From Trinickia caryophylli (lineage in GTDB: Bacteria > Pseudomonadota > Gammaproteobacteria > Burkholderiales > Burkholderiaceae): a DNA stretch of 64,000 nt. Below, piece after piece: positions 1 to 64,000 of this stretch. The stretch's first letter is position 1; each line of letters opens with the position of its first letter. The notes beneath the pieces were generated by a model. That model was given only the letters and a program-made list of their open reading frames with translations. It made no database searches and was not told the DNA's origin. The translations under genes were made by a program, and so were the position numbers. The stretch covers positions 4,154,001 to 4,218,000 of the forward strand of contig NZ_CP139970.1 of assembly GCF_034424545.1 (NCBI RefSeq), read 5' to 3'.

Positions 1-1
1 G

Positions 2-1240
2 GCGCAGCGCGACGCGCCGGTCAAGAGCGCCATTCTCAAAGAGCTCGAGCGGCAGCAGTCGCAGGTGGAGCTGATCGCGTCGGAAAACATTGTTTCGCGC
101 GCGGTGCTCGAAGCGCAGGGCTCGGTGCTGACCAACAAGTATGCCGAGGGCTATCCGGGCAAACGTTACTACGGCGGCTGCGAGTTCGCCGACGAAGTCG
201 AATCGCTCGCGATCGAGCGCATCAAGCGGCTCTTCAATGCCGGATTCGCGAACGTGCAGCCGCATTCGGGGGCACAGGCGAACGGATCCGTCATGCTGGC
301 GCTGGCCAAGCCGGGCGATACGGTGCTCGGCATGTCGCTCGACGCGGGCGGTCATCTGACGCACGGCGCGAAACCGGCGCTGTCCGGCAAATGGTTCAAC
401 TCGGTGCAGTACGGCGTGAGCCGCGACACGATGCTGATCGACTACGATCAGGTCGAGGAACTCGCGCAGCAACACAAGCCGAGCCTCATCATCGCCGGCT
501 TCTCCGCCTATCCGCGCAAGCTCGATTTCGCGCGCTTTCGCGCGATCGCCGACAGCGTGGGCGCCAGGCTCATGGTCGACATGGCCCATATCGCCGGCGT
601 GATCGCGGCGGGGCGGCATTCGAATCCGGTCGAGCATGCGCACGTCGTCACCTCGACCACGCACAAGACGCTGCGCGGCCCGCGCGGCGGGTTCGTGCTG
701 ACCAACGACGAAGACATCGCTAAGAAGATCAACTCGGCCGTCTTCCCGGGCCTGCAAGGCGGCCCGCTGATGCACGTGATCGCGGGCAAGGCCGTGGCCT
801 TCGGCGAGGCCCTCGAAGACGGCTTCAAGACCTACATCGACAACGTGCTGGCCAACGCGCGGGCACTCGGCGAAGTGCTCAAGGACGGCGGTGTCGATCT
901 CGTGACGGGCGGCACGGACAACCACTTGCTGCTCGTCGATCTGCGGCCGAAGGGGCTGAAAGGCACGCAGGTCGAGCAGGCGCTCGAGCGGGCCGGGATC
1001 ACCTGCAACAAGAACGGCATCCCTTTCGACACCGAAAAGCCGACGGTCACGTCGGGCATTCGTCTCGGCACGCCCGCTGCAACCACGCGCGGCTTCGGCG
1101 TGAGCGAGTTCCGAGAAGTGGGGCGCCTGATTCTCGACGTGTTCGATGCGCTGCGCACCCACCCCGAGGGCGACCACGCTACCGAGCAGCGCGTACGCCG
1201 CGAGATCTTCGCGCTTTGCGAGCGCTTTCCGATTTACTGA
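2..1240 (+). CDS. glyA: serine hydroxymethyltransferase (5' end beyond window)
   Basis: This is a PLP enzyme that interconverts serine and glycine with tetrahydrofolate as one-carbon carrier. The reading frame is open from base 2, so the true start lies upstream; the GTG at 65 is internal. Seen: the family signature with the PLP lysine ([14 protein letters not shown]), an early SENIVS segment, [15 protein letters not shown], and a normal C-terminus. The gene lies 30 bases before the dipeptidase-like gene and heads a dimethylglycine-type operon. It is therefore probably the pathway-specific paralogue that handles glycine and methylene-THF from sarcosine, rather than the housekeeping copy (inference). 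Confidence 0.93.
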
Positions 1241-1270
1241 CCCGACCGACCACGCGCGCTGGAGCGATCA

Positions 1271-2242
1271 ATGAGCACACTGCATCAGGACAGCATCATC
1301 ATCGACGGCCTGAACATCTCGAAGTTCGAGCGGTCGGTGTTCGAAGACATGCGAAAGGGCGGCATCACGGCCGCGAACTGCACGGTCTCCGTCTGGGAAA
1401 ACTTCACGAAGACCGTCGACAACATCGGGCTGATGAAAAAGCAGATTCGCGATAACGGCGAACTGCTCACGCTCGTGCGCACGACCGACGACATCCTGCG
1501 TGCAAAGAAGGAAGGCAAGACCGGCATCATTCTCGGATTCCAGAACGCGCATGCGTTCGAGGACAACCTCGGCTATATCGAAGCGTTCGCCGACATGGGC
1601 GTGCGTGTCGTCCAGCTTTGCTACAACACGCAGAACCTCGTGGGTACGGGCTGCTACGAGCGCGATGGCGGGCTTTCCGATTTCGGACGCGAAGTGATCA
1701 CAGAGATGAACCGGGTCGGGATCATGGTCGACCTGTCGCATGTGGGTGGCAACACGTCTTCCGAGGCCATCGCCTTTTCGAAGAAGCCCGTTTGTTACTC
1801 CCATTGCCTGCCCTCGGGCCTCAAGGCGCACCCGCGCAACAAGAGCGACGAACAGCTCAAGGAGGTCGCCGATGCAGGCGGCTTCGTCGGCGTGACGATG
1901 TTCGCGCCGTTCCTGAAGCGCGGCATCGACGCCACCGTCGAAGACTACATCGAAGCGATCGACTACGTCGTCAATCTGATCGGCGAAGACGCCGTGGGCA
2001 TCGGCACCGACTTCACGCAGGGCTACAGCGTGGACTTCTTCGACATGCTCACGCACGACAAGGGCCGCTACCGGCGCCTCACGAATTTCGGCAAGGTGGT
2101 CAACCCGGAGGGGATTCGCACGATCGGCGAGTTTCCGAACCTGACCGCGGCCATGGAACGCGCCGGATGGAAGGCGTCGCGCATCCGCAAGATCATGGGC
2201 GAGAACTGGGTGCGTGTGTTCAAGGACGTCTGGGGCGCGTGA
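1271..2242 (+). CDS. M19 membrane-dipeptidase-like protein of betaine/dimethylglycine clusters
   Basis: The protein has 323 aa and the M19 (renal dipeptidase) TIM-barrel pattern, like the gene that sits beside dgcA in Pseudomonas. The late motifs are present: YSHC (second zinc-site His), AHPRNKSDEQL and GIGTDF. The usual N-terminal HxD metal pair is replaced (DGLNI, residues 12-16, Leu14/Ile16), and the bridging Glu of the EGGH-type motif appears as Gln91 (FQNAH). Zinc site 1 therefore seems lost. A standard dipeptidase activity is doubtful, and a hydrolase or binding role on a methylated-amine metabolite is possible. A purine-rich stretch (ggagcgatca) precedes the ATG. Confidence 0.85.
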   Translation: MSTLHQDSIIIDGLNISKFERSVFEDMRKGGITAANCTVSVWENFTKTVDNIGLMKKQIRDNGELLTLVRTTDDILRAKKEGKTGIILGFQNAHAFEDNLGYIEAFADMGVRVVQLCYNTQNLVGTGCYERDGGLSDFGREVITEMNRVGIMVDLSHVGGNTSSEAIAFSKKPVCYSHCLPSGLKAHPRNKSDEQLKEVADAGGFVGVTMFAPFLKRGIDATVEDYIEAIDYVVNLIGEDAVGIGTDFTQGYSVDFFDMLTHDKGRYRRLTNFGKVVNPEGIRTIGEFPNLTAAMERAGWKASRIRKIMGENWVRVFKDVWGA

Positions 2243-2345
2243 GCCACGCCCGAGCCATATCCGAGAGCCTGCGCATAGAAGGCATAGAACGACAACGAGC
2301 CGCGCGACGATACGCGCGGCAGGTCCCCCCCACGGAGAAATCACC

Positions 2346-2879
2346 ATGCAACCGCAACTGCCGATCGACGTCGACCCCGATACCGGCGTCTGGACCACGG
2401 ACGCATTGCCCATGCTCTACGTGCCGCGGCATTTCTTCACGAACAACCATGTAGCCGTCGAAGAGGCGCTGGGCCTGGAGGCGTATGCCGAGATTCTTTA
2501 CAAAGCCGGCTACAAGTCCGCGTATCACTGGTGCGACAAGGAAGCGAAGCTGCACGGCATCGGCGGGATGGCGGTCTTCGAGCACTACCTGAAGCGCCTG
2601 TCGCAGCGTGGCTGGGGGCTCTTTTCGATTCGCGAAGCGGATCCGTCCACGGCGCGCGCACGCATCGAGCTGCGCCATTCGTCGTTCGTGCTCGCGCAGC
2701 CCGGCAAGGAAGGCAAGCTGTGCTACATGTTCGCGGGGTGGTTCGCAGGCGCGATGGACTGGGTCAACGATACGACGCCGCAAGGCAAGGGCGCGCCGCG
2801 CGCCCAATCGAAGGAAGTGCAGTGCGCAGCCGAGCACCACGATTACTGCGTCTTCGAGGTTTCGCCGATCGCTCACTGA
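2346..2879 (+). CDS. V4R/4-vinyl-reductase-like protein of the dimethylglycine operon
   Basis: The protein has 177 aa, no signal peptide and no membrane segment. The C-terminal half ends with a Cys-rich pattern (VQCAAEHHDYCVFEV) that resembles the V4R small-molecule-binding fold, where such cysteines may hold metal. It corresponds by position to the conserved hypothetical between the dipeptidase-like gene and dgcA in Pseudomonas. The start at 2346 follows an acggagaaatcacc leader with a usable Shine-Dalgarno. Upstream in-frame starts would run into the previous gene. Its role is unknown; a sensor, chaperone or accessory subunit for the demethylase is possible. Confidence 0.75.
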   Translation: MQPQLPIDVDPDTGVWTTDALPMLYVPRHFFTNNHVAVEEALGLEAYAEILYKAGYKSAYHWCDKEAKLHGIGGMAVFEHYLKRLSQRGWGLFSIREADPSTARARIELRHSSFVLAQPGKEGKLCYMFAGWFAGAMDWVNDTTPQGKGAPRAQSKEVQCAAEHHDYCVFEVSPIAH

Positions 2880-2931
2880 CGGCCGCCGATATTCGCCACA
2901 CGAGACATACGAACGCCAGAGGTCGTCTGCG

Positions 2932-4995
2932 ATGCGCTACCCCCATTTGTTCAAGCCCCTTCAGCTCAATCAGCTGACGCTGCGCAACCGCATCGTCAGT
3001 ACCGCGCATGCGGAAGTCTATGCCGAGCCGGGCGGTCTGCCGGGTGACCGCTACATTCGCTATTACGAAGAGAAGGCAAAGGGCGGCGTGGGCCTGGCCG
3101 TGTGCGGCGGCTCGAGCCCCGTGTCGGTCGACAGCCCGCAGGGCTGGTGGAAATCGGTGAATCTGTCGACCGACAAGATCATCGACCCGTTGTCGCGCCT
3201 GGCCGAAGCCATGCATCGTCACGGCGCGAAGATCATGATCCAGGCGACGCACATGGGGCGCCGCTCGGCGTTTCACGGCGAGCACTGGCCGCATCTGATG
3301 TCGCCGTCGGGCGTGCGCGAGCCGGTGCACCGCGGCAACGCGAAGATCATCGAAGTGGAGGAGATCCGCCGCATCATTGCCGATTTCGCCGCCGCGGCGA
3401 AGCGCGTGAAGGAAGCGGGGATGGACGGCATCGAGATCTCGGCCGCGCACCAGCATCTCATCGATCAATTCTGGAGCCCGCGCACGAACTTTCGCACCGA
3501 CGAGTGGGGCGGCAGCCTGGAGAACCGGCTGCGCTTCGGCGTGGAGGTGCTCAAAGCGGTGCGCGAGGCCGTGGGCCGCGATTTCTGCGTCGGCCTGCGG
3601 ATGTGCGGCGACGAATTTCACGAGGACGGTCTGGATCACGAACAACTGAAGGAGATCGCGCAGGCGATGTCCGAGACGGGCCTCATCGATTATCTGGGCG
3701 TGATCGGCTCCGGGGCCGATACGCACAACACGCTCGCGAACTGCATGCCGCCGATGGCGCTGCCGCCCGAGCCTTTCGTGCACCTCGCGGCCGGCATCAA
3801 GTCGGTCGTCAAGATTCCGGTCATGCACGCTCAAAGCATCCGTGATGCGGGGCAGGCCGAGCGACTGCTCGCGAACGGCATGATCGACCTCGTCGGCATG
3901 ACGCGTGCGCAGATCGCCGATCCGCACATGGTCATCAAGATCCGCGACGGCCGCGAAGACGAAATCAAGCAGTGCGTGGGCGCAAACTACTGCATCGATC
4001 GCCAGTACAACGGCCTCGACGTTCTTTGCGTGCAGAACGCGGCAACCTCGCGCGAGGCGACGATGCCGCACGTCATCGAGAAGTCGCGCGGCCCGAAGCG
4101 CAAGGTGGTGGTGGTCGGTGCGGGCCCCGCGGGCCTCGAGGCGGCGCGCGTCGCGCGCTCGCGCGGCCATGACGTCGTGCTGTTCGAGAAGAACGCCGAG
4201 GTGGGCGGCCAGATCATGCTGGCCGCGAAGGCGCCGCAGCGCGAACAGATGGCCGGTATCGTCCGCTGGTTCGACATGGAGACGAAGCGCCTCGGCGTCG
4301 ACCGGCGCCTCGGCGTTGCCGCCGACGAAAAGGCGATCATGGCGGAAAAGCCGGATATCGTCGTCCTCGCAACGGGAGGGCGCGCATTCTCCGATCAGGT
4401 GCCCGGCTGGGGCGTGGCCGACGGGCTTGCCGTCAGCTCGTGGGATGTGCTTTCGGGCCGGGTCGAGCCGAAGGGCAACGTGCTCGTCTACGACGGCGTC
4501 AGCACCCATGCGGGCGCGGGCGTGGCCGACTTCATCGCGAGCCGTGGCTCGAAGGTCGAGATCGTGACGCCCGACGTCAAGGTGGCCGACGATTGCGGCG
4601 GCACGACGTTCCCGATCTTCTATCGGCGCCTTTACGCGCAGGGCGTGATCCATACGCCGAACTACTGGCTCGATCGCGTCTACGAGGAAGACGGCAAGAG
4701 GATCGCTGTCCTGCGCAACGAGTACACGGAAGAGATCGAGGAGCGTGCCGTCGATCAGGTCGTGATCGAAAACGGCTCGACGCCGAACGACGCGCTCTAC
4801 TGGAAGCTCAAGCCGGAATCGGTGAACCGCGGGCAGGTGGACGTGCACAAGCTCTTCGCGGCCGAGCCGCAGCCGTGCCTCTCCGAAACCCTCGGCAATG
4901 GCCGCTTCCTGCTGTTCCGGGTGGGCGACTGCATCTCGATGCACAACATCCATGGCGCGATCTACGACGCGCTGCGCCTCGTGAAGGATTTCTGA
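2932..4995 (+). CDS. dgcA: dimethylglycine demethylase subunit A (OYE/TMADH-like flavoprotein)
   Basis: The protein has 687 aa and the trimethylamine-dehydrogenase architecture. An FMN-binding old-yellow-enzyme barrel spans about residues 1-370, followed by a short iron-sulfur segment and an FAD/NAD-binding Rossmann part beginning near residue 390 (VVVVGAGPAGLEAA). Expected role: oxidative demethylation of N,N-dimethylglycine to sarcosine. The cluster segment reads CVGANYC...C (Cys348, Cys354, Cys366), with Ala351 where TMADH has its second ligand Cys. The start at ATG 2932 gives the usual MRYPHLFKPL beginning. It is followed 2 bases later by dgcB. Confidence 0.92.
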   Translation: MRYPHLFKPLQLNQLTLRNRIVSTAHAEVYAEPGGLPGDRYIRYYEEKAKGGVGLAVCGGSSPVSVDSPQGWWKSVNLSTDKIIDPLSRLAEAMHRHGAKIMIQATHMGRRSAFHGEHWPHLMSPSGVREPVHRGNAKIIEVEEIRRIIADFAAAAKRVKEAGMDGIEISAAHQHLIDQFWSPRTNFRTDEWGGSLENRLRFGVEVLKAVREAVGRDFCVGLRMCGDEFHEDGLDHEQLKEIAQAMSETGLIDYLGVIGSGADTHNTLANCMPPMALPPEPFVHLAAGIKSVVKIPVMHAQSIRDAGQAERLLANGMIDLVGMTRAQIADPHMVIKIRDGREDEIKQCVGANYCIDRQYNGLDVLCVQNAATSREATMPHVIEKSRGPKRKVVVVGAGPAGLEAARVARSRGHDVVLFEKNAEVGGQIMLAAKAPQREQMAGIVRWFDMETKRLGVDRRLGVAADEKAIMAEKPDIVVLATGGRAFSDQVPGWGVADGLAVSSWDVLSGRVEPKGNVLVYDGVSTHAGAGVADFIASRGSKVEIVTPDVKVADDCGGTTFPIFYRRLYAQGVIHTPNYWLDRVYEEDGKRIAVLRNEYTEEIEERAVDQVVIENGSTPNDALYWKLKPESVNRGQVDVHKLFAAEPQPCLSETLGNGRFLLFRVGDCISMHNIHGAIYDALRLVKDF

Positions 4996-4997
4996 CG

Positions 4998-6923
4998 ATG
5001 AATCCGGCCTTTCTGATCACCGCGTTGCTGTGGCTGTCAGTGGCGGGCCTCGCCTTCGCCGTGGCGAAGCGCTCGTCGTACTGGCGTCTCGGGCGGGCGA
5101 CCGCACCCGGTGCTTTCGGCATGTCGAATCTGTTCGCCATTCCGAAACGCTACTTCGTCGATCTGCATCACGTCGTCGCGAGAGATCCCTACATCGCGAA
5201 GACGCACGTGGCCACGGCCGGGGGCGCCATTGCGGCGCTGGCGCTCGTGTTCGTCAACTATGGGCTGGCGGTGTATTCGCCGCTGCTCGACAAGCTGATT
5301 TTCCTGGCCGCGCTCGCGATGTTGGTCGGGGCCGTCTTCGTCTGGCGCCGCCGTCACGCGAAGAACGTGCCTGCGCGGCTCTCGCGCGGCCCCTGGAACA
5401 CGCTGCCCTGGCTGCTCGGCTCGTTTGCGCTCGGCCTCGTGCTGTTCACGCTCGTGCCGGCCGCGACGATGTCGGGCGCGTTCGCTGTGCTTTGCGCCGT
5501 GCTGATCGGCGCAGGGGCGTTCGCAATGACGTTCGGCGCCGCGAAGGGCGGGCCGATGAAGCATGCGGTCGCCGGCCTGCTGCATCTCGCCTTTCATCCG
5601 CGCCAGGAGCGCTTTGCGGCCGCGCGCGATACCGGCGCCCGCACGGGCACGGCCACGCCGCCGACGGCGCTCAAGCCGGCCGACGTCGAGCACGACGAGT
5701 ATGGCGTCGCCAAGCCCGTCGAGTTCCGCTGGAATCAGTTGCTGAGCTTCGACGCCTGCGTACAGTGCGGCAAGTGCGAGGCGGCGTGCCCCGCGTTCGC
5801 GTCGGGCCAGCCGCTCAATCCGAAGAAACTCATTCAGGATCTCGTCGTCGGCATGGCCGGCGGCACCGACGCGGCGTATGCGGGCAGCCCGACGCCCGGC
5901 ATTCCCGTCGGCCGGCATGGCGGCGAGCCGAACGGTCCGATCGTCTCGGGTCTCGTCGAAGCGCAGACGCTCTGGTCCTGCACGACCTGCCGCGCCTGCG
6001 TGCAGGAGTGCCCGATGCTGATCGAGCACGTCGATGCGATCGTCGACATGCGCCGCAACCAGACACTCGTGCACGGAACGGTGCCCGGCAAGGGCCCCGA
6101 GGTGCTCGCGAATCTGCGCGAAACGGGCACGGCCGGCGGCTACGACAAGGCGGCGCGCTACGACTGGTCGGTGGATCTGAACGCGCCCGTCGCACAACCG
6201 GGCAAGGCGGTCGATGTGCTGGTGGTAGCCGGCGAGGGCGCGTTCGACATGCGCTACCAGCGCACGCTGCGCGCGCTCGTCAAGGTGCTCAACAAGGCCG
6301 GGGTGGACTACGCGGTGCTCGGCGGCGAGGAGACGGATACGGGCGACGTGGCGCGCCGTCTCGGCGACGAGGCAACGTTTCAGCGCATGGCCCGACAGAT
6401 GATGGGCACGCTGTCCGCCCTGAGCTTCAAGCGCATCGTCACAGCCGATCCGCACGTGATGCACAGCCTGCGCAACGAGTACCGCGCCCTCGGCGGCCGT
6501 TACGAGGTGCTTCACCATACGACGTTCCTTGCGGAACTGGCCGCGATGGGCCGCATCGCGCCGAAGGCCGTCGAGGCGCTGCGCGAGAAGCGCACGACCT
6601 ATCACGATCCGTGCTACCTGGGCCGCTATAACGGGGAGACCGACACGCCGCGCAACCTGCTCAAGACGATCGGCATTCAGGTGGTGGAGATGGAGCGCCA
6701 CGGCATGCGTGGCCGATGCTGCGGCGGGGGAGGCGGCGCGCCGCTCACCGATATTCCCGGCAAGCAGCGCATTCCGGATATCCGCATAGCCGATGCGCGC
6801 GCGATCGGCGCCGAGGTGGTGGCCGTCGCGTGTCCGAACTGCACGGCGATGCTGGAGGGCGTGGTCGGCCCGCGTCCCGACGTTCTCGACGTGGCCGAAC
6901 TTGTGGCCGCCTCGCTGGAGTGA
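4998..6923 (+). CDS. dgcB: DgcB membrane-linked iron-sulfur protein (CCG/HdrD-like)
   Basis: The protein has 641 aa. The N-terminal ~190 residues hold about four hydrophobic membrane segments. A ferredoxin-type domain with two 4Fe-4S motifs follows (CVQCGKCEAACP and CTTCRACVQECP). The C-terminal part has heterodisulfide-reductase-like CCG motifs (DPCYLGRYNG, RCCGGGGGAP, ACPNCTAML). Known family role: partner of DgcA in dimethylglycine catabolism, probably passing electrons from DgcA/ETF to the quinone pool at the inner membrane (inference). It starts 2 bases after dgcA and ends 4 bases before etfA, so tight operon coupling is clear. Confidence 0.92.
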   Translation: MNPAFLITALLWLSVAGLAFAVAKRSSYWRLGRATAPGAFGMSNLFAIPKRYFVDLHHVVARDPYIAKTHVATAGGAIAALALVFVNYGLAVYSPLLDKLIFLAALAMLVGAVFVWRRRHAKNVPARLSRGPWNTLPWLLGSFALGLVLFTLVPAATMSGAFAVLCAVLIGAGAFAMTFGAAKGGPMKHAVAGLLHLAFHPRQERFAAARDTGARTGTATPPTALKPADVEHDEYGVAKPVEFRWNQLLSFDACVQCGKCEAACPAFASGQPLNPKKLIQDLVVGMAGGTDAAYAGSPTPGIPVGRHGGEPNGPIVSGLVEAQTLWSCTTCRACVQECPMLIEHVDAIVDMRRNQTLVHGTVPGKGPEVLANLRETGTAGGYDKAARYDWSVDLNAPVAQPGKAVDVLVVAGEGAFDMRYQRTLRALVKVLNKAGVDYAVLGGEETDTGDVARRLGDEATFQRMARQMMGTLSALSFKRIVTADPHVMHSLRNEYRALGGRYEVLHHTTFLAELAAMGRIAPKAVEALREKRTTYHDPCYLGRYNGETDTPRNLLKTIGIQVVEMERHGMRGRCCGGGGGAPLTDIPGKQRIPDIRIADARAIGAEVVAVACPNCTAMLEGVVGPRPDVLDVAELVAASLE

Positions 6924-6927
6924 ATCG

Positions 6928-8106
6928 ATGAGCACGATAAAACGAATCGATCCGCGCCGTCCGTTCGTCGTCACGGCAGCGGGTATCAAGCGCATCACGC
7001 TCGGTGAGATCGGTGAGATCGGCAACGCCGACGATGCGGGCATGGCGCACTCGTATGCGCAAGGTCATGCGGCGGCAGCGAAGCCGCGCCGGTTGACCGG
7101 CGCGTGCCGGCATCTCGCGCTCGTCGTCGCGCACAGCGAGCGCGGCTCGCTCGACGAACACACGCGTCAGACGATCGCCGCCGCCGCGTTGCTGGCCGAT
7201 GCCGAGACCGGGGTCGCCTTGCTCGTCTTCGGCGAACTGAAGGACGACGCGGCGGCGCTCGGCGTCGACAGATTGATCGAACTGGCCGAGTTCGACCGTC
7301 GTATGTTCGCGCCGGAAAGCGAACTGCAGGCGCTGCTCGCCTGCGCGTCGGCGCTCTCGCCCACGCGCGTGTTCATGCCCGACAACGCGACCGGGGACGG
7401 CGATCTCGGCCGTCGTTACGCAGCCGCCGTGGGCGCGAGCGCGGCGACCCACGTTGTCGAGATCGATGCGCGGCATGTGAGTGCCTACGTGTATGCGAAG
7501 CGCGCGTTCGCGAAGCGGGCGCTGCCCGACGTGATTCTGCTCGCGCAGAATGCCGTCGAGGCGAAGCTGCCCTTCGTCGGGGCAGGCGAGCGTCTCGCCG
7601 CGGATTTCGTGCGGCCTGCGAGTCACGCCGCGCAGCGCTGCCGGGATCTGGGCATCGAGGAGATCGATGCCGCACAAGTGGCGCTCGAGGAAGCCGATTT
7701 CATCGTCTCGGCCGGCAACGGCGTAACCGATGTCGCGGCGTTCGAACGGCTCGCGGGTGCGTTCGGCGCGGCCATCGGCGCGAGCCGTGTCGCCGTGGAC
7801 AATGGCCACTTCACGCGCGACAAGCAGGTCGGCGCGACGGGAAAGACGGTTGAGGCGAGCGTCTACATCGCGTTCGGCATTTCGGGCGCGGTGCAGCATT
7901 TGCAAGGTATCAAGGATTGCCGGCACGTGATCGCGGTGAACCTCGACGGCAGTGCGCCGATCGCCAAGCGAGCGAACCTGACCGTCGTCGGCGATGCGCA
8001 GGCAACGATCGCCGCCCTGATCGACGCGGTGCAGGCCGCCCGCTCGACACGCGGGCAAACGTCACAGGTTGCCGAGGTACCCCATCTCGCAGGAGTTGCC
8101 GCATGA
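6928..8106 (+). CDS. etfA: electron transfer flavoprotein alpha subunit (dimethylglycine cluster)
   Basis: The protein has 392 aa. The C-terminal third carries the ETF-alpha FAD-binding domain: GATGKTVEASVYIAFGISG, then AVNLDGSAPI. The first ~75 residues form an unusual extension before the ETF fold (LALVVAHSERG), as in ETF-alpha paralogues tied to dgcAB. It carries electrons from DgcA to the membrane chain (inference). The ATG at 6928 lies 4 bases after the dgcB stop. Its stop overlaps the etfB start as ATGA. It is distinct from the housekeeping fatty-acid ETF pair, whose genes usually run beta then alpha. Confidence 0.9.
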   Translation: MSTIKRIDPRRPFVVTAAGIKRITLGEIGEIGNADDAGMAHSYAQGHAAAAKPRRLTGACRHLALVVAHSERGSLDEHTRQTIAAAALLADAETGVALLVFGELKDDAAALGVDRLIELAEFDRRMFAPESELQALLACASALSPTRVFMPDNATGDGDLGRRYAAAVGASAATHVVEIDARHVSAYVYAKRAFAKRALPDVILLAQNAVEAKLPFVGAGERLAADFVRPASHAAQRCRDLGIEEIDAAQVALEEADFIVSAGNGVTDVAAFERLAGAFGAAIGASRVAVDNGHFTRDKQVGATGKTVEASVYIAFGISGAVQHLQGIKDCRHVIAVNLDGSAPIAKRANLTVVGDAQATIAALIDAVQAARSTRGQTSQVAEVPHLAGVAA

Positions 8107-8900
8107 ACAGCCCCCCCCGCTTGCAGCGTATCGCCGTGCTTGTCTCGACAGGGCGGCATCCCGTCAGCGGTGCGCCGCGCTACAGCCGAAACGATGCGGC
8201 GGCGCTCGAAATCGGCCGGGACCTTGCCGAGCGGCAGGGCGCCCGGCTGGAGGTGATTCATGCCGGTGACGCCCGGGACCCGGCGGTGGCGGAATATCTG
8301 GCGCTCGGCGCGAGGCAAGTCGATGTGATCGCCTGCGGCGAGGGCGACGATGCGGCCGCCATGCTGGCCGCGCGCGTGCAAGGTTACGACCTCGTATTGA
8401 CCGGAACGCGGGCCGAGGGTGCATTCGACAGCGGCATGCTGCCGTACCGTGTGGCCGCCGCGCTCGGCTATCCGCTCGTCTGTGCCGCGGTCGACGTCGG
8501 TACCGACGCGGCAGCGGGCCGCGCCCAGGTTCGTCAGTTCCTGCCCAAGGGCTTGCGGCGGCGCGTCGAGGTGGTATTGCCCGCGGTCATCGCCGTGCAT
8601 CCGCTCGCGAGTGCCACGCCACGCTACGCATACGCGCGCCTGCGCGCGGGGGCGGTGCAGCCAGTACAAGCCGAGCGCCGTGCGGATGCGGACGCGGACG
8701 CGACGGCGTGGACGGTCGGCCCGATCGAGCGCAAGCCCGTGAAACTGGTGGCCGCCGAGAAGCGCTCGGGGCACGCCCGGATGCTTTCGGCGACGACGAC
8801 CGAGAGCCGCGGCGGACAACTCGTCACCGAGGGTGGCCCGGTCGAAAAAGCGCAGACGATTCTTGCCTATTTGCGCGAACACCAGCTCATCGACTATTGA
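8103..8900 (+). CDS. etfB: electron transfer flavoprotein beta subunit (dimethylglycine cluster)
   Basis: The protein has 265 aa and a divergent ETF-beta fold. Visible are the N-terminal strand (IAVLVSTGRHP), a SRNDAAALEIGRDLAE segment in place of the usual NPFDEIAVEEA motif, and YDLVLTGTRAEGAFDSGMLPY, equivalent to the beta-subunit segment around the AMP site. Its ATG overlaps the etfA stop (ATGA), so the two are probably translated together as a heterodimer. The 3' end overlaps the convergent dioxygenase gene by 7 bases, which marks the end of the operon. Confidence 0.88.
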   Translation: MNSPPRLQRIAVLVSTGRHPVSGAPRYSRNDAAALEIGRDLAERQGARLEVIHAGDARDPAVAEYLALGARQVDVIACGEGDDAAAMLAARVQGYDLVLTGTRAEGAFDSGMLPYRVAAALGYPLVCAAVDVGTDAAAGRAQVRQFLPKGLRRRVEVVLPAVIAVHPLASATPRYAYARLRAGAVQPVQAERRADADADATAWTVGPIERKPVKLVAAEKRSGHARMLSATTTESRGGQLVTEGGPVEKAQTILAYLREHQLIDY

Positions 8901-9724
8901 GCGGCTGACGGCGGCGCGCCGAAGCGAAAACTCGACGCCGTGAGTCCGCCCATGAAATCGGTCTGGTGATAGGTGGTCGCGCCAGCCTCGTGCCATGCAG
9001 CGCCCACGACGACCATGAGCGGAAGCAGATGGTCCTCACGCGGGTGCGCGAGGCGCGCGCACGGCGCGTCCTGCCATGCGAGGAGGCGCTGGGCACGCTC
9101 GTCGGGCGACGCGTGAACCAGCGTTTGCTGCAGCCACGCGTCGAATTTCCGGGACGGCTCGTATCCGCTCGTGCCACGCATGATCCGCAGATTGTGAAAG
9201 CTGAGGCCGCTGCCGAGGATCAGTACGCCTTCGTCGCGCAGCGGCGCCAACGCCCGGCCGGCCTCGAGATGCAACATGGGATCGAGCCCGGTGTCGAGAG
9301 ACAGTTGAACCACGGGAATGCTTTCGTCCGGATAAAGCGGCTTTATCACGCTGAAGGTGCCATGATCGAAGCCGCGTGCCGGATCCGGCCGGGCATCGAT
9401 GCCGCCCGCGCGGAGCAGATCCTGTACGCGCCGCGCAAGCTCCGGCGAGCCGGGAGCGCCGTACCGGATGTGATAGAGATACTCGGGAAAGCCGTAATAG
9501 TCGTAGACCATCCCCGGGTTCGCGCCCGACGAGACGGCAAAGCCCGTTTCTTCCCAGTGGCCTGAAATCACGAGCACCGCTTTGGGCGCATCGCCGAGTT
9601 CGGCGCGCATTTCGGCCAACGATCGTTCGAGTTCGGCGAAATTGTTGCGAAACTCGCCGGTCATGTAGGGCCACGGGCCGCCGCCGTGGCTGATGAAATA
9701 AGTTGGAAGCCTGGATTCGGTCAC
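8894..9724 (-). CDS. class III extradiol dioxygenase, LigB/DODA (4,5-DOPA dioxygenase) family
   Basis: The protein has 276 aa and the DODA-type ring-cleavage fold: TYFISHGGGPWPYM near the N-terminus holds the first iron His, and VISGHWEE, DHGTFS and LGSGLSFHNLR follow in family order. Members open catechols or DOPA, and the physiological substrate is often unknown (YgiD-like). The chosen start is GTG 9724, because an AGGTGG box lies 7 bases upstream and the family begins just there; a longer frame upstream has no family match. It is divergent from a LysR gene that probably controls it. Confidence 0.8.
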   Translation of the reverse strand: MTESRLPTYFISHGGGPWPYMTGEFRNNFAELERSLAEMRAELGDAPKAVLVISGHWEETGFAVSSGANPGMVYDYYGFPEYLYHIRYGAPGSPELARRVQDLLRAGGIDARPDPARGFDHGTFSVIKPLYPDESIPVVQLSLDTGLDPMLHLEAGRALAPLRDEGVLILGSGLSFHNLRIMRGTSGYEPSRKFDAWLQQTLVHASPDERAQRLLAWQDAPCARLAHPREDHLLPLMVVVGAAWHEAGATTYHQTDFMGGLTASSFRFGAPPSAAQ

Positions 9725-9838
9725 TTTTCGGTCCACCTGTGCGTTCCGGTTGGCAAGGCGCTGCGCTTCTCGAAGCGCCGGCACGGGCCGGCCTGTGTGT
9801 ACGCAGCCTGTTTCCGGAAGCATCGCGGTTTTCTGCGG

Positions 9839-9856
9839 GTTGATCAACGCGCGTTG
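9839..9856. promoter_or_regulatory. overlapping palindromes between dioxygenase and LysR gene
   Basis: GTTGATCAAC (9839-9848) and CAACGCGCGTTG (9845-9856) are perfect palindromes sharing four bases in the 166-base divergent promoter region. Position and symmetry fit a LysR-type operator serving both genes. No footprint evidence is available. Confidence 0.4.
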
Positions 9857-9890
9857 AGTTGATGCGTCGTTTCGTATATGTTGACGAACC

Positions 9891-10793
9891 ATGGATACGA
9901 TGACGAGCTTGCGCGTGTTTTGCACGGTGGCCGAATTGAAGAGCTTCTCCGCCGCGGCGAAGCGGCTGGATCTCTCCACGGCGATGGTGAGCAAACATGT
10001 GATTCATCTGGAAGGGCGTGTCGGCAACCGGTTGCTGAACCGGACGAGCCGCCACGTGAGTCTGACCGAGGCCGGCGCGCTTTATTTCAACCAGGCGAAG
10101 CAGGCGCTCGAAGGGCTCGACGAAGTCGAGGCGGCCATCAGCAACGTCACGATGACGCCGCGGGGCACCCTCAAGCTCAGCGCGCCGGTGTGGGTGGCCA
10201 GCACCCGCTTCATCCGGAAGCTGGCCGAATATAACCGGCGCTATCCCGATGTCTGCCTGGATATGGATCTGAGCGGGCGCATCGTGAATCTCGTCGACGA
10301 GGGATTCGATCTGGCCTTGCGCGCCATGACCAGCGACCGGCTCGATCCCGGCCTCGTGGCGCGCCCACTGATGCCGATCGAGTTTTGTCTCATGGCGTCG
10401 CCCGAGTATCTGAAGCGTACCGGTCGCCCGAAAAGCGTTGCCGACCTCAATGGCCATGCATTGCTGCGCTACAGCGCAATGGGCGGCACCAGCGGCATGA
10501 CGCTCGACACGCAGGAGGGCCGGCAGACCGTGACCTTCCGCACCGTGATGCAAAGCGAGAACGAAACGATCCTGCATCTGGCGGCGCTCGAAGGCATGGG
10601 CCTCGTCTTTCTGCCGACATGGATGGCTCAGCCCGATGTGGCGGCAGGGCGGCTACAGATGGTGTTGCCCGAGACGCTGAAGATCGACACGATGCTCCAC
10701 GCCGTCTATCCGAGCCGGAAGTTCCTGTCCGCCAAGGTCCGCACGTTCGTGGACTTTCTCGCTTCGCAGGCGCCGTCGGACGTCGGCGCCTGA
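9891..10793 (+). CDS. LysR-family transcriptional regulator (CrgA/DntR-like group)
   Basis: The protein has 300 aa. The N-terminal winged helix-turn-helix (about residues 2-60, TSLRVFCTVAELKSFSAAAKRL) is followed by the periplasmic-binding-like effector domain. It is transcribed away from the extradiol dioxygenase, the standard arrangement for a LysR regulator and its target. No ligand can be read from the sequence; an aromatic compound is a reasonable guess. It ends 13 bases before the convergent LysR gene, with no clear terminator between them. Confidence 0.9.
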   Translation: MDTMTSLRVFCTVAELKSFSAAAKRLDLSTAMVSKHVIHLEGRVGNRLLNRTSRHVSLTEAGALYFNQAKQALEGLDEVEAAISNVTMTPRGTLKLSAPVWVASTRFIRKLAEYNRRYPDVCLDMDLSGRIVNLVDEGFDLALRAMTSDRLDPGLVARPLMPIEFCLMASPEYLKRTGRPKSVADLNGHALLRYSAMGGTSGMTLDTQEGRQTVTFRTVMQSENETILHLAALEGMGLVFLPTWMAQPDVAAGRLQMVLPETLKIDTMLHAVYPSRKFLSAKVRTFVDFLASQAPSDVGA

Positions 10794-10806
10794 TCGGGCC
10801 CGAGCG

Positions 10807-11757
10807 TCAGGACGGCCTTGTTTTCGCGTTTCCGGCGCCGGCACGTTCCGCAAAACGCTCGACGATGACACCGCGCAGCCACGAGAGCCCCACGTCCGCT
10901 TCGCTTCGTCGATGCCAGAAGCAATGCGTTTCCAGTTCGGGAAGCCGCAGTGGCGGACGAACGAAGCGCAGCCCCATCGGTTCGCAAAACTGCTCGGCAA
11001 GTTTGTAGGGAACCGTTGCGACGCGGTCCGAATTCGCGACGATGAAAAGCGCGGTAAGAAAACTCGACACCTGATCGTGCGATGCAATGCGAATGCCGGC
11101 TTTCTCCAGGCGTTGCTCGATATCGACATACGGGCTCGCGGGATTAGCCACGAGCACGTGCCTTGCTTCGCGGAAGGCGGCGAGCGAGGTGGGCGGCTGC
11201 GAGGCGAACGGGTGGCCCGCCCGGAACACGCTTACGCAGTGCTGCTTGAAGAGGCGCGCGTGCAGCAGCCCGCCGGCCAGATCGTCGTGAGGGCCGAGCG
11301 CAAGATCGATGCGGCCTTCCTGCAGGCCGTCGCGCAACGCGGCGCCACTCGCATAGGACGCCTCGATGTGCACATGAGGCGCGTGCTGCGAACAATAGGC
11401 GAGCAGCTTCGGCAGAAAGTACACCTCGCCCACGTCGGTGACGGCAATGACGAAACGGCGCGAGTCGACGGCCGGGTCGAATGTTTCACGGCGGTCCAGC
11501 GCGGCCTGCAACAGCGCCATGCCGTGATCGATGTCCTGCGCGATCAGCGCCGCGAGCCGCGTGGGCTGCATCGTGTGTCCCGAGCGCACGAGCAGCGGAT
11601 CGTCCAGCGTCGCGCGCAGCCGCGCCAGCGCATTGCTCGCGGCCGGTTGCGACATGTTCAGGCGCCGTGCCGTGGCCGAAATATTGCGCGTTTCCATGAT
11701 GTCCTTGAATACGACCAGTAAATTGAGGTCGATGTCCCGGAGCTTGCGGGTGCTCAT
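10807..11757 (-). CDS. LysR-family regulator divergent from hmgA
   Basis: The protein has 316 aa. It shows an N-terminal HTH (LRDIDLNLLVVFKDIMETRNISATARRLNMS-type segment) and a substrate-binding domain resembling the NahR/LinR/NodD subgroup, whose members begin with a DLNLL motif. The start is taken as ATG 11757, because the in-frame GTG at 11769 lies inside the dyad that probably is its operator. Its divergent position next to hmgA-fahA-maiA suggests it regulates homogentisate degradation (inference). Confidence 0.88.
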   Translation of the reverse strand: MSTRKLRDIDLNLLVVFKDIMETRNISATARRLNMSQPAASNALARLRATLDDPLLVRSGHTMQPTRLAALIAQDIDHGMALLQAALDRRETFDPAVDSRRFVIAVTDVGEVYFLPKLLAYCSQHAPHVHIEASYASGAALRDGLQEGRIDLALGPHDDLAGGLLHARLFKQHCVSVFRAGHPFASQPPTSLAAFREARHVLVANPASPYVDIEQRLEKAGIRIASHDQVSSFLTALFIVANSDRVATVPYKLAEQFCEPMGLRFVRPPLRLPELETHCFWHRRSEADVGLSWLRGVIVERFAERAGAGNAKTRPS

Positions 11758-11763
11758 GAGATT

Positions 11764-11790
11764 ATTCACATAGTGAATGGATGGTATTCA
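11764..11790. promoter_or_regulatory. candidate LysR operator in the hmgA divergent region
   Basis: ATTCAC-ATA-GTGAAT (11764-11778) is a perfect dyad. A second dyad, TGAAT-N7-ATTCA (11774-11790), shares one arm with it, giving three evenly placed half-sites. The T-N11-A character and the location just upstream of the LysR start fit a LysR recognition and activation site. Confidence 0.5.
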
Positions 11791-11906
11791 TTGTATCTCG
11801 TTGCCGTGATAGTCCGCGGCGACGACAATCTGCTCCATGCAGTGCCGGGGCTGACAATGCGATCGCCATGAATTGCCCTGGCCGCGCAATCAGGAGGGGA
11901 CAACCA

Positions 11907-13217
11907 ATGGCTCATCAGGAAACGCAGCGCCGCTATCTGACCGGCTTCGCCAACGAATGGGCAACCGAAGCACTGCCCGATGCTTTGCCGGTCGGGCGCA
12001 ACTCGCCGCAGCGCGCGCCTTACGGTCTTTACGCCGAGCAACTGTCCGGCACGGCTTTCACTGCGCCGCGTCACAGCAACCGCCGCTCGTGGCTGTACCG
12101 GATCCGTCCCGCTGCCATGCACGAGCCTTTCGCGCCGCTGCCGGGCAAGCGATGGCTGAGCCGTTTCGACGAAGTGCCGCCGACGCCGAATCAATTGCGC
12201 TGGGATCCCCAGCCGTATCCCGATGTGCCGGCCGACTTCGTCGACGGCATGATCACGATGGCCGGCAACGGTGGACCGGAGGCGGGCGCTGGAGCGGGCA
12301 TCCACATCTACGCGGCCAATCGTTCGATGACGGACCGCTTTTTCTATAACGCCGATGGCGAGCTGCTGATCGTGCCGCAGGAGGGGCGCCTTTTCATTGC
12401 CACCGAACTGGGCGCGCTCGAAGTCGAGCCTCAGGAAATTGCCGTGATACCGCGCGGCGTGCGCTTTCGCGTCGAACTGCCCGACGCGAAAGCGCGCGGC
12501 TATGTGTGCGAGAACTACGGTGCGCTTTTCAAGTTGCCGGATCTCGGCGTCATTGGTTCGAACGGGCTTGCCAACCCGCGCGACTTCGAGGCGCCGGTGG
12601 CGCGCTACGAGGACGTCGAGGGCGATTTCGAGTTGATCGCGAAATTCCAGGGCAACTTCTGGCGCGCGAAAATCGGCCATTCGCCGCTCGACGTGGTGGC
12701 CTGGCACGGCAACTACGCGCCGTACAAATACGATCTGCGCCGCTTCAATACGATCGGCTCGATCAGCTACGACCATCCGGATCCGTCGATCTTTCTCGTG
12801 CTCCAGGCGCCGAGCGATACGCCGGGCGTCGATACGATCGACTTCGTCATTTTCCCGCCGCGCTGGCTCGCGGCCGAGAACACGTTCCGCCCACCCTGGT
12901 TCCATCGCAACATCGCCAGCGAATTCATGGGCCTCGTTCATGGCGCGTACGACGCAAAGGCCGAGGGCTTCGTGCCGGGCGGCGCGAGCCTGCACAACTG
13001 CATGTCGGGCCACGGTCCCGATGCCGAGACCTTCGAGAAAGCCAGCGCGTCGGATACGACGAAGCCGCACGCGATCCGCGACACGATGGCTTTCATGTTC
13101 GAGACGCCGGCCGTGCTGCGGCCGACGCGCTTCGCGCTCGAATCGGCTCAGTTGCAGCACGAGTACTACCGGTGCTGGCAGGGCCTGGCGAAGCACTTCA
13201 ACCCGTCGAAGGCCTGA
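11907..13217 (+). CDS. hmgA: homogentisate 1,2-dioxygenase
   Basis: The protein has 436 aa, normal for the family. It opens the ring of homogentisate to 4-maleylacetoacetate using non-haem iron. The N-terminal YLTGFANEW and the C-terminal SEFMGLVHG and [10 protein letters not shown] segments with the iron His/Glu ligands are present. The ATG at 11907 has an AGGAGG box at about 11892, while the longer frame from 11781 has none. It is followed by fahA and maiA in the same direction, completing the lower phenylalanine/tyrosine pathway to fumarate and acetoacetate. Confidence 0.96.
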
Positions 13218-13285
13218 TGGCCAACGCCGCTGACATCCGGTTTGCACTCGCAAAGGCAAATCGCCTCACGTGAAGGAACAGATGC

Positions 13286-14602
13286 ATGTCGATGCTCAAC
13301 GAAACTCACGACCCGCAACTGCAAAGCTGGGTACCCTCGGCCAACACGACCGACAGTGACTTCCCGATTCAGAATCTGCCGTTCGCGGTGTTTCGCCGCA
13401 AGGGCACGCAGGAGGCGTTTCGTGGCGGCGTGGCGATCGGCGATCGTATCGTCGATCTCGGTGTTGCGGCAGGATGCTTCGACGGGCTCGCCGCTCAGGC
13501 AGCGAAGGCGGGCGCGGGCAGCAGCCTCAACGTACTGATGGCGCTGGGTCAGCCGGCGTGGTCGGCACTGCGTCTCGCGCTGTCGCGGGCACTGCGCGAA
13601 GGCGCGCCGCAGCGCGCCGCGCTCGTCGATACGCTCGTCGCGCAAAGCGACGCCGAATACGGTGTGCCTGCGCGCATCGGCGATTACACCGATTTCTATA
13701 CGTCGATTCACCATGCGACGAACATCGGCCGGCTCTTTCGACCCGACAATCCGCTGATGCCGAATTACAAGTGGGTGCCGATCGGCTATCACGGCCGTGC
13801 CTCGTCGATCGGCGTTTCGGGGCAGACATTCGCGCGTCCGGTCGGGCAAACCTGCCCGCCGGGTGCCGACACGCCGTCGGTGGGGCCCAGCAGGCGGCTC
13901 GATTACGAACTCGAGCTGGCCGTCTACATCGGGACAGGAAACGACTTGGGCACACCGATTCCGATCGATGTGGCGGAGTCGCACGTATTCGGCATCAGCC
14001 TGCTCAACGACTGGTCCGCGCGCGATATTCAGGCCTGGGAGTATCAGCCGCTCGGGCCGTTTCTTTCCAAGAACTTTGCGACGACGGTTTCTCCGTGGAT
14101 CGTCATGCTGGAAGCCCTTGCGCCGTACCGCGTGCCGTTTGTGCGCCCGCAAGGCGATCCGCAGCCGCTGGCGTACCTCGATTCGGCGCAGCAGCGCGAG
14201 CGGGGCGGCTTCGATATCGAACTCGAGCTCGGCATCGAGACGGCGAAGATGCGTGCCGCGGGGCAGACCGCCTCGCGTGTATCGCGCACGAACTATCGTC
14301 ATGCGTACTGGACGGTTGCGCAAATGGTCGCGCATCACACGGTGAACGGCTGCAACCTGCAGCCCGGAGACCTGTTCGGCACGGGCACGCTCTCGGGCCC
14401 GACGCTCGATCAGGCAGGCGCCCTGATCGAGACGACGAGCGGCGGCAAACATCCGTTCGCGCTTGCCAACGGCGAAACGCGCACGTTCCTGGAAGATGGC
14501 GATGCGGTCGTGATTCGCGGCTGGTGCGAGAAACCGGGCGTGGCGAGAATCGGCTTCGGCGAGTGCCGGGGTTCGATCGTACCGGCACGGGAAGCGGCAT
14601 GA
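13286..14602 (+). CDS. fahA: fumarylacetoacetase
   Basis: The protein has 438 aa. It hydrolyses fumarylacetoacetate to fumarate and acetoacetate, the last step of the route. The N-terminal FAH beta-barrel segment (SDFPIQNLPFAVF) and the C-terminal catalytic domain are seen. Metal and active-site motifs include DFYTSIHHATN, YHGRASSI, LDYELELA and LLNDWSARDIQAWEYQPLGPF. It lies 68 bases after hmgA, and its stop overlaps the maiA start (ATGA), so co-translation is likely. Confidence 0.96.
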   Translation: MSMLNETHDPQLQSWVPSANTTDSDFPIQNLPFAVFRRKGTQEAFRGGVAIGDRIVDLGVAAGCFDGLAAQAAKAGAGSSLNVLMALGQPAWSALRLALSRALREGAPQRAALVDTLVAQSDAEYGVPARIGDYTDFYTSIHHATNIGRLFRPDNPLMPNYKWVPIGYHGRASSIGVSGQTFARPVGQTCPPGADTPSVGPSRRLDYELELAVYIGTGNDLGTPIPIDVAESHVFGISLLNDWSARDIQAWEYQPLGPFLSKNFATTVSPWIVMLEALAPYRVPFVRPQGDPQPLAYLDSAQQRERGGFDIELELGIETAKMRAAGQTASRVSRTNYRHAYWTVAQMVAHHTVNGCNLQPGDLFGTGTLSGPTLDQAGALIETTSGGKHPFALANGETRTFLEDGDAVVIRGWCEKPGVARIGFGECRGSIVPAREAA

Positions 14603-15243
14603 AGCTTTACAGCTATTTCCGCAGTTCGGCGTCGTATCGCGTGCGCATCGCGCTCAATCTGAAAGGGCTGCCATACGACTATATGCCCGTGCATCTGCTG
14701 CGCGACGGCGGCGAGCAGCTTGCACCCGCCTACCGGGCGCTCCATTCCGACGGGCTGGTGCCGACGCTCGTTGATGGCGGCGAGCCGATCCAGCAGTCGC
14801 TCGCGATCGTCGAATATCTCGACGAGACGCATCCCGAGCCGCCGCTGCTGCCGCGGGGCCCGGCCGCGCGCGCCTATGTGCGTGCGCTCGCGCTGCAGGT
14901 GGCGTGCGAGATCCATCCGCTCGACAATCTGCGTGTGCTCAAGTACCTGACGGGCGCACTCGGCGTAAGCGAGGAGGGCAAGACGGCGTGGTACCGGCAC
15001 TGGGTGGAGACCGGCTTCGCATCGCTCGAAGAGCGGCTCGCGAACGATGTGCGCAGGGGCATGTTTTGCCATGGCGATCAACCTACGCTCGCCGATCTAT
15101 GCCTGATTCCGCAGGTGTTCAATGCACAGCGCTTTCAGATTGATATGCAGCCTTACCCGACGATCATGCGGATCCACGATGCTGCGATGACGCTTGACGC
15201 TTTCGTGCGAGCTTCGCCGGGCCGGCAGCCCGACGCGCAGTAG
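14599..15243 (+). CDS. maiA: maleylacetoacetate isomerase (zeta-class GST)
   Basis: The protein has 214 aa. It is a glutathione-dependent cis-trans isomerase that converts maleylacetoacetate to fumarylacetoacetate. The N-terminal thioredoxin-fold motif is SSASYRVRIAL: the zeta signature with Ala in place of the Cys of SSCSWRVRIAL, while the catalytic first Ser is kept. The middle holds PTLVDGG and QQSLAIVEYLDETHPEPPLLP, and the C-terminus has a normal GST helical domain. It is coupled to fahA by an ATGA overlap. Functional order in the pathway is hmgA, maiA, fahA. Confidence 0.95.
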   Translation: MKLYSYFRSSASYRVRIALNLKGLPYDYMPVHLLRDGGEQLAPAYRALHSDGLVPTLVDGGEPIQQSLAIVEYLDETHPEPPLLPRGPAARAYVRALALQVACEIHPLDNLRVLKYLTGALGVSEEGKTAWYRHWVETGFASLEERLANDVRRGMFCHGDQPTLADLCLIPQVFNAQRFQIDMQPYPTIMRIHDAAMTLDAFVRASPGRQPDAQ

Positions 15244-15512
15244 GCGCGCGGCGCGCTTCGTTCGCAGACCCTCGATGGTCCTGAGCGTTGACCGGTCGGC
15301 CTTGCGTGAGATCGCCGCGCGTGCCTGTACCGAAGGCTTCACGCAACAGTCGATGCCGGCAGTGCCAAATTGGAACGCCGGCGGCTTGCGGATGGCGAAG
15401 CCGATCCACGCGATTGGAACTCCTCTGGCGGGACAATTTATCGCTATTTTTTTCTCTGGCCCATTGATTGCGATCAAGCCGCGTCGATGATCCGCTGACC
15501 GACGCCACGAGG
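15244..15512. other. intergenic region after maiA, no gene seen
   Basis: Neither strand shows a credible reading frame here. No T-rich terminator hairpin follows maiA. The T-run near 15441-15449 lacks an adjacent strong stem. Confidence 0.5.
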
Positions 15513-15526
15513 TTGATTCAAATCAA
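15513..15526 (+). promoter_or_regulatory. perfect FNR/Anr-type box
   Basis: TTGAT-TCAA-ATCAA matches the FNR consensus TTGATNNNNATCAA at every defined base. Its centre is about 57 bases before the ATG at 15577, so a class II promoter (centre -41.5) would start transcription near 15561, just before the AGGAGG at 15563. It probably switches on the YdaT-like gene and the oxidoreductase-patatin gene in low oxygen (inference). Confidence 0.75.
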
Positions 15527-15576
15527 AGCAACCGCCGATCGATCTCGCGAAGCTGTGTGGCGAGGAGGTTGCAAGC

Positions 15577-15846
15577 ATGCAATGGGATACCACCCGCTAT
15601 CCGGTGTCGATGCGCAACATGGAACCGTGGATCCGCGATAAGGCAATCGAGATTGCCAATGCGCTGCTCCGGGAAGGTGTTGCCGAAGACAGCGCGATTC
15701 GCATCGCCATCGCACAGGCGAAGCGTTGGGCCGCGAGGTCGATACGGCGGGATAGGTGCGATGAGGCGCTCGCGCCGATGAAGCGTCCATCGCGCGTCCG
15801 AGGCGATGCCCATTCTCGAAAAGCGCCATTCGGAGCGAATTCCTGA
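15577..15846 (+). CDS. YdaT-like small protein (N-terminal module only)
   Basis: The protein has 89 aa. The first ~50 residues follow the pattern of YdaT-like small stress proteins: a WDTTRYPVSMRNM start, then RDKAIEIANALLREG and a SAIRIAIAQAKRWA helix. The DUF2188-like second half found in longer family members is absent, and the last ~35 residues are basic and low-complexity. A good AGGAGG (15563-15568) precedes the ATG. It lies directly downstream of the FNR box, and its stop overlaps the next start. Function unknown. Confidence 0.65.
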   Translation: MQWDTTRYPVSMRNMEPWIRDKAIEIANALLREGVAEDSAIRIAIAQAKRWAARSIRRDRCDEALAPMKRPSRVRGDAHSRKAPFGANS

Positions 15847-18203
15847 TGACAGGACGCGAACCCCTGTTTGCAAAATCGCCCGAATTCCCGAACGATCCGC
15901 AGGAGGTCGATTACCTGCTGATCGGCGGCGGAATTGCCGGCGCCACGGCGGCCCATACGCTTCGCAGCGAGGGCGCGCAGGGACGCATCTTGATGCTCTG
16001 TGCGGAAAACGTTGCGCCCTACAACCGACCGGCGCTGGTCAGGCGCTTTCTCGGAGCCGGACTCGAGCCCCAGGGCTTCGCATGCTATCCAGCGTCGTCC
16101 TACGCCAGCAATAACATCGAACTGCGGCTCGGTTGCAAGGTCGAGCGGATAGTGCCCGCCGACCGGCTCGTGGAGATCGAGCAAGGGCCCGCGCTCCACT
16201 ATCGAAAATTGCTGATCGCGACCGGCAGTGAGCCGAGGCGGCTCGACGTACCCAATGCCGCGCTGGCGGGGATCCACAGTCTTCATGACGTCGCGGATGC
16301 GGCTACGCTACGCCGATCGGCAAAGACGGCACGGCGCGCGGTGATCGTCGGAGCGAGTTTCGTCGGCCTCGAAGCCGCCGAGTGGCTGGTCGGTCTCGGG
16401 ATCGAGGTGACGATGCTGGAGAGCGCCAATGGGGCTTTCCCAGCCCTGCGCGCGCAACAGTTGTCTGATCTGTTCTACGAACGATGTGCTGCCCGCGGCG
16501 TGACGATTCGTCTCGAGACGAGCGTCGCTCGCTTTGACGGAGACGAACGGGTAGAGCGCGTCGTCACGACGGCGGGCGATGCGGTTGAATGCGATCTCGT
16601 CCTGATAGCCATCGGCGTGACGCCTCGCATGGGTTTGGTTCGTGACAGCGGCATCGAGACGGGAGACGGCATCGTTGTCGACGCATTCCTGCAGACGAGC
16701 GTGCCCGACGTGTTCGCGGCAGGCGACGTGGCGCGCTTCGAAGACAACGTGCTGGGTATGCAGCGCCGTATCGAGCATTGGGACAATGCGGTCAGGCAGG
16801 GGAGAATTGCCGCGAAGAACATGCTGGGCCAGCGCATGCCGTATCGCGAGGTCTCGATGTACTACGGCGACATATTCGGCGTGGGCTTCAATCTGCTCGG
16901 CGCGGACGATGACGCTTCGGAGGTTGTCGCGCGCGGCAGGTTCGGCGGCGAAAGCTACGCTCTTCTCTACGTAAAAGGCGACGCGCTGCGCGGTTGCTTC
17001 TCGGTCGCGCGTCCGGCCGAGGAAACGCACGCGGCCGAGATGCTGATCCGCTACCGGACGAGCCTCGCGCCGTATCGAGCAAGGCTTGCCGATCCCGATT
17101 TCGAGCTGGCGTCGATCCCATCGCAAACGGTATTGATTCTGCAGGGCGGCGGGGCGCTAGGTGCTTTCGAATGCGGCGTCGTGCGGGCGTTGGAGGAGCA
17201 TGACGTGGTACCAGACGTCGTCTCGGCCGTGTCGATCGGCGCATTCAACGGAGCGATCATTGCGAGCCATCCTGGCGCGGCCACGCAAGCGCTATCCGCC
17301 TTCTGGCGCGAATTGACCATTCATTTGCCGCGTATGCCGGCGCAGGTCTATACAGATGCTCTGCTCGCTTCGTATGTCCTGTGTTTCGGCGTGCCCAACT
17401 TTTGCGTGCCTCGCTGGGTGCGGATGCCGCTGTCGCCACTCGCCTACCTTGGCTGGAGCTCGAGTCTTTACGACACGGGCCCGGCCATCGAATTGATCGA
17501 GCGCTATGTCGATTTTGCGCGCCTGAAAACAAGTCCGATACGCTTGCTCGTGAGTGCCGTCGACGTGAGCAGCGGCGAGTTGAAGATATTCGACAGTTAC
17601 GTGGACGAACTGACGCCCCAGCACCTGTTGGCGAGCGGCAGCTTGCCGCCGAGCTTTCCGTGGACCTGCGTCGACGGCCACGCTTACTGGGACGGCGGCA
17701 TCGTCAGCAATTCGCCGCTCGATCTCGTGGTCGAGCGTTGTGGGTCGATGGGCCGTCACGCATACATCGTCGATCTTTTCTCGGGTCCGCGGCCATTGCC
17801 ATCAAACCTGCTTGCGGCCGTGATGCGGCGCGACGAAATCGTGTACACGGACCGGGTGCGCAATGACATGCGCGTGAAAGAGTACGCTGACGATGCGACC
17901 GCATTCGTTGCGGAGCTTGTTCGCCTGCTCGGTGAGGACGAGGCGCGCAAGCTCAGGCAGCATCCGCTGTATGTTCGTCTGATGGCCGGCGCCTCCCCGA
18001 CCCGGATCACGCGCATCGCATTGGATAACGGTAAAGTCGGGCCCGCATTCACGAAAGACTATGATTTTTCGGATGCGACGGTGCGGCGCCTCCAGGATGA
18101 GGGCTATAGGACGGCTCTGGCTGCACTTGGCGCAGGGGGGGCGAAGGCACGAGAGGCGGCTGGTGCACCGATGGCCGAGGTGTCAGCATCGGCGGGCCGG
18201 TAG
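15846..18203 (+). CDS. fusion: FAD/NAD disulfide-type oxidoreductase + patatin-like phospholipase
   Basis: The protein has 785 aa. Residues ~20-415 are a two-Rossmann flavoprotein of the ferredoxin/nitrite/AIF-reductase kind: FAD motif GGGIAG at 27-32, NAD motif GASFVG at 169-174, and a VFAAGDVARF FAD-closing motif. Residues ~428-785 are a patatin-like lipase: oxyanion loop QGGGALGAF at 433-441, nucleophile Ser463 in AVSIGAFNG, and catalytic Asp616 in YWDGGIVSNSP. The normal first Gly of GxSxG is Ala461. The tail resembles the DUF3734 extension of bacterial patatins. There is no signal peptide or membrane helix. The ATG at 15846 overlaps the end of the YdaT-like gene. The joined domains are in one continuous frame; substrate and redox partner are unknown. 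Confidence 0.85.
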   Translation: MTGREPLFAKSPEFPNDPQEVDYLLIGGGIAGATAAHTLRSEGAQGRILMLCAENVAPYNRPALVRRFLGAGLEPQGFACYPASSYASNNIELRLGCKVERIVPADRLVEIEQGPALHYRKLLIATGSEPRRLDVPNAALAGIHSLHDVADAATLRRSAKTARRAVIVGASFVGLEAAEWLVGLGIEVTMLESANGAFPALRAQQLSDLFYERCAARGVTIRLETSVARFDGDERVERVVTTAGDAVECDLVLIAIGVTPRMGLVRDSGIETGDGIVVDAFLQTSVPDVFAAGDVARFEDNVLGMQRRIEHWDNAVRQGRIAAKNMLGQRMPYREVSMYYGDIFGVGFNLLGADDDASEVVARGRFGGESYALLYVKGDALRGCFSVARPAEETHAAEMLIRYRTSLAPYRARLADPDFELASIPSQTVLILQGGGALGAFECGVVRALEEHDVVPDVVSAVSIGAFNGAIIASHPGAATQALSAFWRELTIHLPRMPAQVYTDALLASYVLCFGVPNFCVPRWVRMPLSPLAYLGWSSSLYDTGPAIELIERYVDFARLKTSPIRLLVSAVDVSSGELKIFDSYVDELTPQHLLASGSLPPSFPWTCVDGHAYWDGGIVSNSPLDLVVERCGSMGRHAYIVDLFSGPRPLPSNLLAAVMRRDEIVYTDRVRNDMRVKEYADDATAFVAELVRLLGEDEARKLRQHPLYVRLMAGASPTRITRIALDNGKVGPAFTKDYDFSDATVRRLQDEGYRTALAALGAGGAKAREAAGAPMAEVSASAGR

Positions 18204-18358
18204 CGACGGTTCGCTTGCGCCCGCCCGAGACGTGCCCGAGCGGTTCACTGCATGCTTGGCCGGCAGCTGGGCAAAATCGGATGCCTAGCAAGCGTTTGGC
18301 AGTGTTTAGTCGGTCGAATGGCCGGCGCCGTTGCCTTAAACGCGCGTGCACCTTACAC

Positions 18359-18394
18359 TATCCATTGACGGATATGGTACGAAATGCGTTAAAT
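18359..18394 (+). promoter_or_regulatory. promoter and dyad of the Phd/ParE-like module
   Basis: TATCC-ATTGAC-GGATA (18359-18374) is a dyad overlapping a -35-like TTGACG (18365-18370), followed 18 bases later by TTAAAT (18389-18394). A dyad over the promoter fits autoregulation by the antitoxin-toxin complex. Confidence 0.45.
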
Positions 18395-18404
18395 GGGGGC
18401 GGTG

Positions 18405-18695
18405 ATGAGCTTACGAGCGTGTGATGTGGTGCCGATTAGCGAAGCGCGTGCACGGCTAACGGAGTTGGCCGACGAAGTCGTAGGCGGTGCAGAGAAGGTT
18501 CTTACCAAAAACGGAACGTCCTTTGTTGCGCTCGTCGATGCCAAGAAGCTCGACTACTACCACGCGCTGGAGATTGAGCACGCGAACCTCGTGCTGCTCG
18601 ATGAGGCGGAAGCAGGCTTGCGCGAGTTGCTGGACGGGCAGGTGGTCGGCAACGATGAGTTGCTGCGGGCGTTGACAACGTCGACGAAGCTGTGA
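18405..18695 (+). CDS. Phd/YefM-family antitoxin
   Basis: The protein has 96 aa. The N-terminal DNA-binding fold is VVPISEARARLTELADEV, then KNGTSFVALVDAKKLDYY, as in Phd/YefM antitoxins; the C-terminal half would wrap the toxin. The ATG at 18405 is preferred over ATG 18393, which lies inside the likely -10 region; a GGGGGCGG stretch precedes it. Its stop overlaps the toxin start (GTGA). Base composition is slightly less GC-rich than the neighbouring core genes. Confidence 0.82.
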   Translation: MSLRACDVVPISEARARLTELADEVVGGAEKVLTKNGTSFVALVDAKKLDYYHALEIEHANLVLLDEAEAGLRELLDGQVVGNDELLRALTTSTKL

Positions 18696-19063
18696 CGGCC
18701 CGGGCAGTCGTCGAGGCGGCGCCCAACTTCCTTGCGACGCTCGATGAAGCGCGACGTTTCCTTGTCGAGCAGGATGTGGACACGGCCGCGGCGCACTATG
18801 CGCGGCTCCAGGCGGAGCTCGTTGAGATGGTTCAGATGCTCGGTTGGTCGCCGGGGTGCGGTCGTCATGCGCGGTTCTTGGCGGCATGCTCGGCCCAGGC
18901 GAGGTTGCGCTTGGCACGCGTGCAACGTCTTGCGGCCGAAGCCGCGTTGCCCGATCTGCGTGAATTTGTACTAGGGCAGTACGTGGTGCTCTATGCGCAC
19001 TCATCGGAGCGCGTCGCGCTGCTGGCCATCAAACACCAGCGTCAGCTTACCTATTCCGCGTGA
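18692..19063 (+). CDS. RelE/ParE-superfamily toxin
   Basis: The protein has 123 aa. The ParE/RelE fold is seen in an early helix pair (NFLATLDEARRFLVEQ) and the C-terminal strands REFVLGQYVVLYAHSSERVALLAIKHQRQ. The predicted target is gyrase (ParE) or ribosome-bound mRNA (RelE); the sequence does not settle which. The GTG start overlaps the antitoxin stop by 4 bases. It is somewhat longer than typical ParE because of a ~20-residue basic segment around residues 60-85. Confidence 0.8.
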   Translation: MTARAVVEAAPNFLATLDEARRFLVEQDVDTAAAHYARLQAELVEMVQMLGWSPGCGRHARFLAACSAQARLRLARVQRLAAEAALPDLREFVLGQYVVLYAHSSERVALLAIKHQRQLTYSA

Positions 19064-19134
19064 CACATCAGCATTGGGTGAGTCGGGTGTCTTGGTGGCA
19101 ATGGTCTGTCTGTTCAGAGGCGTTTGCGAAGCTC

Positions 19135-19690
19135 TCAGCGCGCGAGCCGCGCCTTCGCGAGCCGGCCCAGCCGCCGGACGCCGTCTTCGACGCGATCGTT
19201 CCAACCATGGCCGGCGTTGAGGCGCAGACAATTACGAAAGCGTCGGCTCGCTGAGAAGACATCGCCAGGCGCGAAGCAAATCCCTTCCTCCAGCGCTTCA
19301 TCGAAAAGCGCGCGCGAATCGAAACCCCTCGGCAGTTCGAGCCAGAGCACGAAGCCGCCTACTGGCCGGCTCACCTTCGTCTCGGCGGGAAAGCTTTCTT
19401 CGATCGTGCGTGTCAGGCGTGCGATGTTCGCCGCAAAGAGGCGGCGGATGCTGCGCGAGCAACGCGAGCAACGACCGCTTATCGACTTCGGCCATCGTCG
19501 AGCCGAGCGGATTGTTGAAATTCGAAGACAGTACGCAGGCCGCGATCGACTCCGTTTCGAGCAAGCGCGCGAGCGCTTCGATATCGACGCCCCATGTCGG
19601 ATCGGTGGGCAGCTCGAATGCCTTGAGCCCGAGTGCCTCGATAGTATGCAGAAGCCCGAAGTAAGGCGGCGATTCGATCGCGATTCATGT
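19135..19690 (-). pseudogene. remnant of a MocR-type (GntR/aminotransferase) regulator
   Basis: Pieces of a class-I aminotransferase-like domain appear in the right order on the minus strand: AIESPPYFGLLHTIEALGLK (near 19680-19620), ACVLSSNFNNPLGSTM (near 19530), then NIARLTRTIEESFPAE and KVSRPVGGFVLWLELPRG to the natural C-terminus and a TGA at 19135. The N-terminal winged helix and the first part of the enzyme domain are missing. There is also an internal deletion after LLALLAQ that shifts the frame and removes the lysine-containing middle. It lies 44 bases from an insertion sequence, which may have caused the decay. Confidence 0.8.
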
Positions 19691-19780
19691 ATTCAAAAAC
19701 GTACTCAGTCGGCGTCCGCTTATCGCGAAAGGCTGACCTGTCCCCTTCGGTAGGGCCAACCGGCTTCTAGCAAAGTCCCT

Positions 19781-20785
19781 TTAAACCAGCTCCTGGAAAG
19801 TGGCAGGAGCATCCGCTGTTGCCCGATGTTTCGCCGCGAACTCTGCTGGCGAAAGATAATTCAATGCGCTGTGGGGCCGGTCCTCGTTGTAGTCCTGACG
19901 CCACGCCGCGATGACCGCTCGGGCATGTGCAAGGCTCTTGAACCAATGCTCGTTAAGGCATTCGTCGCGGAACTTGCCGTTGAACGATTCGATGTACGCA
20001 TTCTGCGTCGGCTTGCCCGGTTGAATCAATTTCAACGTAACGCCACTGGCGTAGGCCCATTGGTCAAGCGCCCGGCTCGTAAATTCCGGTCCCTGGTCCG
20101 TTCGCAGCGCTTTGGGATAGCCCCGGAAACGTGCTGCCCGGTCTAACGCTCGTGCGACGTACAAGCCGGACATGCCGTGGTCCACGACGATATCAACAGA
20201 CTCCTTGGTGAAGTCATCGACGATAGTCAGGCACTTCAGACGCCGCCCGTTCGACAGCGCATCCATCACGAAATCGATTGACCAAACCTCATTGGGACCG
20301 CCCGGCAAAGCCAACTGCTCACGTTCAATCATGACGCCGTGGCGCCGACGACGGCGTCGCACGGCCAGCCCAGCCTCACGGTAAAGGCGATGCACGCGCT
20401 TGTGGTTCGCGTGAATGCCCTCGCGCTCCACGAGTGCATGCAGCCGCCGGTAGCCGAACCGCCGGCGCTCATGCGCCAGTTCCACCAGGCGCGCCGTTAG
20501 CGCTTCGTTCTCGTGGTCCGGTTTCGACTCGTAATGCAACACGCTGCGAGACAGCCCAACAAGCCGGCAGACACGGCGCTCCGAGATGTCGACCTTCTCC
20601 CGAATCGCCGCCACTGCCTCGCGCTTGGCTTGTGGGCTCAGGGCTTTCCCTTGACGACCACCTTCAGCGCTTCCATGTCGAGCATCGCTTCGGCCAGTAG
20701 CTTCTTCAGCCGCGCGTTCTCGACTTCCAGGTCCTTCAACCGGCGCGCTTCCGGCACCTCCATGCCGCCGAACTTCGCGCGCCAC
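19781..20785 (-). CDS. IS407-type transposase OrfB (DDE integrase)
   Basis: The frame has 334 codons, of which the functional part begins where OrfA ends (LSPQAKREAVAAIREK). An HTH_21 segment (RFGYRRLHALVEREG) and the rve integrase core follow, with the DDE residues in WSIDFVMDAL, RTDQGPEF and YIESFNGKFRDE. The C-terminus has the usual NEDRPHSALNYLSPAEF. The protein is normally produced as an OrfAB fusion by frameshifting, and the catalytic residues are intact, so the element may still be mobile. Confidence 0.92.
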   Translation of the reverse strand: MAREVRRHGGAGSAPVEGPGSRERAAEEATGRSDARHGSAEGGRQGKALSPQAKREAVAAIREKVDISERRVCRLVGLSRSVLHYESKPDHENEALTARLVELAHERRRFGYRRLHALVEREGIHANHKRVHRLYREAGLAVRRRRRRHGVMIEREQLALPGGPNEVWSIDFVMDALSNGRRLKCLTIVDDFTKESVDIVVDHGMSGLYVARALDRAARFRGYPKALRTDQGPEFTSRALDQWAYASGVTLKLIQPGKPTQNAYIESFNGKFRDECLNEHWFKSLAHARAVIAAWRQDYNEDRPHSALNYLSPAEFAAKHRATADAPATFQELV

Positions 20786-20901
20786 GTGTAGAACGACGCG
20801 TCACTGAAGCCGTGCTTCCTGCACAGCTCCTTCACCGGCATGCCGGCCTCGGCTTCCTTCAGAAACCCGATGATTTGTTCTTCCGTAAAGCGCTTCTTCA
20901 T
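20638..20901 (-). CDS. IS407-type transposase OrfA
   Basis: The protein has 87 aa. An IS3-family HTH (FTEEQIIGFLKEAEAGMPVKE-like segment, ELCRKHGFSDASFYTWRAKFGG) is followed by a leucine-zipper-like helix (DLEVENARLKKLLAEAM). OrfA binds the element ends. Its 3' part overlaps the orfB frame, where a -1 ribosomal shift normally makes the OrfAB transposase. No defects seen. Confidence 0.92.
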   Translation of the reverse strand: MKKRFTEEQIIGFLKEAEAGMPVKELCRKHGFSDASFYTWRAKFGGMEVPEARRLKDLEVENARLKKLLAEAMLDMEALKVVVKGKP

Positions 20902-21228
20902 GTTCGTCTTCCTCTCCGAAAACGAACTTTACTAGGTTCCGACTGGCCCGGTTTGATGGGGGCAGGTCAAGGACGCAGCGCGCCCCTTGGTCCGACAGGT
21001 TGAGCAACCGCGGTGGCCCTTATAAGCTGTTCGACTGCCCGGGCAGCCGCGTCGCGGCCGTACAAAAAATCCGCCGTTACACGGGACGTATACGCAGACA
21101 ATTTTGGACATGATGGAAAGTTGCGGAGACTTGACCGACGCGAGAGAGTCGACCGTACTTGCCGGAGAACCGTAAAAACCAGGGGCGCATGCGCAAGCAA
21201 GTCGGAGGACTGGACAAATTACTCAAAT

Positions 21229-21243
21229 TACGTAAAATACGTA
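21229..21243 (+). promoter_or_regulatory. repeated TACGTA sites upstream of the VapC module
   Basis: Two copies of the palindrome TACGTA (21229-21234 and 21238-21243) lie just before the antitoxin start in an AT-rich stretch, within a larger near-symmetric block. This is the expected place for an autoregulatory antitoxin operator. Confidence 0.45.
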
Positions 21244-21264
21244 TTGTTCTGACCGGAGGTTCTC

Positions 21265-21519
21265 GTGACTACTGTAACCGCCACCGATCTCGCCCGCCGC
21301 ACGAACCAGGTGCTCGACGCCTTGGCTCGCGGGGAATCGGTCACCATCACCCGCAATAACACCGTGCTTGGCACGATCAGGCCGCCCGAGCGGGCTGTCA
21401 CACTTCGCGACGCCTTCGAGCGCATCCCAAAGATGCCGCTCGACGTTGCCGATCGGTACATGGCCGATATCCGAAATGCCGATTTCGACGACGAGGTGCG
21501 TGATCCGTGGCAGAAGTAA
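21265..21519 (+). CDS. Phd/YefM-like antitoxin of a VapC module
   Basis: The protein has 84 aa. The N-terminal Phd-type fold reads VTATDLARRTNQVLDALARGES, then VTITRNNTVLGTIRPPE; the acidic C-terminus (DADFDDEVRDPW-like) would cover the toxin. The start is GTG 21265 with GGAGG 5 bases upstream. It overlaps the toxin gene by 13 bases. It neutralises the neighbouring PIN-domain RNase and probably represses the operon through the TACGTA repeats (inference). Confidence 0.85.
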   Translation: MTTVTATDLARRTNQVLDALARGESVTITRNNTVLGTIRPPERAVTLRDAFERIPKMPLDVADRYMADIRNADFDDEVRDPWQK

Positions 21520-21929
21520 TCGTCGATACATGTGTCTGGATCGATCTCAGTAAAGGCGCTCTCGACGCCGAAGCAATTTACAACGTCGCTGGGTCCCAAT
21601 TGGTCCATGTCTCCGCGATTTCGCTTGGTGAATTGGAATTCGGCGCGCAACTTCCAAGCGACGCCCGCGAGCGGGCACAGCGCACTGCCTTTCTGCGTGC
21701 CATCGAACGGATGCCGGTGCTCGCAGTGACGCGAGAGACCGCTCGTTCATTCGGGTTGCTCGCGACCATGATGAAGTCGGCGGGTCGTAGCCCGCGCCCG
21801 CGTTATAACGATCTCTGGATCGCCGCTCAAGCTCATGAACATCACCTGTCGCTTCTCACTAGCAACCCAGATGATTTCCGCGCACTAGACGTGATCGAAA
21901 TCATCGAAGCCCCGAAGACGACTCATTGA
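21507..21929 (+). CDS. VapC-type PIN-domain ribonuclease toxin
   Basis: The protein has 140 aa and a full PIN acidic set: Asp7 (VDTCVWID), Glu42 (ISLGELEFG), Asp102 (RYNDLWIAA) and Asp122 (TSNPDDF). VapC toxins cut tRNA or rRNA with Mg2+ or Mn2+. The GTG start at 21507 lies inside the end of the antitoxin gene, so the pair is translationally coupled. The pair sits between an IS element and a tRNA gene, which fits acquisition by transfer. Confidence 0.9.
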   Translation: MAEVIVDTCVWIDLSKGALDAEAIYNVAGSQLVHVSAISLGELEFGAQLPSDARERAQRTAFLRAIERMPVLAVTRETARSFGLLATMMKSAGRSPRPRYNDLWIAAQAHEHHLSLLTSNPDDFRALDVIEIIEAPKTTH

Positions 21930-22175
21930 ATACAGGCGTCGCGAGTACGCCTCCACAAAAACGTGCTCACCGAGGTATGGTCCGCGAAGGCTTTGGGAGA
22001 CAGGATGTTCAAGCACAAGCGTGCAGGTGCTTTGGCTGCAATATGCAACAGTCATAGTCTAGGCGACGCGGACCACGCCGACCATGTCAAAAGGCTGGTC
22101 CTCAACACGCCTCCAACCGTGCTTATTCGACGTCGCTCTGTCGTGGGACATGACTTTTTTCGAGAGCCCGAAACG
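21930..22175. other. intergenic region between VapC gene and tRNA-Leu terminator
   Basis: No convincing gene is seen on either strand. The stretch is less GC-rich than the core genes around it. No copy of the tRNA-Leu 3' end was found here that would mark an integration site. Confidence 0.5.
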
Positions 22176-22176
22176 C

Positions 22177-22198
22177 AAAAAGCCCGCAAGAGCGGGCT
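22177..22198 (-). terminator. Rho-independent terminator of tRNA-Leu
   Basis: On the minus strand the stem AGCCCGC / GCGGGCT with a 4-base loop is followed by a run of five T. It lies 44 bases beyond the tRNA 3' end. Confidence 0.85.
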
Positions 22199-22241
22199 TC
22201 ATCGCGAACATCATCCAGCAACTGATCTGGATCTATTTTTC

Positions 22242-22328
22242 TGGTGCCCAGGAGAGGACTCGAACCTCCACGATGTTGCCACCGCTAGGACCTGAACCTA
22301 GTGCGTCTACCAATTCCGCCACCTGGGC
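22242..22328 (-). tRNA. tRNA-Leu (CAG)
   Basis: The gene is 87 bases including an encoded CCA. The acceptor stem GCCCAGG pairs with CCTGGGC. The anticodon loop TTCAGGT gives anticodon CAG for the CUG codon. A long variable arm, TTCGAGTC in the T arm and A as discriminator base are typical of leucine tRNA. Its own consensus promoter and terminator make it a single-gene unit. Confidence 0.96.
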
Positions 22329-22353
22329 AGGTGTGCGTCCAGCAAAGACCGCT

Positions 22354-22381
22354 ATTATATAGGCGTGGGATTTGCTGTCAA
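22354..22381 (-). promoter_or_regulatory. consensus sigma-70 promoter of tRNA-Leu
   Basis: On the minus strand TTGACA (22381-22376) and TATAAT (22359-22354), both perfect, are separated by 16 bases. Transcription would start about 20 bases before the tRNA. Confidence 0.88.
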
Positions 22382-22423
22382 GCATTTTCCGAGTGGCGGC
22401 TTGGCGGGCCCGGCGATCGTCCG

Positions 22424-22480
22424 GCCGTCCCGCGGCGGCCGCTGCCGGGAAGCCAGCCGTCCCGCGCCGGACGGCCTTTT
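22424..22480 (+). promoter_or_regulatory. rnr leader with alternative hairpins
   Basis: GCCGTCCCGCG occurs twice (22424-22434 and 22456-22466). Either GCCGTCC can pair with GGACGGC at 22469-22475, which is followed by CTTTT. The nearer pairing makes a terminator-like hairpin 28 bases before the rnr ATG; the farther one changes the loop. It may act as an attenuator, unproven. Confidence 0.35.
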
Positions 22481-22507
22481 GCCAGTGTTAGAATTGCGCC
22501 CATTGCC

Positions 22508-25027
22508 ATGCCATTCAACCCGCGACAAGAACAAACCATCGACCGGCGTCCCTTGAGCAAATACTCGTACCCGATCCCGAGCCGCGAAGAGATTCTCGGC
22601 GTGCTGCGAACCAGCGATACGCCGCTCAACGCGAACGACATTGCCGAGACTCTGTCCATCAAGCGCCAGGAGCGAGAAGGCTTCTTCAAGCGCCTTGGCG
22701 CGATGGAGCGCGACGGCCAGATCCGCCTCGACAAGCGCGGCTACTACCAACTGACCCATCCCTCGAACTTCGTCGCGGGCCGCGTCCAGGGCCACCGCGA
22801 CGGCTACGGCTTCGTCATTCGCGACGACGGGCAGGACGACCTCTTCCTGCCCAATGCCGAGATGCAGAAGGTCATGCACAACGACCGCGTGCTCGCCCGC
22901 ATCGTCGGCTACGACCGGCGCGGCCGGCCCGAGGGGCATGTCGTCGAGGTCACCGAGCGCGCGAACAAGCGCGTGATCGGCCGGCTGCTGAGCGAGAACG
23001 GCGCGCTGATCGTGGCGCCGGAGGACAAGCGCATCGCGCACGACATCCTCGTCACCCAGAGCACGAAGAAGGCGAAAGTCGGGCAGGTCGTCGTGGTGGA
23101 GGTGACCGATTTTCCGAGCCGCCATTCGCAGCCGCTCGGGCGCGTGACCGAAGTACTCGGCGACATCGACGATCCGGGTATGGAAATCGAGATCGCCGTG
23201 CGCAAGTACGGCGTCCCTCATGAATTCAGTGCCGATACGCTGGCCGAGGCCGCCAAGCTGCCCGACGAAGTGCGCCCGGTCGATGTGCGCCATCGCGTGG
23301 ATCTGCGCGACGTGCCGCTCGTCACGATCGACGGCGAGGATGCGCGGGATTTCGACGATGCCGTCTATTGCGAGCCGATGAAGGTCGGCCGCGGCGACGG
23401 CTTCCGCCTGCTCGTGGCCATTGCCGACGTCTCGCACTACGTGCTGCCCGAAACGGCGCTCGACGCCGACGCCATCGAACGCAGCACGTCGGTCTACTTC
23501 CCGCGCCGCGTCATTCCGATGCTGCCCGAAAAGCTCTCGAACGGGCTGTGCTCGCTGAATCCGGAGGTCGACCGCTGCGTGCTCGTGTGCGACATGGTCA
23601 TCACCGGGCGCGGCGAGATCAAGGCTTATCAGTTCTATCCGGGCGTCATGCATTCGGCGGCGCGACTCACCTATACGGAAGTCGCGGCTGTGCTGGCCAA
23701 CACGAAGGGGCCCGAAGCGGCGCGCCGCGCATCTCTGCTGCCGCAGTTGCAGGACCTCTACGGTGTGTTCAAGGCGCTCTTCACGGCACGCCAGAAACGC
23801 GGCGCGATCGATTTCGAGACGACGGAAACCTACATCGTCTGCAATGCGCAAGGCAAGATCGAGCAGATCCTGCCGCGCCAGCGCAACGACGCGCACAAGC
23901 TGATCGAGGAATGCATGCTGGCGGCGAACGTGTGCGCGGCGGATTTCCTCAAGCGGCACAAGCATCCGGGCCTGTACCGCGTGCACGCGGGGCCGACGGC
24001 CGAGAAGCTCGAAAACCTGCGCACGTTCCTGCGCGGCATGGGGCTTTCGCTCGGCGGCGGCGAGACGCCGCATGCGAGCGACTACGCGGCACTGATGGCG
24101 CTAATCCGCGACCGGCCCGATGCGCAGATGCTGCAGACCATGCTCTTGCGCTCGATGCAGCAGGCGGTCTACAGCCCCGACAATATCGGGCATTTCGGCC
24201 TGGCGTACGACGCGTACGCGCACTTTACGAGCCCGATTCGCCGCTACCCCGATTTGCTGACGCATCGTGCCATCTACGCGATTCTCTCGGGCACGAAGTA
24301 TCGCCCGCAGCCGCCCTCGGGCGTCGTGTTGAACACGGCACTGTCGCCGCGCGCGCGGGCACTGCAGCAGGCGGACGAGGAGAAGAACCCCCGCCCGGGC
24401 GGCCGCGTGAACACGGCGATCTGGGAGGAGCTCGGCCTGCACTGCTCGGCGAACGAGCGCCGCGCCGATGAAGCCTCGCGCGACGTCGAAACCTGGCTCA
24501 AGTGCTACTTCATGCGCGACAAGCTCGGCGAAGAGTACGGCGGCATGATCAACGGCGTGACGTCGTTCGGCATCTTCGTGCAGCTCGATGCGCTCTTCAT
24601 CGAAGGCCTCGTGCACGTGACCGAACTGGGCTCCGATTACTTCCAGTACGACGAGATCAAGAACGAGCTGCGCGGCGAGCGCACGGGCATCCGCTATCGA
24701 TTGTCGGACCGCGTGCGCGTGCAGGTGAGCCGCGTCGATCTCGATGCGCGCAAGATCGATTTCCGGCTCGTGCGCGACACGCCCGCCAAGCCCGCCGTAG
24801 TCGTGCGGCCGAACGTCGTCGAACGCGCTCCCGCCGAGGCTGTCGGCGCCGGCCCGCGCGTGCGAGCGCTCGCGGACGGCGACAGCGTGCGGCACAAGAA
24901 GGCGGCACCCGGCAAGACGCCGGCCGTGAAGGCGGCACGTGCGGCGCGCACGAATGCCGCGAAAAAGCGCGGCACGACGGCAAAGCCTGCCTCGAAGTCG
25001 CAGTCGCGCGCGCGCAAGAAGAGCTGA
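22508..25027 (+). CDS. rnr: ribonuclease R (3'-5' exoribonuclease)
   Basis: The protein has 839 aa. It degrades structured RNA and takes part in rRNA, tmRNA and mRNA quality control. Domains in order: an N-terminal winged-helix segment (EEILGVLRTSDTPLNANDIAE), cold-shock/OB domains, the RNB catalytic core with the Asp cluster (DGEDARDFDDAVY), an S1 domain (YGGMINGVTSFGIFVQ) and a Lys/Arg/Ala-rich tail from about residue 770. ATG 22508 is the first start after the leader hairpin. A TTG at 22553 (LSKYSYPIPSREE) is an alternative, since related proteins often begin there. It is followed by rlmB. Confidence 0.95.
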   Translation: MPFNPRQEQTIDRRPLSKYSYPIPSREEILGVLRTSDTPLNANDIAETLSIKRQEREGFFKRLGAMERDGQIRLDKRGYYQLTHPSNFVAGRVQGHRDGYGFVIRDDGQDDLFLPNAEMQKVMHNDRVLARIVGYDRRGRPEGHVVEVTERANKRVIGRLLSENGALIVAPEDKRIAHDILVTQSTKKAKVGQVVVVEVTDFPSRHSQPLGRVTEVLGDIDDPGMEIEIAVRKYGVPHEFSADTLAEAAKLPDEVRPVDVRHRVDLRDVPLVTIDGEDARDFDDAVYCEPMKVGRGDGFRLLVAIADVSHYVLPETALDADAIERSTSVYFPRRVIPMLPEKLSNGLCSLNPEVDRCVLVCDMVITGRGEIKAYQFYPGVMHSAARLTYTEVAAVLANTKGPEAARRASLLPQLQDLYGVFKALFTARQKRGAIDFETTETYIVCNAQGKIEQILPRQRNDAHKLIEECMLAANVCAADFLKRHKHPGLYRVHAGPTAEKLENLRTFLRGMGLSLGGGETPHASDYAALMALIRDRPDAQMLQTMLLRSMQQAVYSPDNIGHFGLAYDAYAHFTSPIRRYPDLLTHRAIYAILSGTKYRPQPPSGVVLNTALSPRARALQQADEEKNPRPGGRVNTAIWEELGLHCSANERRADEASRDVETWLKCYFMRDKLGEEYGGMINGVTSFGIFVQLDALFIEGLVHVTELGSDYFQYDEIKNELRGERTGIRYRLSDRVRVQVSRVDLDARKIDFRLVRDTPAKPAVVVRPNVVERAPAEAVGAGPRVRALADGDSVRHKKAAPGKTPAVKAARAARTNAAKKRGTTAKPASKSQSRARKKS

Positions 25028-25156
25028 TATCGCACGCGGGCGCAGGCCGATGAGCCGCAAGCGCCCGCATCGTGCAACAGGGTGGCGGTGCGCGAGGGTG
25101 CGCCGCCCGCCCGGCTCGTCCATTCATGAATTCGCTTACCGGTTTTGGTTTCAGCT

Positions 25157-25897
25157 ATGTCACGTCTCAAGGTTATTTACGGGTTTCATGCCGTGACCGC
25201 TCGGTTGCGGCACGATGCGTCGACGATCGAGGAGGTCCTTTACGACCCGACGCGGCGTGACAGGCGTATGCAGGATTTCCTGCATACGGCGAAGGCGGCG
25301 GGGGTGCGGCTGATCGCGGCCGACGAAACGCGTCTTTGGGGGCTCGCGCACACCGAGCGCCACCAGGGTGTGGTGGCACGTGCGACCGATTTGCCCCTTG
25401 CGCAGAATTTGGCCGAACTGCTCGACGGCATCGCAGGGCCTGCGCTTTTGCTCGTGCTCGATGGCGTGACCGATCCGCACAACCTCGGTGCCTGCCTGCG
25501 CGTGGCGGACGCCGCCGGCGCGCATGCGGTCATCGCGCCGCGCGACCGCGCGGTAGGGCTCAACGCAACAGCCGCCAAGGTGGCGAGCGGCGCGGCCGAT
25601 ACGGTGCCGTACATCACGGTGACCAACCTCGCACGCGCGTTGCGCGAACTGAAGGATGCGGGTGTCTGGGTCGTCGGTACCGCGGGCGATGCCACGGCGA
25701 GCCTCTACGAAACGAAGCTCGACGGCCCCGTCGCGCTCGTCATGGGCGCAGAAGGCGAGGGCATGCGGCGGCTCACGCGTGACACCTGCGACGAGGTCAT
25801 GCACATTCCGATGGCGGGCACGGTGGAAAGCCTCAACGTCTCGGTGGCGAGCGGCGTGTGTCTGTTCGAGGCGGTACGGCAGCGCAAGGCGAAGTAA
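25157..25897 (+). CDS. rlmB: 23S rRNA (guanosine-2251-2'-O)-methyltransferase
   Basis: The protein has 246 aa and belongs to the SpoU/TrmH family. The N-terminal substrate-binding domain starts at [13 protein letters not shown]. The SPOUT knot domain has motif 1 ([16 protein letters not shown]), motif 2 ([12 protein letters not shown]) and motif 3 ([20 protein letters not shown]). It methylates G2251 in the ribosomal P-loop. It lies 129 bases after rnr, an rnr-rlmB pairing common in proteobacteria. ATG 25157 is preferred, since it begins the family-typical [13 protein letters not shown]. Confidence 0.95.
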
Positions 25898-25946
25898 GCC
25901 GGCGCCGTGCCGGCATGCGCATGCGCGCGTATGACGCTCATCAATG

Positions 25947-25975
25947 AAAGATGGCCGGCTGCAAGGGCCGGCCAT
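25947..25975 (-). terminator. terminator of the porin gene
   Basis: ATGGCCGGC (25951-25959) pairs perfectly with GCCGGCCAT (25967-25975), with a 7-base loop. On the minus strand the stem is followed by CTTTCATT. It lies between the ends of rlmB and the porin gene and probably serves the porin. Confidence 0.65.
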
Positions 25976-26036
25976 CATCGTCAGTACGACTGACGATCCG
26001 CGGCCCCTCACGCAGGCATCGCGGATCGGCGCTTCA

Positions 26037-27179
26037 TCAGAAGCGGTGACGCAGGCCGACGGTCAGGGCCACTTGCGAGTTCGAATCCGACGTCGACAAG
26101 CCGTTGATCACGGCATGGATGCCGCTCGAACCCGTATCGCTCACGTGCTGATACACGCCCTGCAGATAAACGTCCGTGCGCTTCGAAAGCGCATAGTCCG
26201 TTTGCAGCGTGAACTGATTCCACTTCGGATCGACGCCGGCAATGTGGCTGTTCGTATAGGTGTAGGCACCCGACACGGAAATCGCCGGCGTGAACTGATA
26301 ACGGCCGTTCAGTTCGTAGTTGGTGAAGCGGGCGCTGTCGGCGCCCAGCGTGAGGCCGCTCGACGTTCCCGATGCCGAAGAGCCGACCCCGGTCAGATTG
26401 CTGAGCACCGTCTGCGTGAACACGAGGCCGACGGTTGCCGCACCGAACGTGTAGTTCGCACCGGCGCCCCACGTCTGCTGCGTGCTTGCGGTAAAGGTCG
26501 CATCGTCGCTCACCGCGCCGCTCGAGTTCAGGTTCGTGCCGCTGTTGTTCAGGTGCAGATAGCCGGCGCCGAACTTGAACGGACCGTAGGCGTACGACGC
26601 GCCCACGCTGTAGGCACGGTTCGTCGCGAAGCCGCCCGAAGCGTTCGAGAAGCCATACACGCCCCCTACCTTCAGGCCGGCCAGATCCACGCTCTGATAC
26701 TTGACGGCGTTGTTGACGCGAAACGAGTTGTCGAGGTTGTCGTTGTCGAACGGGTGCGCGGCCTGCGTGCCGCCGTACTGCGTGCCGGTCAGCGCGAACG
26801 GCCCGAGGTAGTCGACGACGGAATCGTACTGGCGGCCCAGCGTGATCGTACCGAACTGGTTGCTCGACAGGCCGACGTATGCCTGGCGGCCGAACTCGCG
26901 GCTACCCTGGCCCAGCTTTCCGTTCATGATGTTGAAGCCGTTCTCGAGCACGAACACCGCCTTCAGGCCGTTGCCGAGGTCCTCGCTGCCGCGCAGGCCC
27001 CAGCGGCTGCCGTTGACGGCACCGCTTTGCGCCTGAACGTTGCTGCTGCCGCCTTGGTTGTTCGTATAGGTGATGCCGGCGTCGATGAGGCCGTAGAGGG
27101 TTACCGCGCTTTGCGCGTGGGCCGTGCCTGCGAGAGCGAAGGCGCTGGTCACGCCGAACGCCAGGACTGATTTTTTCAT
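26037..27179 (-). CDS. Gram-negative general porin (OmpC-like, Burkholderia type)
   Basis: The protein has 380 aa. A cleavable signal peptide (MKKSVLAFGVTSAFALAGTAHA, cut before QSAVTLYG) precedes a 16-strand beta-barrel typical of beta-proteobacterial porins: LYGLIDAGI start, SRWGLRGSEDLG, LGRQYD eyelet segment, and terminal Phe (VGLRHRF) needed for outer-membrane assembly. It passes small hydrophilic solutes. It is divergent from a two-component regulator gene, with 492 bases between them, but functional linkage is not shown. A purine-rich GGAGAAG precedes the ATG. Confidence 0.93.
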   Translation of the reverse strand: MKKSVLAFGVTSAFALAGTAHAQSAVTLYGLIDAGITYTNNQGGSSNVQAQSGAVNGSRWGLRGSEDLGNGLKAVFVLENGFNIMNGKLGQGSREFGRQAYVGLSSNQFGTITLGRQYDSVVDYLGPFALTGTQYGGTQAAHPFDNDNLDNSFRVNNAVKYQSVDLAGLKVGGVYGFSNASGGFATNRAYSVGASYAYGPFKFGAGYLHLNNSGTNLNSSGAVSDDATFTASTQQTWGAGANYTFGAATVGLVFTQTVLSNLTGVGSSASGTSSGLTLGADSARFTNYELNGRYQFTPAISVSGAYTYTNSHIAGVDPKWNQFTLQTDYALSKRTDVYLQGVYQHVSDTGSSGIHAVINGLSTSDSNSQVALTVGLRHRF

Positions 27180-27671
27180 TGAACTTCTCCGTCGATCAGA
27201 GGGAATGCCACGAGCGGTACGCGATGGCGGCTATCGGCACCACGGTGCGCACTGCTCGCCGCACAAGCGACAGGCATGAGGCGTTGCCCGTCGGGTGGCG
27301 ATTAAACCCCATTCGGCCGAGCGATCTGTGGGGCAGGCGCAACGTCGTTTCTTACGGCGCGTTTCTTGCATTGCGTACGGCAATGCAAGCGTTCCCTGCG
27401 CGCGGGCTCGCGCACGTTTGCCGGCAACGGATGCGAGCGAGCAGGCGCGATGCGTCATTCGATCGCAGTGGCCGTATGGCGTGATGCGTCGACACGCTTT
27501 GCAAGATTCATTAAGAATTTGCCGCGAGATTCGTTCGATCGGCGAGTGTCGAATCGGTAAGATTCGAATGGACTTCCTGCAGGCCGGATGCCCGTGCGCA
27601 TACGGCCTGCGTAAATGCTTGTACGTGCGGCGAACGGGCCTCGCCACACGTGCACGATATGGTTCGACGCT
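27180..27671. other. divergent region between porin and response-regulator genes
   Basis: No gene is supported here. Several GATTCG/CGAATC hexamers, in both orientations, lie between about 27528 and 27580, just before the response-regulator gene. They are a possible binding array for its product. Other short frames show no family features. Confidence 0.45.
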
Positions 27672-28406
27672 ATGACCGATTTGCCGCTCAATATCCTGCT
27701 GGTAGACGACGATGCCGATCTGCGCGATCTTCTGCGGACGTTTTTTCAGCAGCGGGGGATTGCGCTATCGGTGCTGCACGACGCGAGCCGGCTCGCACGC
27801 CGGCTGGAAATGGAGCGTCCGGCGATCATCGTGCTCGACGTGATGATGCCCGGTGTAGATGGTTTGACGGCGTTGAAGGCATTGCGTGCGCGCGGCGACC
27901 AGATCCCCGTGATCATGCTGACGGCGCGAGCCGATGGCGCAGACCGTGTGATCGGACTCGAATTGGGCGCGGACGATTACCTCGGCAAGCCCTTCATGCC
28001 ACAGGAACTGCTTGCGCGCATTCGTGCCGTGCTGCGCCGGCATGCGCTGCATCCAGATGCGGGCCCTTTGGAAAAGCGGGCGCCGTCGCGCTTCGGGCGG
28101 TTCAAGCTCGACTTTGCAACGCGCACGCTCTATCGCGACGCCGAACCCGTCAAGCTGACGGGCAGCGAGTACGCGTTGCTCGAAGTGTTTGCTTCGCATC
28201 CGTTGCAAACGCTGTCGCGCACCCGGCTGCTCGAGCTTTTGCACGGCTCGCAGCCGAACCTCACCGAGCGCGGCATCGACGTGCCCGTATGGCGTCTGCG
28301 GCGCCTGCTCGAAGAAGACCCCGCCAATCCGCGCCGCTTGCAGACGATGCGCGGTATCGGCTACATGTTCGTGCCCGATGAGAGCGAAGACGATCAACCG
28401 GATTGA
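27672..28406 (+). CDS. OmpR-family response regulator
   Basis: The protein has 244 aa. The receiver domain has acidic pocket Asp12/Asp13, phospho-acceptor Asp56 (IVLDVMMPG) and switch Lys in LGKPFMP. The C-terminal winged helix (LTGSEYALLEVFASHP to GIGYMFVPDE) binds DNA. The ATG at 27672 overlaps no other gene. The kinase gene begins 29 bases before its end, so the pair is coupled. It probably controls the efflux operon that follows and perhaps the divergent porin (inference). Confidence 0.94.
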   Translation: MTDLPLNILLVDDDADLRDLLRTFFQQRGIALSVLHDASRLARRLEMERPAIIVLDVMMPGVDGLTALKALRARGDQIPVIMLTARADGADRVIGLELGADDYLGKPFMPQELLARIRAVLRRHALHPDAGPLEKRAPSRFGRFKLDFATRTLYRDAEPVKLTGSEYALLEVFASHPLQTLSRTRLLELLHGSQPNLTERGIDVPVWRLRRLLEEDPANPRRLQTMRGIGYMFVPDESEDDQPD

Positions 28407-29640
28407 CACGCTGTTCGTCCGCCTCTCGCTGATGACGATCGGGCTGATCGTGCTCGTTCATCTGACTTCGCTTTGGATGGTGGAGCGCGAGCGCGGCAGG
28501 ATGGATGTTCAGCGCATGGCGCGCGAGTTGATGCTCGCCGCTCAACTGCACGACGACGAGCGCTATTCGTCGCTCGAACTCGCCAAAACGCTCGGCGTGC
28601 GCTATGTCTATGCGAGCGAGCCGAAGATTCCCGGCTGCGCGCCGCCGTGCAGCGAGAGGAGCGGCCCGTTCGGCGATGACCTGATGGAACGGCTGCCTGC
28701 CGGCAGCAACGTCCTGATCGACACGCAGGCCAATATGCTCTGGGTCAGGATCGCCCATGCGCAGTATTGGATCGAGATGCCGGCGTCGCTCGTGGCGCCG
28801 GGGCGTTTTTTCGGGGCCTCGGCGGTGATGCTGCTGCTGGCGGTTGCGATCGCCGTGGTCGGGGCCTGGCGCATGCAGCGTCCTATCCGCGAGCTGGCTC
28901 GTGCGGCGCGCGAATTCCGACTCGCACGCCGCGTGCAGCACGTGCGTTTGCGCGGGCCGCTCGAATTGAAAGAGCTCATCGGCGATTTCAACGACATGGT
29001 CGTCGAGCTGGAGCGCACCGAGCGAGAGCGGTCGATGATGTTGGCGGGCGTCGCGCACGACCTCAGGGCGCCGATCACGCGCATGCAGGTGCGCGCTGAC
29101 ATTCTGACGGATACCGATCACCGGCTCGGGTTCTTGCGAGATACGGAGTCGCTCTCGCGCATCGTGACGCAGTTTCTCGATTATGCACGCGAGTCGAAGG
29201 AGGAGGCGACGCGGGTCCGCGTGGATGACTACTGCCGCCAGCATTACGACAGCGGCGACAGCGACGATCCTCTGATCAGGCTTCATTTGCGTGCCGGCGA
29301 TGGTTTCAGCTTGCCCGGCGTCGATCTTGATCGCCTTCTTTCGAATTTGATCGAGAACGCCTTGACCTATGGCGAGCCGCCTGTCGAGATATCCACGTCG
29401 AGACACGGGGACCGCTACGTACTGAGCGTCCGCGACCATGGCCCGGGTATCCCCGAGGCTCAGATGGAGCGGGCCCTGCGGCCGTTCGTGCGCCTGGATG
29501 CCGCACGCGGCGGCGACGCTCATTGCGGCCTGGGCCTTGCCATCGTGCGGCGGCTCGCACGCCGCAACGCGGGCACACTCGAAGCGTCGAACGCCAAGGG
29601 CGGCGGCTTTTGTCTTGCGCTTTCTTTCCCGATCCCCTGA
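28378..29640 (+). CDS. sensor histidine kinase (EnvZ-like layout)
   Basis: The protein has 420 aa. A first membrane helix (about 16-36) is followed by a ~110-residue periplasmic part containing a CAPPC pair (Cys87, Cys91), a second helix (about 141-161), HAMP, the H-box with His227 (AGVAHDLRAPITRM), N box (NLIENALTYG) and G boxes (DHGPGIP, GLGLAIV). The start at ATG 28378 lies within the response-regulator gene. The stimulus is unknown; the cysteine pair hints at metal or redox sensing. It is cognate to the OmpR-type partner just upstream. Confidence 0.93.
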   Translation: MRAKTINRIDTLFVRLSLMTIGLIVLVHLTSLWMVERERGRMDVQRMARELMLAAQLHDDERYSSLELAKTLGVRYVYASEPKIPGCAPPCSERSGPFGDDLMERLPAGSNVLIDTQANMLWVRIAHAQYWIEMPASLVAPGRFFGASAVMLLLAVAIAVVGAWRMQRPIRELARAAREFRLARRVQHVRLRGPLELKELIGDFNDMVVELERTERERSMMLAGVAHDLRAPITRMQVRADILTDTDHRLGFLRDTESLSRIVTQFLDYARESKEEATRVRVDDYCRQHYDSGDSDDPLIRLHLRAGDGFSLPGVDLDRLLSNLIENALTYGEPPVEISTSRHGDRYVLSVRDHGPGIPEAQMERALRPFVRLDAARGGDAHCGLGLAIVRRLARRNAGTLEASNAKGGGFCLALSFPIP

Positions 29641-29745
29641 AATCCGGGCCGGCGTAACACGCTGAAATGCTCGTAAATCCCCGGAAACCATGGGCGTGTC
29701 GCACGCCAATAGAATCGGTTTGCCTTCAGATGGACATTGCCTGGT

Positions 29746-30957
29746 ATGGCCATCGGAAGCGCAGCGGGTTCCATCGGCGCTTTCATCTCCAACGGTTTTG
29801 GCTTGAAACTCTCCTCCTCATATCGTCATCTGGCCATCGCGGCAGCGGTGCTTGCCGTGGTCGCCAGCCTCTGGCACGTCGTCGCGTCCACTCCTAAGCG
29901 AACGCAGGCCCAATCGGCAGCCACGGCGGCCACGCCGGTCACGCTGGGCCTCGTGGTTCGGCAGGATCTGCCTGAAGTGCTCGACGCGCTCGGAACCGTG
30001 ACGCCACGCGCTACGGTCACGGTGAAGACTCAGGTGAGCGGCACGCTCGAAGCGGTGCTCGTGAAGGAAGGTCAGCGTGTGCGTGCGGGGCAGGTGATTG
30101 CCCGCATCGATTCCCGTTCGTTGCGCGCGCAACTGCTTCAGGCGCAGGGCACGCTCGAGCATGACAAAGCGCTGCTCGACAACGCGCGAGCCGATCTCCA
30201 GCGGTACGTGCAGCTCATCGATGCGGGCTCTGTCTCACGGCAGACGCTCGATACGCAGCGCTCGACCGTGAAGCAATACGAAGGCACGGTGAAATCCGAC
30301 CGCGGCAATGTCGCGAATCTGCAAGTCGAGGTGGGCTATTGCGACATCGTCGCGCCGATGGACGGGCGCATCGGCCTCTTGTCGGTGGATGCCGGCAACT
30401 ACGTCACGACGAGCGATACGACCGGCATCGCGACGCTTACGAGCGATTCGCCCACGACGGTCGTCTATGCGGTGCCCGAGGACCGGATCGGTGACGTCGT
30501 CGACGCGGCGTCGACGGGGAAAACACTGTCTGTGGAGGTGCTCGATCGCGACAAGCGCGACGTGCTCGACCACGCGACGCTCGTGGCAATCGACAATCAG
30601 GCCGATACGTCGACCGGCACCGTGAAACTCAAGGCGAGTGCGCCGAACCTCAATGGCCGTCTTTTTCCGAACCGTTTCGTCAATGTGCGGATGACGGTGG
30701 GTACGCTGCGCGATGCGTTGACCGTACCGAGCGCGGCGATTCAGCACGGTGCCTCGGGGGACTTCGTGTTGCGTCTGGCACGAGGCGATGCCAAGGCGGG
30801 AAAAGGCGGCGTCAAGCTCGTGCATGTGACGGCGGGCATCACCTATGGCGCGGTGACGGCCGTCGGGCAGGGGGCGCTGCAGCCGGGCGATTCGGTCGTG
30901 CTCGACGGCGCGGACAAGCTCGACGACGGCAGCCTCGTCGCCGTCGTCGCGCATTAG
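29746..30957 (+). CDS. mdtA: RND efflux periplasmic adaptor (MdtA-like)
   Basis: The protein has 403 aa. An N-terminal membrane anchor (HLAIAAAVLAVVASLWHVV, about 28-46) is followed by barrel-sandwich, alpha-hairpin and beta-barrel domains of the HlyD/AcrA kind (VTVKTQVSGTLEAVLVKEGQRV; GYCDIVAPMDGRIG). It links the inner-membrane RND proteins to the outer-membrane channel. The ATG at 29746 has no strong Shine-Dalgarno; a TTG at 29737 is a weaker choice. It heads an mdtA-mdtB-mdtC-OMF operon with 13-22-base gaps or overlaps. Confidence 0.92.
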   Translation: MAIGSAAGSIGAFISNGFGLKLSSSYRHLAIAAAVLAVVASLWHVVASTPKRTQAQSAATAATPVTLGLVVRQDLPEVLDALGTVTPRATVTVKTQVSGTLEAVLVKEGQRVRAGQVIARIDSRSLRAQLLQAQGTLEHDKALLDNARADLQRYVQLIDAGSVSRQTLDTQRSTVKQYEGTVKSDRGNVANLQVEVGYCDIVAPMDGRIGLLSVDAGNYVTTSDTTGIATLTSDSPTTVVYAVPEDRIGDVVDAASTGKTLSVEVLDRDKRDVLDHATLVAIDNQADTSTGTVKLKASAPNLNGRLFPNRFVNVRMTVGTLRDALTVPSAAIQHGASGDFVLRLARGDAKAGKGGVKLVHVTAGITYGAVTAVGQGALQPGDSVVLDGADKLDDGSLVAVVAH

Positions 30958-30970
30958 CCGGGACGCTCGC

Positions 30971-33900
30971 ATGAACATCTCGCGTCCGTTCATCCGCCGC
31001 CCCATCGCGACGGGGCTCATGGCTTTTGCGCTGCTGGTCGTCGGGCTCATGGCGTATCGGCTCATGTCCGTTTCGGCGTTGCCGGAGGTCGACTACCCGA
31101 CTATCCAGGTCTACACGCAATATCCGGGCGCCGCGCCCGACGTTATGAGCTCGTCGGTGACGGCACCGCTGGAAAAGCAGTTCGGGCAGATGGCGGGGCT
31201 CAAGCGAATGAACTCGACGAGTGCCCTCGGCGTGTCGCTGATCACGCTGCAGTTTCAGACGACGACTTCGCTCGACGAGGCCGAGCAGGAGGTGCAGGCG
31301 GCGATCAACAGCGCCGACAGTACGTTGCCGTCGAATCTGCCTTATCCGCCGGTATACAACAAGGTCAACCCGGCCGATACGGCGATTCTCACGCTCGCGG
31401 TGACCTCCGACACGCTGCCGCTTACGCGAGTGGAGGATCTTGCCGATACGCGTATTGCACAAAAGCTCTCGCAGGTGGGCGGCGTGGGCCTCGTTACGCT
31501 GTCGGGTGGCGCGCGGCCGGCCGTGCGCGTGCAGACCAACACGCGCGCGCTCAACGCCATGGGGCTTTCGCTAGAGGATGTCCGCACGGCCATCGGCGAT
31601 GCGAACGTCAATACGGCCAAAGGCTCGATCGACGGGCCGCTGCAGGCGTTCACGATCGATGCGAACGATCAGCTCGGCTCGGCGGACGAGTATGCGAAGC
31701 TCGTGCTCGCCTACAAGAACGGGGCGCCCGTGCGGCTGGCCGACGTGGCCTCGATCACCGAGGCGGCCGAGAATCCCCGACAGGCCGCGTGGAGCGGGAC
31801 TGCACCGGCTATCGTCATCAACGTGCAGCGGCAGCCCGGAGCCAACGTCATCGAGGTCGTCGATCGCATCGAGGCGCTGCTGCCGCAACTGCGCGCGACG
31901 ATGCCGTCGACGGTCAAGATCGGTGTGCTCAGCGACCGGACGCGGACGATCCGCGCGTCGGTGCGCGAAGTGAAGTTCGAACTCGCGGCGGCGGTGGCGC
32001 TCGTCGTCATGGTCATTTTCGTTTTTCTGCGGCGCGCCGCGCTGACGTTGATTCCGGCCGTGACCGTGCCGTTTGCGCTGGTCGGTACGCTCGCAGTCAT
32101 CTACGTGCTCGGTTTTTCGGTCAACAACCTGACTCTGATGGCGCTGACGGTGGCGACGGGGTTTGTCGTCGACGACGCTATCGTCATGCTCGAGAACGTC
32201 ATGCGTCATATCGAAGCGGGCGAGACGCCGCTCGATGCCGCCCTGAAGGGCGCGCGCGAGATCGGCTTCACGATTCTTTCGATCTCGGTGGCGCTCGTGG
32301 CCGTTTTGATCCCGCTCTTTTTCATGCCCGACGTCATCGGGCGGCTGTTTCGCGAATTCGCCGTCACGCTGGCCGTGGCGATCGTCGTTTCCGCCTGGGT
32401 GTCGCTCACGCTCACGCCGATGATGGCTTCGCGCATGCTGCGCGCACAGGTGCCGGCGCAGGTATCGTCCGACCCCGGGCCGTCGGCGGACTTCATGGAC
32501 CGGCTCGGCGCACGGTACATGCGCGCGCTCGATTGGGCGCTCTCGCACCAGGCGGCTGTCACGGCCGGCGTCGCGTTGACCGCCGCCTCGACGATCGCAC
32601 TCTTCGTCTTCATGCAGAAGGGATTTTTCCCGGAGCAGGATACGGGCCTCATCGAGGGCATCGCGCAGGCATCCCCGAAGGTTTCGTTCGAGCGCATGGC
32701 GTCGTTGCAGCAGGTCCTGGCGCAGCAGCTATCGCGCGATCCGGCGGTGCAAAGCGTGTCGTCGCTCGTCGGCATCGATCGGAACAACGCCACACTGAAC
32801 ACCGCGCGCATGCTCATCACGCTCAAGGATGGCGGCGATACGAGCCGCGACGTGATCGCACGGCTCGCCAAAGCGACGGACGGCCGTGCCGGCATGAAGC
32901 TCTATTTGCATCCCGTGCAGGACTTGACGCTCGACGATCAGATCAACGCGAACAGCTATCGCATCGGCGTGCAGGCGACCGATGACGCGGAACTGGCGCA
33001 ATGGACGAGCAAGCTGCTGGCGGCATTGCGTGCCGATCCGCTTTTCACCGACGTTCAGAGCCAGGCACGGCAGCAAGGCAACGTACTGAGGATCGATTTC
33101 GACCGCGCGACGGCGTCGCGGCTCGGCATTTCGGCCGCGGACGTGGACAACCTGCTTTACGATGCCTTCGGCGATCGTCAGGTGTCGACCATCTATACGC
33201 ACGTGAACCAGTATCACGTGACGCTCGGCGCCGATGCGGCGCTGCTCGGCACCAACCCGCTCGCCGTCTTCGATGGTCTGTACGTGGGGGCATCGAGTTC
33301 GTCTTCCTCCACGTCCAGCACATCGAGCATATCGAGTACCTCAAGCAGTTCGAGCGGTTCGAGCGGTTCGACCTCTTCCACCACGTCCACGGCGTCGAGC
33401 AGTTCGGGCAGTGGCGGTACTGCCATGGCGCCGCTCTCGGGCATAGCTTCGGCGAGCCTCGGCAGCAGTGCGCTCACCGTGCAACGGCAAGGTCAGTTTC
33501 CTTATGCCGACGTCTCGTTCAACGTGGCGGCTGGCGTGACGTTGGGCACGGCTGTCGAGCGTGTGGAGAGAATCGAGGCGGCGCTGAGGGCCCCGGCCAG
33601 CGTTCAGATATCGCTCGAAGGGGCGGCCGAGCTTTACCGATCGTCGATGGCGAACGAAGCGCTGTTGCTCGCCGGTGCGCTGATTGCGGTCTATATCCTG
33701 CTCGGCATGCTTTACGAGAGCCTCGTTCATCCGCTCACGATTCTTTCCACGCTGCCGTCCGCCGCGTTCGGGGCCCTCGGTGGGTTGTTGCTCGTCGGCG
33801 ACGAACTCGACATCATCGGGCTCATCGGTATCGTGCTGCTCGTCGGCATCGTGATGAAGAACGCCATCATGATGGTCGACTTTGCCCTCGCGGCCGAGCG

Positions 33901-34198
33901 GGAGAGCGGGCTGTCGGCTCGGGACGCAATCCGGCGCGCCTGCGAATTGCGCTTGCGCCCGATTCTGATGACGACCTGCGCGTCGCTCGTCGGCGCGCTG
34001 CCGCTCGCCTTCGGCACGGGCATGGGGCACGAACTGCGTCAGCCGCTCGGCGTCGCGATCATCGGCGGGCTTGCCGTCAGCCAATTGCTGACCCTTTTCT
34101 CGACGCCCGTCATCTACCTGGGGCTGCATCGTCTTGCGGCGCGCCTCGCAGGCCGTCGCAGGCGCGGCGAGGGCGCCGAGCGCGCCGCTGGCGAGTAA
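30971..34198 (+). CDS. mdtB: RND multidrug pump subunit, MdtB-like, with Ser-rich insertion
   Basis: The protein has 1075 aa and 12 predicted membrane helices with two large periplasmic loops. The motifs fit the RND family: SRPFIRRPIATGLMAFAL start, GFVVDDAIVMLENV in helix 4 with the two proton-relay Asp, and a terminal GxxxGHELRQPLG segment. It normally pairs with MdtC in a mixed trimer to export bile salts, novobiocin-like drugs and others. Residues ~775-822 form an extra serine/threonine/glycine tract where AcrB-type proteins have a short docking-domain hairpin. This makes it about 35-40 residues longer than MdtB. Confidence 0.93.
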   Translation: MNISRPFIRRPIATGLMAFALLVVGLMAYRLMSVSALPEVDYPTIQVYTQYPGAAPDVMSSSVTAPLEKQFGQMAGLKRMNSTSALGVSLITLQFQTTTSLDEAEQEVQAAINSADSTLPSNLPYPPVYNKVNPADTAILTLAVTSDTLPLTRVEDLADTRIAQKLSQVGGVGLVTLSGGARPAVRVQTNTRALNAMGLSLEDVRTAIGDANVNTAKGSIDGPLQAFTIDANDQLGSADEYAKLVLAYKNGAPVRLADVASITEAAENPRQAAWSGTAPAIVINVQRQPGANVIEVVDRIEALLPQLRATMPSTVKIGVLSDRTRTIRASVREVKFELAAAVALVVMVIFVFLRRAALTLIPAVTVPFALVGTLAVIYVLGFSVNNLTLMALTVATGFVVDDAIVMLENVMRHIEAGETPLDAALKGAREIGFTILSISVALVAVLIPLFFMPDVIGRLFREFAVTLAVAIVVSAWVSLTLTPMMASRMLRAQVPAQVSSDPGPSADFMDRLGARYMRALDWALSHQAAVTAGVALTAASTIALFVFMQKGFFPEQDTGLIEGIAQASPKVSFERMASLQQVLAQQLSRDPAVQSVSSLVGIDRNNATLNTARMLITLKDGGDTSRDVIARLAKATDGRAGMKLYLHPVQDLTLDDQINANSYRIGVQATDDAELAQWTSKLLAALRADPLFTDVQSQARQQGNVLRIDFDRATASRLGISAADVDNLLYDAFGDRQVSTIYTHVNQYHVTLGADAALLGTNPLAVFDGLYVGASSSSSSTSSTSSISSTSSSSSGSSGSTSSTTSTASSSSGSGGTAMAPLSGIASASLGSSALTVQRQGQFPYADVSFNVAAGVTLGTAVERVERIEAALRAPASVQISLEGAAELYRSSMANEALLLAGALIAVYILLGMLYESLVHPLTILSTLPSAAFGALGGLLLVGDELDIIGLIGIVLLVGIVMKNAIMMVDFALAAERESGLSARDAIRRACELRLRPILMTTCASLVGALPLAFGTGMGHELRQPLGVAIIGGLAVSQLLTLFSTPVIYLGLHRLAARLAGRRRRGEGAERAAGE

Positions 34199-34220
34199 GG
34201 CAGGCGCAACGGAAATCCGC

Positions 34221-37200
34221 ATGAATCTCTGCGCTCCCTTCATTCGCCGGCCGATCGGCACGCTGCTCTTTGCGATCGGCGTCGCGCTTTTCGGCATCGT
34301 CGCCTACCGGCTGCTGCCGGTAGCCGCCCTGCCGTCGGTCGACTTCCCCGTCATCATGGTGAGCGCCCAGCTCGCCGGTGCCGATGCGGACACGGTTGCG
34401 AAGACAGTCACGGCACCGCTCGAGCGGGCGTTCGGCTCGATCGCGGGACTCGAGCAAGTGACTTCGCAAAGCTCGCAGGGCTCGTCGCAGATCGTGCTGC
34501 AGTTCGATCTCGACCGTGACATCGATGGTGCCGTGCGCGACGTGCAGGCGGCCATCAATGCGGCGCGCAGCGCGCTGCCGACGGATATGACGCAGACGCC
34601 GACATATCGGAAGTTCAATCCCTCGGCGATGCCCGTCATGATTCTGAGCCTCACTTCGGACACGATGACGGTGCCGCGGATGTACGACTACGCCTCGTCG
34701 GTCCTGCAGCAAAAGCTGCTGCAAACGCCGGGCGTCGGCGACGTGACGGTCGGCGGCGGGGCGTCGCCGGCGGTACGCATGGAGCTCAACCCCGACCAAC
34801 TGAGCCATTACGGCGTAAGCCTCGAGGCGGTGCGCACGGCGATCGTGGACGCCAACGCGAACGCGCCGAAGGGCGCATTGAGCGCCGGTGGGCAGCACTA
34901 CGTCATCGGCGCGAACGATCAGATGATGACGGCGGCAGGCTATGCGTCGCTTGTCGTGCGGGCGCACGAGGGAACGATCGTCCGCGTGTCGGACGTTGGC
35001 CACGTCGTGGAGTCGAGCACCGATCTGCGCAACTACGGCTTGTCGAACGGCAAGCAGGCCGTACTGCTGATCGTGTCGAAGGAGCCGAACGGCAACGTCA
35101 TCGAGATGGTGGACGCGATCCGCCAGACCCTGCCGGCCTTGCAGGCCTCGTTGCCGGCGGGCGTGAGGCTCGGCGTCGTGCTGGACGGCACGCAGACGAT
35201 CCGCGCTTCGATCGCCGATGTGGAAATTTCCCTGCTGGCCGCGGTCGTGCTCGTCACCATCGTTTCGTATGTGTTTTTCCGCGACTGGCGCAGCACGCTG
35301 GTCCCCGCGATCACGGTGCCGTTGGCGCTCGGCGGGACGTTCGCGGTGATGTACTTCCTCGGCTTCAGTCTCAACAACCTGACGCTGATGGCGCTCACGA
35401 TCTCGACGGGCTTCGTCGTCGACGATGCCATTGTTGTCGTCGAAAACATCATGCGTCACCTCGACGAAGGGAAGTCGCCGCTCGAGGCCGCGCTCGACGG
35501 TGCGCGCGAAGTCGGTTTCACGGTGCTGACGATCAGCGTGTCGCTCGTCGTCGTATTTACGCCGCTGATCTTCATGAGCGGTATCGTCGGGCGTCTTTTT
35601 CGCGAATTCTCGATCTCGCTCGCCGTGGCGATCCTGATGTCGATGATCGTTTCGCTCACACTCGCCCCCACGCTGTGCCGCCTGTTGCTCAAGCGCGAAC
35701 CATCGGGCGCCGCGCACGCGAATCGGGCGGAAGAGGCGCTCAAGCGCGCTTACGGGCGCACGCTGCGCTGGGGGCTTCGCCATCCGCGGCTGATGCTGAC
35801 GTTGACGATCGGCCTTGTTTTTGCAAACGCCGGCGTGGCGGCCCTGATGCCGAAGACGTTCTTTCCCTCGCAGGATACGGGGCGCCTCATGGGCCAACTG
35901 CAGGCGGCCCAGACGATCTCGTTTCAGGCGATGAAGACCAAGTTCGACGAATTCAATCGGCGCGTGCTGGCGAACCCGGATGTCGCCGCGGTGTCGGGCT
36001 ACGTCGGAGGTCGCAACGCGATCAGCAGCAGCATGATTTTCGTGACGCTCAAGCCGCTTTCGCAGCGCACGCATACCGCCGAACAGGTGATTGCGGATAT
36101 CGATCGCCGTACCGCCGATATCCCCGGCGCGCATCTTTATCTGCAGTCGTCACAAGACCTGATGTTCGGCGCGCGGCAAAGCGCGGCGCAGTTTCAGTAC
36201 ACCGTCAAAGCTGAGGATCAGGCCGTGCTCGACACCTGGGTGCCGCGCATTCTCGCCAGGTTTCGCTCCCTGCCGCAATTGCGCGACGTCAATACCGACG
36301 TACAGGGCGCGAGCTTGTCGACGAAGGTCGATATCGACCGCGATACTGCGGCGCGATTGCAGGTTGCGGTGTCGTCTATCGACGACACGCTCAACGATGC
36401 CTTCAGCCAACGACAGATCGCCACGCTCTATGGACCTGCGAATCAGTATTACGTCGTCATGGAAGTGGCACCGCGCTATTGGCAGGACCCGAAGACGCTC
36501 GACACGCTTTACGTTCCGGCGACGGCGGCTTCGGCATCTTCGTCGTCTTCATCTTCGTCTTCTGCGGGTACGACGCTCGTGCCGCTTTCGGCCCTTGCCA
36601 GAAGGGTGCCGGCGCGCACGCAGACGACGGTGGCACATGACGGCCAGTTTCCAGCCGTGACGATTTCCTACAACTTGAACGAGGGCGTATCGATGAGCGA
36701 TGCCAACGAAGCGATCGATCGCGCGGTCAAGTCGATGAATCTGCCGAACGCCATCGTGCCGTCGTTCGCCGGCGCGAGCGGGCAACTCGGGCAGTCGGGC
36801 GGTAGCGAGCTGATGCTCGTGCTCGGGGCCCTCGTGGCTGTCTATATCGCGCTCGGCATCCTCTACGAGAATCTCGTCCATCCGCTCACGATCATCTCCA
36901 CATTACCCTCGGCGGGGCTCGGCGCACTGCTCGCACTTCATGCCTTCGGGTTCGAGTTGTCGATCATCGCGCTGATCGGCATCGTCCTGCTGATCGGCAT
37001 CGTGAAGAAAAACGCAATCATGCTCGTCGATTTCGCCGTCTCCTACGAGCAGGCGTTCGGAGCGAGCGCGGAAGATTCGATTTTCAACGCCTGCATGACG
37101 CGCTTTCGCCCGATCACGATGACGACGATCGCCGCCGTGCTCGGCGCGGTACCGCTCGTTGCCGGGAGCGGGTATGGCCATGAGCTGCGCCAGCCGCTCG

Positions 37201-37322
37201 GGGTCGCGATCATCGGCGGGCTCTTCGTCAGCCAGATGATCACCCTCTATACCACCCCTGTCATTTATTTCTGGCTCGATCGCCTCAAGCGGGCGAAGCG
37301 CGGCACCGAGGGAATTGCCTGA
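34221..37322 (+). CDS. mdtC: RND multidrug pump subunit, MdtC-like, with short Ser-rich insertion
   Basis: The protein has 1033 aa. Layout and motifs match the partner pump (CAPFIRRPIGTLLFAIGVAL start, GFVVDDAIVVVENIMRH in helix 4, GYGHELRQPLGVAIIGG near the end). The ATG at 34221 lies 22 bases after the mdtB stop; longer upstream frames lie within mdtB. A run of about 12 serines and alanines sits at residues ~772-786, the same docking-domain loop altered in the MdtB-like protein. The gene ends with TGATG, overlapping the start of the outer-membrane factor gene. Confidence 0.93.
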   Translation: MNLCAPFIRRPIGTLLFAIGVALFGIVAYRLLPVAALPSVDFPVIMVSAQLAGADADTVAKTVTAPLERAFGSIAGLEQVTSQSSQGSSQIVLQFDLDRDIDGAVRDVQAAINAARSALPTDMTQTPTYRKFNPSAMPVMILSLTSDTMTVPRMYDYASSVLQQKLLQTPGVGDVTVGGGASPAVRMELNPDQLSHYGVSLEAVRTAIVDANANAPKGALSAGGQHYVIGANDQMMTAAGYASLVVRAHEGTIVRVSDVGHVVESSTDLRNYGLSNGKQAVLLIVSKEPNGNVIEMVDAIRQTLPALQASLPAGVRLGVVLDGTQTIRASIADVEISLLAAVVLVTIVSYVFFRDWRSTLVPAITVPLALGGTFAVMYFLGFSLNNLTLMALTISTGFVVDDAIVVVENIMRHLDEGKSPLEAALDGAREVGFTVLTISVSLVVVFTPLIFMSGIVGRLFREFSISLAVAILMSMIVSLTLAPTLCRLLLKREPSGAAHANRAEEALKRAYGRTLRWGLRHPRLMLTLTIGLVFANAGVAALMPKTFFPSQDTGRLMGQLQAAQTISFQAMKTKFDEFNRRVLANPDVAAVSGYVGGRNAISSSMIFVTLKPLSQRTHTAEQVIADIDRRTADIPGAHLYLQSSQDLMFGARQSAAQFQYTVKAEDQAVLDTWVPRILARFRSLPQLRDVNTDVQGASLSTKVDIDRDTAARLQVAVSSIDDTLNDAFSQRQIATLYGPANQYYVVMEVAPRYWQDPKTLDTLYVPATAASASSSSSSSSSAGTTLVPLSALARRVPARTQTTVAHDGQFPAVTISYNLNEGVSMSDANEAIDRAVKSMNLPNAIVPSFAGASGQLGQSGGSELMLVLGALVAVYIALGILYENLVHPLTIISTLPSAGLGALLALHAFGFELSIIALIGIVLLIGIVKKNAIMLVDFAVSYEQAFGASAEDSIFNACMTRFRPITMTTIAAVLGAVPLVAGSGYGHELRQPLGVAIIGGLFVSQMITLYTTPVIYFWLDRLKRAKRGTEGIA

Positions 37323-38812
37323 TGTCGTTTCATTCATCGTTCAAGCACGCTCGGGTGGCGCTGGCCGCCTCGATGGTGGCGTCGCTGCTTGCCGGTTGTG
37401 CCATCGGCCCGGATTACAAGCGGCCCGACGTGGCCGTGCCCACGGACTTCAAGGAAGCCGGCACGCTTTGGCGGGTGACTCGGCCGGCGCCGCGAGCCGC
37501 GATCGACGGGCGCTGGTGGACCGCCTTCGGCGACGAGACGCTTGCCGAACTGTGCGAGCGCGCGCTGAAAGCGAACCAGACGATCGCCGAGTACGAGGCC
37601 GCTTATCGCGCGGCGCGCGCCGCGGTGGCGTCGAGCCGCGCCAGCCTGTTTCCCACGGTGTCGCTTTCGGGGGCGGGCACCCGCTCGGGCACCGGCGCGA
37701 AAGCGGCGAGCAGTAGCAGTTCGAGCGCCACCTCGGGGGCGTCGAACGGGCAATATCTTTCGAAGAGCGTTTCGGTCTCGCTCGATGCGAGCTGGGAACC
37801 GGATCTCTGGGGCAGCGTGCGGCGCTCGATCGAATCGGCCGATGCGACGGCCCAGGCGAGCGCGGCGCAGCTCGCCGCGGAGCAGCTCAGTACGACAGCG
37901 TCGCTGGCCGTCGACTACTTCACCGTGCGGCTGGCCGATGCCGACCTCGCGATACTCGGCGAGGAGCGCACCGTCGATGCCGAACTGCTGGCGTTGACCG
38001 AGGCAAGCTACCGGCAAGGCGTGTCGTCGTATGACGACGTGCGCACGGCGCACAATACGCTGCGCGCCATCGACGAGAGCATCGCATCGGCTCAGCTCAC
38101 GCGGCGACAGTACGAGCATGCGATTGCGGTGCTCGTCGGCGAGCCGCCGGCGACGTTTTCGTTGCCGGTACGAAAAGATTTCTCTTTCGCACTTCCGGCG
38201 TTGCCGCGCACCGTGCCCTCCGAGCTGCTCGAACGGCGGCCCGACGTGGTGCAGGCGGAGCGAACGATGGCCGAGTACAACGCGAAGATCGGTGTGGCCA
38301 AGGCTGGTTATTTTCCTTCGTTGACGCTGTCGGCGAGCGGCGGCTACGACGGCGCGTCGCTCGCCCACCTCGTTTCCCTGCCCACCCGTGTCTGGTCGCT
38401 CGGGCTCAGCGTTGCGCAAACGGTGTTCGATGCGGGCGCGACGAGCGCGTCCGTGAGGCAGGCGCGGGCGAGCTACGATCAACAGGTGGCTGCCTATCGG
38501 CAGACGGTGCTGAGCGCGTTTCAGGACGTGGAGGATTATCTTTCCGCGGTCGAGATCGGGGCGGCCCAGGCATTGGCCGCGCAGGAGGTGGCACGGCGCA
38601 GCGGCGAACTCGCCGTGAGCAAGCGCAAAGCGTTCGATGCGGGTACGGCGAGCCGAATCGATGTGCTCGATACGCAACTGACCGAGATCGGAGATCGCAA
38701 AACGTGGCTCGACTACAGCGGGCAGACGCTGCAAAGCGCGGTATTGCTCGTAAAGGCGCTCGGAGGCGGGTGGAACGGGGACACGGCACCGGTGCTCGCT
38801 CGGCGGGAGTAA
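37322..38812 (+). CDS. NodT-family efflux outer-membrane lipoprotein (OprM-like)
   Basis: The protein has 496 aa. The signal peptide with lipobox (SLLAGCAIGPDYKRP, acylated Cys near residue 25) is followed by two repeated TolC-type alpha-helical/beta-barrel halves (typical WWTAFGDETL and EYEAAYRAARAAV segments, ERRPDVVQAERTM in repeat 2). It forms the outer-membrane exit of the RND pump. Serine-rich residues ~130-145 enlarge the first surface loop. The ATG shares one base with the mdtC stop. A strong bidirectional terminator follows, closing the operon. Confidence 0.94.
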   Translation: MSFHSSFKHARVALAASMVASLLAGCAIGPDYKRPDVAVPTDFKEAGTLWRVTRPAPRAAIDGRWWTAFGDETLAELCERALKANQTIAEYEAAYRAARAAVASSRASLFPTVSLSGAGTRSGTGAKAASSSSSSATSGASNGQYLSKSVSVSLDASWEPDLWGSVRRSIESADATAQASAAQLAAEQLSTTASLAVDYFTVRLADADLAILGEERTVDAELLALTEASYRQGVSSYDDVRTAHNTLRAIDESIASAQLTRRQYEHAIAVLVGEPPATFSLPVRKDFSFALPALPRTVPSELLERRPDVVQAERTMAEYNAKIGVAKAGYFPSLTLSASGGYDGASLAHLVSLPTRVWSLGLSVAQTVFDAGATSASVRQARASYDQQVAAYRQTVLSAFQDVEDYLSAVEIGAAQALAAQEVARRSGELAVSKRKAFDAGTASRIDVLDTQLTEIGDRKTWLDYSGQTLQSAVLLVKALGGGWNGDTAPVLARRE

Positions 38813-38843
38813 CCCGATTCGGGTAAATGCTCGAGCACGCAGT

Positions 38844-38876
38844 AAAAAAGGCGATGATGAAGTCATCGCCTTTTTT
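38844..38876. terminator. strong bidirectional terminator after efflux operon
   Basis: AAAAAAGGCGATGA pairs with TCATCGCCTTTTTT around a 5-base loop. T-runs lie on both strands. Confidence 0.92.
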
Positions 38877-39539
38877 ACGTCAGAGCAGCTAAGTACACCG
38901 AATTCATGATAATCGCGAAGAACGGCCGGTTCGCGCAATTGGAAATAGTGTCGCAGGCGCGATTGCCCGCCGGGCGGCGGTGGAGGCGTCCGAATAAACG
39001 TCGAATCACAGGCGGCACGATCCACCGATAAAGTATCCATATCATCAAAATGGTTAATAAATGACGATATCGTGCCGTTTTTCTTTTTTGTGGCGGTAAA
39101 TGCGACGGGTTGGCGCGCCCCATTTAATCTTGATGAATCTCAAATTCTTTCCCCGACTAACTCAGTAGGATTTATCACATAGGGAAACGCAGTGGCGCGC
39201 GTTCCGCGATGAGCACGAAGCTCGCGGAGAAATGCGCCGTGAATGCACGCCGCTGCGGAGATCCGATTGCTCGAGGTGGCGAGCCGCTCGATCTATTTAG
39301 GAATGCTAACTATATGGAGCGGGCAAACACATCGGCCGTGCGCCGGGTGAATCGGATTGAAGGAAATCGGCACGGGTTATCGCCCGTGTCAGGCAGTAAG
39401 GCACTTGGACCAAGTGCAATGCGGTGAGCCGCCGTGCGGGGCGCGGCACCCACTGCAAGAGTGCCGGCGCGGGGAACGGAAGGCGTAGGCCGCATCCGCC
39501 ATCGAGCCGGTCGAGTGAAAGACCAACCAGGAACTCATC
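38877..39539. other. non-coding region upstream of nirK
   Basis: The stretch of about 660 bases has no supported gene. It contains AT-rich segments near 39030-39080 and 39120-39185 and the FNR-like box noted separately. A short hydrophobic minus-strand frame (38875-39123) overlaps the terminator and has no family signature, so it is not called. Confidence 0.5.
39130..39143 (+). promoter_or_regulatory. FNR/Dnr-like box upstream of nirK
   Basis: TTGAT-GAAT-CTCAA differs from TTGATNNNNATCAA at one base. It lies about 400 bases before the nirK ATG in AT-rich promoter-like sequence, so a long leader or a second, nearer promoter would be needed. Confidence 0.5.
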
Positions 39540-41027
39540 ATGTTTAGATTCCGCCTGACCGCCGTTTGCGCCGCCATCCTCATGACGGCGACGTTTTCCA
39601 CCGCAAGCCTCGCCGCGGATGCCGCAGCGGGGCAGGCCGGCGCCGTCCAGACGGCAGCGGCCAAGGGCAAGGTGAAACACTTCGTGCTCCGGACCAATAT
39701 CGTCGACGGCAAGATGGCCTTCGTCGACGAGAGCGGCAAGCCGAACCCGGTACTCAAGGCCAACGTGGGCGATACCGTCGAGATCTCGCTTGCGAGCGGC
39801 GAAGGAGCCGAGCATGACATCGCGATTCCGGATCTGAACGTGGCGTCCAAGCGATTCAGTGGCGCAAGCGGCCCGTCGACGGTGCGCTTCGTCGCGAAGC
39901 GGGCAGGGGAGTTCACATACTTCTGCACGGTTGCGGGGCATCGCCCGGCCGGCATGGAGGGCAAGCTGGAGGTGAGCGGAACGGCGCTGGCGTCGGCGCA
40001 CAGCGATGTCGGCGGTGCCGCGCCCGCTGCCGAGCACGGCGAAGACGGCCACACGATGAAGATCGCCTATAAGGCCGCTCCGCCGGCGGCAACGCAGCCG
40101 GCGGATCCGACTGCTGTCGACGTGGTGCAGGATCCGTCCACGGTGCCGGCACCGATCGGCGATCGGGCGCCGCAAACGCTGAAATACCGCATCGACACGG
40201 TCGAGCTCGCCGGTCGTCTCGACGACGGCACGACGTTCACCTACTGGACCTTCAATGGCAAGGTACCCGGCCCGATGCTGCGCGCGCGCGTGGGCGATAC
40301 CGTCGAGCTCACGCTGGCGAACTCGCGCACGAGCAAGATGATCCATTCGATCGACCTGCACGCGGTGATCGGCGGCATGGGCGGGGGCAAGAACACACAG
40401 GTGGCGCCCGGCCAGGAAAAGACGATCACGTTCAAAGTGGCGCACCCGGGCCTTTTCGTCTACCACTGCGCGACGCCGCTCGTGCCCGAGCACATTTCCG
40501 CCGGCATGTACGGCATGATCCTCGTCGAGCCTGAAGGTGGTCTGCCGAAGGTCGACCGCGAGTATTACGTCATGCAAGGCGAGATGTACACCTCGCACGC
40601 GTTCGGCACCCATGGCCACGAGACGGTCGATCTCGCGAAGCTTTCGTCCGAGCAGCCCGAGTACTACGTTTTCAACGGCGCGGTCGGCTCGCTCACGAAG
40701 ACGCACAAGCTCGTGGCGAATGTCGGCGAAACGGTGCGTATCTTCTTCGGCGTGGGCGGCCCGAACAAGATGTCGTCGTTCCATGTGATCGGCGGCGTGT
40801 TCGACACCGTCTACGACGAAGCGTCGCTCTCGGCCAGGAAGCATGACGTGCAGACGACGGTCGTGCCGCCGGGCGGCGCGGCGATCGTCGAGATGAAGAT
40901 GCAGTACCCCGGCAATTACGTGCTCGTCGATCACGCACTGTCGCGCGCCGGCCGCGGCCTGGCCGGCATACTCGAAGTGAAGGGCAACGCCGACCCCGCC
41001 GTCTATCAGGTCAGCACGGCGCACTGA
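39540..41027 (+). CDS. nirK: copper nitrite reductase with extra N-terminal cupredoxin domain
   Basis: The protein has 495 aa. It reduces nitrite to NO in the periplasm. A signal peptide (about 1-25, cut at LAA-DAA) is followed by three cupredoxin domains. The first (about 45-150) has its own type-1 site: His92, Cys129, His134, Met139. The NirK core follows: His269 type-1 ligand, catalytic Asp272 and His274 (HSIDLH), His309-Cys310, His318, Met323, and type-2/catalytic His415 (FHVIGG). The extra domain could deliver electrons within the chain. An AGGAA box precedes the ATG. No nor or nirV gene is nearby. Confidence 0.9.
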   Translation: MFRFRLTAVCAAILMTATFSTASLAADAAAGQAGAVQTAAAKGKVKHFVLRTNIVDGKMAFVDESGKPNPVLKANVGDTVEISLASGEGAEHDIAIPDLNVASKRFSGASGPSTVRFVAKRAGEFTYFCTVAGHRPAGMEGKLEVSGTALASAHSDVGGAAPAAEHGEDGHTMKIAYKAAPPAATQPADPTAVDVVQDPSTVPAPIGDRAPQTLKYRIDTVELAGRLDDGTTFTYWTFNGKVPGPMLRARVGDTVELTLANSRTSKMIHSIDLHAVIGGMGGGKNTQVAPGQEKTITFKVAHPGLFVYHCATPLVPEHISAGMYGMILVEPEGGLPKVDREYYVMQGEMYTSHAFGTHGHETVDLAKLSSEQPEYYVFNGAVGSLTKTHKLVANVGETVRIFFGVGGPNKMSSFHVIGGVFDTVYDEASLSARKHDVQTTVVPPGGAAIVEMKMQYPGNYVLVDHALSRAGRGLAGILEVKGNADPAVYQVSTAH

Positions 41028-41048
41028 CGCCCGAGCCGGACCTGCCGC

Positions 41049-41079
41049 CACCGCCCGCGCGAGAACCGCGCGGGCGGTG
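41049..41079 (+). terminator. GC-rich 13-bp hairpin after nirK
   Basis: CACCGCCCGCGCG pairs perfectly with CGCGCGGGCGGTG around a 5-base loop, 22 bases after the nirK stop. There is no T-run, so it may protect the 3' end rather than terminate efficiently. Confidence 0.5.
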
Positions 41080-41186
41080 CTCGTTCGTGGCACCGAGCCG
41101 ACGAACGGTGTCGATTTCCGCTTTGAATCGCCGATATCCGGCGCGACAGACGGTAAAATCGATCCTTTCGCCTCGATTTGCCTCCC

Positions 41187-41879
41187 ATGACTCAAGACGA
41201 ACTGAAGCGCCTCGTCGGCCAGGCCGCCGCCGATTATGTCAACGCGCATGCGCCCGAAGGCGCCGTGATCGGTGTCGGCACCGGATCGACGGCGAATTGC
41301 TTCATCGATGCGCTCGCCGCGCACAAATCGCGCTACCGCGGCGCCGTCTCCAGCTCGGTTGCCACGACCGCCCGCCTCACGCAGCATGGCATCCGCGTGT
41401 TCGATCTGAACGAGATCGAGTCGCTGCCGATCTACGTCGACGGCGCAGACGAAATCGATGCGAGCGGCGCCATGATCAAGGGCGGTGGCGGTGCGCTCAC
41501 GCGCGAAAAAATCGTCGCGTCGGTATCCGAGGTCTTTGTTTGCATCGCCGATGCGTCGAAGTGTGTCGAAATGCTGGGTTCATTCCCGCTGCCGATCGAA
41601 GTCGTGCCGATGGCGCGAACGGCCATCGGACGGCGCGTTGCCGAGCTTGGCGGCGTGCCCGTGCTGCGCGTGCGCCAGGACGGTACGCCGTATGTTACCG
41701 ACAATGGCAATGAAATCATCGACGTAAAGGGGCTGCGCATCGCCGATCCGCGAGCCCTCGAGGCTACCGTGAATGCCTGGCCCGGCGTGGTCACGGTGGG
41801 ACTTTTCGCGAGCCGGGGGGCGGACCTGTGCCTGCTCGGCGCGCAAGACGGCGTGCAGACGCTCTCTTACCGCGCGTAG
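41187..41879 (+). CDS. rpiA: ribose-5-phosphate isomerase A
   Basis: The protein has 230 aa. It interconverts ribose-5-phosphate and ribulose-5-phosphate in the pentose phosphate pathway. The motifs are all present: [12 protein letters not shown] phosphate loop, VDGADEID with catalytic Asp, and [12 protein letters not shown] with catalytic Glu/Lys. The ATG at 41187 gives the normal N-terminus; the TTG nine bases upstream is less likely. It is a single housekeeping gene with no evident operon partner. Confidence 0.97.
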
Positions 41880-42053
41880 GATGATTTTTTCCGCACAGTA
41901 AAGCGGGGTTGGATCGACTACAGTACGGGGAACGGCGCCGCCTGACGGACAGCGGCGGCCGGTGCGCCGGTGCTGGCGCGAAGAATGCGGCACAGGGCGC
42001 CGGGGCGCGCTCGAAATCGGTCGGGCCACCATGCCAAGAGAAGGATTGCAACG

Positions 42054-42290
42054 ATGCAACGCGAACTACGCTACGCCCTCGATACAGCGTACGCGCGACT
42101 GAAAGGGGACGAAGTATCCCCCGAGACGTTCGCGGGCAACTACGCGCTCGGCCTGGGTATCGTCGTGGGCGGCCAGGCCTGCGGGGGGATGACCGAGGCG
42201 GAAGCGGCACGCGAGCGGGCCCGGCTCGCAATGTTGGCCGCCGTCTACGAGGCGCGCGCCCGTGTGCGCAGCGATTTCAGCGCGCAGTGA
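42054..42290 (+). CDS. small hypothetical protein, 78 aa
   Basis: The protein has 78 aa, is soluble and helical, with no signal peptide. The start has a clear AAGGA 7-8 bases upstream (42041-42045). Noticeable parts are RYALDTAYARLKGDE, a Gly-rich GLGIVVGGQACGG in the middle and an acidic/Arg helix (TEAEAARERARLAMLAA). Third codon positions are strongly GC, like neighbouring genes. I do not recognise the family. It lies between rpiA and a convergent Crp/Fnr-type regulator. Confidence 0.6.
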   Translation: MQRELRYALDTAYARLKGDEVSPETFAGNYALGLGIVVGGQACGGMTEAEAARERARLAMLAAVYEARARVRSDFSAQ

Positions 42291-42337
42291 GCCTCCTGCA
42301 CGGTGGCTCGCCGGCGCTCGGACCGCGCCTGTTGCTT

Positions 42338-43072
42338 TCAGCTCACGGTATCCGTCTGACGTAAGCTCGGCAAAAGCCGGTCGAACTCGCGCTTGACGAG
42401 GCCATAGCACTCGCAGGCACGCGATTCGAGGCCCTTGCGGTCGAGTACCTTGATGTGCCCTCGGCTATGGTGGATCAGCCCGAGCGCATGCAACTTGCCG
42501 GCGGCCTCCGTGATCCCTTCGCGGCGCACGCCGAGCATGTCCGCGATCATCTGCTGCGTGACGGCCAACTCGTTCGTCGCCGCGCGGTCCACCTCGATCA
42601 ACAGCCACCGGCACAACTGCTTGCTCAGCGAATGATGGCGATTGCACGCGGCGGTCTGGGCAACCTGCGTCAGCAAAGCCTGCATATAGAGCAGCATCAG
42701 GCGGCGCAGGAGGTCGGAGCGCGCGATTTCGTGCTTCAACTGCTGCGCGCTCATCCTGTAGGCGAAGCCGGCGCATTGCACTTGCACGCGGCTCGGCATC
42801 GTTTCTCCCCCGGTCAGGACCTGGACGCCCGTCATACCCTCGCGCCCGACGGCAGCGAGCTCCACCGATCCGCCGTCCTCCATCATCGACAGAATCGAAA
42901 TGATGGCGGTCGTCGGGAAATAGACGTGATGGATTTTGTGGCCGCAGTCGCAAAGCAGTTGCTCGGTGCGCAGATGGACCAATTCAAGATGCGGCGTGAG
43001 CGCTTGCCATTCGTGCGGGGGCAGGGCGCCGAGAAGATGGTTGCCGTGCAGATCGGATTGCAGTGTCAACAT
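42338..43072 (-). CDS. Crp/Fnr-family transcriptional regulator without Fe-S cysteines
   Basis: The protein has 244 aa. An N-terminal cyclic-nucleotide-binding-like beta-roll (about 10-130; YFPTTAIISIL, VELAAVGREGMTG) is followed by a dimer helix and a C-terminal Crp-type HTH (LAVTQQMIADMLGVRREGITEAAGKL). The N-terminal FNR cysteine cluster is absent and key cAMP contacts of CRP are not obvious, so the ligand is unknown. It is preceded by about 1 kb of non-coding DNA on its promoter side. Confidence 0.88.
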   Translation of the reverse strand: MLTLQSDLHGNHLLGALPPHEWQALTPHLELVHLRTEQLLCDCGHKIHHVYFPTTAIISILSMMEDGGSVELAAVGREGMTGVQVLTGGETMPSRVQVQCAGFAYRMSAQQLKHEIARSDLLRRLMLLYMQALLTQVAQTAACNRHHSLSKQLCRWLLIEVDRAATNELAVTQQMIADMLGVRREGITEAAGKLHALGLIHHSRGHIKVLDRKGLESRACECYGLVKREFDRLLPSLRQTDTVS

Positions 43073-43236
43073 GATCGGTCCTCTGTTAAAGCCACGTCAT
43101 GCGCTGAAGGCGCACGTGCTCTTGCGGCTCTTGTTGCTTCTCCCGGTTCTCACCGCATTGCGTAGGACTGCGAAACACCTGCGTTCCCTGCGATGCATCT
43201 GTTCCGGCGTCGTTTGGCCGGCCCTCCCTGGGCCGA

Positions 43237-43368
43237 GCTGCCGTCTGCGCGGCAGCGCTCCGTTGCGTGCCTGGTTCAGCGAGGATCATGCCAAGCCCCG
43301 AGCGCACGGGGCTTGGGGAGGGGAGCCGTCTGCTGCGGCGCGCGAGCCAGACCGGTCCGGGGCTTTTT
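43237..43368 (+). ncRNA. candidate structured RNA or attenuator
   Basis: GCTGCCG/CGGCAGC (43237-43256) makes one hairpin. CCAAGCCCCG/CGGGGCTTGG (43291-43316) makes a perfect 10-bp stem. AAGCCCCG of that stem can instead pair with a second CGGGGCTT at 43358-43365, which runs into TTTTT. Two mutually exclusive folds with a T-run at the end resemble an attenuator or sRNA end. No promoter was identified. Confidence 0.3.
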
Positions 43369-43952
43369 GTTTCAAATCTGCACAATGGGCGGTTTGTGTC
43401 CATATCTTGAGAAGGCGCTTCGGCTGCTGCGCCTAAGCGATTGACGGAATTGACTTTCGTGCGGGTCACGCAAATCCCGAGCGGGCGCGGCACGCGGCTC
43501 GATCCGCCGCGCCGGCTCGCGTGTGCGAACCGCAGAATTGATTCAGCTATGTTGCATTGGCCGCATGCGGTGTTGCGTCGCTTCTATTCGTCCGATCGCC
43601 TGAGAACCGCCTTGAGACGGGGCACCGCCGTTCGGGCGCGCGGGTGCCCTTCGTTGGCCGCCAGGCTCGAGACGCCATCTTCGCCGTCCGAGAAGACCGA
43701 GGTCGTCACGCCACCTTGTAAGAACCGGCGCGCGTCGCGAATGACTCAATGTTGAGACGCGTGAGCCAAGCCTCGCTGGAGGGCTTTCCCTCGCCGTTAT
43801 CCGTACCGCGAAGGTGGGTGCGATGGCGAACGGAAAGCGGCTTGTCCGAGAAGTACCGTGCTGCCATGACGATTCGTCTTACCTGCGTTCGCGCTTGGGC
43901 CAGAGCGGCGCTTGTCGTCGAACGGCCAGACGCGTGGTGCGTCAGGCCGAAT

Positions 43953-43966
43953 CCACCATATGGGGG
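43953..43966. promoter_or_regulatory. palindrome CCACCATATGGGGG, possible GntR operator
   Basis: The core CCATATGG is symmetric and the flanks differ at one base pair. It lies about 180 bases before the GntR/FCD regulator gene, so autoregulation is possible. Confidence 0.3.
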
Positions 43967-44135
43967 GCCGCCGCGGCGCGAAGTCGCGTCCAAGCACACT
44001 CGGCGCGCTATCGTCAGAGGGATAACCCTGTTCAGGCGTTTCCCAATAGCGTGCCGAATTTGATCGCAGCACCGTATCGCGTGCCCGAAAGCGCTATGCG
44101 AGGGGTGGGAAGCAACACAGGCATCGGAGGCGTCG

Positions 44136-44873
44136 ATGGGCGCATCGGGGGGTGTTATGGAGCAGGGCAAGGACCGTTCGCTCGTGAGCAAGGTCATGGA
44201 CGGGCTCGTGTCGGGCATCGTCGAAGAAAAATACGGAGCGATTCTGCCGCCGCAGGACGTGTTGTCGAAGGAGTTCGACGTGAGCCGCACCGTCATGCGC
44301 GAAGCGCTGTCGATGTTGCTTGCGCGGCACATGCTCGACGTGCGGCCGAAAGTGGGCACGCGCATCCGCGCCATGCGCGACTGGCGCATGATCGACGAAG
44401 ATGTCGTGAACTGGCGTTTCCGGGCCAAGCCGGATCCGCTTTTCATGCGTGACGTCATCGAGTTTCGGATGCTGATCGAACCGCGCGCGGCGGCGCAGGC
44501 GGCCTCGCGTGCGAGCGTCTCCGAGGTGGCGGGCATTCGCGAGGCGTTCGACGCATTCAAGATGCTCGCGCCCGATGACCCCGGCTACGCGGCGGCGGAA
44601 GAACTGTTGCATACGCGCATCGTCCATGCGAGCGGTAATCAGTTTTTCCAGCAGATGGCTGCCATTATCCGGGGCGCGCTCGCCGCCACCAAGCCGGTGC
44701 TGAGCGAAAAGCCCGGTGCCTGGGAGATCTCTGTGCGCACGCATGGCAGGCTCGTCGAGGCGGTCGAGCGGCGCGATCCGCAGGAGGCCGAAGCGGCTGC
44801 GCTTGCGCTGATCGAGCTTGCGGCCGACGAGGTCAGCCGCGAGTTTTCGGTCGAGGTTCCGGGGCGACGCTGA
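44136..44873 (+). CDS. GntR-family regulator, FCD (FadR/DgoR) subgroup
   Basis: The protein has 245 aa. The N-terminal winged helix is ILPPQDVLSKEFDVSRTVMREALSML. The C-terminal all-helical FCD domain holds the metal/ligand residues (EFRMLIEPRAA, LLHTRIVHASGN, HGRLVEAVERRD). The family senses sugar acids or related carboxylates; this one resembles DgoR-type galactonate repressors, but no sugar-acid genes are adjacent. ATG 44157 (MEQGKDRSLV) is an alternative start. It converges on an amino-acid ABC permease gene. Confidence 0.9.
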   Translation: MGASGGVMEQGKDRSLVSKVMDGLVSGIVEEKYGAILPPQDVLSKEFDVSRTVMREALSMLLARHMLDVRPKVGTRIRAMRDWRMIDEDVVNWRFRAKPDPLFMRDVIEFRMLIEPRAAAQAASRASVSEVAGIREAFDAFKMLAPDDPGYAAAEELLHTRIVHASGNQFFQQMAAIIRGALAATKPVLSEKPGAWEISVRTHGRLVEAVERRDPQEAEAAALALIELAADEVSREFSVEVPGRR

Positions 44874-44950
44874 GCGCCGCCCGCGCGCGACACCGCGGCG
44901 CGGGCTGGCGTCCGGAGCGCACGGCGGTTACGGCGGCACGATCGTGCAAG

Positions 44951-44978
44951 GGCGGCCGGGCGGTACGCGCCGGCCGCC
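44951..44978. terminator. GC hairpin between convergent genes
   Basis: GGCGGCCGG and CCGGCCGCC form a perfect 9-bp stem with a 10-base loop between the GntR-type gene and the convergent permease gene. It lacks a T-run, so termination strength is uncertain. Confidence 0.4.
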
Positions 44979-44986
44979 GCGCGCAT

Positions 44987-45646
44987 TCAGTGGCGGCTCG
45001 GCAGCGCAAGGCGCCGCTCGTACCGGTGCTGCACCCATTCGAGCACTTGGCAAAGCACCCAGTACACGGCCGCTGCCGCGAGGTAAAGCGGCAATGGCTG
45101 GTAGGTCGATGCGATGATTTCCTGTGCGCTGCGCAAAAGCTCGGTGACGGTGATGACCGAGACGAGCGAGGTGTCCTTGATCAGGCTGATGAGGCTGTTC
45201 GAGAGACTCGGCACGGCGATGCGCAAGGCCTGCGGCCCGATCACGTAGCGCAGCGTCTGACGGCGAGAGAGACCGAGGCTGTATGCCGCCAGCCACTGGC
45301 CGCGATGAATGCCGTTGATCGCGCCGCGCATGCTCTCGGAAAGGTAGGCGGCCACGTTGGCCGAAAGCGCGATGACGCCGGCCGGCGTCGGATCGAGGGA
45401 AATGCCAATGCTTGGCAGTCCGTAATAAACGACGAATATCTGCACGAGCAGCGGCGTGCCGCGCATGAGGCTGACATAGACTCGCGCGATCCAGTTCAGC
45501 GGCTTCTTGTGGCTGATGCCCATCAGCGCGAGGACGACCGCCGCGAGCAGCCCGAAAATCATCGACAGGATGGCGAATTTGACGGTCAGCACCGCGCCTT
45601 GCGCGAGCACCGGCATCGACTGGACGAGCAGGGTGGTGATGGGCAT
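44987..45646 (-). CDS. polar amino-acid ABC transporter permease (HisM/GlnP family)
   Basis: The protein has 219 aa with about five membrane helices. The binding-protein-dependent permease loop is GLSRRQTLRYVIGPQALRIAVPS, and YVSLMRGTPLLVQIFVVYYGLP is the family's typical second region. It begins at MPITTLLVQSMPVL; upstream frame extension has no family features. It lies 149 bases after the binding-protein gene, with a hairpin between. No ATPase gene adjoins it, so it must borrow one or the gene lies elsewhere. Confidence 0.92.
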   Translation of the reverse strand: MPITTLLVQSMPVLAQGAVLTVKFAILSMIFGLLAAVVLALMGISHKKPLNWIARVYVSLMRGTPLLVQIFVVYYGLPSIGISLDPTPAGVIALSANVAAYLSESMRGAINGIHRGQWLAAYSLGLSRRQTLRYVIGPQALRIAVPSLSNSLISLIKDTSLVSVITVTELLRSAQEIIASTYQPLPLYLAAAAVYWVLCQVLEWVQHRYERRLALPSRH

Positions 45647-45749
45647 GAGCTTGAATCGATTCGGTTCTGCGTGCGGATTCGATGGGCGCAACGCGTGCGC
45701 CGAGCGCACATCTTATACGCCCCCGCCTCCGCGGAGCGGTAATGACAAA

Positions 45750-45773
45750 GGGCGGCATCGTTCGATGCCGCCC
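45750..45773 (-). terminator. intercistronic hairpin between binding protein and permease genes
   Basis: GGGCGGCATCG pairs perfectly with CGATGCCGCCC around a 2-base loop. On the minus strand it is followed by TTTGTCATT. It could partly terminate or stabilise the upstream message, giving more binding protein than permease. Confidence 0.6.
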
Positions 45774-45795
45774 TCGGATCAGGCGTGCGTCGCGC

Positions 45796-46599
45796 TTACT
45801 TCACCGCGATCGGCTTGGTCACGTCGATGCCAAACCATTTCTGCGAAATCTTCGTGAAGGTGCCGTCCGCTTCGAGCTGCGTCACCGCTTCGTCGATCGC
45901 CTTGGCGAACTTCGGGTTGCCCTTGCGGAACGGAATGGCCGACGGCGGCGTGCTCGCGTCGAGGATTGCGCCGGGCTTGAGTTGCAGATTCGATGTCTTG
46001 AGCAGGTAAGCGAGCATCAGCCGGTCGTTGAGCGCCGCGTCGAGCCGCTTGGCGGCGAGGTCGCGCAGGTACTCGGGCGCGCCCGGGTACGTCTTCACGT
46101 CGATGCCGGGAACCGACTTGGCCATCGTCTCATAGTTGGAACCGAGGCCGACGCCGAGCTTCTTGCCCTTCAGGTCGTCAAGCGATTTGAATGCGCGCGT
46201 GTCGTCCTTGCGCTGAATGAGCTGGGCGGCCGAGTAGGTGTAGCCCGGCGAGAAGTCAAGCACCTGCTTGCGTGCGTCCGTCGCACCGACCTGGTTGACG
46301 ATCACGTCGAACTTGTCTGCCTGCAGCCCGGCGATGATGCCGCTCCATTCCGTGGTGACGAACTGGGGCTTCACGCCGAGTTTGGCCGCGACGGCTTTCG
46401 CGATGTCGACGTCGAAGCCGACAAGTTCACCCTTGGCGTCCTTCGAGTTGAACGGCGGGAACGTCCCCTCGAGGCCGATGCGCAGCGTGCCGCGCGCTTT
46501 CACCTCGTCGAGGAGGTCCGCCGCGTGGGCTGTCGCCGCCGCACACGTCGCCCCGATCAGGCCGGCCATCAGGATCTTTTTCAGCGTCGCTAGTTTCAT
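45796..46599 (-). CDS. periplasmic amino-acid-binding protein (cystine/polar amino acid type)
   Basis: The protein has 267 aa. A signal peptide (about 1-26, ATAHA-ADLL) is followed by an SBP_bac_3 fold: GTLRIGLEGTFPPFNSKD, GFDVDIAKAVAAKLG, VTTEWSGIIAGLQADKFDVIVNQV, then DLKGKKLGVGLGSNYE. It resembles the FliY/TcyA cystine group, but the ligand cannot be fixed. It is transcribed before the permease gene. Its upstream region (46620-46695) is AT-rich with repeated AACGAT words and probably holds the promoter. Confidence 0.93.
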   Translation of the reverse strand: MKLATLKKILMAGLIGATCAAATAHAADLLDEVKARGTLRIGLEGTFPPFNSKDAKGELVGFDVDIAKAVAAKLGVKPQFVTTEWSGIIAGLQADKFDVIVNQVGATDARKQVLDFSPGYTYSAAQLIQRKDDTRAFKSLDDLKGKKLGVGLGSNYETMAKSVPGIDVKTYPGAPEYLRDLAAKRLDAALNDRLMLAYLLKTSNLQLKPGAILDASTPPSAIPFRKGNPKFAKAIDEAVTQLEADGTFTKISQKWFGIDVTKPIAVK

Positions 46600-46696
46600 C
46601 GAGTTTTTCTCCTAAGCCCCGTGGGCGTTGACGTGGTCATGCATGATAGCCAAAAACCAATCGTTCTATAAATATCGTTTGTTTATTTCTATATGA

Positions 46697-47731
46697 CTAG
46701 CGGGAGGTGCGTGCGATGGCTTCGACGCATTCGCCGACCAGTGCCGGCCCGCGGTAGATAAAGCCCGTGTAGATCTGTACGACCGACGCGCCGGCTGCGA
46801 TTTTCGCCGCGGCATCCTCGCCCGAGGCGATGCCGCCTACGCCGATGATGGCGACGTCCCTGCCGAGTTCGGCGCGCAGCTTCGCGATGACCGCATTCGA
46901 TGGCTCGAAGACGGGCTTGCCGGAAAGCCCGCCCGTTTCTTCCGCATGCGGCAGCCCTGCCACGGCGGCGCGCGAAAGCGTCGTATTGGTGGCGATGACA
47001 CCCTCCACGCGATGGCGCAGCAATGTGTCGGCGATCGCCTTGATTTGTTCGTCGTCGAGATCCGGCGCGATTTTCAGTGCGAGCGGCACGAGCTTGCCAT
47101 GCAGGTCGGCGAGGCGCTGCTGCTTTTCCTTCAGCGCGCCGATGAGCGAATCGAGCTCGCTGGCGCCTTGAAGCTGCCTCAGATTTTTCGTGTTTGGCGA
47201 GGAGATGTTGATCGTGACATAGCTCGCGAACGGATAGACGCGCTCGAGGCAATAGAGGTAATCGTCGGCTGCGCGCTCGATCGGCGTATCGGCGTTCTTG
47301 CCGATGTTCAACCCCAGCGGGCCGCGGTAGCGGGCCGCCTGCACGTTGGCGACGAACCGGTCCACCCCGCCGTTGTTGAATCCCATCCGGTTGATGAGCG
47401 CACCGGCCTCGGGCAGGCGGAAGAGCCGGGGGCGCGGATTACCGGGCTGAGCTCGCGGCGTGACCGTGCCGACTTCGATGAAACCGAACCCGAGCGCCGC
47501 GAGTCCGTCGATGCAGGCACCGTCCTTGTCCAGGCCGGCAGCCAGACCGACCGGGTTGCGCAATGCAATGCCCATGACCGTGCGCGGCAAGTCCGGCACA
47601 TGCGGCGCGAGGAGCCGCGCGAGGCCGGTACGGCCAGCGGCGCCGAGCGCCCGCAGCGTGAGGTGATGAGCGTCCTCGGCATCCATGCGAAAGAGCTGGG
47701 CGCGGGCGAACGGGTAAAGAGAACTGAGCAC
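46697..47731 (-). CDS. pyrD: dihydroorotate dehydrogenase (quinone), class 2
   Basis: The protein has 344 aa. It oxidises dihydroorotate to orotate in pyrimidine synthesis and passes electrons to quinone at the inner membrane. The N-terminal amphipathic helices ([20 protein letters not shown]) mark class 2. FMN and active-site parts are [17 protein letters not shown] (INRMGFNN), [11 protein letters not shown] with the catalytic Ser, and [15 protein letters not shown]. It is the last gene of a minus-strand series with nudix-aat-bpt. Confidence 0.96.
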
Positions 47732-47819
47732 GGAGAAATGGGCGGCGAGAATGAAAGGCCGCTATTTTACCGGCTTCGCGGCACGGCTTGCCGGCGCACC
47801 GCAGCACGGCGGCACCCCG

Positions 47820-48647
47820 TCACCGCGGCAGGGGCCGGAAGCTGACCTCGACGGGGCGCGACCCAGCATCGGCCGACGTATCGAGCGTGCTCCAGCGGCC
47901 ATCGACGAGCCCTTCCAGCGGGCGGAAATTCGACTTGTACGCCATCTTGGCGCTTTCGCGGATCCAATAGCCGAGATAGACGTAAGGCAAGCCCAGGCCG
48001 CGCGCCTGCTCGATCTGCCAGAGGATGTTGTAGGTGCCGTAGCTCGTGTGCTCCGTGTCGGGTTCGAAGAACGTATAAACGGATGACAGACCGTCGCCGA
48101 GGATGTCGATCATGCTGACCATGCGCAGCGTTCCGGGCTGCGCGTCGGTGCCGTCGCTGCCTTCGCTCGTTGCGGGCTCGCGGAATTCGACGAGCCGCGA
48201 GTTGATCCTGCTATGCAGCAGGAACTGCTCGTATTGATCGCGGCTGTCGCGGTCCATGCCGCCGCCGGCATGCCGCGCGGACTGGTAGCGCATATAAAGC
48301 GCGTAGTGTTCCTCGTCGTAGTGCAGCGGCGAAACCGAGGCCACGAGGTCGCCATGCCGTTTCCAGGCTCGGCGCTGAGTGCGGTTCGGCGCGAACGTCG
48401 TCACGGGCACGCGCACCGGCACGCAAGCGCGGCACGCTTCGCAATAAGGGCGATAGGTAAACACGCCGGAGCGGCGAAAGCCCGTCTTGACGAGTTCGGT
48501 ATAGACGTCCGAATTGATCAGGTGACTGGGCGTGGCGACCTGCGAGCGCGCGACGCGCCCCTCGAGGTAGCTGCAAGGGTAAGGGGCCGTTGCGTAGAAT
48601 TGCAGCGCGGAAAGCGGTGAAAGCGGCAGCTCATTCGGGTGAGTCAT
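47820..48647 (-). CDS. bpt: aspartate/glutamate leucyltransferase (Bpt)
   Basis: The protein has 275 aa. It transfers Leu from Leu-tRNA to N-terminal Asp/Glu of proteins, marking them for ClpS-ClpAP. The ATE-like N-domain has the Cys-rich motif [14 protein letters not shown]. The C-domain (GNAT-like) has [17 protein letters not shown] and [26 protein letters not shown]. The start is [12 protein letters not shown] at 48647 rather than the ATG six codons upstream. It lies beside aat, forming a complete N-end-rule pair. Confidence 0.95.
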
Positions 48648-48700
48648 TGGCGGCTCTCGAAGCATCGTCCCTCGTTATGACAGACCCGCTCCGATGCTGG

Positions 48701-49456
48701 TCAGCGGGCTTGCTCGCCCTGGCGAGCGGCCGGCAGCAGATCGAGCAGAGCCGTTTTGTCGAAGCGCCAGGAAATGGGCGCTTCGGCAACGGCTGCGCGC
48801 ACATGGGCGACGAAGGCCTTGCGCGCAATCTCGCGGCCGCCGAGCGACGCCAGATGCGACGTGTTCTGCTGGCAGTCTATCATTTCTACCCCGTGGTGGC
48901 GCAGGTGTCCGACCAGTGTGGCGAGGGCGATCTTCGACGCGTCGGTGGCATCGGCGTACATCGATTCGCCGAAGAACATCCGCCCGAGCGACACGCCGTA
49001 GAGGCCGCCCACGCGCTTGCCGTCGAGCCAGGTTTCCACGCTATGGGCTTCGCCTGCGCGATGCAGCGACGAATAAGCGTCGATGATCTCGGCGGTGATC
49101 CAGGTGCCGCGCTGTCCGCGGCGCGGCGCCTGAGCACAGGCGCGCATCACGCCGGCGAAGTCCGCGTCGACGCGGACCTCCCAGCGCGGATCGCGCAGCA
49201 CGCGCTTGAGGGTCTTCCTGAGCGAGGGCGAAACCTTGAACTCGCCCGGAAAGAGAACCATGCGCGGATCGGGGCTCCACCAGAGCACCGGCTGACCGTC
49301 CGAGTACCAGGGGAAGATGCCGCGCCGATAGGCGTCGACAATCCGCCAGGGCAACAGATCCGAACTTGCCGCGAGGAGCCCGGGCGCGCCGCTCGTCACG
49401 CCGAGCGCATGCTCGACGGGCGGAAATGGATCGTCGGGGCCGAGCCAGGGAACCAT
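48701..49456 (-). CDS. aat: leucyl/phenylalanyl-tRNA-protein transferase
   Basis: The protein has 251 aa. It adds Leu or Phe to N-terminal Lys/Arg of proteins for ClpS-dependent degradation. Family motifs: [22 protein letters not shown] near the N-terminus, [19 protein letters not shown] and [19 protein letters not shown] near the C-terminus. The start is ATG 49456; the longer frame runs into the nudix gene. It lies 53 bases before bpt and 19 bases after the nudix gene, probably in one transcript. Confidence 0.96.
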
Positions 49457-49475
49457 GGTTCGTGCGTCGGGGTGG

Positions 49476-50021
49476 TCAGCCTTCGCGCAGCGAGCGGAAG
49501 ATGTCGCCCGTGTGCAGGCCGTAGCTACCGGATAGCCGGTCGGCAAAAAAGAAGCGCAAGGTCTGGCAGACCGTTGGGAACGCGATGTCGTCCCAGGGGA
49601 TCTCGCTTTCTTCGAAGAGCCTGACTTCGAGGCTCTCTTCGCCGGCCTCCACCTCGATGTCGAGCAGCCGCGCGAGATAAAAGAGGTGGACCTGGTGCAC
49701 GTGCGGCACATTCAGCAGGGAAAAGAGGTGCTGGACCTCGACGCGCGCCCCGGCTTCCTCGAGCGTTTCGCGCGCGGCGGCTTCGGCTGTCGTCTCGCCG
49801 ATTTCCATGAATCCCGCCGGTAGTGTCCAGTAGCCGTAGCGCGGTTCGATTGCGCGGCGGCACAGCAAGACTTTTTCCTCCCATACGGGGACGGTGCCTA
49901 CGACGTTGCGCGGGTTCTGATAATGCACCGTGCCGCAGCTCTCGCAAACGAAGCGCTCGCGGTTGTCGCCGGGCGGAATGCGAAGACTGACGATGTGGCC
50001 GCAGGCCGAGCAGTATTTCAT
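49476..50021 (-). CDS. Nudix hydrolase with N-terminal zinc ribbon
   Basis: The protein has 181 aa. A zinc ribbon ([26 protein letters not shown] holds the four Cys) precedes a Nudix domain with the full box ([22 protein letters not shown], about residues 68-90). Such proteins hydrolyse nucleoside diphosphate derivatives such as ADP-ribose or NADH-type dinucleotides; the exact substrate is unknown. The start at MKYCSACG is set by the ribbon. It is the first gene of the aat-bpt-pyrD series, with no obvious functional link to it. Confidence 0.9.
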
Positions 50022-50156
50022 AGGCTTTTGCGTGGGAACTCGAGTAGGCGCGGGAGCGCGAATGCCGTCGACGGGAGCGCGCGCGAAAGAGTGATGCGAG
50101 TGTATCACCGCCACAATGGCATGCCGCATTGCGCAGATCGCACGGGAGCCCCAACG

Positions 50157-50184
50157 AAAAAAAGCCGGGCATCGGCCCGGCTTC
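50157..50184 (-). terminator. terminator after the OxlT-like carrier unit
   Basis: AAGCCGGGC (50163-50171) pairs with GCCCGGCTT (50176-50184), with a 4-base loop. On the minus strand it is followed by a run of T. It lies 23 bases past the small-subunit gene. Confidence 0.88.
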
Positions 50185-50206
50185 TCGGTGCAGCGACGCA
50201 GCGTGC

Positions 50207-50338
50207 TCAGCTGAAGAGCTTCAGCGCCTGACGCAGCGTGTTGATGACACCCCATGCGAGCGGAATCAGCACATACGCCCAGAACACGACGAGTTGAATG
50301 GGGCGCGTCGGCCGGACGGCGGTCGAGTGATCGGTCAT
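50207..50338 (-). CDS. small partner of OxlT-like MFS carrier (43 aa)
   Basis: The protein has 43 aa with a single membrane helix (PIQLVVFWAYVLIPLAWGVINTL). It begins 11 bases after the carrier gene, with a strong AGGAGACC-type ribosome site (ggggtctcctta on the plus strand). Small proteins of this kind follow oxalate/formate-type MFS genes in many Burkholderiaceae and are annotated as MFS small subunits. Its role in assembly or regulation of the carrier is not established. A good terminator follows. Confidence 0.8.
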   Translation of the reverse strand: MTDHSTAVRPTRPIQLVVFWAYVLIPLAWGVINTLRQALKLFS

Positions 50339-50349
50339 GAGGGGTCTCC

Positions 50350-51750
50350 TTAGATTTCTTTCGCGAGTTCGGTCTCGCTCATGTGATGCTTTTCGTTCAC
50401 GCGCTTGACGAGCAGGTTGCAGATGAAGCCGACGACGAGCAGCACAACCATGATGTGCACGGTCATCGTGTAGGCATCGGCCTTGGCCACGCCGTGCGCG
50501 ACCTGGTAGGCGCGAACGTAGTTGACGAGGACGGGGCCCGCGACGCCGGCCGCGGCCCATGCCGTCAGCAGGCGGCCATGAATGCCGCCGACGAACGCCG
50601 TGCCGAACATGTCGGCGAGATAAGCCGGCACGGTCGAAAAGCCGCCGCCGTACATCGACAGGATCACGCAGTAGGCGAGCACGAAGAGCGCGATGTTACC
50701 GGCGGACGCGAAACCGGGCACGAGGTAGTAGAGCACCGCGCCGAGCGCGAAGAAGATGAAGTAGGTGTTCTTGCGGCCGACCCAGTCCGACGCCGATGCC
50801 CATACGAAGCGCCCGCCCATGTTGAAGAGCGAGAGCAGCCCGACGAAGCCTGCCGCCGCGGCCGGCGTCACGGTGTCCTTGAAGCTCTCCTGAATCATCA
50901 CCGAGGCCTGGCCGAGAATGCCGATGCCGGCCGTCACGTTCAGGAACAGCACGAGCCAGATCAGATAGAACTGCGGCGTCTTGAGCGCCTGGTCGATGTG
51001 CACGTGGTTGCGCGTGATCATCTTGTTGGACGTCGTGGGAGGCGTCCAGCCGGCGGGCTTCCAGTCGGCCGGCGGCACGCGGATTGCCAGCGCGCCGATC
51101 GACATCGAGACGAAGTAGGCGATTCCGAGCACGATGAACGTTTCGGCCACGCCGACGCTCGAGGCACTCTTGAAGTGGTTCATGAGCGCGACCGACAGCG
51201 GTGCCGCGATCATCGCGCCGCCGCCGAAGCCCATGATGGCCATGCCCGTGGCCATGCCGCGGCGATCGGGGAACCAGCGGATCAGCGTCGAGACGGGCGA
51301 CACGTAGCCAAGCCCGAGGCCGATGCCGCCAATCACGCCGTAGCCGAGATAAAGCAGCGCGATCTGGTGCAGCCAGACGCCGAGCGCTGAAATGATGAAG
51401 CCGCCGCCGAAGCAGCAGGCAGCCGTAAACATCGTGCGGCGCGGCCCGACGTGTTCGAGCCACTTGCCCGCGAACGCGGCCGACAACCCGAGGAACACGA
51501 TCGCGATCGAGAAGATCCATCCGAGCGTGGTGAGCGACCAGTCGCCGGGCGCCGATTCCGTGATGCCGATGACCTTCGTGAGCGGGCCGTTGAAAACGGA
51601 GAATGCGTAAGCCTGCCCAATACACAGGTGCACGGCGAGCGCGGCGGGCGGCACCATCCAGCGCGAGAATCCCGGGCGAGCGACGGTGGCCTGTTTGGAG
51701 AAGAACGGGGGGGTGCCGGCTTGGCCGGGCGAATTACTGATACTGCTCAT
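50350..51750 (-). CDS. OxlT-family MFS transporter (oxalate/formate antiporter-like)
   Basis: The protein has 466 aa and 12 membrane helices. The OxlT group pattern is seen: WMVPPAALAVHLCIGQAYAFSVF in helix 1, GIGLGLGYVSPVSTLIRWFPDRRG in the first half, then FNMGGRFVWASASDWVGRKNT. It probably exchanges organic anions, but the substrate is unproven since no oxalate-degrading genes are adjacent. The start is MSSISNSPG (51750). It forms a two-gene unit with the 43-aa membrane protein downstream. Confidence 0.9.
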   Translation of the reverse strand: MSSISNSPGQAGTPPFFSKQATVARPGFSRWMVPPAALAVHLCIGQAYAFSVFNGPLTKVIGITESAPGDWSLTTLGWIFSIAIVFLGLSAAFAGKWLEHVGPRRTMFTAACCFGGGFIISALGVWLHQIALLYLGYGVIGGIGLGLGYVSPVSTLIRWFPDRRGMATGMAIMGFGGGAMIAAPLSVALMNHFKSASSVGVAETFIVLGIAYFVSMSIGALAIRVPPADWKPAGWTPPTTSNKMITRNHVHIDQALKTPQFYLIWLVLFLNVTAGIGILGQASVMIQESFKDTVTPAAAAGFVGLLSLFNMGGRFVWASASDWVGRKNTYFIFFALGAVLYYLVPGFASAGNIALFVLAYCVILSMYGGGFSTVPAYLADMFGTAFVGGIHGRLLTAWAAAGVAGPVLVNYVRAYQVAHGVAKADAYTMTVHIMVVLLVVGFICNLLVKRVNEKHHMSETELAKEI

Positions 51751-51906
51751 GCGTGGTCTCCTGCGGTCGTCGGAAGTGTCGGCTTCTCGCGCAATCGTTC
51801 TCTTTTTTGCGCAGCCGGTCATGTTGCGCCGACAACGGTAGGGGGCCGGCGCTCAATCCGCAATATGAGCAGAAAGTGCATAAAGCAGAACATAACCGCG
51901 AAAAAC

Positions 51907-51935
51907 AAAAAGCCCGACCTTCGGTCGGGCTTTTT
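51907..51935. terminator. bidirectional terminator of tRNA-fMet
   Basis: AAAAAGCCCGACC and GGTCGGGCTTTTT pair fully around a 3-base loop, 24 bases beyond the tRNA 3' end. Confidence 0.92.
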
Positions 51936-51958
51936 GGAATTCGTGCGGACGGCGTTTT

Positions 51959-52035
<77 letters not shown>

Positions 52036-52050
52036 TCCGTCGAAAACAAG

Positions 52051-52079
52051 AGTATAAGTGAAAGCTGAACCTCATGCAA
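52051..52079 (-). promoter_or_regulatory. sigma-70 promoter of tRNA-fMet
   Basis: On the minus strand TTGCAT (52079-52074) and TATACT (52056-52051) are 17 bases apart. The -10 ends 16 bases before the tRNA 5' end. Confidence 0.75.
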
Positions 52080-52261
52080 GCACCATGCACGAGTGCTTAT
52101 GCTCTCATGCCGTCGGCGTACCCGGCGCGCTGCTGCTCCGAGGGCGCGGCCGGCGACCGGCTGGCGAGCGCGCAGCCGCGCTGCGCTAGAATCGGGGGCC
52201 GCAGAGCCCGCTGCCGGCGCGCTCGCAATCCTTCCGTTGGGCAACCGTTCTCTTATACGTC

Positions 52262-52759
52262 ATGGACATCGATCACGATCTGCACGCGATTGCCGCTCAG
52301 GAGCAGGCGCTCGTGTTTCCCCGCTTCGATGCGGCCCGGGCGTGGCAGCTCGGCGCCTATCTGCACGAGGTGGCTACGGCGCGTTCGCTTGCGCTCGCCA
52401 TAGACGTCTCGACATTCGGCCAGACGCTTTTCTTCAGTTCGTTGGAGGGCGCCACCCCCGACAACGCGGCGTGGGTGAGGCGCAAGCGCAGTGTGGTCGA
52501 GCATTTTCGACGCAGCTCTTACGCGATCGGGCTGCGCATGCAGCGCGCGGGTACGACGCTCGCCGACAAGCACGGCCTGCCCGTGGCGGAATATGCCGCG
52601 CACGGCGGGGCGTTTCCGATCGCATTGGCCGGAGCCGGCGTGATCGGCTGCGTTACCGTGTCGGGCTTGCCGCAGCGCGCCGATCACGAACTCGTGGTGG
52701 AGGCGTTGTGCGCCGAACTCGGCGAGGACTACACGAAGCTGGCGCTGACGAGAGTCTGA
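52262..52759 (+). CDS. UPF0303 (GlcG/HbpS-like) protein
   Basis: The protein has 165 aa. It shows the DUF336/UPF0303 alpha-beta fold: [36 protein letters not shown] is the diagnostic region (residues about 43-78, given here in part as [10 protein letters not shown] and [11 protein letters not shown]), and GGAFPI and [17 protein letters not shown] follow. Members are small cytosolic proteins of uncertain role; relatives bind haem or cobalamin-linked ligands. It stands alone between tRNA-fMet and a 3-hydroxyisobutyryl-CoA hydrolase gene. Confidence 0.88.
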
Positions 52760-52881
52760 AGGCCGCGGCTGCGTCACGCGCGTGACGTGCCGGGGGGGCA
52801 CCGCATCTGCAGGGAACACCGACTCCCGGGCGCGGCGCGCGCGTGCTACCGTTCTTATATCTCAGCTTTCGACGACTGCTC

Positions 52882-54027
52882 ATGTCTCCGTCAGAACCGG
52901 TTTCCGTCCTTGCTATCGACGAAGTGCGCTGCCACGTCGAGAATCGAGTCGGTTTTATCGAACTGAATCGCCCGAAGGCGCTCAACGCGCTTTCGGTTCC
53001 GATGATTCGTGCAATGCACGCGCGGCTCGACGAATGGCGCGACGATGACGACGTCCTTGCCGTCGTGGTGTACAGCGCGCACGAACGAGCTTTTTGTGCC
53101 GGTGGTGACGTGCGGTACTTCTATGAGGCATCCCAGCGCGGCGACGTTGCGGCGCGCGAGCGTTTCTTCGTCGAGGAGTACACACTCGATCACGCCATAT
53201 TCACCTACCCGAAGCCCTATATCGCGTTGATGAGCGGGATCGTGATGGGCGGGGGTATGGGAATTTCCCTGGCTGCACATCGTACCGGCGGCTTGCGCGT
53301 GGTGACGACGTCGACGCAAATGGCCATGCCCGAGACGCGTATCGGCCTTTTCCCGGACGTCGGCTCGAGTTGGTTCCTGGCCCGCGCGCCTGGCGCGATC
53401 GGCCGCTATCTGGCGGTAACGGGCGAGACGATCGATGCGGCCGATGCGCTCTACGCGGGGCTCGCCGATATCTGCATCCGCGCCTCGGCCTTGCCCGCGT
53501 TGCTCGATGCATTGCGCAGCGAGCGTTTTGGCGCGTCCGGCGATGTCGTCGAATGCGTGAGGCGCGCGGCGCAGGGGGCGCCCTGTGTGCCGGACGACGA
53601 CGAGGCGGCGGAAACATCGCTTGCCGCCACGCGCGCCTGGATCGACCGGCATTTCGGCCAGTCGGACGTGTCGGGCATCATGGCGTCGCTCGAAACTCAG
53701 CAGGAGGAGGGGGCGCGTGACTGGGCCGAGGAGACGATCGGCGTGCTGCGCGATCGCTCGCCGCTCTCGATGGCCGTGTCGCTGGAAGTGGTCGCGCGCG
53801 GCGAGGGGACAATGGCCGACTGTTTGCGGCGCGACCTCGATCTCACGCGCTCGATGTTCGAGCATGGAGACGTGCTCGAAGGCGTGCGCGCGCGCATCAT
53901 CGACAAGGACAACCACCCGCATTGGCGCTTCGCACGCATCGAGGACGTCAGCCGCGCCGATATCGAGCGCATGTTCGTGAGCCCCTGGGCTCCCGACGCG
54001 CATCCGCTTCGCCACCTGCGGGGCTGA
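52882..54027 (+). CDS. 3-hydroxyisobutyryl-CoA hydrolase (crotonase superfamily)
   Basis: The protein has 381 aa, much longer than simple enoyl-CoA hydratases. The crotonase core (VGFIELNRPKALNAL; AFCAGGDVRYFYE oxyanion segment; SGIVMGGGMGISLAAH; MPETRIGLFPDVGSSW with the catalytic Glu/Asp) is followed by the C-terminal extension typical of HIBCH (GVRARIIDKDNHPHW). It hydrolyses 3-hydroxyisobutyryl-CoA in valine breakdown. ATG 52882 is chosen over 52843. No other valine-pathway gene is adjacent. Confidence 0.9.
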   Translation: MSPSEPVSVLAIDEVRCHVENRVGFIELNRPKALNALSVPMIRAMHARLDEWRDDDDVLAVVVYSAHERAFCAGGDVRYFYEASQRGDVAARERFFVEEYTLDHAIFTYPKPYIALMSGIVMGGGMGISLAAHRTGGLRVVTTSTQMAMPETRIGLFPDVGSSWFLARAPGAIGRYLAVTGETIDAADALYAGLADICIRASALPALLDALRSERFGASGDVVECVRRAAQGAPCVPDDDEAAETSLAATRAWIDRHFGQSDVSGIMASLETQQEEGARDWAEETIGVLRDRSPLSMAVSLEVVARGEGTMADCLRRDLDLTRSMFEHGDVLEGVRARIIDKDNHPHWRFARIEDVSRADIERMFVSPWAPDAHPLRHLRG

Positions 54028-54066
54028 TGTCCCGCCCGACCGGAGCGGGCTTGCGGGGGGGGGCGC

Positions 54067-54498
54067 TCAGGCCGCGTCGTCTTCGACCGGCGCCATGAAC
54101 GCGCGCATGAACACGAGTGCGCCCCAGCCCCAGACGGCATTCGCGGCAAAACCGACGGCAAGACGCGGCAGCATATTGCCGCTCGGCCAGATACCGCGCA
54201 GCGGATCGACGAGAAACACGCGGGCAGCCGTCAGCACGATGCCGCCGAACACGAAGGCTTGTACCCACGGTGCGGCGCGTTCGGGCGAGATACGCAGCAA
54301 CCACGCCATCAGGACGGCCCATAGGGCGCTCCAGATCGCGTTGGCGACGAACTCGGGAACCTCGAGCGGCGCGAAAGGAATCGTCGAGAAACCGCCCGTG
54401 CCGATGAGGCCGGCCGTGTGCAGCAGCGCTAACGTCGCTTCGCGGAAAAAGAGTGCCGCGAGAAAGCCTGAAACGAAGGGCAGGATGACTTTTTGCAT
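54067..54498 (-). CDS. hypothetical four-helix membrane protein
   Basis: The protein has 143 aa. Four hydrophobic segments (about 5-25, 45-67, 78-97, 110-130) with short loops and a short acidic C-terminus (PVEDDAA) suggest an inner-membrane protein. LLHTAGLIGTGGFSTIPFAPLEVPE between helices 1 and 2 (residues about 25-49) is the most distinctive stretch. The family is not recognised with confidence; a YagU-like relation is possible. It converges on the HIBCH-type gene. Confidence 0.7.
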   Translation of the reverse strand: MQKVILPFVSGFLAALFFREATLALLHTAGLIGTGGFSTIPFAPLEVPEFVANAIWSALWAVLMAWLLRISPERAAPWVQAFVFGGIVLTAARVFLVDPLRGIWPSGNMLPRLAVGFAANAVWGWGALVFMRAFMAPVEDDAA

Positions 54499-54652
54499 GG
54501 AGTGCTTTGCGCGGCCGCGTCACGGGCGATAAGGCCGGCGGCGCGGGCCTTGGGCTCGAACGTGCGACATTATAGGTGCGCGCGAAGACGTCGCGGCGTT
54601 ACCCGGCGGAAGTGCTAGGATGGATTGACGATTCCATCCAAGGGAGCCGGCC

Positions 54653-54850
54653 ATGTCCAAATCCTTGAGTCCGGAGGCAATCGAGGCGCTCCGGCGCCTG
54701 AACGAAGTGGGTATCGGCCAGCAGCCCCCGCTCGTCTCCATGGCCGTGGCGGCCGAACTGCTGGGCGCGGGGCTGGCCGGCGAGAATACCGACGGCGCGA
54801 TCGAAATCACGTGCGATGGTCGCAAGTATCTGTCCGGGGACTGCGACTAG
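54653..54850 (+). CDS. small hypothetical protein, 65 aa
   Basis: The protein has 65 aa and is soluble. The start has AAGGGAGCC 6-12 bases upstream. It contains LSPEAIEALRRLNEVGIGQQ and a C-terminal DGRKYLSGDCD with one Cys. Codon bias matches a real gene. No known domain is recognised. It lies 45 bases before another small gene in the same direction, so the two probably form a small operon. Confidence 0.65.
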   Translation: MSKSLSPEAIEALRRLNEVGIGQQPPLVSMAVAAELLGAGLAGENTDGAIEITCDGRKYLSGDCD

Positions 54851-54895
54851 CGCGGGCGCGCCCGTCACTGGCGGCATCATCGAAGGAGAGCGGCG

Positions 54896-55138
54896 ATGAA
54901 ACCGAAAGGCGTCGACATGGGTGACTACGAGGAAGCCTATCGCGGGTATGACCTCGAAATCGCCATCGAGCAGGTGATGACGGGCGTGAAGTCGCATTTC
55001 CGCGTGCTGAAGGACGGCATGGTCGTCGAGGACTGGCGGCTCGTTCACGTCGAAGAGACGTGGCCGACCGAGCGGCTGGCGGCACGCGCTGCGCTCGATG
55101 CGGCGCGTGCCGTTGTCGACGGCAAGCTCGGTGCGTGA
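54896..55138 (+). CDS. small hypothetical protein, 80 aa (DUF6566-like)
   Basis: The protein has 80 aa. A strong GAAGGAGA box lies 6-13 bases before the ATG. The sequence is acidic and helical with a two-strand middle: GDYEEAYRGYDLEI, then GVKSHFRVLKDGMVVEDWRLVHVEETW and an AARAALDAARAVVDG helix. It resembles small Burkholderia proteins of the DUF6566 kind, from memory only. It is downstream of the 65-aa gene. Function unknown. Confidence 0.65.
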   Translation: MKPKGVDMGDYEEAYRGYDLEIAIEQVMTGVKSHFRVLKDGMVVEDWRLVHVEETWPTERLAARAALDAARAVVDGKLGA

Positions 55139-55173
55139 GCGCAGCCCTGGGGCAGGGGCGCGCCGGCGCGGGC

Positions 55174-55596
55174 TTATTGCTCGTCGTCCCCCCAAGGGAT
55201 TTCGACGTCGGTGATGAACGCGACGGTGGCGAGCGGCCGTGCTTCGTGCCGGCCGACCTTGCCGTCGGCGCGCTGCCATTCGACGCGAAAGACGACCTCG
55301 GGGGTTTCCGCGAGCAGCCATACCTTGCGCAGTTCGTCGGGATCGGCGGCCTCGACGGGGCCATCGAGCGAGACGAGCAGCTGTTGCGGCCACAGGCCGT
55401 TGGCCGGGTCGTACACGCGGTCGCCGTCCGGAATCGACGTAAATGCCTCGACGCCAATCGTGGCACTGGCTTCTTCCACCATTTTCGCTAGTGCGCGCAA
55501 GACGGCGGTGGCACGTGCCGAGTTCGCCTGGCGGATTGCGAGATCGCCGCGCGTCAACGCGTGCTCGAGTCTGGGGTTTGCCTTTTGCTTGCTCAT
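55174..55596 (-). CDS. hypothetical protein, 140 aa
   Basis: The protein has 140 aa and is soluble. It starts MSKQKANPRLEHAL at 55596 (an ATG four codons upstream is possible, but the taatgcc context is weak). It holds a helical N-terminus and a beta-rich C-terminus (QLLVSLDGPVEA, VVFRVEWQRADGKVG, VAFITDVEIPWGDDEQ). No family is recognised. It converges on the 80-aa gene, with 35 bases between stops. Confidence 0.7.
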   Translation of the reverse strand: MSKQKANPRLEHALTRGDLAIRQANSARATAVLRALAKMVEEASATIGVEAFTSIPDGDRVYDPANGLWPQQLLVSLDGPVEAADPDELRKVWLLAETPEVVFRVEWQRADGKVGRHEARPLATVAFITDVEIPWGDDEQ

Positions 55597-55822
55597 AATG
55601 CCTTCCATTGAATCGATACGGGACGGCGAGTCGCGCCACGCCGGTCCGTCGGGTGCATGCTACCACCGGCGGGTGCCGTTGCTATCAGCGAGCCAGCCCG
55701 GCAACGCGTGCAAAAGACGTTCCTCTCGGGGTAGCCTGAAGCGGTCGCTGCGCTAGCGTAAAAAGCGCAAGCTGCCTGTATGGCGGCGGACGATAAAGCG
55801 GGAGGGGGATAAAAGGCGATGT

Positions 55823-55899
55823 TGGGGTGGCTGATGGGACTCGAACCCACGACGACAGGAATCACAATCCTGGACTCTACCAACTGAGCTACAGCCACC
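55823..55899 (-). tRNA. tRNA-His (GTG)
   Basis: The gene is 77 bases including encoded CCA and the extra 5' G (-1) that pairs with C73, a hallmark of histidine tRNA. The acceptor GTGGCTG pairs with CAGCCAC. The anticodon loop TTGTGAT gives GTG. A minus-strand TATAAT at 55959-55954 is a probable -10 element. Confidence 0.96.
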
Positions 55900-55987
55900 A
55901 CTGGAACTTGCTGTCTGGCTTGCCGAGAACCGGCTCGCCGACGAAGAAGCGAGATTATACAAACACGATTGCGGCTTGCCTAGCCCC

Positions 55988-56998
55988 TCATGCAATAAAT
56001 TCGGCTTCGTCGCGCAAATGGGCACGGGCCTCGTCGAACACGGCAAGATCCGCAGCCGCGAGTCGCTTGCTGTCCGACAGCACGCGCCGCCACCCGCGCG
56101 AACCCGGCACGCCGCGATACAGGCCCAGCGCGTGGCGCGTGATCGCGCCGAGATAGGTGCCGCGCGCGAGTTCGCGCGCGCAATAGTCGATGAGCCGCGC
56201 TTCGATTTGCTCCCGGCTTGCCGCGGGCTCGCTGCGCCCATAAAAGCGTGCGTCGACATCCGCCAGCACGAACGGGTTGTGATACGCCTCGCGGCCGAGC
56301 ATCACGCCGTCGACATGTGCGAGGTGCGTTTGCACCTCGTCCAGCGTCTTGATGCCGCCATTGATGATGATTTCGAGCCGAGGGAAATCCTGCTTGAGCC
56401 GGTACGCGTAATCGTATTTGAGCGGCGGGATTTCGCGATTTTCCTTCGGCGACAGACCTTTCAGGATCGCGTTGCGCGCATGGACGATGAAGACTTCGCA
56501 GCCGGCCGCGGCGACCGTGCCAACGAAATCGCGCACGAAAGCGTAGTCCTCGACGGTATCCACGCCGATCCGATGCTTGACCGTCACGGGAACGCTCACG
56601 GCATCGCGCATCGCTTTCACGCAGTCGGCCACGAGTTGCGGTTCGTTCATGAGGCATGCGCCGAACGCGCCACGCTGCACGCGCTCGGACGGGCAGCCGC
56701 AATTGAGGTTGATCTCGTCGTAGCCCCATTGCTCGCCGAGCCGGGCTGCGCGCGCGAGGTCGTCGGGCTCGCTGCCGCCCAACTGCAGCGCGACGGGCGC
56801 TTCCTGCGGCTCAAACGCAAGATGACGGGCCACGTCGCCGAACAGCAGCGCCCCCGTCGTCACCATTTCGGTATAGAGCCAGGTATGGCGTGAAATCAGA
56901 CGATGAAAATAGCGGCAGTGACGGTCGGTCCAGTCCATCATCGGTGCAACGCTTACGCGGCGGGGACTGGCCAGGGAAGATAACTGCATGATGCGCAA
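55988..56998 (-). CDS. dusA: tRNA-dihydrouridine(20/20a) synthase
   Basis: The protein has 336 aa and is an FMN enzyme that reduces uridine in the tRNA D-loop. The TIM-barrel motifs are APMMDWTDRHCR, NLNCGCPSERVQ, GAFGACLM with the catalytic Cys, VKHRIGVDT and INGGI. The C-terminal helical tRNA-binding part is of DusA length. It is the gene directly upstream of tRNA-His on the same strand, but the tRNA has its own -10 element. A start at the fourth codon is also possible. Confidence 0.95.
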   Translation of the reverse strand: MRIMQLSSLASPRRVSVAPMMDWTDRHCRYFHRLISRHTWLYTEMVTTGALLFGDVARHLAFEPQEAPVALQLGGSEPDDLARAARLGEQWGYDEINLNCGCPSERVQRGAFGACLMNEPQLVADCVKAMRDAVSVPVTVKHRIGVDTVEDYAFVRDFVGTVAAAGCEVFIVHARNAILKGLSPKENREIPPLKYDYAYRLKQDFPRLEIIINGGIKTLDEVQTHLAHVDGVMLGREAYHNPFVLADVDARFYGRSEPAASREQIEARLIDYCARELARGTYLGAITRHALGLYRGVPGSRGWRRVLSDSKRLAAADLAVFDEARAHLRDEAEFIA

Positions 56999-57074
56999 AG
57001 AAAAACGGGATGGGCCATTTTACCGCAATGCCCGTCTCTCGATGGGCCCGGCGCACGCCCGGCGGGCGCGGCGC

Positions 57075-58055
57075 CTAGGTACCGGTCGCGGCATGGGCGA
57101 GCAGCAGCGCGATCGCGCACGAGGTCAGGCGAGCCAGCGTGCCGTCGGCACGGCTTGTCAATACGATCGGCACGCGCGCGCCCACCACGATTCCGGCAAT
57201 CCGCGCATCGGCCAGGTATTCGAGCTCCTTCGCCACCATGTTGCCCGCTTCGAGGTCCGGCACCACCAGAATGTCGGACGCGCCCGCGACGGGCGAGCGG
57301 ATGCCTTTCGCGTGCGCGGCGTCGGCGGAGATCGCGTTGTCGAAGGCGAGGGGGCCATCGACGATGCCGCCTCGTATCTGGCCACGCTCGGCCATCTTGC
57401 AGAGCGCCGCCGCATCGATCGTGGCGGGCAGCGTCTCGGTCACCGTTTCGACGGCCGACAGGACGGCCACGCGCGGCTCTTCGATGCCGAGCAACGTCGC
57501 GAGATCGATCGCGTTCTGAACGATGTCGCGCTTCTCGCCGAGCGTCGGGCGTACGTTGATGGCGGCGTCGGTAATGAAAAGCGGCCGGGCGTAGTGTGGC
57601 ACGTCGATCGCGAAGACATGGCTGATGCGGCGTGCTGTACGCAAGCCGCGATCCCGATCGACGACGGCCCGCATGAGCACGTCCGTGTGCAACGCGCCTT
57701 TCATGAGCGCCTGAACGCGCCGGGCGCGCGCCATGGCTACAGCCACGGCCGCGGCATCGTCGTCGTGCTCGGCCGTAACGATTTCGTATGGTGCCAGGTC
57801 GATGCCTGCCTCGCGCGCGGCGGCGCGGATCTTCGCTTCCGGGCCGACGAGCACGGGGACGATGAGCCCTGCGGCGCCGGCCTCGATCGCCCCGGCGAGC
57901 GAGGGCACGTCGACCGGATAGACCACGGCGGTCCGGATCGCCTCGAGCCCGTGCGCCATGCCGATCAGGTGATCGTAGAGTCGGCGCACCGGGCGTGTGA
58001 CGCCTGCGGAGCCGGCGTCGGCCGCATCGAGTGCGTGCTTTTCGACTGGTTTCAT
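57075..58055 (-). CDS. phosphate acetyl/butyryltransferase family protein
   Basis: The protein has 326 aa and one PTA_PTB domain, without the MaoC-like or DRTGG domains of longer forms. It would transfer an acyl group between CoA and phosphate. Family segments: LYDHLIGMAHGLEAIRTAVVYPVD, GLIVPVLVGPE, VMKGALHTD-like (LMKGALHTDVLM), RRISHVFAID, GGIVDGPLAFDNAIS, and DILVVPDLEAGNMVAKELEY. The start is ATG 58055, where the family begins. No acetate or butyrate kinase gene is beside it, so its partner must lie elsewhere. Confidence 0.9.
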   Translation of the reverse strand: MKPVEKHALDAADAGSAGVTRPVRRLYDHLIGMAHGLEAIRTAVVYPVDVPSLAGAIEAGAAGLIVPVLVGPEAKIRAAAREAGIDLAPYEIVTAEHDDDAAAVAVAMARARRVQALMKGALHTDVLMRAVVDRDRGLRTARRISHVFAIDVPHYARPLFITDAAINVRPTLGEKRDIVQNAIDLATLLGIEEPRVAVLSAVETVTETLPATIDAAALCKMAERGQIRGGIVDGPLAFDNAISADAAHAKGIRSPVAGASDILVVPDLEAGNMVAKELEYLADARIAGIVVGARVPIVLTSRADGTLARLTSCAIALLLAHAATGT

Positions 58056-58313
58056 AGGCCGATGGAAAGAGCGGGAACGGGATGTAGGGGGCTCGTCCAG
58101 GCGCGAACGCATGGCAATGGACGGCTTTCGCGTGGACAAACCCGATGGCGCTCACTATCCGCCGATTGCCCGTGCCGCGCGTTGATCGAGGTCAATCGAG
58201 CGGCTCCGAGCGTGCGGGTGCCGCTAGAATGGAGCCCCGCGCCGTGCCGCGCGAGCGCATGCGCGGCGCATGCCGCAATGAGAGAAACCCAAGGAAAGAA
58301 GGAGTAGCGATCG

Positions 58314-59300
58314 ATGCGTGGCGGACTCTCCCGTCGTGATGTGGCCCGGGGCATCCTGGTGATGGCGATGCTTGCGATGCTTGCGATGCTGGCCGGTTGC
58401 GGCACGCTCTTCGGTCCGAGGCGGCCCGCGGCGGCCTCCGGGCCCACGCCGGCGGAGCTGCTCGACGCCGAACTCCAGATACCGCCGCAGCCTTCGTCGG
58501 AAGCTTTGGGATCGGTTATCGTCACCGCGCCGCTGCACGAGCCGCAGGAGGCGAGACGCGCACCGCCGAAGCCCGTGCATCGGCGCCCGCCGCCGCCGCC
58601 GAAGGCCGCGGCTGAAACTCCGCCGCCGCCAGCGCCGGTCGTTCCGCCGCCGATCGTGGCCTCGCGCTTGCTGTCCAACGATACGCGCGGCCTGCTGGAC
58701 GCTCGCGTTCAGCGTCCCGACGGCAAGGTCATCGGCCGCGCGATCGATGTGCTCGTCGACCGGAATGGAAAACCAACCGAAATGCTCGTCAATCTCAGCG
58801 GGTTCATGGGCATCGGCGATCGCAAGGTCCGTTTCCCCTGGAGCGCGTTCGCGTTCAACATGACGCCGCAAAAAGCCTCGGTCACGCTCGGCGTGGCGCC
58901 GGGGCAGCCGCCGGCGGCCGGGGCGTTGGGCAAGAAGGCAGCCCGCGTTGCGGGCGGCAATGACGCACCGGGGCTGACGGGGCTCATCGACGTGACGGTC
59001 GAGCGCCCCGACGGCTCGCGCGTTGGTCGCGTTACCGACGTGCTCATCGACAACCATGCGCTGCCGCAGGCCGCCGTGGTCGACGTCGGCAGCCTCATTC
59101 ACGATCGGCGCCGCATCGCGGCCGACTGGTCCGCGCTGAGATTCGTGCCGAAGAGCGACGGCCTGACCGTGCGCACCGATCTGACCGATGCCCAGATCCA
59201 GGCGGCGCCGGCGTTCGAGCCCGATCAGCCGGTACGCGCGGTATCGCCCTTCGTGCCGCCCAGGCAGCCGGCGACGCCCGCGGCGCCTCAAGCACGGTGA
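58314..59300 (+). CDS. lipoprotein with two PRC-barrel-like domains
   Basis: The protein has 328 aa. A signal peptide ends in a lipobox (LAMLAGCG, acylated Cys near residue 28). The hydrophobic core is encoded by a tandem 9-base repeat (ATGCTTGCG). A proline-rich linker (HRRPPPPPKAAAE and PPPPAPVVPPP) leads to two PRC-barrel repeats that share a VQRPDGKVIGRAIDVLVD / VERPDGSRVGRVTDVLID pattern. It is probably anchored in the periplasm, with the linker spanning to a target. Function unknown. The stop overlaps a possible GTG start of the MFS gene. Confidence 0.8.
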   Translation: MRGGLSRRDVARGILVMAMLAMLAMLAGCGTLFGPRRPAAASGPTPAELLDAELQIPPQPSSEALGSVIVTAPLHEPQEARRAPPKPVHRRPPPPPKAAAETPPPPAPVVPPPIVASRLLSNDTRGLLDARVQRPDGKVIGRAIDVLVDRNGKPTEMLVNLSGFMGIGDRKVRFPWSAFAFNMTPQKASVTLGVAPGQPPAAGALGKKAARVAGGNDAPGLTGLIDVTVERPDGSRVGRVTDVLIDNHALPQAAVVDVGSLIHDRRRIAADWSALRFVPKSDGLTVRTDLTDAQIQAAPAFEPDQPVRAVSPFVPPRQPATPAAPQAR

Positions 59301-59308
59301 CGGTACAG

Positions 59309-60523
59309 ATGGCAACCATTCGCAGTCTTCGTGCGCTCGACTGGCTGAACTTCTTTCTCGCCAACGTCCAGACGGGCTTCGGGCCGTTCATCGCCTCGTA
59401 TCTGACATCCAACAAATGGACGCAAGGGGAAATCGGCATAGCGCTTAGCGTGGGCACCGCCACGGCCATGTTGAGCCAGGTGCCGGCCGGCGCGCTGATT
59501 GACGCGTTGCGCAACAAGAAAGCGGCCGCGGCCGCGGCCATTCTGGCCATTGCGGCCTGCGCGCTGCTGCTTGCCGCGAGTCCGACGCTCGTACCCGTAA
59601 TCGCGGCGGAGGTCTTCCATGGGTTTGCCAGCTGCATGCTGACACCGGCCATCGCGGCGATCTCGTTCGCGCTCGTCGGCCGTCATGCGCTCGGCAACCG
59701 GCTCGGGCGCAATGCCACCTATGCTTCCATTGGCAGCGCCGTGGCCGCCGCTCTGATGGGCCTCTTCGGCGAGTATTCGTCGGCGCGTGCGGTGTTCTGG
59801 CTGACCGCCGGGCTGACGGTGCCGGCGCTCGTCGCCTTGTCGATGATCGAGCACACCGGACGCATTGCGGTGAGCAACGCCAGCGCGGAACCGGTCAGGC
59901 GCTCCAGCATGAGCGAGTTGCTGCGCGACAGGCGCGTGCTCATTTTTTCCGCATGCATTGCACTGTTCCACCTGTCCAATGCCGCCATGCTGAATCTCGC
60001 GGCGGGCGAAGTGACGACGCACATGAGCGACAACGTCCAACTCGTGATCGCGGCATGCATCATCGTGCCGCAGATGGTCGTCGCCGCGCTTTCGCCCTGG
60101 GTCGGCCGCTCGGCCGAGCGCTGGGGCCGGCGCCCGCTGCTGTTGTTCGGATTCGCGGCGCTGCCCGTGCGCGCGCTGTTGTTCGCCGGCGTGTCGAGCC
60201 CGTACCTGCTGGTACCGGTGCAGCTTTTCGATGGGATCAGTGCCGCGGTTTTCGGCGTCATGCTGCCGCTGATCGCAGCCGATGTGGCGGGGGGCAAGGG
60301 CCACTACAACCTATGTATCGGGCTCTTCGGACTCACAGCCGGTATCGGCGCGACACTCTCGACGCTCGTGGCCGGTTTCATCGCCGACCACTTCGGCAAC
60401 ACTGCCAGCTTTTTGTGCCTCGCGGCGGCCGGGGCGATGGCCGTACTGCTCGTGTGGGCTGCACTGCCGGAAACGCGCGATGCGGACGAAACGCCGGCGA
60501 GCACGCCGGCGCCGTCCGCCTGA
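59309..60523 (+). CDS. MFS transporter (drug/metabolite exporter type)
   Basis: The protein has 404 aa and 12 membrane helices. Signature parts: RALDWLNFFLANVQTGFGPFIASYL in helix 1, GRNATYASIGSAVAAAL in the first half, and RSAERWGRRPLLLFGF at the central inter-repeat loop, the MFS motif A equivalent. The substrate is unknown. ATG 59309 is used; GTG 59297, which overlaps the preceding stop (GTGA), is an alternative that would couple it to the lipoprotein gene. Confidence 0.88.
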   Translation: MATIRSLRALDWLNFFLANVQTGFGPFIASYLTSNKWTQGEIGIALSVGTATAMLSQVPAGALIDALRNKKAAAAAAILAIAACALLLAASPTLVPVIAAEVFHGFASCMLTPAIAAISFALVGRHALGNRLGRNATYASIGSAVAAALMGLFGEYSSARAVFWLTAGLTVPALVALSMIEHTGRIAVSNASAEPVRRSSMSELLRDRRVLIFSACIALFHLSNAAMLNLAAGEVTTHMSDNVQLVIAACIIVPQMVVAALSPWVGRSAERWGRRPLLLFGFAALPVRALLFAGVSSPYLLVPVQLFDGISAAVFGVMLPLIAADVAGGKGHYNLCIGLFGLTAGIGATLSTLVAGFIADHFGNTASFLCLAAAGAMAVLLVWAALPETRDADETPASTPAPSA

Positions 60524-60534
60524 GCGGCGCGGCT

Positions 60535-61377
60535 TCAGCGCATCATCCGGCGGCGAAAGAGCGCGGCGCACACGAGAAACGGAACCACCACGTAAGCGGC
60601 GAGCACGGCCACATCGACGAGCGCTCCCGTCATCGGCCGGCCGAGCATTGCCGCCCGGATCAACTCGACGGCATGTGCGAGCGGCAATGCTTGCGCGGCG
60701 TGGCGCACCGGCATCGGCAACTGGGTGAGCGGAAAGAACACGCCCGAGAGCAGCAGCATTGGCGTGATCACGAGCGTTTGATAGAACATGAAGAAGTCGT
60801 AGGACGGGGCGAGCGCGGTCACGATCATCGCCAGGCTTGCAAACGCAAGCCCCGAGAGGGCGACGACGGGCAGGGCGGCGAGCATCGACGGGAAGTTCGC
60901 GTAGCCGAGCACCCCGGCCACGAGCATGATCGCCGCGCCGGAAAGCACGGCCTTGCTTGCTGCCCAGGCGATCTCTCCGAGGACGATATCGCCGAGCGTC
61001 AACGGCGTATGCATGATCGCTTCCCAGGTTCGCTGCACGTGCATGCGCGAGAAGCCCGAGTACATCGATTCGAAGCTGGCCGACATCATGACGCTCGAGG
61101 CCACTGTGCCCGCGGCCAGAAAAGCGATATAGGGTACGCCGTCGACTTCCCCCACCATCAGCCCGAGACCGAAGCCGAGGCCGAACAGGTAGATCATCGG
61201 ATCGGCGAGATTGCCGAACATCGAGGCGAGGGCGAGCTTGCGCCAGACCAGATAGTTGCGGCGCCACACCGATAACCAGTTGGTAGCGTTTGCAGGCAGC
61301 GCGAGGCGGGGACCGGGCGTATGCATCGGAAGCGGGCCGTGCCGGTTGTCACGAGGCGAATATGAAGAGGTTTCCAT
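60535..61377 (-). CDS. nodJ: ABC-2 type transporter permease (NodJ-like)
   Basis: The protein has 280 aa and six membrane helices. NodJ-family features: [22 protein letters not shown] and [15 protein letters not shown] near the C-terminus, with [17 protein letters not shown] just before. It acts with the NodI-like ATPase encoded just upstream to export a glycolipid, polysaccharide or drug. Outside rhizobia such pairs are general exporters, so the symbol marks homology, not nodulation. It follows nodI by 25 bases. Confidence 0.85.
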
Positions 61378-61402
61378 GGTATCGAGGCGGGCGCGTGACG
61401 GT

Positions 61403-62317
61403 TCAGTCCTGCATTTCGCGGCCGGTGAGCCGCAGGAATACGTCTTCGAGATTGGCCGGGCGGTGCAGGTAGCGCAAACCCGGGCGGCCGGCGAGACGCG
61501 CATTGACGGGCTGTGCATCTTCGACGTAGCAAAAAAGCGTCTCGCCGCTGATCTCGGTGCGTGCCGCGAATGGGGCCAGCTCGTCGCGCAGCGCGGCCGG
61601 CTCGGCGCCATACACTTCGATGACATCGCAGCCGATCTCGGACGCGATCAACTCATCGGGCGAACCCTCTGCGATCTTGCGCCCTTCCTCGATAATGCAA
61701 AGGCGGTCGCACAGCCGCTCGGCCTCCTCCATGAAATGCGTGGTGAGCAGAATGGTCTTGCCGCGCGCGATCAGCGAGCGCAGCCGTTCCCATATGAGGT
61801 GACGTGCTTGCGGGTCGAGGCCGGTGGTCGGCTCGTCGAGAATCAGCACGTCAGGGTCGTTGACCAAAGCGCGCGCGAGCGTGAGACGCCGCTTCATGCC
61901 CCCCGAAAGCTCGGCCACGCGTGCATCGGCTTTGCTTTCGAGGCGGGCGAATTCGAGGAGCGGTTCGACCATGGCGCGCGTCTTGCTCGCCGACAGGCCG
62001 AAATAGCGCCCGAAGACGAGCAGATTCTCGCGCACGGTGAAATCGGGATCGAGGTTGTCGAATTGCGGGACGACGCCGACGCGCTGGCGCGCAATGCGCG
62101 CGTACCGCGGAATTGCCTGGCCGCCGAGCGAAATTGCGCCCGCATCGGGCTCGGCGATACCGAGCAGCATGCGCAGCGTGGTCGTCTTGCCTGCGCCGTT
62201 GGGCCCGAGCAGGCCGAAGCATTCGCCGGTGCCTACGTGGAACGACAATTGGTCGACGACGGTTTTCCCGCCGTAGCGCTTCTCGACATGGGTGAATTCG
62301 ATTGCGTGATTCGACAT
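61403..62317 (-). CDS. nodI: ABC transporter ATP-binding protein (NodI-like)
   Basis: The protein has 304 aa. Walker A ([14 protein letters not shown]), signature ([15 protein letters not shown]), Walker B ([13 protein letters not shown]) and H-loop ([17 protein letters not shown]) are intact. The ~80-residue C-terminal extension typical of NodI/DrrA is present ([14 protein letters not shown]). It energises the NodJ-like permease downstream. The start is [17 protein letters not shown] (62317), where the family begins. Its nearest neighbours give no substrate clue. Confidence 0.88.
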
Positions 62318-62512
62318 GGGACGATGCGGCAGCGGACCGGCCGACGCCAGGAAAAATGGGCGCCTCATTCTAGTGCAGTTCGGCGCGATTGCCGATCTGC
62401 ACGTGCGATGCGGCGAATCGTCGGACTAGGCGTTTTCCATCTCTTGCAACTGCGATTGCGGCGCACCATGATTCAAACGTACGTCTGCGGTGGTGCGGAC
62501 AGGGAGGCCAGC

Positions 62513-63010
62513 ATGGCGAGCTATAAAAAGATTCTGCTTTGTTACGACGGCACGCGCGAGGGTCGCAAGGCATTGCGCTGCGGCGCCGATCTCGCACTCG
62601 ATCTCAAGGCCGAGGCGCATCTGCTCTCGGTGGTCGATATGCGCACGAGCATCGCGCAAAGCGCCGGGCTGTTGACCGATGTCGCTTGCGGCCGTTTCGA
62701 GGAAGCCGCGCGTGAAATTCTGCAAGAGGGCGTGGACTGGTTGACGGAGCGCGGCGTGTGCGCACAGGGGCATTTTGCGTTCGGGCATCCGATCGACGAG
62801 ATTGCCCGTCTGGCCGAGGAACTCGAGGTCGATCTCGTCGTGGTGGGGCACCGTGCGCGCAGCGGCTTGTCGCGATGGTGGATGGGCGCGGGCAATACGC
62901 CGTTGCTCGACCGCGTTTCCTGCAGCATTCTCGTTGCGGTTTCCACGGCGCATGAGCAAGAGCCGGTCAGGCAGCCCGTCGCGCAGGCTGGTGCAGGGAC
63001 CGAGAGCTAG
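62513..63010 (+). CDS. universal stress protein (UspA family)
   Basis: The protein has 165 aa and a single Usp fold: KKILLCYDGTREGRKALRCGADLA, then VVVGHRARSGLSRWWMGAGNTPLLDRVSCSILVA (residues about 115-148) with the GxxGxG(S) type ATP-binding loop partly altered. AGGGAGG 6 bases before ATG 62513 fixes the start. No FNR box was seen upstream. Such proteins often act in stationary-phase or low-oxygen survival. Confidence 0.9.
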   Translation: MASYKKILLCYDGTREGRKALRCGADLALDLKAEAHLLSVVDMRTSIAQSAGLLTDVACGRFEEAAREILQEGVDWLTERGVCAQGHFAFGHPIDEIARLAEELEVDLVVVGHRARSGLSRWWMGAGNTPLLDRVSCSILVAVSTAHEQEPVRQPVAQAGAGTES

Positions 63011-63026
63011 ACAGTGCGGTACGGTC

Positions 63027-63695
63027 TTAATTGCGCCGGCCGAGGTCAACCGCGGCCAGCTTCCAATCGAACCAGCCGCTGCGCTGGAAGAGCACGCTGT
63101 ACGGCTCGCTCTGGTCGTCCCGACGATACGTGACCGCGAAAGTATCGATACTCCGATAGCCTGCTGACGCGCGCGGCGGCTTCGGTTCCGGCGTTACCGT
63201 ACTTTGCCCTGGCGCCGCATTTTCGCCTTGCGCGGGAGGATTGCCGCCGGCAGTGACGTCCCCGCCCTGGCCAGGCGGGGGTGGCGCCTCGCCAGGATCG
63301 CCATGGGGCGGGATGCCGTTGAGCAACGCAGCCACGCCATCGGGGGTGGCATAGGCGTCGACGAGCGGACCGATCAGCGCAATGCCCACAAGCGCACCCA
63401 ATGCCGCGAAGGGGTGCTCGCGCTTTTGCGTTTCTATCCTCCGTGCGAGCAGATCGGTGACCTGTTGCTTCAGGCTCGTGCGCAAGGACGGGTAATCGAC
63501 GTACCGACTGACCGTCTCGGCGTCGCGCGCGTCAGCCGCCCGCTTGAGGCGGTCAAGTACGAGATAGGGGGATGCATAGCTGTAGGCGGCTATCCCGAAT
63601 ACGACGAGCAGGGCGAGCACAAGCGCGGCGATCAGGGGCATGCGGCGGGGCATGCGGCGCGCAGGGCGGGTGTAGCGAGGTTGGTCGTTGTTCAT
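63027..63695 (-). CDS. DUF2939-family membrane-anchored protein
   Basis: The protein has 222 aa. One membrane helix (LIAALVLALLVVFGIAAYSY, about 20-39) is followed by a periplasmic-type part. The DUF2939 features are YLVLDRLKRAADARDAETVSRYVDYPSLRTSLKQQV (residues about 42-77) and a C-terminal IDTFAVTYRRDD with RSGWFDWKLAAVDL. A glycine/proline-rich linker (~130-170) separates the two. ATG 63695 is preferred over 63734. Function unknown. It converges with the Usp gene. Confidence 0.8.
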   Translation of the reverse strand: MNNDQPRYTRPARRMPRRMPLIAALVLALLVVFGIAAYSYASPYLVLDRLKRAADARDAETVSRYVDYPSLRTSLKQQVTDLLARRIETQKREHPFAALGALVGIALIGPLVDAYATPDGVAALLNGIPPHGDPGEAPPPPGQGGDVTAGGNPPAQGENAAPGQSTVTPEPKPPRASAGYRSIDTFAVTYRRDDQSEPYSVLFQRSGWFDWKLAAVDLGRRN

Positions 63696-63767
63696 TGATT
63701 CAACGAATGGATCGATGGAACTCGAATGGACCACCTGCCGGGCGAAACGATCCCGTAGTCGTTGTCG

Positions 63768-64000
63768 TTACCCGAGTTGGGCGGCACGGAGGCCGGCCCG
63801 CTCCTCGTCGATGCAGCGGTCGATCATCCGGCAAACCGCATCGATGCTGCCGACCAGGATGACGCGTGACGGCCCATGATAGACGCGGACGGGCGCGCGA
63901 CGCGAAGGCTCGGCATGCACGGCGCTGTTCAACGAGACGCGCGCGAAAGCAGGCATTGCAGCCAACTGGGCGTTGACCGTAGCGCCGGGCGCGGAAAATC
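63768..64000 (-). CDS. partial hypothetical protein, 5' end beyond window
   Basis: The minus-strand frame stays open to the window edge (last in-frame codon near 63998). The visible ~77 C-terminal residues contain SAPGATVNAQLAAMP, VRVYHGPSRVILVGS and DAVCRMIDRCIDEERAGL. No family is recognised. It lies 73 bases upstream of the DUF2939 gene in the same direction. The start is unknown; an ATG at 63965 is possible. Confidence 0.4.
   Translation of the reverse strand, partial: FSAPGATVNAQLAAMPAFARVSLNSAVHAEPSRRAPVRVYHGPSRVILVGSIDAVCRMIDRCIDEERAGLRAAQLG

Follow-up and report, generated by a model that had tools for sequence, protein, structure and literature searches.

A 64,000-nucleotide stretch of Trinickia caryophylli DNA (the window) encodes a protein in which a flavin-dependent reductase and a patatin are joined in one true polypeptide, and this fusion is real, widely found and apparently unstudied. 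As judged from sequence, the account that we favour, and that we regard as evenly poised between right and wrong, is that of a PHB-cycle ester hydrolase induced at low oxygen, whose partner in the fusion is a flavoprotein that depends on NADH and belongs with the ferredoxin reductases (BphA4/putidaredoxin reductase class). If true, a widely found hydrolase joined to an NADH-flavin protein, with FNR boxes in at least one lineage, would link oxygen and NADH directly to storage use, with a bearing on anoxic survival and bioplastic yield. To our knowledge, when bacteria burn stored PHB is poorly explained at the level of enzymes.

Table 1. Features of the fusion unit and its surroundings, in window coordinates
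Feature	Position	Strand	Basis
First perfect FNR box, TTGATTGCGATCAA	15464..15477	.	genome pattern scan
Second perfect FNR box, TTGATTCAAATCAA	15513..15526	.	genome pattern scan; centre 49 bp from first
Shine-Dalgarno-like GAGGAGG ahead of small gene	15562..15568	+	inferred from sequence
YdaT-like small gene, 89 aa; TGA (15844-15846) overlaps ATG of fusion	15577..15846	+	ORF and homologues
Fusion gene, 785 aa	15846..18203	+	ORF without internal stop
FAD/NAD(P) domain Pyr_redox_2, residues 22-319	15909..16802	+	Pfam, E 1.3e-61; predicted fold agrees
Reductase_C, residues 342-423	16869..17114	+	Pfam, E 4e-6, 27.7 bits (cut-off 25)
Patatin domain, residues 430-628, Ser463/Asp616 dyad	17133..17729	+	Pfam, E 1.4e-28; predicted fold agrees
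DUF3734, residues 665-767	17838..18146	+	Pfam, E 1.1e-10
Toxin-antitoxin (TA)-like pairs downstream of fusion	18426-19063 and 21265-21929		

The single uninterrupted frame reported by the first-pass annotation of this DNA stands (Table 1), and the motif residues named there are all exact: GGGIAG at residues 27-32, GASFVG at 169-174, QGGGALGAF at 433-441, Ser463 within AVSIG (461-465) and Asp616 within YWDGG (614-618). Across 61 aligned fusions, G27, G29, G169, G174, G434-436, S463 and D616 are invariant. The intact frame rules out a stop or frameshift separating the two domains. An assembly artefact is ruled out as well, by the presence of the protein's cluster on 10 contigs and of the same architecture in 119 other listed homologues.

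A homologue search of ~5.8 billion proteins, in which 7995 were scored, returned 1454 matches at E <= 0.001, and the best 120 of these were inspected. Pyr_redox_2 and Patatin had been proposed as a pair to look for in one chain; on a reading of the match table they are present, together with DUF3734 (PF07992, PF01734 and PF12536), throughout the 120 matches listed. Identity to the window protein among these is 47-67%, its own entry aside; some of the listed clusters hold more than 100 member sequences, and the named ones derive from Burkholderia, Paraburkholderia, Caballeronia, Sphingomonas, Bradyrhizobium, Xanthobacter, Actibacterium and others. One listed homologue (P0007), identical in architecture to the window fusion, bears the RefSeq name 'bifunctional pyridine nucleotide-disulfide oxidoreductase/patatin-like phospholipase', a name only, with no function given. 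With 120 listed clusters and this RefSeq name, the initial impression that the pairing is undescribed as an architecture has to be dropped; a search of open PMC papers found no study of the fusion. Among whole genomes, at E <= 1e-100, its occurrence is patchy (12 of 299 in the family and 2 of 398 in the phylum, own genome counted in both). For comparison of loci, a set of 38 was assembled from the window, 23 full-length fusions (among at least 80 loci), 5 plasmids and 9 family genomes, leaving out two further genome copies of loci already present; the set is uneven and includes some near kin (the patatin halves of L035 and L114 are identical). In a patatin tree, a branch with support 64/92 sets 27 fusion rows apart on one side, which allows a single origin of the fusion rather than demonstrating it, because this support is modest, 11 of the 38 fusions were removed by the motif filter and long branches meet.

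The structures nearest to the reductase half in a fold search are ferredoxin reductases. Its earlier description as a disulfide-type reductase did not survive: a motif scan of the protein found no CX4C pair in the reductase part, and the term is therefore valid only as a superfamily name. Two dinucleotide-binding motifs, a whole-domain fold and no redox-active CX4C place it with the ferredoxin-NAD(+) reductases, and it shares fold and FAD/NAD motifs with TodA (3ef6), ArR (3lxd), putidaredoxin reductase, BphA4 and, more distantly, AIF. TodA, ArR, putidaredoxin reductase and BphA4 are free-standing enzymes, whereas the window reductase is fused, and no ferredoxin gene was recognised by eye in the window's gene list. 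Scores fall short of the NCBIfam equivalog cut-offs for HcaD (245.6 of 450 bits) and AndAa (224.1 of 650 bits). An acidic residue after beta-2 of the NAD domain would point to NADH preference; the candidate here is E192, kept in at least 90% of alignment A2 and matched by Glu in 3lxd and 3fg2 and by Asp in 1q1r. The same structural matches could befit a protein devoted first to electron transfer, an NADH:flavodoxin or NADH:ferredoxin reductase for low-oxygen metabolism whose patatin half serves just as a tether to granules or membrane, and a flavodoxin-like gene does stand immediately before the fusion in L023, L117 and L126, with an FMN-reductase gene after it in L036. Yet a flavodoxin-like gene occurs within 5 kb in only 4 of the 38 loci, the window not among them, and a mere tether is disfavoured because it would need no invariant Ser463 and Asp616, as found in 61 of 61 aligned fusions; we hold this alternative to be distinctly unlikely.

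The patatin half carries the oxyanion GGGxxG, the Ser-Asp dyad and the fold of Pfam Patatin, with the strict GXSXG reading AXSXG (first Gly to Ala). As the full-length fold search filled with reductases, this half was modelled separately (pLDDT 75.6). The closest solved patatin is PlpD, by sequence (E 5.4e-9) and by fold, with other phospholipases lower in the fold list and CapV and CapE ranking high. These likenesses, together with an annotated phospholipase A near the fusion in L113 and Pfam's label for DUF3734, 'Patatin phospholipase', would suit a membrane-lipid enzyme: a phospholipase or lysophospholipase engaged in remodelling or repair of the membrane when oxygen is low, while the reductase handles oxidised lipid or supplies electrons. 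The neighbours of the fusion and of free patatins, described below, argue against this, and no lipid-synthesis gene was seen by eye among the printed neighbour clusters; we consider a membrane-lipid role unlikely. Patatin phospholipases CapV and CapE are CBASS effectors, and their high fold rank, weak matches to PADLOC phospholipase effectors (best E 2.4e-5) and the two TA-like pairs downstream might hint at a CBASS-like anti-phage effector. That idea strikes us as highly improbable, since the PADLOC matches cover fewer than 100 residues and the FNR boxes, metabolic neighbours and widely shared architecture all speak against it.

Hydrolysis of PHB or 3HB oligomers by the patatin half is, by our reading of the gene neighbourhoods, somewhat probable, and of the two first-pass guesses, oxidised lipids and polyhydroxyalkanoate, it is the latter that gained support, from the same quarter. 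Neighbour genes were called with a codon-scoring caller, which missed the window's 89-aa gene; greedy longest-ORF lists were spoilt by antisense frames. In a panel search, 18 of the 38 fusion loci (15 of the 31 with full flanks) had one or more PHB/ketone-body genes no further than 5 kb away, and the other 20, the window included, had none within that distance. Panel calls were backed by Pfam and NCBIfam, one phasin lying just under the Pfam cut-off; PhaZ calls are weak in L032 (27%) and L034 (26%), and the PhaZ of G003 is a fragment by length. BdhA occurs within 5 kb in 7 loci, not including the window, and scored over the curated cut-off in all five scanned. On the Sphingopyxis and Tardibacter plasmids, a phasin gene (opposite strand), acetoacetate decarboxylase, the fusion and 3-hydroxybutyrate dehydrogenase follow one another, and the dehydrogenase gene overlaps the stop of the fusion. 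A Cupriavidus plasmid has phaZ divergent from the fusion, and on a Xanthobacter plasmid the fusion is flanked by transporter genes instead. The depolymerase domain PF06850 occurs 44 times in the 12 family genomes with the fusion and lies within 5 kb of it in 3 of the 12 (two of one genus), against 0.075 expected.

In the window's own genome, the two free patatins nearest to the C-terminal half of the fusion are L169 (34% identity) and L168 (37%). L169 adjoins BdhA (3-hydroxybutyrate dehydrogenase), which scores over its curated cut-off, and L168, in which DUF3734 was found, adjoins acetoacetate decarboxylase. They resemble the fusion's relatives in Patatin domain and ketone-body neighbours but lack the reductase half, and none of the genome's nine perfect FNR boxes is nearby. 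Among 22 free-patatin loci (L168, L169 and 20 more picked from the match list), BdhA or ADC lies within 500 bp in 9, with neither in the other 13. Haloferax mediterranei has an intracellular PHA depolymerase of the patatin type, PhaZh1, described as encoded next to bdhA; deleting it made no significant difference in vivo (PMC11205408). Likened to the fusion by that description, PhaZh1 shares its patatin domain and the bdhA linkage of many fusion relatives, but it is archaeal and is described there with a patatin-like domain only and no reductase half. A patatin domain is also reported in Slr0060 of Synechocystis, a member of a PHB-related operon (PMC7203880). Several points weigh against the PHB-cycle reading: the window is one of the 20 loci without a panel gene, patatins are often active on phospholipids (with phospholipase A annotated near the L113 fusion), the first Gly of GXSXG is Ala and no redox-partner gene was seen adjoining the window fusion. 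In Herbaspirillum, moreover, phaC1, dksA-phaC2 and a major phasin gene are given as direct Fnr targets (PMC5934665), that is, PHB synthesis and granule coat rather than the breakdown proposed for the fusion. In B. thailandensis, PHA granules were reported absent under oxygen limitation, which the authors ascribe to nutrient supply (PMC3966863).

Promoter evidence in the window genome is strong. The first-pass annotation had recognised one perfect FNR consensus box, TTGATTCAAATCAA, correctly, and missed a second, TTGATTGCGATCAA. A scan for the perfect pattern TTGAT-N4-ATCAA found 9 sites in the 6.59-Mb genome, against 0 for the same pattern read backwards as a control; base composition alone predicts 0.67, and two of nine sites should fall as close as 49 bp only ~0.0005 times. 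Two FNR-type regulators are encoded in the genome, of which one exceeds the curated cut-off (249 of 228 bits) and the other falls below it (208), and both carry CX2CX5C and an ETVSR helix, so that the ingredients of an FNR-controlled promoter, consensus sites and a regulator with a Cys cluster and ExxSR helix, are present. Box 2, if centred at -41.5, would place the start of transcription around 15561, leaving 16 bp to the ATG of the small gene and putting box 1 at -90.5, a tandem geometry that presumably recalls E. coli yfiD. Judged from these sites, induction of the unit by FNR is very probable. The same consensus was proposed ahead of a cytochrome bd cluster in a study of B. cenocepacia, in which anr2 is described as adjoining uspA (PMC9104464). 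By eye, the first FNR-type regulator of the window genome adjoins a universal-stress-type gene.

Among relatives, the promoter is not tightly conserved. Within 700 bp upstream (three of the 38 loci offered only 463-641 bp), a perfect box was found in 1 of 38, the window itself, where random pieces of the same loci lead one to expect 0.1; with at most one mismatch, 4 of 38 have a box, including the window, against 1.7 expected (4.5% of random 700-bp pieces). The expectation that the same order with an FNR box would recur across other Burkholderiaceae accordingly fails, with the perfect box in 1 of 38 loci and a YdaT-like gene within 5 kb in 2 of 38. Boxes do, for all that, precede the gene run of the fusion in two relatives. 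In G003, of the same genus, a perfect box at 303783 heads a three-gene same-strand run in which the fusion comes last and overlaps its neighbour; in G200, two relaxed boxes 77 bp apart occupy the divergent gap before an eight-gene same-strand run (gaps <=75 bp) that ends in the fusion. The relaxed pattern, TTGAY-N4-RTCAA, was chosen after earlier box results had been seen. These arrangements, the tandem boxes and the two regulators support FNR control, as originally put forward. That the boxes are due to chance or unused, leaving the gene without oxygen control, would fit two negative results: none of the other 37 loci has a perfect box in the 700 bp upstream, and a consensus scan of 15200-18500 found no sigma-70 promoter; we judge it quite improbable, as two of the genome's nine perfect sites lie 49 bp apart at the fusion promoter, boxes head the runs in G003 and G200, and one-mismatch boxes stand 108-110 nt ahead of the matched start in L118 and L121. 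In G271, a perfect and a relaxed box, 66 bp apart, precede a phaZ gene convergent with the fusion.

Counts of relaxed boxes are 17 for G003 (55.9 kb) and 23 for G021 (100 kb), with 0 for the backward control in both, and 3 in the 64 kb of the window. Elsewhere, counts are 1, 4, 1 and 0 per 40 kb in G105, G112, G194 and G228, and 0, 0, 3 and 4 per 20 kb in G213, G269, G200 and G271; in 6 of these 8 relatives the surroundings of the fusion show no high density of FNR-type boxes, which also counts against the PHB-cycle reading. The lxa locus of B. cenocepacia is activated by low oxygen, its induced proteins being given as including USPs, PhbB, a BON protein, a heat-shock protein and a phosphofructokinase (PMC6127331). 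Genes similar to these were recognised by eye in the box-rich, fusion-bearing island of G003, whereas the window fusion lies outside any island of this kind, FNR-type boxes being sparse around it, and the fusion does not appear in the table of lxa examples in that report. The stretches of G003 and G021 resemble the lxa locus by eye; genes there, as in G200, were named from the starts of their sequences.

The small gene ahead of the fusion is YdaT-like, as first annotated: a search with its 89-aa product gave 392 homologues at E <= 0.001, and among the 120 listed several bear the JGI name 'uncharacterized protein YdaT'; Pfam and NCBIfam gave no match. Because its stop overlaps the start of the fusion, the two very likely form one transcript. 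A conserved order of FNR box, YdaT-like gene and fusion was rejected as the main reading, the small gene lying within 5 kb in so few loci and, on the Cupriavidus plasmid, directly after the fusion instead of before it. It is present in 4 of 41 genomes, including all 3 with the fusion (Fisher p 3.8e-4, a value that includes the effect of shared ancestry), although its distance to the fusion is ~9 kb in G003 and 63 kb in G021.

How the parts might work together can be outlined for the favoured PHB-cycle reading. As oxygen falls, FNR would bind the two boxes and the YdaT-like gene and fusion would be transcribed; the patatin half would cleave PHB or 3-hydroxybutyrate oligomers, much as PhaZh1 does in Haloferax, BdhA would oxidise 3-hydroxybutyrate to acetoacetate with formation of NADH, and the FAD half would bind that NADH. 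The flavin might then hand electrons to a small carrier, such as the product of the flavodoxin-like gene that immediately precedes the fusion in some relatives; alternatively, flavin reduction might throttle the hydrolase and keep store use at or below the rate of NADH re-oxidation. A working link of either kind between NADH at the flavin and hydrolysis seems to us less likely than not. No more probable is the specific case of a redox-gated storage-polymer hydrolase, in which NADH is sensed by the flavin domain and the attached patatin depolymerase is switched accordingly, all within one FNR-induced polypeptide; such gating, if true, would match PHB mobilisation to NADH re-oxidation capacity in low oxygen. 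We know of no ester hydrolase gated by a sensor of the AIF/ferredoxin-reductase type.

Finally, the unit lies between hmgA-fahA-maiA and the two TA-like pairs, an IS3-type element (read by eye) and tRNA-Leu(CAG); Rfam found tRNA only. No match to the small gene or fusion was found left of tRNA-Leu in 10 genus mates, over ~7.5 kb in seven, 5.1 and 3.8 kb in two and 0.25 kb in G003. In all 10 mates tRNA-Leu and rnr (named by eye) occur together; gene content at the site differs among the mates as called, with a partial maiA match in G006. The unit was probably acquired, or moved as a module, into a site that varies.

In two relatives of the fusion protein (loci L117 and L023), a gene encoding a flavodoxin-like protein overlaps the fusion start with its 3' end, making its product a candidate redox partner of the fusion.

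FNR-type boxes also occur at some relatives' loci. At L167 in genome G271, one perfect (TTGAT-N4-ATCAA) and one relaxed (TTGAY-N4-RTCAA) box occur at a spacing of 66 bp, and the perfect one lies 234 bp upstream of phaZ, the PHB depolymerase gene, which is convergent with the fusion. Such boxes are abundant over a 56-kb stretch of the same-genus genome G003 (L148-L150), in which genes for USPs, BON and Hsp20 proteins, a second F-type ATPase, nitrate reductase and an FNR paralogue were recognized by eye.

The genes directly upstream of the fusion unit in the window belong to homogentisate degradation, a pathway that releases acetoacetate, likewise the product of the 3-hydroxybutyrate dehydrogenase BdhA. 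On the downstream side, the tRNA-Leu(CAG)/rnr-like pair is retained in 10 genus mates and the content to its left is not, so that the site looks like a variable insertion site.

Coordinates of features in the window and at relatives' loci
Feature	Sequence	Position (nt)	Remark
Homogentisate dioxygenase, fumarylacetoacetase, GST/maiA-type genes	Window	11907-15243	Same strand as fusion unit
Phd/YefM-like (score just under cut-off) + ParE-like, toxin-antitoxin-like pair	Window	18426-19063	
IS3-type transposase genes	Window	19781-20901	Between fusion and tRNA-Leu; identified by eye
Phd/YefM-like (score below cut-off) + PIN domain, toxin-antitoxin-like pair	Window	21265-21929	
tRNA-Leu(CAG)	Window	22242-22328	Precedes rnr-like gene
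Flavodoxin-like gene	L117	8135-8650	
Flavodoxin-like gene	L023	6471-6971	
Stretch with the FNR-type boxes	G271 (L167)	53890-55465	
Box-rich stretch	G003:C45	280000-335900	

Among the other fusion loci, one genome (G178; L110, L127) carries a second, partial copy with in-frame stops. ABC/HlyD transporter genes adjoin the fusion in Xanthobacter (L112) and Siccirubricoccus (L042); slightly more than 5 kb from it lie a phasin gene (Pfam) in the former and a small phasin-related gene in the latter.
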